Of a stretch of DNA of 36,545 nt, positions 1 to 36,545 are shown in pieces. The DNA is from an uncultured Eubacteriales bacterium (GTDB taxonomy: Bacteria; Bacillota; Clostridia; Peptostreptococcales; Anaerovoracaceae). The position numbers were made by a program, and so were the translations under genes. The DNA lies in NCBI GenBank assembly GCA_949289445.1, contig CASEOD010000104.1, positions 1 through 36,545 on the forward strand. Direction: 5' to 3'. The notes under the pieces are model-generated. The model had not been told where the DNA came from. It searched no databases and saw only the letters and a list, made by a program, of their open reading frames with translations. Position 1 is the stretch's first letter, and each line of letters begins with the position of its first letter.

Positions 1-358
1 TTTCATCCTGGGAAAAACCATCAAGAGCATGGACATCGAGTTCCTGAAACACAGATTCGATTTCATGCCATTTCTGTTTTCCTTTTTCCGTCAGGTAAAC
101 ATTTGTATTACGTTTGTTTGACGGATTGACTTTTTTTGTGACAAGTCCGGCATGTTCCATTCCGGACAAGACAGAAGTTAAAGTTGCAGGTTCAATCATA
201 CAGGCCGATGCAATTTCTTTTTGAATAGAGCCGTCATGAGAGGCAAGATATTCTAACACCTTTGGCTGACCTGCAGTAAGACCGCATTCTTTAATTTTTG
301 CAAAAAACTTTTTTTGAAGCAACAGATGATTAATCATCAGCAGATGATGCAGAGACAA
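1..358 (-). CDS. MarR family transcriptional regulator (3' end beyond window)
   Basis: Only the first 119 codons lie in the window; the gene continues past the left edge. The chosen start is TTG at 358, preceded by AAGAAAGGTG at about 7 nt spacing; an internal ATG 7 codons later lacks such a site. The visible protein has the MarR winged-helix layout: an N-terminal helix (HHLLMINHLLLQKKFF), a recognition-helix region around residues 45-65 (KEIASACMIEPATLTSVLSGME) and a wing with KKVNPSNKRNTNVYLTEKG. MarR proteins are dimeric repressors that often sense small phenolic or oxidant ligands; the ligand here cannot be told. A strong promoter and a perfect 12-bp palindrome lie just upstream, suggesting autorepression. 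Confidence 0.85.
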   Translation of the reverse strand, partial: MSLHHLLMINHLLLQKKFFAKIKECGLTAGQPKVLEYLASHDGSIQKEIASACMIEPATLTSVLSGMEHAGLVTKKVNPSNKRNTNVYLTEKGKQKWHEIESVFQELDVHALDGFSQDE

Positions 359-379
359 AATTACACACCTTTCTTATAA

Positions 380-391
380 TTAGAATTCTAA
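380..391. promoter_or_regulatory. Palindromic operator, probable MarR autoregulatory site
   Basis: TTAGAATTCTAA is a perfect 12-bp palindrome located between the -10 box (404-409) and the TTG start of the marR-type gene. Its position just after the expected transcription start fits repression by the regulator itself. The match to MarR operators (short AT-rich palindromes) is by family knowledge; binding is inferred. Confidence 0.5.
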
Positions 392-403
392 CTATCGAAT
401 CTG

Positions 404-432
404 ATTATAACGCTTTACAGAAAAAAAGTCAA
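404..432 (-). promoter_or_regulatory. SigmaA-type promoter of the MarR gene
   Basis: Minus strand TTGACT (432-427), 17-nt spacer, TATAAT (409-404). The start point would fall near 397, about 40 nt before the TTG start codon. Confidence 0.7.
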
Positions 433-481
433 CTTTTTCTATTCTGCTGAGAATTATTTTCAGCTTTCTAAACGAAAGTAT

Positions 482-554
482 AAAAAGTGGAAACCGGAAA
501 CTTAAGGGCTGTAGGTCGGGACAGGCAGTGCGATTCCGCGATTTCCACTTTTTT
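482..554 (-). terminator. Structured 3'-UTR/terminator element, copy 1
   Basis: A 12-nt arm AAAAAGTGGAAA (482-493) pairs with TTTCCACTTTTT (542-553). Inside it, CGGAA (495-499) pairs with TTCCG (534-538) and CTGT (509-512) with ACAG (521-524). On the minus strand it begins about 20 nt after the stop of the collagen-like gene and ends in a T run, so it can act as that gene's terminator. The loop is far larger than a normal terminator loop and its core sequence recurs at 8511-8595, so it is probably more than a simple terminator. Confidence 0.6.
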
Positions 555-574
555 AGTTTGTTCCTGCAGGTCAG

Positions 575-1126
575 TTATGCATCTCCTGTCAGTTTTATAA
601 CGGAAACTGTAGCTGCGCCGGAGCGATTTCCTACATTGCTATTGAAGGTCAGACTGAAAGTCGTCTGTGATGGAACATAAATGATCATGGAATTAGAACC
701 ATATGCACTGGAGGAAACAGTACCTGTTTTGAAATAAATGCCGTATGGTAAATAAGGAGAACCATTATATGAAGGAGTAATCTGCATATATCCTGCCTCT
801 TCTAATATGGCAGAAACACTATAGGATATATAATAGTATCCTGGATTCAGCTTAATTTGAGTATCGTTGATAAGTGTGATATTTCCCGTTGTATCTTCTG
901 TACCGGTTATTAAAGGAATGAGCTGACTGTTTTCAAATCGTCTTTCAAAGATAAAGAAGGATGCAAAAATATCTTTTGAGGACTCACCTTGCGGACCTTG
1001 TGGCCCCGGCTCACCCTGCGGTCCTTGTGGTCCGCGGCAGCAACAGCAACAGCAAGGAATATTAGATGGACCGCAGTCAGGGGTTTTTGAATATTTAACC
1101 TCATGTCCGAACTTTATGTTTTCCAT
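575..1126 (-). CDS. Collagen-like exosporium-type surface protein
   Basis: 183 residues. Residues 25-30 are six consecutive cysteines, followed by six Gly-X-Y triplets (GPQ, GPQ, GEP, GPQ, GPQ, GES; about 32-49). The C-terminal 120 residues are rich in beta-strand, Ser, Thr, Tyr and Asn (for example YYYISYSVSAI and VPSQTTFSLTFNS) and resemble the trimeric jelly-roll heads of BclA-like proteins. The collagen segment is very short for the family. There is no signal peptide, as expected for a protein made in the mother cell and assembled on the spore. The ATG start at 1126 has GTGGAGTG upstream. A sigma-K-like promoter precedes it. Cysteine-rich segments could crosslink the protein into the spore surface (inference). 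The head could instead be a generic C1q/TNF-like domain. Confidence 0.75.
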   Translation of the reverse strand: MENIKFGHEVKYSKTPDCGPSNIPCCCCCCRGPQGPQGEPGPQGPQGESSKDIFASFFIFERRFENSQLIPLITGTEDTTGNITLINDTQIKLNPGYYYISYSVSAILEEAGYMQITPSYNGSPYLPYGIYFKTGTVSSSAYGSNSMIIYVPSQTTFSLTFNSNVGNRSGAATVSVIKLTGDA

Positions 1127-1163
1127 AATTTATTCACTCCACTATCAGAAAGTTTTTACATAA

Positions 1164-1191
1164 TAGAATATGTTAAAAATGAGAAAACAGT
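1164..1191 (-). promoter_or_regulatory. Sigma-K-like promoter of the collagen-like gene
   Basis: Minus strand CATATTCTA (1172-1164) matches the sporulation -10 consensus CATANNNTA; a -35-type AC (1191-1190) lies 17 nt upstream within GCGCACTG. No good sigmaA boxes were seen for this gene. The call rests on consensus only, but fits a late mother-cell gene. Confidence 0.45.
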
Positions 1192-1295
1192 GCGCTATTG
1201 GATAATAAAACGTTATATCTTAAAAAAGAAGAAATGGATTTTTGTCTGATAATTTGCGGAGCCTTTGATGCTGGGCTTCTGATTAAAAATTTCTC

Positions 1296-1324
1296 TTGAA
1301 ACCACTTCTGATTTATCGCATAAT
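1296..1324 (+). promoter_or_regulatory. SigmaA-type promoter of the MetA-aspartokinase gene
   Basis: TTGAAA (1296-1301), 17-nt spacer, CATAAT (1319-1324). The leader from about 1331 to the ATG at 1383 is only some 50 nt, too short for a SAM riboswitch or T-box. Confidence 0.65.
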
Positions 1325-1382
1325 AGTAATGTTAAGGATATTGAGCTGATAAAAGAATCCTAAACACAGGAGGTTTACATAC

Positions 1383-3647
1383 ATGCCAATTAAAGTACCT
1401 AATAATTTACCGGCAATAGAAACACTGACTGCAGAGAATGTATTTGTTATGACAGATACCAGAGCCATGACGCAGGATATTCGTCCTCTGCAGATTCTGA
1501 TTTTGAATCTGATGCCGACAAAGATCGACACGGAGACCCAGCTGACAAGACTTCTGGGAAACACACCGCTGCAGGTGGAGCTGGAGCTTTTGCAGACCAG
1601 TACCCACAAGGCTTCCAACACCTCAGAAGAGCACATGATCGCCTTTTATAAGACATTTGATCAGATCAAGCACAAGTATTATGACGGCATGATCATCACA
1701 GGGGCACCGGTGGAGCTTCTGGAGTTTGAAGAGGTGGAATACTGGGACGAGCTTTGCGAGATCATGGAATGGTCCAAGCGCCATGTCCACAGTACCTTTC
1801 ATATATGCTGGGGTGCGCAGGCGGGGCTTTACTATCATTATGGCATACAGAAGAGAAAACTGCCGAAAAAGCTTTCCGGTGTGTACAGACATACCCTTGA
1901 CTACAAGAGGGGGATGCTGTTCCGCGGATTTGACGACGAGTTTTATGTACCTCATTCCAGAAATACCACGGTAGACAGAGAAGACGTAGAGGCTGTGCCG
2001 GAACTGAAGATTATCTCTTCCTCAGAAGAGGCCGGGATCTACGCTATCAAGTCTGAAAACGACAGACAAATCTTTATCATGGGACATTCTGAGTACGATC
2101 CCGATACTCTACAGAAGGAGTATGAAAGAGATAAAAAAGCGGGAATCAATCCTGATATACCGTGCAACTATTTCCCTGATGATGACGACAGCCGGGAGCC
2201 TGTGGTAAGGTGGAGATCCTGTGCCAACCTTTTGTACAGCAACTGGCTCAACTACTTCGTTTATCAGACTACCCAGTATGATATCAGCCAGATTCGCGAC
2301 GATTCTCTGGCCGACATTTTTCGCAAGAAAGTGGACTGCAAGGCGGCCAAGTTCGGCGGCACATCTCTGGCCGATGCGGAGCACTTTAAGAAATGTGCAG
2401 CCATCATCGCTGAAGATCCCGCAAGAAAGTATATTGTGGTTTCTGCTCCGGGCAAACGTTCTGACACTGATGAGAAGGTGACTGATCTGCTCATCGCCTG
2501 CGCCGGCGCAAAAGCCGGGGCGGCGGAAGAGATTCTGTCCAAGATCCAGTCCCGGTACAAGGTTCTGGTCAGAGGGCTGGGGGTAAAGATGGATGTTGAT
2601 GCGGAATTTGCTGAGATCAGAAAGGCACTGGGAGATGAAACCCGCAGAGACTATATTATCAGCCGCGGAGAATATCTCAATGCGAAGATTCTGGCAGCTT
2701 TTACCGGTTATGATTTCATTGATGCCCAGGGCAGTATTTTCCTGGACAGTCAGGGAAAGTATGATGAAGAAACCACCAGAAACCATCTGGGAAAGGTCAT
2801 GAAGAACAGTGGCGGTGCTGTGATCCCGGGATTTTACGGAACCATGCCTGACGGTTCCATCAGAACCTTCAGCAGGGGCGGTTCTGATATTACGGGTGCC
2901 ATTGTGGCAGCTGTTGCAGGGGCGGACATTTATGAGAACTGGACCGACGTATCGGGACTTCTGATGGCTGATCCGAGAATTGTGGATAATCCGCTGACAG
3001 TGTCTGTTATTACGTACAAAGAACTGAGGGAACTCTCTTACATGGGGGCTGCGGTAATGCACGAAGATACCATTTTTCCTGTGGTGAAGCTGGAGATTCC
3101 TATTAACATCAGAAACACCAACAGACCTGAGGATAACGGAACGCTGATCGTAAAGAATGCGGACTACTATCCATCCAACCTGTCTGTTTCAGGGATTTCA
3201 GGAAAAACAGGCTATACCACGATTCTGGTGGAGAGGGACAGGATGAATGAGCAGCCTCAGCTTCGCGCCGAGATCCTGGATATTTTTGCGGAAAGAGGCA
3301 TTGCGGTGAAAAATATTCTGTCAGGTATCGACTCGCTGAACATTATCGTTCACGAATCTGATGTGAAGGACTGCGAAGCAGAGCTGCAGGAGGAAATCTG
3401 GGCAAAAGTTCCGTCGGGCAATATTACCGTCACCAGGGATGTGGCAATGATTGCCGTAGTGGGACGAGAACTGGGCACTTCCCCGGCCATTGCTGTGAGA
3501 GTTCTCAGCGCTCTTGCAAAACGCGGCATCAACGTAAAGCTCATCGACCACGGCGCGCAGAAGATCAGTCTGATGGCAGGAGTGGATGGTGCGGATTACG
3601 TTACAGCTGTGCAGGCCATCTATACAGAATTTGCAAAGGTGGAGTAA
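1383..3647 (+). CDS. Fused homoserine O-acyltransferase (MetA) / aspartate kinase
   Basis: A single 754-residue open frame contains two complete enzymes. Residues 1 to about 305 are MetA (HTS family): catalytic Cys142 in HICWGAQA, His235 and Glu237 in GHSEYDP. Position 111 is Glu in [10 protein letters not shown]; in studied MetA proteins Glu here goes with acetyl-CoA use and Gly with succinyl-CoA, so homoserine O-acetyltransferase is predicted. Residues about 317-754 are aspartate kinase: KFGGTS at 323-328, [11 protein letters not shown] at 496-506, then two ACT-type regulatory repeats (about 606-670 and 685-750). The chain thus joins the first step of the aspartate family to the first committed methionine step, while aspartate-semialdehyde dehydrogenase and homoserine dehydrogenase, which act between them, are not in the window. 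AGGAGG lies 6-11 nt before the ATG. No stop or frame break separates the halves. Confidence 0.93.
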
Positions 3648-3667
3648 TTTGAATCCGATGATATGCA

Positions 3668-3710
3668 GGCAGCCTTTTCGTGCCGTCAGGTGCGGGAAGG
3701 CTGTCTTTTA
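3668..3710 (+). terminator. Intrinsic terminator after the MetA-aspartokinase gene
   Basis: GGCAGCCTT (3668-3676) pairs with AAGGCTGTC (3697-3705, one G-U), followed by a short T run. It separates the fusion gene from the next operon. Confidence 0.65.
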
Positions 3711-3729
3711 AGGAAAACAGGAGAAAAAC

Positions 3730-4728
3730 ATGATTATCAGAAAAGCTATTTTACATATTCTGGATTTTAACTCTGATATCTGTGTCTTTTCACAGAAGGA
3801 ACTGGATATCAGCGATTACGGCACGGGAGAGTTTATTGAAAAACATCTTGCCCGTATTATGGATGACGGGGCGAAGAAAAAAGGAGAGTTTCAGGATTTC
3901 AGCATACTGAAGCAGACACTTGAACGCTATCTGACAGGCAGCATCCGGTTTACCGAGTTTTCTGCAGCTGCGGGAAATCTGCTTTATGATGAGATTTCCA
4001 GAGCTGATGAGCCTGAGTCCATGGATTTTCTGGTGTGTCAGTTCAGCGACGAGAGCAGAGAGTATGTGGGTCTTTTGCTGCTGCCTAACAAAATTGCTTA
4101 TACGCATCAGGTGGAAAATGGAGAAGAGGGCGCTTTCAACAGGATTATCCGTTATTTTACCCTGCTTCCAAACACCAGTCAGAAGATTCCATGCTACGCG
4201 ATTATTGATATTCACTCCATGGAGGTGCAGCTCTGTGATAAAAAGCGTTCCATTAACGGAGAGGAGATTATGGTTCTGCCTGATAAGGTACTGCAGTGTG
4301 TATACGGTCAGTCTGCCAGAGAAACTGTTCGGCTTGTCAAGAAAATTGTCAGTGAGGTAGCGGAGGAATACGGGAGTAATTCTGCAGTGGCAGTCAGCAG
4401 AGCGAAAAGCTGTATCATTGAAAATGCAGAACAGAATGTCCCTTTTACTCCTTCCGATTTGTGTGAAGAGGTCTTTTATGATAATGAGGTCATGAAAAAG
4501 ACATTTAGGCAGAAGGCCATGGAGGCAGACATGCCTGCAAAGATGTCTGTGGAGAATCCTAAAGTTGTCAAAAGTATCCGCAGTCATAAGATCAAAACAG
4601 ATACCGGAATCGAAATCAAGATTCCTACGGAATATCTGGAAAACAGTCGTTATGTGGAGTTTATCAATAATCCTGACGGGACTATTTCCATACAGCTTAA
4701 GAATATAGGAAAGATTGTGAATCGATGA
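3730..4728 (+). CDS. 37-kDa nucleoid-associated protein (NA37/YejK-like)
   Basis: 332 residues, the usual size of the NA37 (YejK/NdpA) family. Family-like features are the N-terminal strand IRKAILHILDF, the acidic segment DYGTGEFIEKHLARIMDD and the motif FLVCQFSDESREYVGLLLLPNKIAYTHQV (about 101-130). These cytoplasmic proteins associate with the nucleoid; the biochemical role is poorly defined. The C-terminal 40 residues (KTDTGIEIKIPTEYLENSRYVEF) read like a strand-rich cap. The ATG has CAGGAG 8-9 nt upstream. Its last four bases (ATGA) overlap the start of the DUF1848 gene, implying translational coupling. Confidence 0.8.
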   Translation: MIIRKAILHILDFNSDICVFSQKELDISDYGTGEFIEKHLARIMDDGAKKKGEFQDFSILKQTLERYLTGSIRFTEFSAAAGNLLYDEISRADEPESMDFLVCQFSDESREYVGLLLLPNKIAYTHQVENGEEGAFNRIIRYFTLLPNTSQKIPCYAIIDIHSMEVQLCDKKRSINGEEIMVLPDKVLQCVYGQSARETVRLVKKIVSEVAEEYGSNSAVAVSRAKSCIIENAEQNVPFTPSDLCEEVFYDNEVMKKTFRQKAMEADMPAKMSVENPKVVKSIRSHKIKTDTGIEIKIPTEYLENSRYVEFINNPDGTISIQLKNIGKIVNR

Positions 4729-5669
4729 TATTAAATACAGGAAACCGAACAGATATACCCGCTTTTTACAGCAAGTGGTTTTACCGTCGCATCAGAGAGG
4801 GCTATGTCCTTGCCAGAAATCCATATAATCCTCAGCAGGTGACTCGCTATCTCCTGGATCCGGAGGTGGTGGACTGCATTGCTTTCTGTACCAAAAATCC
4901 TGCGCCTATGCTGTCACAGATGGAGCTTCTAAAGGATTTTCGCCAGTTCTGGTCAGTGACCATTACTCCTTACGGCAGAGACATTGAACCTTATGTGCCG
5001 TCTTCGGAAACGGTAATAGAGTCTTTTCGCCGGCTTTCCGGCCTTGTAGGCATAAACTGTGTGAGCTGGCGGTATGATCCTGTTTTTATTTCTGAAAAGT
5101 ACACGGTGGATTTTCATCTGCAGGCATTTGAGAAGATGGCAGAGGCTTTGAAGGGATATACAGAACAGTGCGTCATCAGCTTTATCGACCTTTATGACAA
5201 GACAAAGCGGAACTTTCCGGAGGCAAGAACGGTCAGAAAGGAAGAACGGATGGTTCTTGGAAAGGCTTTTGCAGAAATAGCCGCCCGCTGCGGTATGAGA
5301 CTGACTCCCTGCGGGGAAGGGGATGAGCTTGAACCGGCAGGCGCCGACTGCAGCGGCTGTCAGTCAGCAGAGGTGCTGGAGCGGGCGATGGGTCTTCCCA
5401 TTGATCCGCCGGCTTCTTCTAAAACAAGAGAGGGATGCAGCTGCATACTGGGGAGTGATATCGGCGCTTATAACACCTGCGGACACGGATGTCTGTACTG
5501 CTATGCCAATTACGACAGAGAAACGGTGGAATACAATATGAGAGAGCATGACCCTTTTTCTCCTTTTCTCATCGGAGATTTTATGGATGGGGACATCATC
5601 AAATCAGCTGAACAGGAAAGCTGGATTCGATGGCAGCTTTCTATCGACGATCTGCAGGGAATACAGTAG
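4725..5669 (+). CDS. DUF1848 domain protein
   Basis: 314 residues. The fold signature of DUF1848 is visible: FYSKWFYRRIREGYVLARNP near the N-terminus, then VDCIAFCTKNPAPML, WSVTITPYGRDIEP and a C-terminal cysteine cluster GAYNTCGHGCLYCYANYD (about 259-276), whose CxxxC and CxxC spacing resembles an Fe-S or radical-SAM-like binding site. More cysteines occur in CGEGDELEPAGADCSGC. The enzymatic role of the family is not known to me. The start overlaps the upstream nucleoid-associated gene by four bases, so both products are likely made in fixed ratio. Confidence 0.8.
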   Translation: MILNTGNRTDIPAFYSKWFYRRIREGYVLARNPYNPQQVTRYLLDPEVVDCIAFCTKNPAPMLSQMELLKDFRQFWSVTITPYGRDIEPYVPSSETVIESFRRLSGLVGINCVSWRYDPVFISEKYTVDFHLQAFEKMAEALKGYTEQCVISFIDLYDKTKRNFPEARTVRKEERMVLGKAFAEIAARCGMRLTPCGEGDELEPAGADCSGCQSAEVLERAMGLPIDPPASSKTREGCSCILGSDIGAYNTCGHGCLYCYANYDRETVEYNMREHDPFSPFLIGDFMDGDIIKSAEQESWIRWQLSIDDLQGIQ

Positions 5670-5723
5670 CACAGCTGCCGTACGGAACAGGAACGGCCGA
5701 CTCACAGAAAACGACACAAAGTA

Positions 5724-5753
5724 AAGCACCGATGAATAAGGAAATCGGTGCTT
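5724..5753. terminator. Intrinsic terminator, possibly bidirectional
   Basis: AAGCACCGAT (5724-5733) pairs perfectly with ATCGGTGCTT (5744-5753), loop of 10 nt. Plus-strand T run follows (CTTTTGGAGTTTT); the minus side reads CTTTACTTTG. It can end the DUF1848 operon and also the minus-strand RNA proposed at 5822-6048. Confidence 0.65.
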
Positions 5754-5821
5754 TTGGAGTTTTGTGTATTAAATTGGGATATTAAAATTTCAATGGTATC
5801 TATATCAAATGTAACTATATA

Positions 5822-6048
5822 GAGTGATAACCAATGATTACGGCCGCCTTTCCGCTTATCAGAATCTCTGTTATCTACCCTGCTGACAGTAGGTTACCAG
5901 GCGGGTCTTTCCCCTTGCCTGTCAGTAATTACTTGTTGAATTTCTGTCCGTGTAGATTAGATTCTGAAAGCAGAAAGTCGCGCCATCGGGGAGTCTCCCG
6001 GTCCTAAACAGCGTCTCAACATGACTTTCGCTTCCTTTCTGAATATTC
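5822..6048 (-). ncRNA. Candidate structured non-coding RNA, family not identified
   Basis: This gene-free stretch holds nested long-range pairing that no ORF explains. Read on the minus strand: a hairpin ATTCaGAAAG...GAAAGTC (6044-6023) with GACTTTCtgCTTTCaGAAT (5979-5959), capped by CGGGagactcCCCG; then a second domain closed by CAGAATCT (5964-5957) with AGATTCTG (5867-5860), inside it CTGACAG/CTGTCAG (5925-5919 and 5889-5883), which competes at its inner end with a hairpin AGGC..GGG-GAAAGA-CCC-GCCT; finally GATAA/TTATC (5858-5854 and 5828-5824). The minus strand is favoured because the loops become purine-rich (GAAAG repeated several times), as in folded RNAs, and a sigmaA-like promoter lies upstream on that strand. 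Size and isolation fit a stand-alone RNA. The raiA motif RNA, common in Clostridia, is one hypothesis; I cannot confirm it. Confidence 0.5.
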
Positions 6049-6109
6049 CATAAGACTGATACACTATAACTTCTATCTGAATGATAATGTATTTTCTTTT
6101 GTTGTACTA

Positions 6110-6138
6110 ATAATAATACAATTCACTACAAAAAGCAA
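6110..6138 (-). promoter_or_regulatory. Putative promoter for the minus-strand RNA
   Basis: Minus strand TTGCTT (6138-6133), 17-nt spacer, TATTAT (6115-6110), giving a start near 6103, about 55 nt before the paired region. The -35 box is a weak match. Confidence 0.4.
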
Positions 6139-6173
6139 GTCTTTTTTGAAATTTTAGAAAGTTTTTTGTGCGC

Positions 6174-6202
6174 TTTAATTTTCTGCATTTGTGTGCTAGA
6201 AT
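6174..6202 (+). promoter_or_regulatory. Promoter of the ferredoxin/AEC/Mrp operon
   Basis: TTTAAT (6174-6179), 17-nt spacer, TAGAAT (6197-6202) with an extended TG at 6194-6195 (TGCTAGAAT). Confidence 0.55.
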
Positions 6203-6251
6203 ATAGCTTGTGAATATGACAAAAAACATAAGGCAAGGAGGAAGGTTTGCC

Positions 6252-6689
6252 ATGCAGATTTTAGACAGAGTCAAAGGCTGTAACGGCTGTGAGGCATGTA
6301 TTGTAGGATGTAAATATGCCTGCATCAAAATGACCCGAGATGAGAAAGGCCATAAGCGGCCGGTGATCAACGAGGACGGATGTCAGAAATGCAACAACTG
6401 TATTCTGTACTGTCCTGTGTTCAATCCTGTAGAACTTCCTGAGTTTACTGAGTTTTACGAAGATAAGGAAGAGTATTATGAACGCGATATGGCAAAAGTG
6501 TATAGAGAAACCATGCGCAAGATCAAGTCGGGAACTACCACAGAGTTTGTGGGAACTCTCTGTCAGATTGCGGCTCTGAAATCACTGATGGGAGATAAGC
6601 TGAGTCATGATCTCCGTCTTTTTCCTCTATATTGCGACCCTGAAAATCCGAAACGGCCGGAGTGTGCAGGCTGTCCTTTTTACAAATGA
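6252..6689 (+). CDS. Small 2x[4Fe-4S] ferredoxin-like protein with FrhB-like tail
   Basis: 145 residues. Two four-cysteine clusters are clear: CNGCEACIVGCKYAC and CQKCNNCILYCPV, which should bind two [4Fe-4S] centres for low-potential electron transfer. The second half contains FVGTLCQIAALKSLMGD and a final CAGCPFYK; the first resembles the GTPCQ-A-L segment of F420-hydrogenase beta (FrhB) proteins, but the protein stops before the rest of that family. It may be a minimal or truncated FrhB-like protein. The start is ATG at 6252 because AAGGAGG (6235-6241) lies 10 nt before it; the longer reading from 6210 would put that site inside the gene. It is 19 nt from the AEC gene and probably co-transcribed. 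Confidence 0.75.
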   Translation: MQILDRVKGCNGCEACIVGCKYACIKMTRDEKGHKRPVINEDGCQKCNNCILYCPVFNPVELPEFTEFYEDKEEYYERDMAKVYRETMRKIKSGTTTEFVGTLCQIAALKSLMGDKLSHDLRLFPLYCDPENPKRPECAGCPFYK

Positions 6690-6708
6690 ATAAAAGGGGG
6701 CCGGTTTC

Positions 6709-7650
6709 ATGCTGAGTAATTTTATTGTTTCTCTGGAAGCTGTGCTGCCTATGTTTATTCTCATGGTCATCGGCTTTGCAGTCAAAGAGAAAAAGCTGAT
6801 GGAGCCGGAAGAGATAAAAAAGATGAATCACATGGTCTTTGTGGTGTTTTTTCCTCTTCTGATGTTTCATAACCTGTATGGCGCGGATATTTCGGATTCC
6901 TTTAACATCAGACTGATTGCCTTCGGTGTGACATCGGTTCTTTTGATTTTTGCTTTGTCCGTTGCCGTTGTGATGGCAGTGGAAAAAAACCGGAGGAGCA
7001 GGGGCGCCATGATTCAGGGCCTGTTTCGAAGCAATTTTGTCATTATGGGCATTCCTGTGGTGTCTAATCTGTTTGGAAAAGGAAACATCGGGGTAACTGC
7101 CATGATGGTGGCAGTAATTGTGCCTCTGTACAATGTGCTTGCAGTAGTTACACTGGAAGTCTTTCGGGGAGAAAGACCGCAGATGGGGCATGTAATGAAG
7201 AAGATTCTGACCAACCCCCTGATCCTGGGAGCAGTGGCGGGACTTGTTACCGCTGTGTTCGGTATAAAACTGCCTGATGTACTGGAAACGGCGGCAGAGG
7301 AAATGGCTGCGGTGGCAACGCCGCTGGCACTGGTGATTCTGGGAGCTTCTATTGATTTCAAAAGTATCGGAAAAAGCAGCAGACAGCTTTTGATGGTAGT
7401 GACAGGGAGACTGATTGTGATTCCTGCCGCAGGACTTTTTACGGCTGCGGCCTTAGGATTCCGTGATGTGGAATTTGTGACGCTTATTGCCATGTTTTCT
7501 GCACCTACGGCAGTGTCGTCTTTTACCATGGCCGAATCCATGGACAGTGACGGTCAGCTGGCAGGCAGCATTGTCATCTTTACCACAGCCTTTGCCTGCT
7601 TTACCATGTTTTTATGGATATTCCTGTTTAAGAATCTGGGAATATGTTAA
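6709..7650 (+). CDS. AEC family transporter (auxin efflux carrier type)
   Basis: 313 residues with about ten hydrophobic segments in the 5+5 arrangement of the AEC family. Typical features are MVIGFAVKEKKLM after the first segment, RSNFVIMGIPVVSNLFG, LTNPLILGAVAGL, ALVILGASI and TLIAMFSAPTAVSSFTMAESM. Bacterial AEC carriers export or exchange organic acids such as malate; the substrate cannot be told. AAGGGGG lies before the ATG. It sits between a ferredoxin-like protein and an Fe-S carrier ATPase in one apparent operon. A second AEC gene lies at 13449-14390 on the other strand. Confidence 0.85.
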   Translation: MLSNFIVSLEAVLPMFILMVIGFAVKEKKLMEPEEIKKMNHMVFVVFFPLLMFHNLYGADISDSFNIRLIAFGVTSVLLIFALSVAVVMAVEKNRRSRGAMIQGLFRSNFVIMGIPVVSNLFGKGNIGVTAMMVAVIVPLYNVLAVVTLEVFRGERPQMGHVMKKILTNPLILGAVAGLVTAVFGIKLPDVLETAAEEMAAVATPLALVILGASIDFKSIGKSSRQLLMVVTGRLIVIPAAGLFTAAALGFRDVEFVTLIAMFSAPTAVSSFTMAESMDSDGQLAGSIVIFTTAFACFTMFLWIFLFKNLGIC

Positions 7651-7685
7651 TATATCAAGTATATGAATATAAGGAGTGTAGAACA

Positions 7686-8504
7686 ATGAGTGACTGTAAT
7701 CATGATTGCGGAAGCTGCAGCGCAAGCTGCACGGAAAGACAAGAAGATCCGGGAATAAAGAAAGCACCGATGAATCAGTTTTCTGATGTCAGAAGGGTAA
7801 TCGGAATTGTCAGCGGAAAGGGAGGCGTGGGAAAGTCTTCTGTCACCTCCATGCTGGCTACGGCATTGAGAAAACAGGGAAAGAATGTTGCTGTGCTGGA
7901 TGCTGATATTACAGGTCCGTCCATCCCGAAGGCCTTCGGACTTTCTGACAAGGCTATGGGCAACGACGAGATGCTGCTTCCGTCTGTGACAAAGAGCGGT
8001 ATCAGAACAATGTCCATCAATCTGCTTCTGGAGAATGAAACCGACCCTGTGGTATGGAGAGGCCCGATTCTGGGAGGAGTCATCGAACAGTTCTGGAGTG
8101 ATGTTGCCTGGGGTGATATAGATGTGATGCTGGTGGATATGCCGCCGGGAACAGGTGATGTGGCGCTCACCGTATATCAGAGTCTGCCTGTAGACGGTAT
8201 TATTATCGTCACATCTCCGCAGGAACTTGTGGCCATGATTGTGGAAAAAGCTGTAAAGATGGCGGAGCTGATGGAAATTCCGGTACTGGGAATTGTAGAA
8301 AACATGTCATATTTCAGATGTCCTGACTGTGGACAGAATCACAATATCTTCGGGGAAAGTCACATTGAAGAGATTGCCGCGAAATACGGTGTGCCGAATG
8401 TGGCGAAGCTGCCTCTCGACAGCCGGGTTGCAAAGGCCTGTGATGAGGGAACCATCGAGGAAATTGAAAACGAAGAGATGAACAGACTGGCTGCAGAGCT
8501 GTAA
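7686..8504 (+). CDS. Mrp/NBP35 family Fe-S cluster carrier ATPase
   Basis: 272 residues. The deviant Walker A motif GKGGVGKSS is at 44-52, followed by LDADITGPS (71-79), the conserved DMPPGTGD (151-158) and a C-terminal CPDC at 212-215 that binds a bridging [4Fe-4S] cluster. The N-terminus has an extra cysteine-rich segment MSDCNHDCGSCSASC, as in many clostridial Mrp proteins. The enzyme assembles or delivers Fe-S clusters to apoproteins in the cytoplasm. The ATG at 7686 has AAGGAGTG upstream; a longer frame from 7644 overlaps the AEC gene and has no better site. The structured element at 8511 follows the stop by only a few bases. Confidence 0.93.
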   Translation: MSDCNHDCGSCSASCTERQEDPGIKKAPMNQFSDVRRVIGIVSGKGGVGKSSVTSMLATALRKQGKNVAVLDADITGPSIPKAFGLSDKAMGNDEMLLPSVTKSGIRTMSINLLLENETDPVVWRGPILGGVIEQFWSDVAWGDIDVMLVDMPPGTGDVALTVYQSLPVDGIIIVTSPQELVAMIVEKAVKMAELMEIPVLGIVENMSYFRCPDCGQNHNIFGESHIEEIAAKYGVPNVAKLPLDSRVAKACDEGTIEEIENEEMNRLAAEL

Positions 8505-8510
8505 AAAAAG

Positions 8511-8602
8511 AAAATCCCAAATCGGGTATCGCAATTTGCGGACACAGGGCTGACCTTGTGTCTGTGGCAAAAGTGATACGCCGGTTTGGGATTTTTTGTT
8601 TA
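8511..8602 (+). terminator. Structured 3'-UTR/terminator element, copy 2
   Basis: AAAATCCCAAA (8511-8521) pairs with TTTGGGATTTT (8585-8595), followed by a T-rich run. Inside are CGG+GTATC (8523-8530) with GATAC+CCG (8575-8583, one bulge) and GACACAGG (8541-8548) with CC-TTGTGTC (8554-8562, one bulge). It lies between the convergent Mrp and DtxR-type genes and may stop both. Core sequence blocks are shared with the element at 482-554 in the same orientation relative to the upstream coding gene. Confidence 0.7.
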
Positions 8603-8998
8603 TTTTTCTGCGGGTTCTTCTTCCTGCTCTTCTTTGCCTGAAAGATACCATTTTTTGATGGCGGCAAAACTGTCATCACTGATACAATGCTCAATACGGC
8701 AGGAATCCTCATAGGCGGTCTTTTCATCGACCCCTAAAGACATGAGGGCACGGGCGATGATATTGTGTTTTTCATAGGTTTTCTCGGCTATAAAAAGCCC
8801 CTGCTTGGTCAGCTCAATCTGGCCGTCCTCGTCTACTGTAACGAAACCGTTTTCGCGGAATTTCTTCATGGCGACACTGACTGTCGGTTTGGAAAATCCC
8901 AGATGGTTGACAATGTCAATGGCGCGTACAGAACCGTTGGCCTTTTTCAGCACATAAATGGTTTCAAAGTAGTCTTCTGCTGACTGTCGGATTTGCAT
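8600..8998 (-). CDS. DtxR/MntR family metal-dependent repressor, probably iron-responsive
   Basis: 132 residues from ATG 8998, which has AAAGGGG 8 nt upstream; the ATG at 9016 has none. The N-terminal winged helix is clear (SVRAIDIVNHLGFSKPTVSVAMKKFRENG), followed by the dimer/metal domain YEKHNIIARALMSLGVDEKTAYEDSCRIEHCISDDS. Against MntR the metal ligands line up as Asp and Glu in AEDYFETIY, His in EKHN, and Cys, Glu, His in CRIEH. Cys at the first of these last three is the DtxR/IdeR state; MntR has Glu. So the site is mixed, and iron sensing is plausible given the divergent feo operon. No SH3-like third domain is present. It shares its promoter region with the feo operon. Confidence 0.88.
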   Translation of the reverse strand: MQIRQSAEDYFETIYVLKKANGSVRAIDIVNHLGFSKPTVSVAMKKFRENGFVTVDEDGQIELTKQGLFIAEKTYEKHNIIARALMSLGVDEKTAYEDSCRIEHCISDDSFAAIKKWYLSGKEEQEEEPAEK

Positions 8999-9033
8999 TG
9001 CTCCTGCCCCTTTCATTTTTGAATTATGGATTT

Positions 9034-9062
9034 ATCTTACCATAAAAAATGGGTATTGACAA
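9034..9062 (-). promoter_or_regulatory. Promoter of the DtxR-type gene
   Basis: Minus strand TTGTCA (9062-9057), 17-nt spacer, TAAGAT (9039-9034). Its -35 shares bases with the -35 of the divergent feo promoter, so the two promoters overlap back to back. Confidence 0.6.
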
Positions 9063-9084
9063 GGAAGTTAGTTTGTGCTAACCT
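9056..9084 (+). promoter_or_regulatory. Promoter of the feo operon
   Basis: Perfect TTGACA (9056-9061), 17-nt spacer, TAACCT (9079-9084). The first GTTAG palindrome (9067-9082) covers the spacer and part of the -10, so a bound repressor would block polymerase. Confidence 0.55.
9067..9082. promoter_or_regulatory. Metal-repressor operator, site 1
   Basis: GTTAGTTTGTGCTAAC, an inverted repeat GTTAG-N6-CTAAC overlapping the feo promoter. DtxR-family operators are palindromes with TTAG/CTAA half-sites. Confidence 0.65.
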
Positions 9085-9099
9085 ATGTTCGTGGAAAAA

Positions 9100-9115
9100 G
9101 TTAGTACGAACTAAC
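9100..9115. promoter_or_regulatory. Metal-repressor operator, site 2
   Basis: GTTAGTACGAACTAAC, the same GTTAG-N6-CTAAC palindrome, centred 33 bp (about three helical turns) from site 1, between the promoter and the ribosome binding site of the DUF2325 gene. Confidence 0.65.
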
Positions 9116-9135
9116 CTGAAAGGAGGCATGCCGAA

Positions 9136-9432
9136 ATGAGTGTGGTGATTATCGGCGGGAATGAGAGAATGAAGCGCCAGTATGAAGAAATCTGTGAGAA
9201 TTACGGATGTACAGCCAAGGTGTACACCAAAGAAAAAGGGGCTATCAAGAGGAAAATCGGTACGCCTGACCTTTTGATCTGTTTTACAACAACCGTATCC
9301 CATAAAATGGTCAATGTGGCCAAACAGGAATCAAAGCGCGGCGGGTTCCCCATTGAACACTGTCACAGCAGTAGCGGGTCAGCTCTGGCAGAGGTGCTGA
9401 AAAAGAGAGGACTCGTTTTATTTGGAGAATAA
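9136..9432 (+). CDS. DUF2325 domain protein
   Basis: 98 residues. The N-terminus MSVVIIGGNERMKRQYEEICENYGC and the segment GTPDLLICFTTTVSHKMVNVAKQESKRGG match the short DUF2325 family, which has a Rossmann-like start (VVIIGG) and no established activity. It ends in LVLFGE. AAAGGAGG lies about 10 nt before the ATG. As first gene of the operator-controlled feo operon it may serve iron handling or sensing, but this is inference from context. A third operator copy directly follows its stop. Confidence 0.8.
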   Translation: MSVVIIGGNERMKRQYEEICENYGCTAKVYTKEKGAIKRKIGTPDLLICFTTTVSHKMVNVAKQESKRGGFPIEHCHSSSGSALAEVLKKRGLVLFGE

Positions 9433-9448
9433 GTTAGCTTGCACTAAT
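9433..9448. promoter_or_regulatory. Metal-repressor operator, site 3 (internal)
   Basis: GTTAGCTTGCACTAAT, one mismatch from the other two palindromes, starting at the stop codon of the DUF2325 gene and 44 bp before feoA. A weak promoter (TTGGAG 9422-9427, 17 nt, TAATCA 9445-9450) could span it, giving a separately controlled feoA-feoB transcript. Confidence 0.55.
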
Positions 9449-9491
9449 CAAATGATCGGAGTCAGGAAAGTTTTTTATCGGGAGGAAATGC

Positions 9492-9704
9492 ATGATGCCT
9501 TTAACTATGGCAAATTCCGGTGAGACAGTCACCGTAAAGAAAATAACAGGAAAACCGGAGATACGTCAGCATATGGCGGAAATGGGCTTTGTAGTGGATG
9601 AGCCGGTGACTGTTATCAGCCGGATCGGCGGAAATCTGATTGTCCGGGTCAAGGACAGTCGTGTGGCAATCGGGAAAGATATGGCTTCAAAAGTCATGTT
9701 TTAA
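9492..9704 (+). CDS. feoA: FeoA family protein (first copy)
   Basis: 70 residues with the small SH3-like FeoA layout: SGETVTVKKITGKPEIRQHMAEMGFVVDEPVTVISRIGGNLIVRVKDSRVAIGKDMASKVMF. FeoA is a cytoplasmic accessory of the FeoB iron transporter. GGGAGG precedes the tandem ATGATG; either ATG could be used. A second FeoA gene follows after 27 nt. The two copies have diverged well, so this is an old or functional duplication. Confidence 0.9.
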   Translation: MMPLTMANSGETVTVKKITGKPEIRQHMAEMGFVVDEPVTVISRIGGNLIVRVKDSRVAIGKDMASKVMF

Positions 9705-9731
9705 AATAGTTTTACAAGCTGGAGGTAAGAA

Positions 9732-9953
9732 ATGAGCACACTGAAAGATGTGAAAGTCGGCGAAACTGTGACAGTAGCCCGACTTAACGGCAGCGGACCC
9801 GTCAAACGAAGAATCATGGATATGGGTCTGACAAAAGGCGTGGAGGTTTACGTGCGGAAAGTGGCGCCACTTGGAGATCCGATGGAACTGACCGTGCGCG
9901 GGTATGAACTCAGTATCCGAAAAGCCGACGCAGAAATGATAGAAGTCAAGTAA
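9732..9953 (+). CDS. feoA: FeoA family protein (second copy)
   Basis: 73 residues: VGETVTVARLNGSGPVKRRIMDMGLTKGVEVYVRKVAPLGDPMELTVRGYELSIRKADAEMIEV. The MGLTKG and GDP-hydrophobic-RGYELSIRK motifs are the classical FeoA pattern, closer to standard FeoA than the first copy. GGAGGTAAGAA precedes the ATG. It ends 16 nt before feoB, and AAGGAGGAAAG in the gap serves feoB. Confidence 0.93.
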   Translation: MSTLKDVKVGETVTVARLNGSGPVKRRIMDMGLTKGVEVYVRKVAPLGDPMELTVRGYELSIRKADAEMIEVK

Positions 9954-9969
9954 GGAGGAAAGAGAAAGA

Positions 9970-12147
9970 ATGGAATACAAGATAGCGCTTGCCGGTAACC
10001 CTAACAGCGGAAAAACCACGTTGTTCAACGCTTTGACCGGCAGTTCCCAGTATGTGGGCAACTGGCCGGGGGTAACTGTTGAAAAGAAAGACGGAAAACT
10101 GAAAAGACACAAAGATGTCATCATCCAGGATTTGCCGGGAATTTATTCTCTGTCACCTTATACTCTGGAAGAGGTAGTCTCCAGGCGGTATCTGGTAAAT
10201 GAAAAGCCGGATGCAATCCTCAATATTATTGACGGCACAAACATTGAGAGAAATCTGTATTTGACGACACAGCTCATTGAACTGGGCATTCCAGTGCTGG
10301 TCTGCGTCAATATGATGGATCTGGTTCGCAAGAACGGGGATCGTCTGGATTTGAAAAAACTTGCTCAGGAACTGGGCTGCCCGGTAGTTCCCATCAGTGC
10401 GCTGAAAGGGGAAGGCTGTATTGAGGCGGCTGAACAGGCTCTTGAAATTGCAAAGACCCGCAGAACCGGAGATATGCCCCATGTGTTTACGGGAAGTGTG
10501 GAACACGCTGTCGCCCATATAGAAGAGTCTGTTGAAGACAAGGTGGACAGAGATTTTCTGCGATGGTATGCCATCAAAATCTTTGAGCGGGACGAAGAAG
10601 TGATGAAGGAACTGAAGCTGAATCAGGAACTGCTCAGTCATATCGACGGGCATATTGCCGACTGTGAAAAGGAACTGGACGATGAAGCAGAAAGCATTAT
10701 TACCAATCAGAGATATACCTATATCAGCAGAATTGTAGACGGGGCGGTGGAAAAGAAACACAGAAGAGACAATCTGACTGTTTCCGACAAAATTGACCGT
10801 TTTGTAACCAACAGAATTCTGGCATTGCCGATTTTTGCACTGATCATGTATGCAGTCTATTACATTGCTATGGTAACAGTGGGTGCGGCGGCTACAGACT
10901 GGACTAACGATATTCTTTTCGGAGAAGTGGTTCCTCCTGCCATTTCTGGTTTTCTGGAATCCATCGGCTGTGCCGGCTGGCTGCAGGGCCTGATTGTGGA
11001 CGGCATGATTGCAGGTGTAGGTGCCGTGCTGGGATTTGTACCTCAGATGCTGGTGCTGTTCCTGCTTCTTGCCTTCCTGGAAAGCTGCGGCTATATGGCC
11101 AGAATCGCTTTCATCATGGACAGAATTTTTCGCAGGTTCGGCCTTTCCGGAAAATCCTTTATCCCTATGCTGGTGGGGGTAGGATGTGGCGTGCCGGGTG
11201 TGATGGCATCCAGAACCATTGAAAATGACAGAGACAGAAAGATGACTGTCATGACCACCACTTTTATTCCCTGCGGCGCGAAAATGCCTATTGTTGCCCT
11301 TATTGCAGGGGCTCTGTTCGGCGGCAGCGCATGGGTGGCAACCAGCGCCTATTTTGTCGGAGTGGCAGCAATTGTCATTTCAGGAATCATACTGAAAAAG
11401 ACAAAGATGTTTGCCGGTGAACCGGCTCCCTTTGTCATGGAGCTGCCGGCTTATCACCTGCCGACTGTGGGCACTGTGCTGAGAAGTATGTGGGAAAGAG
11501 GCTGGTCTTTCATCAAGAGAGCGGGCACCATCATTCTGTTGTCCACTATCGTGATCTGGTTCCTGTCCAACTTCAGTGTAGAGGGCGGTTTCCACATGAT
11601 TGACGATGTACTGGATCAGGACACGACACTGCTGGCTGATTTAGGGTCTCTCCTTGCCTGGATTTTTATTCCTCTCGGTTTCGGCACATGGAAATCTGCA
11701 GTGGCGGCAGTGAGCGGTCTTGTGGCTAAAGAAAACGTGGTGGGAACCTTCGGTGTATTATACGGGTTTGCGGAGGTTGCAGAAGACGGCGCAGAATACT
11801 GGAGCAATCTTGCGGCAGACTTTACCCCTGCGGCAGCGTATGCATTTCTGGTGTTCAACCTGCTGTGCGCACCTTGTTTTGCAGCGATGGGCGCAATCAA
11901 ACGAGAGATGAACAACCGCAGATGGTTCTGGTTTGCAATCGGCTATCAGTGCGCTTTTGCTTACCTGATCTCAATGTGTGTATATCAGTTCTGGACATTG
12001 TTTGCAGGCGGAGGCTTTGGGATAGGAACAGTCGCTGCAGTTGTGGCCGCTGCTTTCATTGTTTACCTGATGGTTCGCCCTGCAGCAGAGGTGGCTGATA
12101 CTGATTATCTGAGCGCCGTATCCTATAAGAATAAGAAAACAGCCTGA
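9970..12147 (+). CDS. feoB: Ferrous iron transporter FeoB
   Basis: 725 residues. The N-terminal G domain has GNPNSGKT (9-16), DLPG (54-57), NMMD (114-117) and SAL (143-145). A helical spacer follows, then the membrane part from about 275 with several segments and the conserved Gate/core stretches (GFVPQMLVLFLLLAFLESCGYMAR; VGCGVPGVMASRTI; CGAKMPIVAL; SAVAAVSGLVAKENVVGTFGVLYG; CAPCFAAMGAIKREM). FeoB brings Fe2+ across the inner membrane under anoxic conditions. It is fully preserved. It is cotranscribed with two feoA genes and a FeoB-associated peptide and is probably shut off by the upstream DtxR-type repressor when iron is plentiful. Confidence 0.97.
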   Translation: MEYKIALAGNPNSGKTTLFNALTGSSQYVGNWPGVTVEKKDGKLKRHKDVIIQDLPGIYSLSPYTLEEVVSRRYLVNEKPDAILNIIDGTNIERNLYLTTQLIELGIPVLVCVNMMDLVRKNGDRLDLKKLAQELGCPVVPISALKGEGCIEAAEQALEIAKTRRTGDMPHVFTGSVEHAVAHIEESVEDKVDRDFLRWYAIKIFERDEEVMKELKLNQELLSHIDGHIADCEKELDDEAESIITNQRYTYISRIVDGAVEKKHRRDNLTVSDKIDRFVTNRILALPIFALIMYAVYYIAMVTVGAAATDWTNDILFGEVVPPAISGFLESIGCAGWLQGLIVDGMIAGVGAVLGFVPQMLVLFLLLAFLESCGYMARIAFIMDRIFRRFGLSGKSFIPMLVGVGCGVPGVMASRTIENDRDRKMTVMTTTFIPCGAKMPIVALIAGALFGGSAWVATSAYFVGVAAIVISGIILKKTKMFAGEPAPFVMELPAYHLPTVGTVLRSMWERGWSFIKRAGTIILLSTIVIWFLSNFSVEGGFHMIDDVLDQDTTLLADLGSLLAWIFIPLGFGTWKSAVAAVSGLVAKENVVGTFGVLYGFAEVAEDGAEYWSNLAADFTPAAAYAFLVFNLLCAPCFAAMGAIKREMNNRRWFWFAIGYQCAFAYLISMCVYQFWTLFAGGGFGIGTVAAVVAAAFIVYLMVRPAAEVADTDYLSAVSYKNKKTA

Positions 12148-12208
12148 TTGTTTTTTCAAAAGGTTTGGGGTATGATAGAGGTGCAGTCGGTTTTAGAGAG
12201 GTGATTTT

Positions 12209-12391
12209 ATGAATGCAGCAACAGTCATTGTGCTTATAGCTGTGATAATTCTGGCCGGCCTCGCTCTGAGGTCCATTATCAGGTCAAAGAAAAACGGAGG
12301 CGGCTGCAGCGGCTGCAGTGCCGGGGGAGGCTGCAGTCACTGCGGGACACAGCAGATTGAAGCGGCAGTAAGACAGAAAAAAAGTGACTGA
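12209..12391 (+). CDS. FeoB-associated Cys-rich membrane protein
   Basis: 60 residues: one N-terminal membrane helix (AATVIVLIAVIILAGLALRSII), a basic stop, then CSGCSAGGGCSHC. This matches the small FeoB-associated cysteine-rich proteins found directly after feoB in many Firmicutes; the cysteines may bind Fe2+ at the cytoplasmic mouth (inference). AGAGAGGTGATTTT precedes the ATG. It is 61 nt from feoB and is closed by a terminator. Confidence 0.88.
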   Translation: MNAATVIVLIAVIILAGLALRSIIRSKKNGGGCSGCSAGGGCSHCGTQQIEAAVRQKKSD

Positions 12392-12403
12392 TTATTTACA
12401 GAA

Positions 12404-12438
12404 GGTGCACACTGCAAAGACAGCGTGCATCTTTTTTT
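12404..12438 (+). terminator. Terminator of the feo operon
   Basis: GGTGCACACTG (12404-12414) pairs with CAGCGTGCATC (12421-12431, two G-U), followed by seven T. Confidence 0.85.
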
Positions 12439-12457
12439 GGAAAAATTGAAAAACGGT

Positions 12458-12487
12458 GTGACATCTGGGCATTCTGAAAGGTATAAT
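12458..12487 (+). promoter_or_regulatory. Promoter of the sigma-factor gene
   Basis: GTGACA (12458-12463), 18-nt spacer, TATAAT (12482-12487). This is a housekeeping-type promoter, so no evidence here for autoregulation by the ECF sigma. Confidence 0.55.
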
Positions 12488-12522
12488 AGTTGAAATGCAT
12501 TTTACGGGTAAAGGAGCAGAGT

Positions 12523-13002
12523 GTGAAGTTCAGAATTGAGGAAGCATTTGAAAAGTATAAAGACAACATCTTTGCCATAGGGTTCAACTATTTCAGAAAC
12601 TCCATGGACGCCGACGATATTGTACAGGAGACTTTTTACAGGCTGTATCGAAGGGGAGGAGAATTTGAAAATGAAAACCATCTCAGAAACTGGCTGATAC
12701 GGGTTGCTGTCAATGAATGCAAAAGAGTGACTCTCTCATCATGGTTCAGGAAGAAGGAAAGTCTTCAGGATTATGCGAAGACTCTAGTCTGGCATGATCC
12801 TGAAGAAAGTGAGGTGTTTCTCGCAGTCATGAGTCTTCCTGCAAAATACAGGCAGGTAATACATCTGTATTATTATGAAAATTACTCTACCGCTGAAATT
12901 GCAGAGATTCTTGGAATCAGCTCCACTGCAGTATCTACCCGTTTACTCCGCGGAAGGAAAAAGATGAAGGAAAAATTAACGGAGGTGTGGAAGGATGAAT
13001 AA
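12523..13002 (+). CDS. ECF-type sigma-70 family RNA polymerase sigma factor
   Basis: 159 residues from GTG 12523, with AAAGGAG six nt upstream; a longer TTG-initiated frame from 12490 would lack a site and begin inside the promoter. Region 2 is visible in NYFRNSMDADDIVQETFYRLYRR and NHLRNWLIRVAVNECKR; region 4 in LPAKYRQVIHLYYYENYSTAEIAEILGISSTAVSTRLLRGRKKMKEKL. There is no sigma-1.1 or sigma-3 domain, so it is an ECF sigma. The downstream gene overlaps by eight bases and codes for a membrane protein, the usual sigma/anti-sigma arrangement. Target genes are unknown. Confidence 0.9.
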   Translation: MKFRIEEAFEKYKDNIFAIGFNYFRNSMDADDIVQETFYRLYRRGGEFENENHLRNWLIRVAVNECKRVTLSSWFRKKESLQDYAKTLVWHDPEESEVFLAVMSLPAKYRQVIHLYYYENYSTAEIAEILGISSTAVSTRLLRGRKKMKEKLTEVWKDE

Positions 13003-13381
13003 CAGAGAATTGTATCAGAAATCTTTTTCAAGGCTTCATGCCTCCGGAGATCTGGACATGGAGGGAATTAAGATGAGAGAAAAGACAGGAATTAGATGCA
13101 GAAGGAGAATTCTGGTTGTTGCGGCGGTTCTGACAGTTTTGACGGCAATGACGGCAATGGCTTATGCTGTGACAGGAGGACAGGTGATCAGAGATATTAA
13201 AGTGTTCATCGGGGGGAGAGAGACGGATTCTGTGGTGGTACAGAGCGAGGACGGCAGGAGTTACCGCATAAATGTCAAAGAGAATGAGGACGGCTCGGTG
13301 TCTGCAGAGATCAGGGACGGAGAGAAAAACAGTGCAGAAACACAAGCTCCCGCGGTGATTGACATCGAAGAACAGAACTGA
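12995..13381 (+). CDS. Single-pass membrane protein, probable anti-sigma factor
   Basis: 128 residues. A short cytoplasmic N-terminus (about 1-37, MNNRELYQKSFSRLHASGDLDM...) is followed by a basic patch RCRRR, one membrane helix (ILVVAAVLTVLTAMTAMAYAV, about 39-59) and an extracytoplasmic part with GRETDSVVVQSEDGRSYRINV and acidic repeats. I do not recognise a named domain. Position, 8-bp overlap with the ECF sigma gene and topology argue for an anti-sigma that holds the sigma at the membrane. The cytoplasmic part is short and lacks an HxxxCxxC zinc motif, so it is not a ZAS-type anti-sigma. Confidence 0.7.
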   Translation: MNNRELYQKSFSRLHASGDLDMEGIKMREKTGIRCRRRILVVAAVLTVLTAMTAMAYAVTGGQVIRDIKVFIGGRETDSVVVQSEDGRSYRINVKENEDGSVSAEIRDGEKNSAETQAPAVIDIEEQN

Positions 13382-13448
13382 GCTGTGGTGAAGGAAAACA
13401 GGAACAGGAAACTGCCGGCGGGTAAGCCTGAAACGAAAATACGGATTT

Positions 13449-14390
13449 CTACAGATACCGGCTCATGAGAAAGACTGCTATGAACGGTAAAGTGCACAGT
13501 GAAAAGAGTGTGGTCAGAGCAACACCTTCTGCCATGAGAGCAGAATTTTTCTTTTCCCGGGCAGCCATGGCCACACTGACCACAGCGCAGGGGAAAGAGG
13601 CTGCAAAGATTAGGGTGACTTTACTTTCAGTCATGAGCGGAAGCCAGTTGACCGCAAGAAAGGTGAGCAGAGGCATTAGCAGAACATTGCAAAGACAGGC
13701 AATAATCAGCTTGGTGTTTTTCAGCATTTTTTTCAGATCACTTTCTGCCAGCTGAATTCCCACCACAATCATGGATACCGGAATGGTGGCGTTTGCAATG
13801 GTATCGAAAAAATCCAGGGCAGGTGAAGGGATACGGCAGCGGGTGACAAGAATGATCAGGCCGATGATCAGAGCATAAGTACAGTTGTTGAGCAGCGGGC
13901 GGAAAACATCTGCCGGGCTGCTCTTTTTTTTCTGTCCGTAATTCATCTGAATAATTGCCAGAAAGTAAAGATAGAAGTTAAGTATGATATTCTGTATTAC
14001 CATGAGAAAAAAATACTTGTCTCCAAAGATGGCTTTTGTAATGGGAAATCCCATAAAACCTGAGTTTACCGCAGTAATAATGACCATGAGGACTCCCTGA
14101 TCTTCAGAAGGTTCATAACGGAGCGCTTTGACGATGAAAAAAGCGGCTGCACCGCCTGCCACAAAGAACACCACAGAACCTGCAAGAATTTCTGCCACCT
14201 GTCTGATGGTATCTGAGGAAAGAGTCTGAGATGACATGGAACTGATAATGAGACATGGATTGGTAATGACCAGAATTAGATTGACCAGATACTTGTTGGA
14301 ATCCATGGGAAGAATATCCCTTTTATTTGCAATGTATCCGACGGCTGCCATGCAGAAGATGGAAACGATTTTTAAAAAGACTGTCAGCAT
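13449..14390 (-). CDS. AEC family transporter, second copy
   Basis: 313 residues, same length as the one at 6709 but clearly diverged. Features: MAAVGYIANKRDILP, LVNLILVITNPCLIISSM, GFMGFPITKAIFGDKYFFLMV, LLNNCTYALIIGLIILVTRC, TIPVSMIVVGIQLAESDLKK and ASFPCAVVSVAMAAREK. About ten membrane segments. Export or exchange of a small organic anion is likely from family knowledge. The ATG at 14390 has CAGGAGAT upstream. It is convergent to the sigma/anti-sigma pair (68 nt between stops, no clear terminator seen there). Confidence 0.85.
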   Translation of the reverse strand: MLTVFLKIVSIFCMAAVGYIANKRDILPMDSNKYLVNLILVITNPCLIISSMSSQTLSSDTIRQVAEILAGSVVFFVAGGAAAFFIVKALRYEPSEDQGVLMVIITAVNSGFMGFPITKAIFGDKYFFLMVIQNIILNFYLYFLAIIQMNYGQKKKSSPADVFRPLLNNCTYALIIGLIILVTRCRIPSPALDFFDTIANATIPVSMIVVGIQLAESDLKKMLKNTKLIIACLCNVLLMPLLTFLAVNWLPLMTESKVTLIFAASFPCAVVSVAMAAREKKNSALMAEGVALTTLFSLCTLPFIAVFLMSRYL

Positions 14391-14462
14391 GTAATATCTC
14401 CTGAAATGTTATAAAACTATTGGTGACGGATTCCTTCGGAACCCATACAAATCACAACTCTC

Positions 14463-14468
14463 AGTATA
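14463..14468 (-). promoter_or_regulatory. Extended -10 promoter of the second AEC gene
   Basis: Minus strand TGTTATACT contains TATACT (14468-14463) with the TG extension; no good -35 was seen. Confidence 0.4.
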
Positions 14469-14499
14469 ACACAAAAGATGAATTCCATTGAGGGGAAAA

Positions 14500-14528
14500 T
14501 TGACTTTTTACGTTATTTATGATAAATT
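14500..14528 (+). promoter_or_regulatory. Promoter of the cation antiporter gene
   Basis: TTGACT (14500-14505), 17-nt spacer, TAAATT (14523-14528). Confidence 0.55.
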
Positions 14529-14574
14529 TATTTTGCTGTTATTTAGAAATTATTAGAAATTGGAGAAAAGAAAT

Positions 14575-15540
14575 TTGATTTATCTGGAATATGTTATAAC
14601 TGCCTTTATGGTTGTATTTCTGTCAATTAAGGCATCCCGCTACATCGACCTGCTGGATAAGAACACCAGTCTTTCCGGTGCATTTCTGGGAGGTATCGTT
14701 CTTTCTGCGGTAACATCACTGCCGGAGCTTTTTACCAGTATTTCGGCAACTGCGCTTCTGGACAGACAGGGCCTCTGTCTGGGCAATATTTTGGGAAGTG
14801 ACCTTTTTAATCTTGCTGCGCTGTCACTGGTTATCCTGTTGTTCTTTAAGGGATTCAACAAAGGAAAGGTTTCTAAAAGTTATCGGCACGTGGCCGTTTT
14901 TGTGCTGCTTGTCTATCTGCTGCTTTCACTGAATTTTATTGAGGTACTCCATTTCAGAGTACTGCATCTTTCTATCACATCGATACTTATCGCACTGATT
15001 TATGTCTGCGGTGCAAAATATCTTGCCGTAGCTGAGGATGTGCAGACTGATGAGGATGCTTTGGGATATCATGCGTCTATTTCTACCAGCCTGACGCTTA
15101 CTCAGATTGCCTTCCGCTTTTTCATCGCTGCCGTAGGCCTTATCGTTTTCAGCATTATGGTTACCTATTTTGCTTCTCAGATAGCCTCTGAACTGAATCT
15201 GGTACAGGGATTTGCCGGCGCTGTATTTCTTGGAATTGCAACATCTCTGCCGGAGGTGACATCTACGGTTACGCTGTTTAAGATGAAGAATTATAATATT
15301 GCGGTGGGGAATATTATCGGCAGCAATCTGTTTAACTTTATTATTCTGGTAGCGGCAGATCTTCTGTCTCTGAGAAGCGGTGTATATGATGCTATGGATC
15401 ATCAGATTGTGGCGCTGATGGTTTTCGGCGCCATTGCAACTGTACTGTTTTGGATTATGCTGCGTGTGAAGAAAAGAACTGTTCGCGCAGGGTGTGCACT
15501 GGCAACAATTGCCTGCTACATTGCGGCGCTTCTTGTGTAA
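14575..15540 (+). CDS. Ca2+/cation antiporter (CaCA, Na+/Ca2+ exchanger family)
   Basis: 321 residues from TTG 14575, with GGAG nine nt upstream; TTG at 14560 would overlap that site. Two alpha-repeat signatures define the family: SAVTSLPELFTSISATALLDRQGLC then GNILGSDLFNLAALS (first half), and GIATSLPEVTSTVTLFKM then GNIIGSNLFNFIIL (second half). The acidic residues in TSLPE of both repeats are the cation ligands. About ten membrane helices. It likely expels Ca2+ in exchange for Na+ or H+. The gene is 75 nt before the FMN oxidase gene and may share its transcript. Confidence 0.88.
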   Translation: MIYLEYVITAFMVVFLSIKASRYIDLLDKNTSLSGAFLGGIVLSAVTSLPELFTSISATALLDRQGLCLGNILGSDLFNLAALSLVILLFFKGFNKGKVSKSYRHVAVFVLLVYLLLSLNFIEVLHFRVLHLSITSILIALIYVCGAKYLAVAEDVQTDEDALGYHASISTSLTLTQIAFRFFIAAVGLIVFSIMVTYFASQIASELNLVQGFAGAVFLGIATSLPEVTSTVTLFKMKNYNIAVGNIIGSNLFNFIILVAADLLSLRSGVYDAMDHQIVALMVFGAIATVLFWIMLRVKKRTVRAGCALATIACYIAALLV

Positions 15541-15615
15541 AACGGAGGGTAACGAAACTGCTTGATTTTGAAAATCATAAATAAAACAGATATCTATGAA
15601 AGAAGGCGAATTGAT

Positions 15616-16593
15616 ATGGAAGGATATTGCAGAATGTGTCCTGAATGCAACGGCAGGGCCTGTAAGAACCAGATTCCCGGTCCGGGAGTAAAAGGTATTG
15701 GCGATACTGCCATACGTAATTATGACAAGTGGAAAGAGATCCGCATCAATATGGATACTTTGACGGAAAAGAGAGAAGTCAGCACAGAACTGACTCTGTT
15801 TGGTCAGCGTTTTGCGGCTCCGTTTTTTGCAGGGCCTGTAGGTGCGGTAAATATGCACTATGGCGATAAGTACAATGATTTGGAGTACAATAATATTCTT
15901 GTGCCTGCCTGCAGAAAAGGAGGAATTGCGGCGTTTACCGGAGATGGGATGGATCCTGAAGTGATGAGAGCCGCGGGAATTTCCATTAAAGCAGAAGGCG
16001 GTTTTGGCGTTCCTACCGTAAAACCCTGGAATAAGGCGATGATCGATGAAAAAATGGCAATTGTCAGAGAATCAGGAGCATTTGCTGTGGCAATGGATAT
16101 TGATGCGGCAGGGCTTCCTTTTCTGAAAAATTTTCAGCCTCCTGCAGGAAGCAAGTCTGTTTCGGAGATGGCGGAAATCATAAAAGACGCAGGTCTGCCG
16201 TTTATTGTAAAGGGTATTATGACACCGAAGGCAGCACGTAAAGCTCTGGAGGCGGGAGCCTCAGCCATTGTTGTGTCCAACCATGGTGGCAGAGTGCTGG
16301 ATCAGTGCCCTGCAACGGCAGAAGTTCTGGAAGCTATTGCTGATGAAGTAGGAAACTCCATGAAGATCCTGGTGGACGGCGGTATCAGAAGCGGTACTGA
16401 TGTGTTTAAGGCTCTTGCCCTCGGCGCTGACGCGGTGCTTATTGCAAGACCGTTTGTTTCAGCCATTTATCAGGGAGGAGCAGAAGGAGCTGCTTCTTAT
16501 ATTGAAAAAATCAGGAGTGAACTGGCTGACACCATGGCAATGTGCGGTGTATACAGTCTGGATGAAATCACAAAAGATGTAATCTGGAGATAG
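15616..16593 (+). CDS. FMN-dependent alpha-hydroxy-acid oxidizing protein
   Basis: 325 residues of the lactate/glycolate oxidase family. The C-terminal half holds the FMN and active-site motifs: PFIVKGIMTPKAAR (Lys), VVSNHGGRVLDQCPATAEVL (catalytic His and substrate Arg) and VDGGIRSGTDVFKALALGADAVLIARP (phosphate binding). The N-terminus has MEGYCRMCPECNGRAC, a cysteine group absent from aerobic members and common in clostridial ones, perhaps binding a metal or Fe-S cluster (inference). In an anaerobe a dehydrogenase rather than O2-using oxidase role is expected. ATG 15616 has AAGAAGG upstream; the upstream in-frame TTG at 15562 lies 12 nt after GGAGGG, so a longer form cannot be excluded. 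Confidence 0.85.
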   Translation: MEGYCRMCPECNGRACKNQIPGPGVKGIGDTAIRNYDKWKEIRINMDTLTEKREVSTELTLFGQRFAAPFFAGPVGAVNMHYGDKYNDLEYNNILVPACRKGGIAAFTGDGMDPEVMRAAGISIKAEGGFGVPTVKPWNKAMIDEKMAIVRESGAFAVAMDIDAAGLPFLKNFQPPAGSKSVSEMAEIIKDAGLPFIVKGIMTPKAARKALEAGASAIVVSNHGGRVLDQCPATAEVLEAIADEVGNSMKILVDGGIRSGTDVFKALALGADAVLIARPFVSAIYQGGAEGAASYIEKIRSELADTMAMCGVYSLDEITKDVIWR

Positions 16594-16621
16594 TGGAATA
16601 AGCAGCATACTGCGCAGAAGA

Positions 16622-16665
16622 AAAGAGTATCCCGAAGATTTTGAAACTTTGAGGATACTCTTTTT
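16622..16665. terminator. Bidirectional terminator
   Basis: AAAGAGTATCC (16622-16632) pairs perfectly with GGATACTCTTT (16653-16663), with T runs on both strands. It separates the convergent FMN oxidase and D-2-hydroxyacid dehydrogenase genes. Confidence 0.85.
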
Positions 16666-16679
16666 GTTTTTTCGGCCTT

Positions 16680-17591
16680 CTATACAATTCTGTTCAGAGT
16701 GCCGCCGTCCAGAAAACTTTTAAGATTGGCGGCACAGATGTCAATGACTTTTTGACGGGTTTCTTTTGGCATCCATGCGATGTGAGGGGTCAGAATACAG
16801 TTCGGAAGATTGATGAGAGGGTGAGGTTCTGCCGGCGGTTCACAGGAAATTACGTCCACAGCTGCTGCTGAAAGCTTCCCGCTTTTCAGAGCTTCCGCCA
16901 GATCCTGCTCGTTGATCAGCGCTCCTCGTGCCGTATTGATGAGGACTGCGCCGTCTTTCATCCGAGAGATAAACTCTCTGTTGATAAAACCTCTGTTTTC
17001 AGATGTCAGCGGACAGTGCAGAGTTACGAAATCCGATTTTACAGCTGCCTCTCTGTCTCTGCTGTAAATATTGATTCTCATGCCGAAAGCCTCACCGATA
17101 CGGGCGACTCTTTTTCCTATGTTACCATAGCCGATAATCCCCAGACTTTTGCCGTCCAGCAGTGTCAGAGCTCCTTCAATAAAAGTGAAATCAGGGCTTT
17201 CGTACCATTTTCCGTTCTGGACAGAGCGGTTATAGCTGCCTACCAGATTTGTCAGTTCCAGAATCAGGGCAAAGGTGTGCTGAGCCACGGCTTCTGTAGA
17301 GTAGGCAGGAACGTGACAGACAGCGATTCCCAGATCTCCGGCAGTCCGCAGGTCTACGTTGTCATAGCCTGTGGCGGTTACACCTATGAATTTCAGCTCA
17401 GGACAGCTCTCCATGACCTGGCGTGTGATTTTGCATTTACTGACAAAAAAGCCGTCGCAGCCTGTAATCCTTTCTATAATCTGATCGTCTTCAGTGCGGT
17501 CAAAGGCGGAAAAGGAACCCAGAGCTTCGATGGGAGCCCAGGAGAGATCCCCCGGATTGATGGAATATGCATCTAAAATTGTTAATTTCAT
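16680..17591 (-). CDS. D-2-hydroxyacid dehydrogenase (glycerate dehydrogenase-like)
   Basis: 303 residues, NAD-dependent D-isomer-specific 2-hydroxyacid dehydrogenase fold. Visible are FIGVTATGYDNVDLRTAGDLGIAVCHVPAYSTEAVAQHTFALIL, the dinucleotide motif GIIGYGNIGKRVA (about 156-168), the catalytic Arg in NTARGALINEQDL, the acidic residue in DVISCEPP and His in TPHIAW. The ATSTEAVAQHTFALIL-type segment is typical of hydroxypyruvate/glycerate reductases (HprA-like), though lactate- or hydroxyisocaproate-type substrates remain possible. AAGGAG precedes the ATG. Neighbouring an FMN 2-hydroxyacid enzyme suggests 2-hydroxy/2-keto acid interconversion (inference). Confidence 0.88.
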   Translation of the reverse strand: MKLTILDAYSINPGDLSWAPIEALGSFSAFDRTEDDQIIERITGCDGFFVSKCKITRQVMESCPELKFIGVTATGYDNVDLRTAGDLGIAVCHVPAYSTEAVAQHTFALILELTNLVGSYNRSVQNGKWYESPDFTFIEGALTLLDGKSLGIIGYGNIGKRVARIGEAFGMRINIYSRDREAAVKSDFVTLHCPLTSENRGFINREFISRMKDGAVLINTARGALINEQDLAEALKSGKLSAAAVDVISCEPPAEPHPLINLPNCILTPHIAWMPKETRQKVIDICAANLKSFLDGGTLNRIV

Positions 17592-17650
17592 CGTATTGAA
17601 AACTCCTTACTACATATTATATTATTGTATTCAGTATATCACATCAGGAC

Positions 17651-17679
17651 TTGCGGGAAAACCGTGAAAATGATATACT
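17651..17679 (+). promoter_or_regulatory. Promoter of the mntP-rph-rdgB gene run
   Basis: TTGCGG (17651-17656), 17-nt spacer, TATACT (17674-17679) with TG at 17671-17672. No manganese (yybP-ykoY) riboswitch pattern was recognised between this promoter and the start codon, and the leader is only about 45 nt. Confidence 0.6.
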
Positions 17680-17732
17680 ATTAGTTAAATTTGCCGTTAT
17701 TGACAGCGGAACAATGGGGAACGGGAGAATCT

Positions 17733-18278
17733 ATGGGATTGATTGAGACCACGGTCATAGGAGCGGGGCTGGCAATGGATGCTGTGGCCGTGTCTGTGAC
17801 TGACGGAATGGTTTACTCAAATCTGAAAAAGCGGCATTATCTGGAGATGATTCTGTTTTTCAGCGTTTTTCAGGGACTGATGCCTCTGATGGGTTATTGT
17901 GCGGGAACTGTATTTGCAGCCCGGATTACTGCATACAGCGGGTTTGTAATTTTCCTTATTCTGGGTCTAATCGGCGGGAATATGATTCGAGAAAGTTTCT
18001 GCAGAGATGAAGTCAGCCCGGAAAGAAAGCGGCTTTCTTCACCGGTGCTGTTTTTTCAGGCAGTGGCAACCAGCCTCGACGCTTTTGCAGTCGGTGTGGG
18101 ATTTTGTGCCGTCAGAACGGAGATTCTGCCTGCGGTGGCTGTAATCTCCGCTGTTACCGCGCTACTGGTCTTTGCCGCTGTGATAATGGGACGGTATTTT
18201 GGCAGTGTTCTTGGCCGGAAGGCGGAACTGCTGGGTGGCATCATTTTAATTATCATTGGACTGAAAAGCGTTTTCTGA
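17733..18278 (+). CDS. mntP: Manganese efflux pump, MntP family
   Basis: 181 residues, six membrane helices in two homologous halves. The family motifs are AMDAVAVSVTDG (about 14-25) and SLDAFAVGVGF (second half), whose Asp residues carry the ion. MntP exports Mn2+ from the cytoplasm. ATG 17733 has ACGGGAGAAT just upstream; the longer frame from 17691 (MPLLTAEQWG...) lacks a site and is not conserved in type. It is the first gene of a same-strand run continuing into rph and rdgB. The family also includes sporulation-linked paralogs, so the substrate is not certain. Confidence 0.82.
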   Translation: MGLIETTVIGAGLAMDAVAVSVTDGMVYSNLKKRHYLEMILFFSVFQGLMPLMGYCAGTVFAARITAYSGFVIFLILGLIGGNMIRESFCRDEVSPERKRLSSPVLFFQAVATSLDAFAVGVGFCAVRTEILPAVAVISAVTALLVFAAVIMGRYFGSVLGRKAELLGGIILIIIGLKSVF

Positions 18279-18305
18279 TACAAAAGAGAAAAGTGAGGAG
18301 ATTAT

Positions 18306-19013
18306 ATGAGACCAGACAGACCGGCTGACAGGATTCGAACGGTAAAAATTACGGATCATTACTTGATGAGTCCGCAGGGTTCGGTTCTGATAGAAATGGG
18401 TAATACAAAAGTAATCTGTACGGCTTCGGTGGAAGAAGCCACAGCAAAGCATCTGACCGGAACAGGAAAGGGCTGGGTAACGGCAGAATACTCCATGCTT
18501 CCCGGTTCGACGGCGACACGTAAAAAAAGAGAAAAAGGAAAACCTGACGGCAGATCTGTGGAGATTCAGAGACTCATCGGCCGAGCTCTGCGTTCGGTGG
18601 TCGACATGGAAAAGCTGGGAGAAAGAACGATCTGGATCGACTGCGATGTGATTCAGGCGGACGGAGGAACCAGAACCGCTTCCGTTACAGGGGCTTATGT
18701 GGCCATGGTACAAGCTATGCGGTGGATGAAATCACAGGGCCTGATTGAAGAGATTCCTGTGACTGCCATGGTGGCGGCTGTCAGTGTGGGAATCGTAGAG
18801 GATGAATGTCTTCTGGATCTTTGCTATGAAGAGGATTCTCATGCCATGGTGGACATGAATGTGATTATGACGGATAAGGGAGAGTACATCGAGGTACAGG
18901 GTACCGGAGAGGAGTCTCCTTTTTCCGCTGAGCAGCTGTCCGATCTTTTGAAATTGGCACAGAAAGGCTGTATGCAGCTGCATGAGATACAGAAACAGCT
19001 ATTGCAGGAATAG
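18306..19013 (+). CDS. rph: Ribonuclease PH
   Basis: 235 residues, standard length. RNase PH motifs are clear from the first residues: [43 protein letters not shown], then [41 protein letters not shown] and [21 protein letters not shown]. It trims tRNA 3' ends phosphorolytically, as a hexamer. GTGAGGAG precedes the ATG. The rph-rdgB order, with the non-canonical NTP hydrolase next, is a common arrangement. Confidence 0.97.
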
Positions 19014-19049
19014 ATGGAATTCAGGTAACGATAGAAAGGAAGAACTGAC

Positions 19050-19649
19050 ATGGAAACGATTGTAGCGGCTTCCAGAAATCAGCACAAGATTTCGGAGATT
19101 GAAGCTATCACCCAAAAATTCGGTATGCATATTATATCCAGAGATGATGCCGGAATTCCCGATTTTGAAATTGAGGAAGACGGGGAGACCTTTGAGGAAA
19201 ACTCCTTTAAGAAGGCAGATGAAATTATGAAGATCTGCGGGAAAACAACCATTGCGGATGATTCCGGCCTCATGGTGGAATATCTGGGCGGTGCTCCCGG
19301 TGTGTATTCTGCCAGATTTGCGGGAGAAGACGGAAATGATGCCAAAAACAATGAAAAACTCCTGAATCTGCTGGAAGGTGTTCCATATAAAGAGAGAAAA
19401 GCAAAGTTTGTATCTGTGATAACCATGGTATTTCCTGACGGAACATCCCTTTCTGCCAGAGGCGAGTGTGAGGGCCATATTATTGAGGCGCCGGAAGGAG
19501 AAAACGGATTCGGTTACGATCCGCTGTTCGTGCCGGACGGTTATCAGCGAACCTTTGCACAGCTTTTACCGGAAGAAAAAAATCAGATCAGTCACAGAGC
19601 GAAAGCGCTGGCTGAGCTGGAAAAGCGATTAAAAGAGAGGAACAGATAA
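19050..19649 (+). CDS. rdgB: XTP/dITP diphosphatase (RdgB/HAM1)
   Basis: 199 residues. Family motifs: VAASRNQHKISEIEAI (SxNxxK nucleotide binding), EEDGETFEENSFKKA, TTIADDSGLMVEYLGGAPGVYSARFAGE (acidic metal ligands) and GENGFGYDPLFVP with SHRAKAL at the C-terminus. It hydrolyses ITP, dITP and XTP to monophosphates, keeping them out of nucleic acids. AAGGAAG lies before the ATG. It ends three nt before the yihY-like gene. Confidence 0.97.
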   Translation: METIVAASRNQHKISEIEAITQKFGMHIISRDDAGIPDFEIEEDGETFEENSFKKADEIMKICGKTTIADDSGLMVEYLGGAPGVYSARFAGEDGNDAKNNEKLLNLLEGVPYKERKAKFVSVITMVFPDGTSLSARGECEGHIIEAPEGENGFGYDPLFVPDGYQRTFAQLLPEEKNQISHRAKALAELEKRLKERNR

Positions 19650-19652
19650 TTT

Positions 19653-20471
19653 ATGTCGAGCAGGTGGGCCAGAATGGTTCTGCTGGGAATCAGGCAACTC
19701 AGAGACCCCTATTATCAGGGCTTTGCTGCGCAGATGTCCTTTTATATTATGCTGTCTTTAGTACCGACGGTGATTGTCTTGTCTCAGCTTCTGGGACTGT
19801 TGGACATTTCTCTGGATTTTCTGGATGAATGGATAGGAAAATATGTAGCGCCGAGTATGGGAGATACGCTGAAAAAACTTCTCAGTTACAGACCGGCAAC
19901 CACATCCAATATCGTTCTCATTATCATGGCGTTGTGGGCAGCTTCCCGTGCGCAGTTTTCCATGATGAGAATTGCAAACTATACCTATACCAGCGGCAGA
20001 ACGACAGGCGTTTTCTGGAGAGAACGGATTCGTGCCGTTAAGACCATGGCGCTGACTGTGTTTACTCTGGCGTTTGTTGCGGTAATTCTGGTTTACGGTA
20101 AACTGATTCTGCAGCTGGTACTGCAGAGGCTGATAGACGGAACCATGATCAATACGATGTGGATCTGGCTCAGGTGGCCTTTGGCGGGTATTTTGTATTT
20201 TCTGATGGTTTCGTATAACTATTATGTGCTGCCCAATGACAAGCTGGCATTCAGAGAAATTTTGCCGGGAAGTATTCTGGGGGCAGTGGGGATGCTGGTA
20301 GTGACGATAGTATATTCGTATTATGCCAATTATGCGGTCAATTACGATATTATCTACGGCTCTCTGGCAAGTATGGCTGCCCTGCTGTTCTGGTTCTATT
20401 TCTTATCCTGGGTGCTGTGTCTCGGCATTTTATTCAATAAAGTATGGAAAGACACGAAAGGGGGAGTGTGA
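19653..20471 (+). CDS. YihY/BrkB family inner membrane protein
   Basis: 272 residues, about six membrane helices. Family landmarks: GFAAQMSFYIMLSLVPTVIVLSQLLG near the N-terminus, ALWAASRAQFSMMRIANYTY in the middle, VSYNYYVLPNDKLAFREILPGSILGAVG and YDIIYGSLASMAALLFWFYFLSWVLCLGILFNKVW at the end. The family was once called ribonuclease BN by error; its true role in the membrane is unknown. It abuts the downstream gene directly (TGA then ATG), implying coupled translation. Confidence 0.88.
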   Translation: MSSRWARMVLLGIRQLRDPYYQGFAAQMSFYIMLSLVPTVIVLSQLLGLLDISLDFLDEWIGKYVAPSMGDTLKKLLSYRPATTSNIVLIIMALWAASRAQFSMMRIANYTYTSGRTTGVFWRERIRAVKTMALTVFTLAFVAVILVYGKLILQLVLQRLIDGTMINTMWIWLRWPLAGILYFLMVSYNYYVLPNDKLAFREILPGSILGAVGMLVVTIVYSYYANYAVNYDIIYGSLASMAALLFWFYFLSWVLCLGILFNKVWKDTKGGV

Positions 20472-21161
20472 ATGAGCAGATACCGAAGTTCAGGAAGACA
20501 GAAAAGAAAATATCGAATTAAACCCAGATTTATTGTCTTTCTTGCGATAATGGTCAGTGTGATACTGGGAGGCGCCGTTTACTTTTTCGGAACGGAAGAA
20601 AAAGAGGCGGTGGTTTCAGCTGAACTTCAGGCTCAGCGTGCACAGGGATGGAACATTATGATGGCTGCCAGAGCTTATATCAGTAACGAAAATCTTCGTT
20701 ATGATGACGGGTATTATGCAGGAGGGTATCCTCCTGATGATATAGGTGTATGTACCGATGTTGTATGGAAGGGATTTATGGCGAAAGGCATCATCCTTCG
20801 TGATCTGGTGGATGAGGATATTGCGGCAAACTTCGAAGCTTATACGGATATTGTGACTGTAAGAGATCCTAATATCGATTTCAGACTGGTACCGCAGCTG
20901 GAGAGATTCTTTGAGCGCAATGCAGAGGTGCTGTCCACGGATGTGGATGATTATCTGGCCTGGCAGGCAGGTGATATTGTGACTTTTGAATCCAGTCATG
21001 TGGCGATTGTTTCAAATCTCAGAAATTTGTGGGCAAGACCGTATATCATTCAGCATGGTAAAGACCCTGCTGCAGAAGAGGACAGGATTTTCGCCTCTGA
21101 CGGTATGGAAATTTCAGGCCATTTCAGATGGCCACTGAATAAGGGAAAGAGCGGCAGCTGA
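20472..21161 (+). CDS. DUF1287 family membrane-anchored protein
   Basis: 229 residues. A basic N-terminus (SSGRQKRKYRIKPR) precedes one membrane helix (FIVFLAIMVSVILGGAVYFFG, about 21-41). The outside domain shows the DUF1287 pattern: DDGYYAGGYPPDDIGVCTDVVWKGF, LAWQAGDIVTFESSHVAIVSN and IIQHGKDP. The order Cys (GVCTDV), His (SSHVAIV) and a second His recalls NlpC/P60-type cysteine hydrolases, so a cell-wall role is possible (inference). It is translationally coupled to the YihY-like gene. Confidence 0.8.
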   Translation: MSRYRSSGRQKRKYRIKPRFIVFLAIMVSVILGGAVYFFGTEEKEAVVSAELQAQRAQGWNIMMAARAYISNENLRYDDGYYAGGYPPDDIGVCTDVVWKGFMAKGIILRDLVDEDIAANFEAYTDIVTVRDPNIDFRLVPQLERFFERNAEVLSTDVDDYLAWQAGDIVTFESSHVAIVSNLRNLWARPYIIQHGKDPAAEEDRIFASDGMEISGHFRWPLNKGKSGS

Positions 21162-21204
21162 AAAGGCCGTCCTCAGAAGGAAAGAACGGGAGAAGGAGAG
21201 CAAG

Positions 21205-22101
21205 ATGAAGAAAGTACTTATTATACTGAATCCCTGTGCAGGGACCAGACATGCCAATAAATATTTTGTAGAGATAATCGATGTTTTCTGTAAGGCGGGA
21301 TATGAAGTTACCGTAAAGACTACAGCTGGACGGGGCGATGGTACTGTTTTTGCCAGAGAACACGGGGCAGCTTACGATCTGATCGTCTGCATCGGCGGTG
21401 ACGGAACCTTTAATGAAGTGGTAGACGGATTTCTTGAGGCAGAACTGAATATACCTATCGGTTATATTCCTGCCGGCAGCACCAATGATTTTGCGTCCAG
21501 TCTGCATCTGTCCAAGGATGTGGTACAGGCAGCGCGAGACATTGTGGAAGGGACACCCCGGTATGTGGATATCGGAACCTTTAACGGCAGACATTTTTCT
21601 TATGTCGCCTCTTTCGGCGCTTTCACAAAGGCTTCTTATGAAGCTCCGCAGAGCATCAAGAACATGCTTGGGCATCTGGCTTATATCATTGAGGGGATCA
21701 AGGATATTCCTTCCATTAAACCGCTGAAGCTGCGAATGAAAATGGAGCAGGGGATCTATGGAGGAGAATATCTGTTCGGCGCTATCTGTAATTCCACTTC
21801 AGTGGGGGGACTGCTGACTTTGTCGGATGATCTGGTGGATATGAATGACGGGAAATTTGAGGTGATGCTGATTAAGTCTCCCGCAAATATTCTGGAACTG
21901 AATCAGATTCTGCTGGCTCTGACAACACAGAATTTTAACTCTCCGATGATTTCTCTGTTCAGCAGCGGTAATCTGGAAATTACCGCAGACCCGGACATGC
22001 CGTGGACGCTGGACGGAGAGTATCAGAAGGGCTGCGACAGTATCAAGGTAGAGAACATAAAGGGTGCAATCCGGTTGATTGTGCCAAAGAAACAGGATTA
22101 G
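21205..22101 (+). CDS. Diacylglycerol kinase family lipid kinase (YegS/DgkB type)
   Basis: 298 residues. The catalytic-domain signature GGDGTFNEVVDG (64-75) follows ILNPCAGTRHANKYF; PAGSTNDFASSL and SVGGLLTLSDDLVDMNDGKFEVMLIK are further family motifs. Such enzymes phosphorylate diacylglycerol or related lipids using ATP at the inner membrane face. GGGAGAAGGAGAG precedes the ATG. Eight nt downstream begins a PAP2-type phosphatase; a kinase and phosphatase acting on lipid phosphates side by side fit a shared lipid-recycling role. Confidence 0.92.
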   Translation: MKKVLIILNPCAGTRHANKYFVEIIDVFCKAGYEVTVKTTAGRGDGTVFAREHGAAYDLIVCIGGDGTFNEVVDGFLEAELNIPIGYIPAGSTNDFASSLHLSKDVVQAARDIVEGTPRYVDIGTFNGRHFSYVASFGAFTKASYEAPQSIKNMLGHLAYIIEGIKDIPSIKPLKLRMKMEQGIYGGEYLFGAICNSTSVGGLLTLSDDLVDMNDGKFEVMLIKSPANILELNQILLALTTQNFNSPMISLFSSGNLEITADPDMPWTLDGEYQKGCDSIKVENIKGAIRLIVPKKQD

Positions 22102-22109
22102 AGGAAAAA

Positions 22110-22796
22110 ATGAAAAAGGGGATAAATTTGAGTGATTTGAAACAGCGCCGTTATCTGCTGCTGGTGCTGTATGTGCCGGTATATCTGATTGGATTTTTTA
22201 TCATTGAGCATCTGGTGCCCGAAACAGCGGACTACTGGTCATCCCGGTGCTTTCTGGATGACTGGATTCCGTTTAATGAATGGTTTGTCATACCCTATTA
22301 TTTCTGGTATCCGCTGCTGTTCATTGTGGGGATCTGGCTCATGGTAAAGGATGTACCCAACTTTAAACTTTATATGTACAGTATTATTATCGGTTTTTCC
22401 GTCAGTATTTTTATCTGTCTGATCTTCCCCAACGGGCAGGATCTGAGACCTCAGGTTTTTCCCAGAGACAATTTCCTGACAGATATGGTAAAGGCAATTT
22501 ATGCTGCGGATACCAATACCAATGTGATACCCAGTGTACACGCTATAGGCGCCATAGTTGCCGCTTTTGGCATCTGTTCCACCGAAACTGTCCGGAGTTT
22601 TCGGATTAAAATGCTTTCTGTATTCATGGCGGCTCTGATTTGCATAGCTACCTGTTTTATCAAGCAGCATTCCATTCTGGATGTATTTGCTTCTCTGGTT
22701 TTGTGTGGAATTATCTATATCGTAGTGTATGTTTTTATCAGGCGAAGCATTATTTCACCGGGGCACCACAGAGAGAGAGACCGGGTAAAAAAATAA
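22110..22796 (+). CDS. PAP2 family membrane phosphatase
   Basis: 228 residues from ATG 22110, with GAGGAAAA upstream. About six membrane segments. PAP2 motifs are reduced but present: IPSVHA (the central PSxH motif) and KQHSILDVFAS (third motif, His and Asp). Before them LRPQVFPRDN sits at the position of motif 1, which is not canonical KxxxxxxRP. Members dephosphorylate phosphatidic acid or undecaprenyl-PP, or transfer inositol phosphate. The odd motif 1 leaves room for the transferase-like group. It follows the lipid kinase gene in the same operon and precedes a strong hairpin. Confidence 0.82.
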   Translation: MKKGINLSDLKQRRYLLLVLYVPVYLIGFFIIEHLVPETADYWSSRCFLDDWIPFNEWFVIPYYFWYPLLFIVGIWLMVKDVPNFKLYMYSIIIGFSVSIFICLIFPNGQDLRPQVFPRDNFLTDMVKAIYAADTNTNVIPSVHAIGAIVAAFGICSTETVRSFRIKMLSVFMAALICIATCFIKQHSILDVFASLVLCGIIYIVVYVFIRRSIISPGHHRERDRVKK

Positions 22797-22820
22797 CCGG
22801 AAGATGTCCGGAACAGTGAA

Positions 22821-22871
22821 GAAGCCGCTGCGGAACAGATGTATTACACATTCGTGTTCCGCAGCGGCTTC
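22821..22871. terminator. Palindrome H1, end of the mntP-PAP2 run
   Basis: GAAGCCGCTGCGGAACA (22821-22837) pairs perfectly with its complement at 22855-22871, loop of 17 nt. There is no real T run on either side, so it is a weak fit to a standard terminator. Its arm and the bases after it closely match the palindrome at 23625-23672. Confidence 0.55.
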
Positions 22872-22948
22872 TCTGCTAAGGGACTTACCCGGGAAATCAA
22901 ATTCGGCGGGGGAAAACTGATGCCGTCTGCCCGGACTGACCTGCTTTA

Positions 22949-23615
22949 GTGGACCGGCAGACTGAAATGAAGGGAAAGAAGTTTATATACATCCTCATGA
23001 CGATGCTCTTTTACCGCCAGGTAGATCATCTTGTGCTGACGCAGACTCTTTTCTCGGGTTCTTTCAGCTTTTTCATAATTACTTATATGGCTGTGATTGC
23101 TCTCATAGGAGTACCTCTGCTGACTGCTGAGATTTCGATGGGGGTTGTCACTCGGAAAACAGCCCGAGAGGCTTATCAGTGTCTGAAGCCGGGCAGCAGA
23201 TGGTACCTTGCCAGTTAGTTTCATATTCTGGTGGCACTGCTCATTTTCTGCTATATGGTGCCTATTTGCATATGGGTTCTGGCCTATATCTTCAGAACCG
23301 CTTTCGGATTTTTTGAGGGCATGGATTCTGCACAGATTGCTTCATCCTTTCAGGCATTGACGGATGATCCGAAGACGATGTTTCTGTTTACTGTTGTTAA
23401 CTGGGTAATTATTGCGATCATTGTCAGCGGTGGGGCAGGCTTTCTTTGCTCTGGGACTTGACATTGACATTTTTACAGCCTGGATCTGGGGAGCGGAGAA
23501 TCTCATGGATGCTATTCATATTCATAACCGGGGTGTGCGTGCATGGCTCAGTATTTCGCGCAGATATCTGTGTCCGGCTGCTCTTGTACTGATTCTTGTC
23601 AGCAATTTTATCTGA
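22949..23615 (+). pseudogene. Decayed Na+:neurotransmitter symporter (NSS/SNF) family gene
   Basis: Pieces of an NSS transporter read in order but cannot form a protein. Frame 2 gives FFIITYMAVIALIGVPLLTAEISMG (first helices), then a TAG stop at 23216-23218, then the same frame continues ILVALLIFCYMVPICIWVLAYIFRTAFGF and MFLFTVVNWVIIAIIVSGG. Near 23440 the frame shifts to VGQAFFALGLDIDIF, and TAWIWGAENLMDAIHIHN with a last hydrophobic stretch resembles the family's C-terminus. Intact members have about 450-500 residues; only about 200 remain, so large internal deletions must have occurred besides the stop and the frameshift. Confidence 0.75.
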
Positions 23616-23624
23616 CAGACAAAG

Positions 23625-23679
23625 GAAGCCCCTGCGGCACAGATGAATAATCATCTGTGCCGCAGGGGCTTCTTCTTTT
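23625..23679. terminator. Palindrome H2, terminator
   Basis: A perfect 22-bp inverted repeat (23625-23646 and 23651-23672) with a 4-nt loop; the plus strand continues TTCTTTTTC. It lies after the pseudogene and after the end of the minus-strand DHHW gene, so it can stop both. The first 21 bases differ from palindrome H1 at only two positions. Confidence 0.75.
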
Positions 23680-23705
23680 TCAGTTCGATGAAAAAACATA
23701 TTCTG

Positions 23706-24842
23706 CTACTGAAGCAGAGTCTGATTCAGATGCAGATTCTCCTCAGCCAGACCGGCCATGTTGTACAGGATGAGAACTCTGTCAAAGGACTCTGCCAGTT
23801 TTGTGATGTTATCTCTGCAGTATCTCGGATCTACCATGGTTATCTGGGAAAAATCCTTCACAATGTGAGGCACAAAGGAATTTGCAAAAGAATCTTTGAC
23901 GATCAGAAGTTTTTCTTTAGAGGAGGCCTGCTTGTTTTTGATATCCACCACATCGAAATTGCCTCCGAAATATACGGCATATTTATCTTTTTTCTTCAGA
24001 TATTGTCTGTCGTACAGACTGTCGTATGTTTTTCCGCTGATAGTGACTGTGCACTTCATCTTGTCCGTACCGGAGGGGCATTCTATGACATCAGGTTCTG
24101 TTCTCGGGAGAAGCACTCTGGAGTACAGGGTTCCTCTGAAATCATCTGAAAGAAGTTCCGGGTTGAAGGCTTGTTCCGATACATCATATCCCAGTGCGCC
24201 GAGGTACTGCCCATATGCGAGAAATGCGCCGTATCCCGTCCAATGATGGTCCGTAGTGAAGAAAACCCTGCGGGTTTCATTTTCAGCGTAATGCTCCAGA
24301 ACCGGACGAAGATCAACCAGAGAGTCCTGTACAGCAGCCCGCGCCATGGAAAAGGCCCTGTCCTCATCAAACCGAAGAGCATGAGCAGGAAGCCGGCTTC
24401 GGTATATATACTGGGCAGTGGGTACCGGCATCAGTGTGAGAGAAATCCCTTTGGATTTTAATGTCTGCCGAAGCTCTTTTATCTGTCTGAGATTGTTTTC
24501 ATATTTTTCCTGATTGAATTCCCTGTCAGTGATCCGCTGGACCAGACGTCCGTCTCTGCACAGATAGGTTCCGTTAATATCTCTGATACCGAGCGCAGAT
24601 TCTGTGATGCTTTTGACTGCAACAAAGTTTTCACGGCAGAATATATGATCACTGAGGTATTTTTCTGCCTGCTTTTCAAAATGACCGTTAATGACCGATT
24701 CCAATGAAAGCGCAGGTTTTTCTGCCAGAAATCGGTTTTCGTTTTCCGAAAACCGATTGTCAGGAGAAAGAAAAGTTGCCAGAGAAAGAGAGGCAAGAAG
24801 CAGGGCAGAAGCGGTAATGAATATTCTGTTGTATTTTTTCAT
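23706..24842 (-). CDS. DHHW family protein (AlgX/AlgJ-like)
   Basis: 378 residues. After an N-terminal membrane anchor (IFITASALLLASLSLATFL) comes NRFSENENRFLAEKP, then the family-naming TTDHHWTGYGA with Asp-His-His-Trp at 198-201, and VKDSFANS with Asp317-Ser318. This is the SGNH-like fold of alginate O-acetylation proteins AlgJ/AlgX: the Ser-His-Asp set can carry acyl groups outside the membrane. It lies 17 nt after an MBOAT gene, the standard partner. The acceptor polymer is unknown. The minus-strand ATG has AAAAGG upstream. Confidence 0.88.
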   Translation of the reverse strand: MKKYNRIFITASALLLASLSLATFLSPDNRFSENENRFLAEKPALSLESVINGHFEKQAEKYLSDHIFCRENFVAVKSITESALGIRDINGTYLCRDGRLVQRITDREFNQEKYENNLRQIKELRQTLKSKGISLTLMPVPTAQYIYRSRLPAHALRFDEDRAFSMARAAVQDSLVDLRPVLEHYAENETRRVFFTTDHHWTGYGAFLAYGQYLGALGYDVSEQAFNPELLSDDFRGTLYSRVLLPRTEPDVIECPSGTDKMKCTVTISGKTYDSLYDRQYLKKKDKYAVYFGGNFDVVDIKNKQASSKEKLLIVKDSFANSFVPHIVKDFSQITMVDPRYCRDNITKLAESFDRVLILYNMAGLAEENLHLNQTLLQ

Positions 24843-24859
24843 AGTCAGATACCTTTTCT

Positions 24860-26281
24860 TTAAAATCTGAAATACAGAAACGGATTATAAGAGCCGCTGA
24901 TCAGAAAGGCTGACGCAAGGAGAAAACCTGCAAGGAAAAGCGGTATCTCAATACTTCCCCGGATTTTCTGATGATTTTCGAGTTTTTTCCGGGCAGCCCT
25001 GAACAGTTTGGCCGGAAACGGCGTAGAGCAGAGGATACACAGCATAAGGAGCCAGGCCCTCGTCTCCGCAAAATAGAGAAACGTGTCATCGATGAAGTTT
25101 CCCGATTCACCGAACATCATGGAGAAGTAACGCCATATCTCTGTCATATCGTCAGTTGCAAAGATGATCCAGCCGGCCATAATGAAAACCATCGCATACA
25201 GATGACGAAAGGCGCACGGAAGTTTTTCAGTCACCTTCAGCAGAAAAAGTTTTTCACAGATAAGGATGACTGCAAAATAGACACCCCAGAGAATAAAGTT
25301 CCAGCCGGCTCCGTGCCAAAGTCCTGTGAGAACCCAAACCACCGCAATATTGACGATCTGGCGGGGCAGCCCTTTGCGGTTGCCTCCCAGCGGAACGTAT
25401 ACGTATTCTCTGAACCAGGAACTCAGCGAGATGTGCCATCTGCGCCAGAAATCAGTAATACTGCGGGCAGTGTAAGGATAGTTGAAGTTTTCCGGATAGT
25501 CAAATCCGAAGATCTTGCCCAGTCCGATGGCCATGTCGGAGTACCCTGAAAAATCAAAGTAGATCTGCATTGTAAATGCAAGAGCTCCCAGCCATGCGGC
25601 AGCGACAGAGATCGTGTCTGTCCGGGAAATCTCATTCCAGATGACGAAGACCTGATTTGCCAGAAGCACTTTTTTTGCAAATCCTATGATAAATCTGCGT
25701 ATGCCTTCTGCAATGCGATGGGAATCATCCGTGCGGCAGGAGAGAGAGGACTCCACATCTGTGTAGCGGACGATGGGGCCTGCAATCAGCTGCGGAAACA
25801 GTGAAACGTATAAGGCAAAAGACAAAAGATTTCTCTGCGCCTTTACCGTGCCTCTGTACACATCAATCACATAGGACATGGTCTGAAACGTATAAAATGA
25901 AATGCCGACAGGAAGGGCGATGTTAAGAAGTCCAATCCCACTTCCCGAGATCCGGCTGACTGTCTGCAGCAGAAAATCAGTGTATTTGAAAAAACCAAGG
26001 AGAAACAGATTTCCTGCCACACAGATGACAAGCGCAAGTCTGATGCCGGCCAGATCGTTTCTGTCTTTTCTGTTTTCTATGGCCAGAGCCAGCAGATAGT
26101 TAAAAAGTATGGACAGAAGCATTAACAGAATATATTTGGGCTCACCCCAGCCGTAAAAAATCAGGCTGGCCGCAAGCAGAACGGCATTTCTGCCGCCGGT
26201 GTATCTTGCCGGCATCAGGAAATAGAATGCCAGCACGGCAGGCAGAAATGCAAGCAAAAAAACTAAACTACTGAAAACCAT
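24860..26281 (-). CDS. MBOAT family O-acyltransferase (AlgI-like)
   Basis: 473 residues, about ten or more membrane helices. Key motifs: LPVGISFYTFQTMSYVIDVYRG (about 124-144), FPQLIAGPIVRY, YFDFSGYSDMAIGLGKIFGFDYPENFNYPY, FWRRWHISLSSWFREYVYVPLGGNRKG with His283, and TGLWHGAGWNFILWG with the catalytic His323. MBOAT proteins move acyl groups from a cytoplasmic donor across the membrane to an outside acceptor. The AAAAGGGGG site precedes the ATG. With the DHHW gene it forms the AlgI/AlgJ-like pair for polymer O-acetylation. Confidence 0.95.
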   Translation of the reverse strand: MVFSSLVFLLAFLPAVLAFYFLMPARYTGGRNAVLLAASLIFYGWGEPKYILLMLLSILFNYLLALAIENRKDRNDLAGIRLALVICVAGNLFLLGFFKYTDFLLQTVSRISGSGIGLLNIALPVGISFYTFQTMSYVIDVYRGTVKAQRNLLSFALYVSLFPQLIAGPIVRYTDVESSLSCRTDDSHRIAEGIRRFIIGFAKKVLLANQVFVIWNEISRTDTISVAAAWLGALAFTMQIYFDFSGYSDMAIGLGKIFGFDYPENFNYPYTARSITDFWRRWHISLSSWFREYVYVPLGGNRKGLPRQIVNIAVVWVLTGLWHGAGWNFILWGVYFAVILICEKLFLLKVTEKLPCAFRHLYAMVFIMAGWIIFATDDMTEIWRYFSMMFGESGNFIDDTFLYFAETRAWLLMLCILCSTPFPAKLFRAARKKLENHQKIRGSIEIPLFLAGFLLASAFLISGSYNPFLYFRF

Positions 26282-26308
26282 TTTTCCCCCTTTTGAAATC
26301 AGGAAATG

Positions 26309-27439
26309 TTATAAGCTGTCTGTCTCATCTCCACTGACTGCGGGAAAGTCCTCCTGGGATTCACCGGCAGTATCCGGTATTTTTCCGTCGTTCAGTTTCT
26401 CAATGATTTTATCCAGCTTTCCGAAAGTTTCTGCATTTTTATCATCAGGATTGTTTTCTTCCAGATTTCTGAAATTATAAACATAGATAACTTTTCCGCC
26501 GATTGCATAAGAATCTCCGAAGAATACAGTTCCCCCATCAACGTACAGATTGTCGGATATATAATTGGCAACATCCTGGGTGAAGCCTTTTGAATCCTTT
26601 AAGATGAAAGAAACAGTGGCCATTCCCTTGCCGGCAGCTTTCTTCAGTTCCTTCGGGATTGCGTAAAAATCATCCAGTGTGATGGCATTTTTATACATAT
26701 AGCAATACTTTGTGCCCTCTGCAGCAGGAATTTTATCGTGATCCCAAGGAAATGAGCCGTCGTCTTTGATACTGTCAGGCACATTGAAATAGGTGTATTC
26801 AATATTTCCGCCCGTTCCGTTGTCAAAAGTGATATCGACATGATACCAGTCATCTTCCAGTTTCACCAGATTCCATGCGTGTTCACTCTCTGCTGTGGAA
26901 TGAATAATCTGGCAAGGAATATTCAGCATATCCATAAACAGTTTAAAGGTGGTGGCGTTGCCTACACATATTGCATCATGATATTTCAGCACTCCATAAG
27001 GCAGATGGCTTTTGTCCTGACCGGCGGTGACAGGAGACAGATTCTGATCCTGATAGTTGACCCAGTTTACCTGCCAGTCATAGATTGCCTTTTCCTTTTC
27101 GTAATCTGTCATATCATCGGTGATGACTTCTTTCAGAACTTCGCGTGCCTTATCCAGAACAAAAGCATCTTCCGCATTGAGATTTTTATCATCGTCGGTG
27201 CTTTCGGATTTGTAGGCATTTATTACAGCGGTGTTGTCATACAGTTCATGAACTTTTCCGATGGATTCACCCAGGACTTTGTCCATCTGTTTGAGCATGA
27301 GGCTGTTCTGAACCAGAAGCGCGCCCACGGCAATGATCAGTATAATAATACCACCCGCATAGATTTTGTTCAGTGCGCCGCAGCCGGATGATGCGGCTGC
27401 CGGATATTCTGTGTCTGTGTTTCTTTTCATGAATCCCAT
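26309..27439 (-). CDS. Membrane-anchored transglutaminase-like protein
   Basis: 376 residues. One membrane helix near the N-terminus (IYAGGIIILIIAVGALLVQN, 26-45), then an outside transglutaminase-like domain with the triad Cys158 (DAICVGNATTFKLFMD), His187 (SEHAWNLVKLEDDW) and Asp202 (HVDITFDNG). The tail is acidic (NPDDKNAET...). Such domains are often peptidases or protein crosslinkers. It lies between the DUF4358 lipoprotein gene (stop to start 2 nt) and MBOAT, so it belongs to the operon. AAAGGGGAAGAG lies upstream of ATG 27439; an ATG three codons later is also possible. Confidence 0.87.
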   Translation of the reverse strand: MGFMKRNTDTEYPAAASSGCGALNKIYAGGIIILIIAVGALLVQNSLMLKQMDKVLGESIGKVHELYDNTAVINAYKSESTDDDKNLNAEDAFVLDKAREVLKEVITDDMTDYEKEKAIYDWQVNWVNYQDQNLSPVTAGQDKSHLPYGVLKYHDAICVGNATTFKLFMDMLNIPCQIIHSTAESEHAWNLVKLEDDWYHVDITFDNGTGGNIEYTYFNVPDSIKDDGSFPWDHDKIPAAEGTKYCYMYKNAITLDDFYAIPKELKKAAGKGMATVSFILKDSKGFTQDVANYISDNLYVDGGTVFFGDSYAIGGKVIYVYNFRNLEENNPDDKNAETFGKLDKIIEKLNDGKIPDTAGESQEDFPAVSGDETDSL

Positions 27440-27441
27440 TT

Positions 27442-27939
27442 TTACTCTTCCCCTTTGCTGATATTTTTTCTGATCTCTGTTTCAAATCTCTGATTGTCAT
27501 CACTGATGATAAGTGCGACATAACTGCCCTGCACTGCCACGTAGGCATTATCCAGTTTGGACACCTCTTCCGGTTTATAGTTCGCAAACATGTTTCTGCG
27601 CTCTGATATGCGTTCTTCGAGTTTGCGCTTTGCGATAGAGACGTCGGCATTGCTCTTCAGATGCATGATCGAAATTTCATCGGCTTTGCCGCCGCTTTCC
27701 GTGTAAAGAACAGCTCCGTCGTCCAGCATGTCGTACTGCACCCCATACATGGTATCAAAACTGTTTTTGTACAGATCCTCACCATAGACAGTATAAGTGT
27801 CAAAACTGTCTTTATCTGCAATCTCAGAGCAGGCTTTTACGATATCGATGCAAGCCGTTTCCTTGTTGCCGCCTCCGCATGATGTGAGAATGCCGCAGGC
27901 GATGATAAGGCACAAAATTGTCAGTACTTGCCTTTTCAT
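27442..27939 (-). CDS. DUF4358 lipoprotein
   Basis: 165 residues from ATG 27939, with AAAGGGG seven nt upstream (the longer 175-residue reading has none). A lipoprotein signal is visible: MKRQVLTILCLIIACGILTSC, with the lipobox LTSC. The rest, with YGEDLYKNSFDTMYGVQYDMLDDGAVLYTESGGKADEISIMHLK, matches DUF4358, a small secreted family of unknown role often found near MBOAT/DHHW genes in clostridia (recalled, not searched). It leads the minus-strand operon. Confidence 0.8.
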   Translation of the reverse strand: MKRQVLTILCLIIACGILTSCGGGNKETACIDIVKACSEIADKDSFDTYTVYGEDLYKNSFDTMYGVQYDMLDDGAVLYTESGGKADEISIMHLKSNADVSIAKRKLEERISERRNMFANYKPEEVSKLDNAYVAVQGSYVALIISDDNQRFETEIRKNISKGEE

Positions 27940-27995
27940 AAATTTACCCCTTTCCTTTTTTTGCTCCAAAATCAGTCCCGTTTTGAAGTAAATTC

Positions 27996-28001
27996 ATCAT
28001 A
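27996..28001 (-). promoter_or_regulatory. Extended -10 promoter of the acylation operon
   Basis: Minus strand TGCTATGAT: TATGAT (28001-27996) with TG extension; no clear -35. It lies about 55 nt before the DUF4358 start codon. Confidence 0.4.
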
Positions 28002-28220
28002 GCAGAGGGAACAAAAAAAATCGAGAAAAGAATACATTTATATCATTAATTATTCTTAATGGAAGTTAATGAAAAAGTAAGAATTACAGAAAAAGAAGAG
28101 GAATGTGAAGAAGACGGGTGCAATACGAGGAAAGTCACAAATTACGCTAAGACCATAATAAATGCAAAAATATAAGAAAAAGTGTAAAAATATAGATTTT
28201 GAATTAAGAAATTCTTAAGG
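28002..28220. other. AT-rich intergenic region without a gene
   Basis: The gap between the acylation operon (minus) and the hydrolase genes (plus) spans 27940-28390. This middle part is very AT-rich, with no ORF that has a ribosome binding site and no hairpin with a T run. Promoters sit at both ends. Confidence 0.6.
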
Positions 28221-28249
28221 TTTCTTAAGAATTGAAAAATCGCTATAAT
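28221..28249 (+). promoter_or_regulatory. Distal promoter of the NlpC/P60 genes
   Basis: TTTCTT (28221-28226), 17-nt spacer, TATAAT (28244-28249). Confidence 0.4.
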
Positions 28250-28283
28250 CGTTGAAATATAAATGTATACAGCGATTTTCTTA

Positions 28284-28300
28284 TGTGAAAGTTATGTGAA
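28284..28300 (+). promoter_or_regulatory. Direct-repeat site like a WalR (YycF) box
   Basis: TGTGAA (28284-28289), 5 nt, TGTGAA (28295-28300), within a longer 11-bp repeat of TTATGTGAA. WalR binds TGTWAH-N5-TGTWAH; here one base per half-site departs from that consensus. It ends 15 bp before the -35 of the proximal promoter of a cell-wall hydrolase, where an activator would sit. Confidence 0.45.
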
Positions 28301-28315
28301 GAATCTTTAGAATCG

Positions 28316-28344
28316 TTGACTTTTTGATGTATATAGTTTAGAGT
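28316..28344 (+). promoter_or_regulatory. Proximal promoter of the NlpC/P60 genes
   Basis: TTGACT (28316-28321), 17-nt spacer, TAGAGT (28339-28344). Confidence 0.55.
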
Positions 28345-28390
28345 ATAGCGTGTGAGACAATTGAAAAAACATGAAAAGGAAGATAGTATT

Positions 28391-29569
28391 ATGACAAATG
28401 AATCTATGACAAGAGTCAATACTAAAATCAAAAGGGTGTTTAAAGCAACTGCCTCAGTTTTATTGATTGCATCCATGGTTTTCACAACAGTATTCAGTAC
28501 AGGCAGCAGTTCTTTTGCGGCGGAGAATACCACCGGTGAAGTGTGGGCAGTCACCATTGGAGATGAAGAAATTTTATATGTGGATTCTGAAGAGTCCGGG
28601 AACCAGGTAATAGAGGGGTTAAAGAACTATTATCTGTCAGAAGGATCTAATGTGATTGATGTACAGTTTGATCCTGTCATTGAAATTAAGAAAGTTACAT
28701 CTGTTTATGGTTTAGAGTTTGAAGCACTCAGCAACAATACTACTGATGTTGAGGATGCTGTTGAACAGCTGAGTGAAGGCAAAGTGGAATACTATGTCTA
28801 CAAGACGGAGGAAGGCGACAGTCTTGAATCCATCGCAAAGGACAAGGGTATTTCGGCAAAGAAACTGGTAACGCTCAACTTCAATGATTACGATGCAGAC
28901 GAAACGATCAAGGAAGGCACTTATCTGGTGCTTTACGGAGAGGTTCCGTATCTGGAAGTAACCACGGTAGAAGAGATTACCACTACGAAGTCAATTGACT
29001 ATGACACTGTTTACAAGAATTCCGCCAGCCTGCAGAAGGGCACTCAGAAGGTGCAGACGAAAGGCGTAAAAGGCACGAAAGAAGTGGTTGAGAAGGTCAC
29101 AAAGGTAAACGGTGAGGAAACGGATAGTGAGTTGATTTCCTCAGAAGTTATCAAAAAGCCGACTGACAAGGTTGTCCTGAAGGGAACCGGTTCAGTGACG
29201 GCAAAGGCCGGCAAGACTTTTGATTTTGCTGACGGAACAGAAGTTGTGGAATATGCGAAGAAATTTGTCGGCAACCCGTATGTATACGGAGGCACCAGTC
29301 TGACAAACGGCGCGGACTGTTCAGGTTTTGTATACTCCGTATACAAACATTTCGGCGTGAATCTTCCACGGGTGGGTCAGTCCAGCGTAGGCAAATCTGT
29401 TTCTTACAAAAATGTGAAGCAGGGAGATATTCTGATTTATTCAGGTCACGTTGCCATTTATGCCGGTAACGGTAAAGCAATCCATGCAGTGAATGAACGT
29501 CTGGGAATCAGAATTACCAGCGTCAATTATACGGGATCTGTTATTGGTGTAAGACGAATCTTTAGCTAA
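28391..29569 (+). CDS. Secreted LysM-G5-NlpC/P60 cell-wall hydrolase, copy 1
   Basis: 392 residues from ATG 28391 (AAAAGGA upstream; the GTG at 28352 would start before that site). A signal peptide ends near FAAENT (VFKATASVLLIASMVFTTVFSTGSSSFA). Then come an N-terminal domain, a LysM-like segment (YYVYKTEEGDSLESIAKDKGISAKKLVTLN), a G5 domain (VEEITTTKSIDYDTVYKNSASLQKGTQKV...), and a C-terminal NlpC/P60 peptidase: catalytic Cys in NGADCSGFVYSVYKHFG, His in SGHVAIYAG and a further His in KAIHAVNE. It should cut peptidoglycan stem peptides (endopeptidase). A paralog follows 23 nt later. Confidence 0.93.
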   Translation: MTNESMTRVNTKIKRVFKATASVLLIASMVFTTVFSTGSSSFAAENTTGEVWAVTIGDEEILYVDSEESGNQVIEGLKNYYLSEGSNVIDVQFDPVIEIKKVTSVYGLEFEALSNNTTDVEDAVEQLSEGKVEYYVYKTEEGDSLESIAKDKGISAKKLVTLNFNDYDADETIKEGTYLVLYGEVPYLEVTTVEEITTTKSIDYDTVYKNSASLQKGTQKVQTKGVKGTKEVVEKVTKVNGEETDSELISSEVIKKPTDKVVLKGTGSVTAKAGKTFDFADGTEVVEYAKKFVGNPYVYGGTSLTNGADCSGFVYSVYKHFGVNLPRVGQSSVGKSVSYKNVKQGDILIYSGHVAIYAGNGKAIHAVNERLGIRITSVNYTGSVIGVRRIFS

Positions 29570-29592
29570 TCTACGAATTGAGGATAATTCCC

Positions 29593-30726
29593 ATGAATCA
29601 ATTTAGACAAAGAATATCGAAAAAATATCTGATTGCAGGGGTGATTGCCCTTGCAATCGCTGTTTTGGCAGTGATTGCCGGTTTTACGGTAAAAGCAAAT
29701 GCCACCGAAGAATACTGGGATGTAAAAATCGGAACAAAGACTGTGGCTGTTTTGACCTCGGAGTCTTCTGCCAAGCAGGTCATCCGCGACGTAAAAAACT
29801 ATTATGTCAAAGAAGGAGCCGTGGTAAAGTCTATTCAGTGTACTCCGACTATGACCGCTGAAAAGACAAGCTACAAGGTTTCTGAGAAACCGAAGGTTAC
29901 CACAGTTTCTGATGCGGTAGATTACATCCTTTCAGGAACAAAAGAAAAGAAAACGTATACGGTCAAGAGCGGAGACAGTGCCTGGGGCATTGCGCAGAGC
30001 TTCGGCTTTACGGTAAGAGAACTGGCAGAAATGAATACAGATATGGATCTGGCAAATCTGTTTCCGGGAGACAAGATACGTCTGTATGAAATGAAGCCGA
30101 TGGTCAGTGTTGTGGTTAAACAGGAAATCACATCTGAAAAACAGATTAAGTTTAAAACTGTGACAGAGACATCTTCAGCAGAATTGAAGAATACCACTGT
30201 TGTAAAGCAGGAGGGTGTCTGCGGTGAGAAAACTGTGACAGAACTGGTGACCAGTACCAATGGAGCGGTTACCGACAGACAGGAACTGAGTTCAAAGGTG
30301 ACAAAAGAGCCTAAAAACAAGATTGTCGTAAAAGGCACAGGGGTGCTTCCTGCTCCGACCGATGGAACTGCCTATCAGGGAAACGGTTCCGATATTGCAG
30401 AGTATGCGCTTCAGTTTGTAGGAAACCCTTATGTATATGGAGGCACCAGTCTGACAAACGGCGCGGACTGTTCGGGATTTGTTCTGTCGGTATATGCCAA
30501 TTTCGGCATTACCATGGCTCATGATGCCGGTGTAATGAGAAGCTACGGCAGAGAGGTTTCTCTGGCAGAAGCGCAGCCGGGAGATCTGGTCTGCTATTAC
30601 GGTCACGTAGGTATTTACGTCGGCGGCGGTCAGATTGTACATGCTGTCAATGAGAGTTTAGGTATCGCGGTTACCGGAACCGGCTATATCGGTCCTGTAA
30701 TGACAGTAAGACGCATAGTAGAATAA
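29593..30726 (+). CDS. Secreted LysM-G5-NlpC/P60 cell-wall hydrolase, copy 2
   Basis: 377 residues from ATG 29593 (TTGAGGAT upstream). N-terminal signal/anchor helix (YLIAGVIALAIAVLAVIAGFTV), N-terminal domain EEYWDVKIGTKTVAVLTSE, clear LysM (YTVKSGDSAWGIAQSFGFTVRELAEMN), G5 (VKQEITSEKQIKFKTVTETSS...) and NlpC/P60 with Cys in NGADCSGFVLSVY, His in YGHVGIYVG and HAVNE. Same architecture as copy 1 but diverged overall, except around the catalytic Cys where the DNA is identical for about 35 bases. The signal may stay uncleaved, giving a membrane-tethered enzyme. A terminator follows. Confidence 0.93.
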   Translation: MNQFRQRISKKYLIAGVIALAIAVLAVIAGFTVKANATEEYWDVKIGTKTVAVLTSESSAKQVIRDVKNYYVKEGAVVKSIQCTPTMTAEKTSYKVSEKPKVTTVSDAVDYILSGTKEKKTYTVKSGDSAWGIAQSFGFTVRELAEMNTDMDLANLFPGDKIRLYEMKPMVSVVVKQEITSEKQIKFKTVTETSSAELKNTTVVKQEGVCGEKTVTELVTSTNGAVTDRQELSSKVTKEPKNKIVVKGTGVLPAPTDGTAYQGNGSDIAEYALQFVGNPYVYGGTSLTNGADCSGFVLSVYANFGITMAHDAGVMRSYGREVSLAEAQPGDLVCYYGHVGIYVGGGQIVHAVNESLGIAVTGTGYIGPVMTVRRIVE

Positions 30727-30730
30727 GATA

Positions 30731-30761
30731 AAAAGAGACGGGTCTGCTTACCGTCTCTTTT
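30731..30761 (+). terminator. Terminator after the NlpC/P60 pair
   Basis: AAAAGAGACGG (30731-30741) pairs perfectly with CCGTCTCTTTT (30751-30761), T-rich end. Confidence 0.85.
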
Positions 30762-30784
30762 GGCTTAGAAAGAAGGGATATATT

Positions 30785-32431
30785 ATGATCAGCAGAGAGA
30801 ATTTGTATCGGGATATGCTTCGCCTCGTGAAAGCGCCGAGTGTATCAGGCACCGGCAGGGAATATCTTGCAGCAGAAGAAATAGAAAAACTGCTTCTTGA
30901 AATTCCGTATTTTACGGAAAATCCGCAGATGGTCATGAGGATTCCCATAGAAAACGATCCTTTTAATCGTTTTGTCATTGCGGCTTTTTTAAGAGCGGAG
31001 AAAAAAACTTCGGACACGGTGATTCTGACGGGTCACTATGATGTGGTGGATACAGATGAATACGGAAATCTGCAGGACATGGCTTTTGATGTGGAAGCTC
31101 TGACTGCTGCCATGAGCCGGCTGCCTCTGGATGAGGAGACCAGAACAGATCTGGAGAGCGGAGAGTGGTATTTCGGCAGAGGTACGGCGGATATGAAGTT
31201 TGGCCATGCATTATGCATTGAAATGCTGCGCCATTATTCGGAAGAAAAGGCAGACTGTAATTTCCTTTATGCAGGTGTGTGCGGTGAGGAAACCAATTCG
31301 GAAGGGATGCTCAGAGCCCTTTCCTTTTTCAACGAATTTGCCCGGGAACAGAACCTGAAATACCGCCTGCTTCTTCTGACGGAGTGTTTTATGGTGGACA
31401 ATGGCGAAGAAGGATGCAGATATGTACAGTACGGTGCTTCCGGAAAGGTAATGCCTATGTTTTTCTGTGTCGGTTCGGCGACACATGGGGAGGAACCTTT
31501 TCTGGGACTTGATGCAAATCTTCTGTCTCAGGAGATCTATAAGCAGATGCATCTGAATCCTATATTCTGTCAGCAGAATCACAGGATTACCACAGCACCG
31601 CCTGCAGGTCTGAAACAGCAGGATCTGAAGACCTGTTACTCATTATCTTCGCCTCTTTACGCTGCTTCATATTTCAATATCGCAACCATTCGGATGGAGC
31701 CTGAGAATCTGATGAAGAATCTTATTGAAACGGCAGAAACTGCATTTGAAAACGTCCTGGACTTCGTCAAAAGCAGAGTGGAGGCTTTTGAAAAACTGAC
31801 AGGTACCCGTCCTAAAGCCTACACTGCAAAGCCGTGTGTAAAGACCTTTCAGGAGCTTTATGCCGCCGCGGAAAAGAACTACGACGGCGATCTGAAGAAT
31901 CATCTGCAGGACTATGCGGAGAAACTGCTTTTGGAGAATCGGGAGATTCAGGATACATGCATCAGACTGGTTCGTCATCTCTATGAGATCTGCGGCGAGA
32001 AACAGCCGATGATTATTGTTTCCGTGATTCCGCCGTATTACCCTGATGTCAATGTGGAACCGGAAGATTGTGATACAAAGGCGATGCTGGACTGTATCGA
32101 TGAGCTTTCCCTATATGCGATGGAAAAATATGGAGAGAAGCTGAGAAAAAGTGAGTACTATGGCATTTCTGATCTGTGTTACACATGGCTTGCAGAAGGA
32201 ATGGATTTCGATTCATTATTCCGGAACCTTGCAGGTGCGGATCTGGTGTATCAGCTTCCGACTGAGGATCTGAAAGCATTCAGAGTTCCCGGGGTGATTA
32301 TCGGCGGATATGGAAAAGATCTGCACAAGTATACAGAAAGACTTCACAAAGGCTATAATTTTGATGTGCTGCCCGACCTGTATCTCACCTACATCGATAT
32401 GATAACAAAGAGATGGAGAGAGGATAAATAG
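30785..32431 (+). CDS. M20 family metallopeptidase, RocB-like
   Basis: 548 residues, longer than ordinary M20 amidohydrolases (about 400) and in the range of RocB-type arginine-utilization proteins. Metal-site motifs: ILTGHYDVVD with His84 and Asp86, GRGTADMKFG with Asp136, and CGEETNSEGM with Glu168/Glu169 (general base and ligand). The insert with GSATHGEEPFLGLDANLLSQEIYKQM is typical for RocB. It probably hydrolyses a peptide or amide bond of an amino-acid derivative in the cytoplasm; the substrate is unknown. AGAAGGG lies before the ATG. The gene stands alone between two terminators. Confidence 0.87.
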   Translation: MISRENLYRDMLRLVKAPSVSGTGREYLAAEEIEKLLLEIPYFTENPQMVMRIPIENDPFNRFVIAAFLRAEKKTSDTVILTGHYDVVDTDEYGNLQDMAFDVEALTAAMSRLPLDEETRTDLESGEWYFGRGTADMKFGHALCIEMLRHYSEEKADCNFLYAGVCGEETNSEGMLRALSFFNEFAREQNLKYRLLLLTECFMVDNGEEGCRYVQYGASGKVMPMFFCVGSATHGEEPFLGLDANLLSQEIYKQMHLNPIFCQQNHRITTAPPAGLKQQDLKTCYSLSSPLYAASYFNIATIRMEPENLMKNLIETAETAFENVLDFVKSRVEAFEKLTGTRPKAYTAKPCVKTFQELYAAAEKNYDGDLKNHLQDYAEKLLLENREIQDTCIRLVRHLYEICGEKQPMIIVSVIPPYYPDVNVEPEDCDTKAMLDCIDELSLYAMEKYGEKLRKSEYYGISDLCYTWLAEGMDFDSLFRNLAGADLVYQLPTEDLKAFRVPGVIIGGYGKDLHKYTERLHKGYNFDVLPDLYLTYIDMITKRWREDK

Positions 32432-32496
32432 ATACAGAAAAAGAACTGATCGTCTGAAGCAATCTAGCTTCAGATGATCAGTTCTTTTTCTGTATC
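32431..32496. terminator. Long bidirectional terminator palindrome
   Basis: A 30-bp inverted repeat (32431-32460 and 32467-32496) with one G-U pair and a 6-nt loop. Each strand has a five-T run at the base of the stem. It starts at the last base of the M20 stop codon and ends 35 nt from the convergent serA stop. Confidence 0.85.
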
Positions 32497-32530
32497 ACAT
32501 TGTCATGCCTATCGTCATGAGGAGTCAGTC

Positions 32531-33679
32531 TTATGCTTCGTCAGGCTGAATGACTCTAACTCTGACCACACCGTCAACCTTTGGCACAGATGTCAGCATG
32601 TCATCAGTGGACACCAGTGCATAGCCGTATTCACCCTTTACATTTCCGGCAATTGCTTTGATATTGATGTCAGCAAACATGGCAGCTGCCAGTTTTACAG
32701 GATTTGGTTCTCCCTTTGTAGTGACGGCAATTCTGTTGTCTCCGGTTCTCGGACCCAGATTTACAGGCGGGAAGTTGACGGAGTTTACGATATTCCCGTT
32801 TTCAATATAGTCCATGGTCTGTTCCACAGCCATAGTTGCGCAGTTATCTTCTGCCTCGGCAGTGGATGCTCCCAGATGCGGCAGACAGATTACGCCTTCT
32901 TTGCCCAGCACACCGTCTGTCGGGAAATCGGTTATGTATTTTTTCAGTGCGCCTTCTGACAGAGCAGCGAGAAGATCCTCTTCCTTTACCAGCTTATCTC
33001 TGGAGAAGTTGAGCAGGACAGCACCTTCCTTTACCAGCGAGAATAGATCCGCATTAAACATACCCCTGGTGGCATCCATGGCAGGTACATGAATGGAGAT
33101 ATAGTCGCACAGAGGAAGCAGAGCTTTGATGTCGTCTTTCACTTCTACACAGGAATAAAGGCTGTGGGCGGATTTCAGGCTGAAGTAAGGGTCGTAACCG
33201 ATGACTTTCATTCCCAGATCAGCGGCTGCGTTGGCAACCAGAACGCCGATGGCGCCCAGGCCCACTACGCCAAGTGTTTTTCCCTTAATTTCAGTTCCCG
33301 CAAACTGACTTTTCCCTTTTTCTACGGATTTTCCGATATTTTCGGTTAAACCTTCAACCCAGGCGATGCCTGCAGGAATATTCCTTGCTGCCAGCAGCAT
33401 TCCGGCGATTACCAGCTCTTTAACTGCGTTGGCATTGGCTCCCGGGGTATTGAACACCACGATTCCCTGATCTGCACATTTGTCCAGAGGAATGTTGTTG
33501 ACACCTGCGCCGGCTCTTGCGATGGATAAAAGTTCTTTTCCGAAATCCATCTCGTGCATGTCCTGACTTCTTACAAGAATTCCGTTTACACCGGAAAGAT
33601 CCTCTGAAACCGTATATTTATCAGAAAGGTGAGAGAGTCCCACTGGTGAAATTTTGTTTAAAGTTCCAATCTTGTACAT
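32531..33679 (-). CDS. serA: D-3-phosphoglycerate dehydrogenase
   Basis: 382 residues from ATG 33679, with AGGAGG nine nt upstream. NAD motif GVVGLGAIG (137-145), ARAGAGVNNIPLDKC substrate motif, catalytic Arg227 (NFSRDKLV) and His268 (LPHLGAST), and a C-terminal ACT domain from about 311 (KLAAAMFADINIKAI...). The usual acidic catalytic residue in DVFxxEP is replaced by the DFPTD segment, as I recall for other clostridial short SerA proteins. It makes 3-phosphohydroxypyruvate from 3-phosphoglycerate, the first step of serine synthesis. It is divergent from serC with symmetric promoters. Confidence 0.93.
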   Translation of the reverse strand: MYKIGTLNKISPVGLSHLSDKYTVSEDLSGVNGILVRSQDMHEMDFGKELLSIARAGAGVNNIPLDKCADQGIVVFNTPGANANAVKELVIAGMLLAARNIPAGIAWVEGLTENIGKSVEKGKSQFAGTEIKGKTLGVVGLGAIGVLVANAAADLGMKVIGYDPYFSLKSAHSLYSCVEVKDDIKALLPLCDYISIHVPAMDATRGMFNADLFSLVKEGAVLLNFSRDKLVKEEDLLAALSEGALKKYITDFPTDGVLGKEGVICLPHLGASTAEAEDNCATMAVEQTMDYIENGNIVNSVNFPPVNLGPRTGDNRIAVTTKGEPNPVKLAAAMFADINIKAIAGNVKGEYGYALVSTDDMLTSVPKVDGVVRVRVIQPDEA

Positions 33680-33716
33680 TGGCAGCACCTCCTAATTTCA
33701 TTGATAACTATAAAAA

Positions 33717-33745
33717 ATTATAACACTCTGATGCTTTACTTTCAA
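33717..33745 (-). promoter_or_regulatory. Promoter of serA
   Basis: Minus strand TTGAAA (33745-33740), 17-nt spacer, TATAAT (33722-33717). Confidence 0.75.
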
Positions 33746-33762
33746 GAATTAAAGTGTTATAA
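33718..33762. promoter_or_regulatory. Inverted repeat spanning both ser promoters
   Basis: TTATAACACT (33718-33727) and AGTGTTATAA (33753-33762) form a perfect 10-bp inverted repeat with a 25-bp gap; each arm covers the -10 box of one of the two promoters. A regulator binding both arms could control serA and serC together; similar -10 sequences alone could also produce the symmetry. Confidence 0.4.
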
Positions 33763-33763
33763 T
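33735..33763 (+). promoter_or_regulatory. Promoter of serC
   Basis: TTTACT (33735-33740), 17-nt spacer, TATAAT (33758-33763). Its -35 shares bases with the -35 of serA on the other strand. Confidence 0.7.
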
Positions 33764-33811
33764 AGTAAAATATTCAAAAAAATTTTAAGAACCAAATGGA
33801 GGGCGACGAAA

Positions 33812-34903
33812 ATGACAAACAACGATCGTGTATTCAACTTTTCCGCAGGTCCGTCGATGTTACCGCTTAACGTCATCGAGGACGCAGCAGCGAACCTGGC
33901 CAGTTATGAAGGCTGCGGCCAGTCTGTGATGGAAATGAGTCACCGTTCAAAAGAGTTCGGAAAAATCATCGAAGATGCAGAAGCTAACTTAAGAGATATT
34001 ATGAATATCCCTGACAACTACAAAGTTATGTTTTTACAAGGTGGAGGAACTCTTCAATTTGCAATGGTGCCGCTGAACCTGCTCAGAGCCTCTAAAAAGG
34101 CTGACTATGTAGTGACAGGGTCCTGGGCAAAGAAAGCCTATAAAGAAGCGTGCAAGTTCGGAGATATCAGAGTAATCGCAAGTTCTGAAGAAGATACTTT
34201 CTCTTATATACCGAAATTCACCAGAGAAGACATCAGACCTGATGCAGACTATGTTTACGTCTGCTACAACAATACCATTTACGGAACCCACTTCCCTGAG
34301 ATTCCGGACACAGGAGACATTCCGCTGGTTGCAGATATGTCCAGCTGTATTCTCAGTGAAGAAATCGATGTAAGCAGATTCGGCCTCATTTTTGCGGGCG
34401 CACAGAAAAACGTAGGACCTGCCGGCGTGACCATCGTCATTGTGAGAGAAGATCTGCTCGGCTATGCCGATGAAAAGGTGCCGACTTATCTGGATTACAA
34501 GATTCATGCGGATAACGGGTCCATGTACAATACACCGCCTTGCTTTGCCATCTATATGGCGGGAGAAGTCTTTAAACATATCAAAAATATCGGTGGAATC
34601 AAGGCTATGCATGAGCTGGATGTGGAAAAAGCCGCAAAGCTTTATGACTACATAGACAGCAGCGATTTCTATCACTGTCCGGTGGCCAGGGAGGATCGTT
34701 CTCTGATGAACGTGGTGTTTGTAACAGGCGATACCGATATGGACAAGAAATTTGTCGCTGCAGCCAAGGAAGAAGGCATGGTGAATTTGAACGGTCACCG
34801 TTCCATTGGCGGAATGAGGGCAAGCATTTATAATGCAATGCCGATGGAAGGTGTGGATAAACTCATCGCATTTATGAAAAAATTTGCAGAAGAAAACAGA
34901 TAG
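33812..34903 (+). CDS. serC: Phosphoserine aminotransferase
   Basis: 363 residues from ATG 33812 with TGGAGGG upstream; the longer open frame from 33701 runs through the promoter. SerC features: FNFSAGPSMLP at the N-terminus, EMSHRSKEF, FLQGGGTLQFAMVP (phosphate binding), NNTIYGTHF, VADMSSC with Asp175, and AGAQKNVGPAG with the PLP lysine at 199, then HRSIGGMRASIYNAM. It converts 3-phosphohydroxypyruvate and glutamate to phosphoserine. With divergent serA it supplies two of the three serine-synthesis steps; phosphoserine phosphatase is not in the window. Confidence 0.97.
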   Translation: MTNNDRVFNFSAGPSMLPLNVIEDAAANLASYEGCGQSVMEMSHRSKEFGKIIEDAEANLRDIMNIPDNYKVMFLQGGGTLQFAMVPLNLLRASKKADYVVTGSWAKKAYKEACKFGDIRVIASSEEDTFSYIPKFTREDIRPDADYVYVCYNNTIYGTHFPEIPDTGDIPLVADMSSCILSEEIDVSRFGLIFAGAQKNVGPAGVTIVIVREDLLGYADEKVPTYLDYKIHADNGSMYNTPPCFAIYMAGEVFKHIKNIGGIKAMHELDVEKAAKLYDYIDSSDFYHCPVAREDRSLMNVVFVTGDTDMDKKFVAAAKEEGMVNLNGHRSIGGMRASIYNAMPMEGVDKLIAFMKKFAEENR

Positions 34904-35259
34904 GATTGGAAACGGCGGCAGTGAAAGTCACAGCAGTCAGAATCCGTGTTTTGGTCCGAGCTTAACCTGAAATCGGAATTTCGTAAAAATGTGTATAAGA
35001 AAACTTTTCAATTCCGCAATTTCGTTCAGAGGCTGCTCATAATATGGGCACTGCATGTACAGATTTTCTGTAAAAACAGGAATTTTCTAGAAAAAAAGGA
35101 AAAGAGAGAGCTGCTTTTTGAAAAGGCGGCTCTCTGTAAGTTATACATGATTTTGAAAAAAAGCGATTCCGGGTTTAATTCGTACATTTTTATCAGAACC
35201 TGATGCCGTAATTGTCTGTTGAAACTGTTTGAAGCCGCTGGTAATGCAAGGAGATTTAC
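34904..35259. other. Intergenic region serC-apgM
   Basis: About 356 bases without a convincing gene; an 85-codon open frame at 34946-35203 has no ribosome binding site and an uneven composition. A hairpin AGAGAGCTGC (35105-35114) with GCGGCTCTCT (35126-35135) is present, lacking a plus-strand T run. GCAAGGAG before 35260 is the apgM ribosome binding site. No clear promoter was found. Confidence 0.55.
35105..35135. terminator. Hairpin, possible terminator
   Basis: AGAGAGCTGC with GCGGCTCTCT, one G-U pair, further closed by T5/A4 inside. The minus strand has a T-rich tail, the plus strand does not, so its use as a serC terminator is doubtful. Confidence 0.35.
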
Positions 35260-36489
35260 ATGAAATATTTAATTCTGGTTCCCGATGGAGCGGGAGATGA
35301 AATCATTGAAAGACTGGACGGAAAAACACCTCTGGAAACAGCGCAGATGCCGTTTATTGACGGGCTGGCAGCCAGAGGGCAGGTGGGTATGGTCAGAACC
35401 GTACCGCCGGGGATTGCGCCCGGAAGCGATGCTGCCAACCTGTCTGTCATGGGCTATGATCCTTCGGTATACCTGACGGGACGTTCACCACTGGAAGCTG
35501 CCAGTATCGGTATTGACATGAGTGATACTGATGTGGCTTTCCGGACCAATATTATAACGCTGGAAGGCGATGGAGCCTATGAAGATTTGATTATCAAAGA
35601 TCACAGCTCCGGTGATATTACTACTGAGGAGGCTGATAAGCTGATTCAGGCAGTCAACCGGGCTTTTGCCGATGATAAGCTGCGGTTTTACACAGGTACC
35701 AGTTACCGTCACTGTCTGATTGTGCACAACGGTGAGACCGGATATGACCTGACGCCGCCTCACGATGTGCTGGAGCAGAGGGTGGGAGATCATCTGCCGA
35801 AAGGCGAAGGCAGCGATTTTCTGACGGATATGATGAAAAGAAGCTATGAGATTCTGAAAGATCATCCGGTAAACCGTGACAGAATCGCCCGCGGTCTGAA
35901 TCCTGCCAATTCTCTGTGGATCTGGGGACAGGGGAAAAAGCCGAAGCTTTCTTCCTTTTATGATAAATATCGGATTAAGGGAACCGCTATCAGCGCCGTA
36001 GACCTGATAAAGGGCATCGCCATCTGCGCAGGACTGAATTCTGTAGATGTGGAAGGCGCCACAGGTACGCTGCATACCAATTTTACAGGCAAAGCGGAAG
36101 CGGCAATCAGAGAGTTCAGAGACGGCAAAGACTTTGTCTATGTTCATCTGGAAGGTCCTGACGAATGTTCCCATCAGGGGGATATGGAAGGAAAGATTCA
36201 GTGTCTTGAAGATATTGACCGGAAAGTGCTGAAGCCGATTGTAGAAGCTCTGCGTGAGGACGGTGAGGATTTCCGCGTGCTTGAGGTGCCGGATCACCGA
36301 ACTCCGCTGGCTATCAGAACTCATTCGGCAACACCTGTACCTTTTGTCATCTATGACAGCACCGATGAAAGACCGGAAGACCCGGGACGCAGGTTCTGTG
36401 AAAAGTCAGGGCAGGCATCCGGCCTGTATTTCGATAATGGTTTTGAACTGGCAGATTACTTCTTTACCGGAAAGAAAGCTGAAGTATAA
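35260..36489 (+). CDS. apgM: Cofactor-independent phosphoglycerate mutase, archaeal type (ApgM family)
   Basis: 409 residues of the alkaline-phosphatase superfamily. LVPDGAGDE (7-15) carries the first metal Asp, and GIAPGSDAANLSVMGYDP (51-68) the phospho-Ser56. TGRSPLEAASIGI, YRHCLIVHNG, VHLEGPDECSHQGD and VPDHRTPLAIRTHSATPVPFVIY complete the metal-site motifs. It should interconvert 3- and 2-phosphoglycerate with Mn2+ or a similar metal. Part of this family has been annotated as proposed homoserine kinase, so that alternative stands. Its position after serC, whose pathway starts from 3-phosphoglycerate, favours the mutase role. Confidence 0.9.
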   Translation: MKYLILVPDGAGDEIIERLDGKTPLETAQMPFIDGLAARGQVGMVRTVPPGIAPGSDAANLSVMGYDPSVYLTGRSPLEAASIGIDMSDTDVAFRTNIITLEGDGAYEDLIIKDHSSGDITTEEADKLIQAVNRAFADDKLRFYTGTSYRHCLIVHNGETGYDLTPPHDVLEQRVGDHLPKGEGSDFLTDMMKRSYEILKDHPVNRDRIARGLNPANSLWIWGQGKKPKLSSFYDKYRIKGTAISAVDLIKGIAICAGLNSVDVEGATGTLHTNFTGKAEAAIREFRDGKDFVYVHLEGPDECSHQGDMEGKIQCLEDIDRKVLKPIVEALREDGEDFRVLEVPDHRTPLAIRTHSATPVPFVIYDSTDERPEDPGRRFCEKSGQASGLYFDNGFELADYFFTGKKAEV

Positions 36490-36501
36490 ACAGTATGAAC
36501 G

Positions 36502-36535
36502 GAGGTTTCATGGCATTGGCATGGAACCTCTTTTT
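36502..36535 (+). terminator. Terminator after apgM
   Basis: GAGGTTTCATG (36502-36512) pairs with CATGGAACCTC (36520-36530, one G-U), followed by five T. Confidence 0.85.
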
Positions 36536-36545
36536 GCGGTTTTTC

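What the first reader, a model, noticed from the sequence alone, without database searches (positions are those of the whole stretch)
5822..6048. Large structured RNA candidate in a gene-free region
At least four helices nest over 225 bases, and two are mutually exclusive: the segment around 5957-5968 can pair either with 5856-5867 or with 6035-6044. Such switching is typical of regulatory or catalytic RNAs. A promoter and a terminator bracket it on the minus strand, with no coding gene following, so it should act as a free RNA. Loops contain repeated GAAAG.
Basis: partly seen in the sequence, partly recalled or inferred. Interest (0 to 1): 0.75.

Follow-up and report, generated by a model that had tools for sequence, protein, structure and literature searches.

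The report
Switchable RNA encoding a tiny peptide
A stand-alone RNA gene of gut bacteria can fold in two competing ways that hide or free the start of a 21-to-30-residue peptide it seems to encode; comparison of relatives suggests that both folds and the peptide's core are kept by evolution, and no RNA family we compared it with matches.

Summary
The structure is real. It lies on the minus strand and looks like a separate transcription unit (promoter 6110-6138, terminator hairpin 5726-5751). It is not raiA or 6S, and no Rfam 15 family reaches threshold. 24 of 349 genomes of its family carry it, in four genera (named members: Emergencia, Hornefia, Aminicella, Candidatus Avanaerovorax). The proposed competing helix is weak (-2.6 kcal/mol). 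The supported competitor pairs B with the ribosome-binding site: 6023-6036 with 5965-5980 (-16.4). Across 19 representatives, true partners of both helices pair better than swapped partners (0 of 20,000 permutations as good for each); six controls show nothing. The core starts at residue 7 in 17 of 19, and the long stem begins 17-20 nt after the core's first base in 19 of 19, where a ribosome decoding it should meet the stem. Best reading: a self-gated peptide mRNA, perhaps also acting in trans. Expression, translation, pausing and target are untested.

The parts
6110..6138 (-). sigma-A-type promoter, -35 TTGCTT (6133-6138), 17-nt spacer, -10 TATTAT (6110-6115); transcription start expected near 6103 (inferred)
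   Evidence: loose TTGNNN-16/17-TANNNT site upstream of the SD in 19 of 19 representatives
6059..6093 (-). 5' leader hairpin AAUACAUUAU/AUAGUGUAU
   Evidence: kept in 4 Emergencia members, its main 9 pairs without two-sided changes; not seen by eye in the other loci
6023..6036 (-). segment A: SD site (AGGAAG) and spacer; 5' arm of the SD-hiding helix A x B
   Evidence: cognate duplex mean -15.6 against -12.8 permuted, 0 of 20,000
5957..6022 (-). small ORF, MLRRCLGPGDSPMARLSAFRI-stop
   Evidence: SD-preceded, GPGD codons vary almost only at third positions
5993..6004 (-). Gly-Pro-Gly-Asp codons (GGN CCN GGN GAY)
   Evidence: G 18/S 1, P 18/S 1, G 19, D 19 of 19 representatives
5951..5987 (-). 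segment B: pairs with A (part 5965-5980) or with C (all)
5839..5879 (-). segment C: 3' arm of the long stem B x C, -40.9 kcal/mol
   Evidence: cognate mean -39.2 against -26.1 permuted, 0 of 20,000
5885..5948 (-). P2 domain enclosed by B x C: helix GNCAG/CUGNC, small hairpin AGUAAUUACU, hairpin AGG..GGGGAAAGACCC.CCU
   Evidence: one of the five pairs of GNCAG/CUGNC has two-sided changes (UA, AU, CG) in four sequences
5798..5831 (-). 3' tail with GUUAUC and UUGAUAUAGAU words that recur in many homologs; not tested statistically
   Evidence: by eye and by a simple pattern
5726..5751 (-). intrinsic terminator hairpin GCACCGAU...AUCGGUGC followed by UUUACUUU
   Evidence: in homologs a script found a terminator-like hairpin in 14 of 19, three of them more than 500 nt away
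6252..6689 (+). neighbour: 145-residue 4Fe-4S ferredoxin-like protein, divergent; not part of the RNA but its most frequent neighbour

Best explanation
A self-gated peptide mRNA, about 385 nt long in the window. SHOWN BY COMPARISON: a promoter-like site, an SD site, a 21-30 codon ORF with a Gly-Pro-Gly-Asp core, and a segment B that can pair either with the SD region (A) or with a downstream segment (C); both pairings show compensatory change. INFERRED: while the RNA is being made, B first folds back on A and hides the ribosome-binding site. Once C is transcribed, the far stronger B x C stem takes B away and frees the site, so translation waits for a finished, folded transcript. A ribosome then makes about eight peptide bonds and reaches the base of a roughly 30-pair stem just as it decodes Gly-Pro-Gly-Asp, so it should pause there. 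When it does run through, B x C is opened and A x B can snap shut behind it, limiting the rounds of translation. The product is the small GPGD peptide, made late and in small amounts. Its target is unknown. The structured remainder (P2 domain, 3' tail words) may have a second role as RNA.
For: CODING: over 171 pairs of 19 representatives the four GPGD codons differ at positions 1/2/3 by 18/0/90, 18/0/108, 0/0/96 and 0/0/34. 21 of 32 loci examined had an in-frame GPGD ORF; the other 11 were one SPGD variant (L016) and ten weak or false hits. SWITCH: A x B -15.6 against -12.8 permuted (z -5.5, 0 of 20,000); B x C -39.2 against -26.1 (z -10.4, 0 of 20,000); five control segment pairs and a reversed-B control gave z from -1.1 to +1.2. 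Within the Hornefia-type genus alone (9 sequences): 2 and 0 of 20,000. GEOMETRY: the stem's first pair lies 17-20 nt after the first base of the GPGD codons in 19 of 19, median 18; GPGD begins at residue 7 in 17 of 19 and 10 in 2 (start codons chosen by the script). GATING: predicted SD openness rises from 0.41 (nascent) to 0.53 (full length), against 0.43 with a shuffled 3' part; full exceeds nascent in 14 of 19 and the shuffled control in 13 of 19. UNIT: promoter-like site in 19 of 19, terminator-like hairpin in 14 of 19.
Against: The openness change is modest and absent or reversed in 5 of 19. Within Emergencia alone the A x B test is not significant (1966 of 20,000; six sequences), although B x C is (17 of 20,000). 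The true partner is the single best one in only 4 of 19 rows for A x B and 10 of 19 for B x C. RNAalifold on a plain MAFFT alignment of the 19 B-to-C stretches predicts no pairs; I ascribe this to misregister, unproven. The distribution is patchy: 24 of 349 family genomes (one further hit discarded), and two Emergencia-type loci keep both flanking genes without the RNA, so it is dispensable. No expression data were available. The permutation test allows for composition but not fully for shared ancestry.
Confidence: 0.55

Rival explanations
1. A translation-sensing trans-acting RNA. The ORF is a built-in ribosome sensor: pausing at Gly-Pro-Gly-Asp against the stem sets which fold the rest of the RNA takes, and the structured body and 3' tail act on other RNAs or proteins. 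The peptide is a by-product.
For: Fixed geometry of start, GPGD and stem base; no further gene seen in the window's transcript; recurrent 3' tail words; the peptide beyond GPGD is poorly conserved.
Against: No target was sought; GPGD is not, to my recollection, a tested arrest motif; conserved amino acids can equally mean a functional peptide.
Confidence: 0.25
2. A dual-function small RNA in the manner of S. aureus RNAIII: a functional peptide plus base-pairing regulation in trans, with the switch timing the peptide.
For: Stand-alone structured RNA of several hundred nt with a 21-30 codon ORF and recurrent tail words.
Against: No base-pairing target is known or was sought; the tail words were not tested statistically.
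Confidence: 0.2
3. A type I toxin mRNA whose translation is held back by metastable structures, as in AapA or hok.
For: A metastable SD-hiding hairpin inside a short-ORF mRNA is the arrangement proposed for aapA3 (PMC6733600, abstract and working-model section read). Two of 19 homologs have a strong antisense promoter match (L015 11 of 12, L023 10 of 12).
Against: Peptides have no hydrophobic stretch (best 15-residue Kyte-Doolittle mean at most 0.73 in 24 of 24); the best antisense promoter score does not exceed the mean of shuffles in 14 of 19.
Confidence: 0.05
4. A purely non-coding structured RNA; the ORF is chance.
For: No convincing family match for 10 of 10 peptides: Pfam one match at E 0.031 to a human uORF family in one member, NCBIfam one at E 0.22 in one member, both read as chance.
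Against: Third-position variation with invariant Gly and Asp; the frame is open in 19 of 19 over 21 codons against 4 and 11 for the other frames (openness in frame is partly by choice of ORF).
Confidence: 0.04
5. A cis-acting regulator of the neighbouring ferredoxin-like gene.
For: That gene is the most frequent neighbour, adjacent or one gene away, in three genera.
Against: It is divergently transcribed except in L035; 32 of 45 loci with the gene show no confident RNA match, although five of these hold little sequence upstream of it; one genus has other neighbours.
Confidence: 0.04

Closest known systems
AapA/IsoA type I toxin mRNA of Helicobacter pylori (PMC6733600; abstract and working-model section read)
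   Same: Short-ORF mRNA in which transient hairpins hide the SD site during transcription, one of them with an arm inside the ORF; supported there by covariation and probing.
   Different: There the full-length mRNA is inert and must be trimmed, an antisense RNA exists and the peptide is a toxin. Here the full-length fold is predicted to free the site, no conserved antisense promoter was seen, and the peptide is not hydrophobic.
RNAIII of Staphylococcus aureus (recalled; paper listings seen only)
   Same: Stand-alone structured RNA of several hundred nt with a short ORF.
   Different: RNAIII's targets and peptide function are known (recalled), these are not; no direct comparison with RNAIII was made beyond the Rfam scans.
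raiA/ModT RNA (RF03072; listing of PMC11706538)
   Same: Structured RNA of Clostridia, present in the same genome.
   Different: Different locus, and the raiA model does not match here.
Arrest-peptide and erm-type leader ORFs (recalled; listings)
   Same: Short ORF whose translation competes with alternative RNA helices.
   Different: No regulated gene follows the ORF in the window's transcript.

Membership tests
raiA RNA (RF03072) | match to the Rfam covariance model above its gathering score | tested here: not met
   no hit in window; the genome's raiA is at C44:40609-40772, 140.6 bits
6S RNA (RF00013) | match to the Rfam model at this locus | tested here: not met
   no hit in the window; 6S elsewhere in 7 of 8 genomes
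any Rfam 15 family | match at or above the gathering score | tested here: not met
   window, none; 5650-6250 at E up to 10, three sub-threshold hits; 11 homologous loci, one sub-threshold cobalamin hit outside the RNA
type I toxin-antitoxin | hydrophobic membrane-active peptide | tested here: not met
   no hydrophobic stretch in 24 of 24 peptides; activity not testable
type I toxin-antitoxin | antisense RNA antitoxin | tested here: inconclusive
   antisense promoter score above the shuffle mean in 5 of 19, strong in 2; transcripts not testable
dual-function RNA | translated conserved small ORF | tested here: inconclusive
   conservation met by codon pattern; translation itself not testable here
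dual-function RNA | regulation in trans by base pairing | not tested
   no target search made
cis-regulatory leader / attenuator | regulated gene downstream on the same transcript | tested here: not met
   in the window: terminator hairpin and a convergent next gene; exception among homologs: L035 has the ferredoxin gene downstream on the same strand

The most novel reading that the evidence does not exclude
A new class of RNA that uses a parked ribosome as a structural part: Gly-Pro-Gly-Asp plus a stem placed at the mRNA entry point halts the ribosome after eight or nine codons, and the ribosome's presence or release sets the fold of a free RNA whose output is in trans, with no downstream gene.
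Probability: 0.2. Interest if true: 0.85.

Novelty: new variant of a known kind. Interest (0 to 1): 0.6.

Why it matters
It gives a defined, testable example of an RNA in which translation start, peptide sequence and alternative folding appear to have co-evolved: two mutually exclusive helices each show compensatory change, which is uncommon for a metastable structure (my judgement). It occurs in gut bacteria, some of them with named strains (Emergencia timonensis, Hornefia butyriciproducens, Aminicella lysinilytica), so its translation, pausing and targets can be measured directly. If the pause at Gly-Pro-Gly-Asp is real, it offers a compact natural system for ribosome pausing against RNA structure.

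Tried and rejected
raiA, 6S and every other Rfam family: rejected. Type I toxin: disfavoured. Phage or plasmid origin: no match for one Emergencia-type query in phages, one Hornefia-type query in plasmids, or one strict pattern in viral contigs; these are thin tests. RNAalifold on 19 stretches in a plain alignment gave no pairs; on a four-sequence alignment it gave 42 pairs, 4 with two-sided changes. A long-range helix AUAUCGUAA/UUACGAUAU in the 3' part of several Hornefia-type members was seen by eye and not tested. B x C was permuted four times: with a C window that cut the helix, 284 of 20,000, with windows that hold the helix, 0 of 20,000 each. A programmed frameshift product was considered: the other two frames are open over the first 21 codons in only 4 and 11 of 19, so it is not supported. 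Literature: eight searches listed nothing that by title or beginning of abstract describes this RNA. Only PMC6733600 was opened (outline with abstract, and one section); the rest were seen as listings.

Full report
WHAT WAS CHECKED. The region 5822-6048 was read and folded on both strands. Both fold better than shuffled sequence (z -3.0 and -2.98; 0 and 2 of 200 shuffles as good), so folding alone does not say which strand is used. No Rfam family reached its gathering score in the whole window, and 5650-6250 at E up to 10 gave three sub-threshold hits. 6S RNA was found at other places in 7 of 8 related genomes; the window's own genome, 85% complete, gave none.

RELATIVES. A DNA search of 149 related genomes found the minus-strand sequence in four same-genus genomes besides the window; three further weak hits in other genera were not followed. 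From the five an alignment and a covariance model R1 were made. R1 matched 6 of 13 genomes of the genus and, at E <= 0.1, 31 of 296 of the family. A second model R2 from 21 sequences matched 25 of 349 family genomes at E <= 0.001. One of these (G487, L046) is by eye the start of a protein gene, which leaves 24. In 393 genomes of the order it matched 21, G487 again included, all in the same family. In 391 of the class it matched the window's genome, one known member, and two weak hits that read by eye as protein-coding. Contigs of equal length in named records tie the handles to Emergencia timonensis SN18, Hornefia butyriciproducens, Aminicella lysinilytica and Candidatus Avanaerovorax; the first three are placed in Anaerovoracaceae, Peptostreptococcales. 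The fourth genus remains unnamed. Each genome has one match at E <= 0.001.

THE HIDDEN ORF. Inside the RNA lies an SD site followed by a short ORF, in the window MLRRCLGPGDSPMARLSAFRI (5957-6022). Of 32 loci examined, 21 had an in-frame GPGD ORF; the 11 without were L016, which has SPGD, and ten weak or false hits. The 24 peptides are 21-30 residues long. Among 19 representatives the core is Gly 18/Ser 1, Pro 18/Ser 1, Gly 19, Asp 19, and pairwise differences fall almost only on third positions: 90, 108, 96 and 34 of 171, against at most 18 at first and 0 at second positions. This is the signature of selection on the peptide. In 10 peptides scanned, Pfam gave one match (E 0.031, a human uORF family, one member) and NCBIfam one (E 0.22, one member); I read both as chance. 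None of 24 has a hydrophobic stretch.

THE SWITCH. Call A the SD region, B the stretch after the GPGD codons, C a stretch about 110-190 nt after the first GPGD base. In the window A x B is 6023-6036 with 5965-5980 (-16.4 kcal/mol) and B x C is 5951-5987 with 5839-5879 (-40.9 kcal/mol). They share B and exclude each other. To test selection, each segment was paired with its own partner and with the partners of other species. A x B: -15.6 against -12.8, 0 of 20,000 permutations as good. B x C: -39.2 against -26.1, 0 of 20,000. Six controls (B with two other regions, A with two, P2 with C, and reversed B with C) gave z from -1.1 to +1.2. Within the Hornefia-type genus alone the counts were 2 and 0 of 20,000; within Emergencia 1966 (not significant) and 17. 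The true partner was the single best in 4 of 19 rows for A x B and 10 of 19 for B x C. A first run with a C window that cut the helix gave 284 of 20,000 for B x C. Against this stands that RNAalifold on a plain 19-sequence alignment found no pairs, which I ascribe to misregister. In the enclosed P2 domain one of the five pairs of GNCAG/CUGNC shows two-sided change in four sequences.

GEOMETRY. The stem B x C begins 17-20 nt after the first base of the GPGD codons in 19 of 19 (median 18), that is about six nt after the Asp codon; stop codons fall 45-57 nt after that base in 17 of 19 and at 72 in two. GPGD begins at residue 7 in 17 of 19 and at residue 10 in two. From general knowledge of ribosome footprints (recalled), a ribosome decoding these codons has its leading edge at the base of the stem. 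This is why a pause there is proposed; it has not been measured.

MECHANISM. Thermodynamics favours B x C in the finished RNA, so a conserved A x B makes most sense as a transient form during transcription. Predicted openness of the SD site is 0.41 in the nascent form, 0.53 in the full form and 0.43 with a shuffled 3' part; full exceeds nascent in 14 of 19 and the shuffled form in 13 of 19. The effect is modest. The closest published arrangement I read is the aapA3 mRNA of H. pylori, where transient hairpins hide the site during transcription (PMC6733600, abstract and working-model section). There the final form is inert, here it is predicted open.

SURROUNDINGS. A ferredoxin-like gene of about 145 residues lies nearby in all six Emergencia-type members, in five of the eight Hornefia-type members examined (L019, L020, L021, L022, L035), and one gene further away in the four Avanaerovorax-type members; it is divergent from the RNA in all of these but L035. 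L024, L025 and L031 have other neighbours, and so has the fourth genus. Of 45 loci fetched with that gene or a relative of it (one a 43-residue match in Bibersteinia), 13 have the RNA; two matches at E 0.22 and 0.74 were not counted, and five loci hold little sequence on the side where the RNA would lie. Two Emergencia-type loci (L049, L050) keep both the ferredoxin gene (85% identity) and the DUF1848 gene (75-76%) in the window's arrangement, with some 340-380 bases between them and no RNA match. The RNA therefore behaves as a separate, dispensable unit. No match was found in phages (one query) or plasmids (one query).

JUDGEMENT. The structure, the ORF and both alternative helices are supported by comparison. 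Expression, translation, pausing and any target are untested. It is an RNA family absent from Rfam 15 by the searches made, of a known broad kind (short-ORF structured RNA), with an unusual, jointly conserved switch and pause-like geometry.

Noticed in passing
window 1383-3647 (+): One ORF of 754 residues joins a homoserine O-acyltransferase (MetA-type, residues 1-301) to an aspartate kinase (residues 320-752), two enzymes of related pathways in a single protein.
   Followed up: partly
window 6252-6689 (+) and homologs in alignment A8: A conserved small ferredoxin-like protein whose C-terminal half carries an invariant GTLCQIA motif in 11 of 11 sequences; many of its loci lack the RNA.
   Followed up: partly
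L049 and L050, between the ferredoxin gene and DUF1848: Where the RNA would be, these loci have an AT-rich stretch with repeated GTGCATATTTTT-like words, seen by eye.
   Followed up: no
L019, L025, L035 (by pattern) and L020, L022, L024, L031 (by eye), 3' part of the RNA: Two copies of a UUGAUAUAGAU-like word about 22 nt apart, and a GUUAUCGUAA-like word after the long stem in several genera; role unknown.
   Followed up: no
window 6102-6121: An imperfect inverted repeat TTGTACTAATAATAATACAA overlaps the RNA's -10 box; not seen in full in the four relatives, possibly chance.
   Followed up: no
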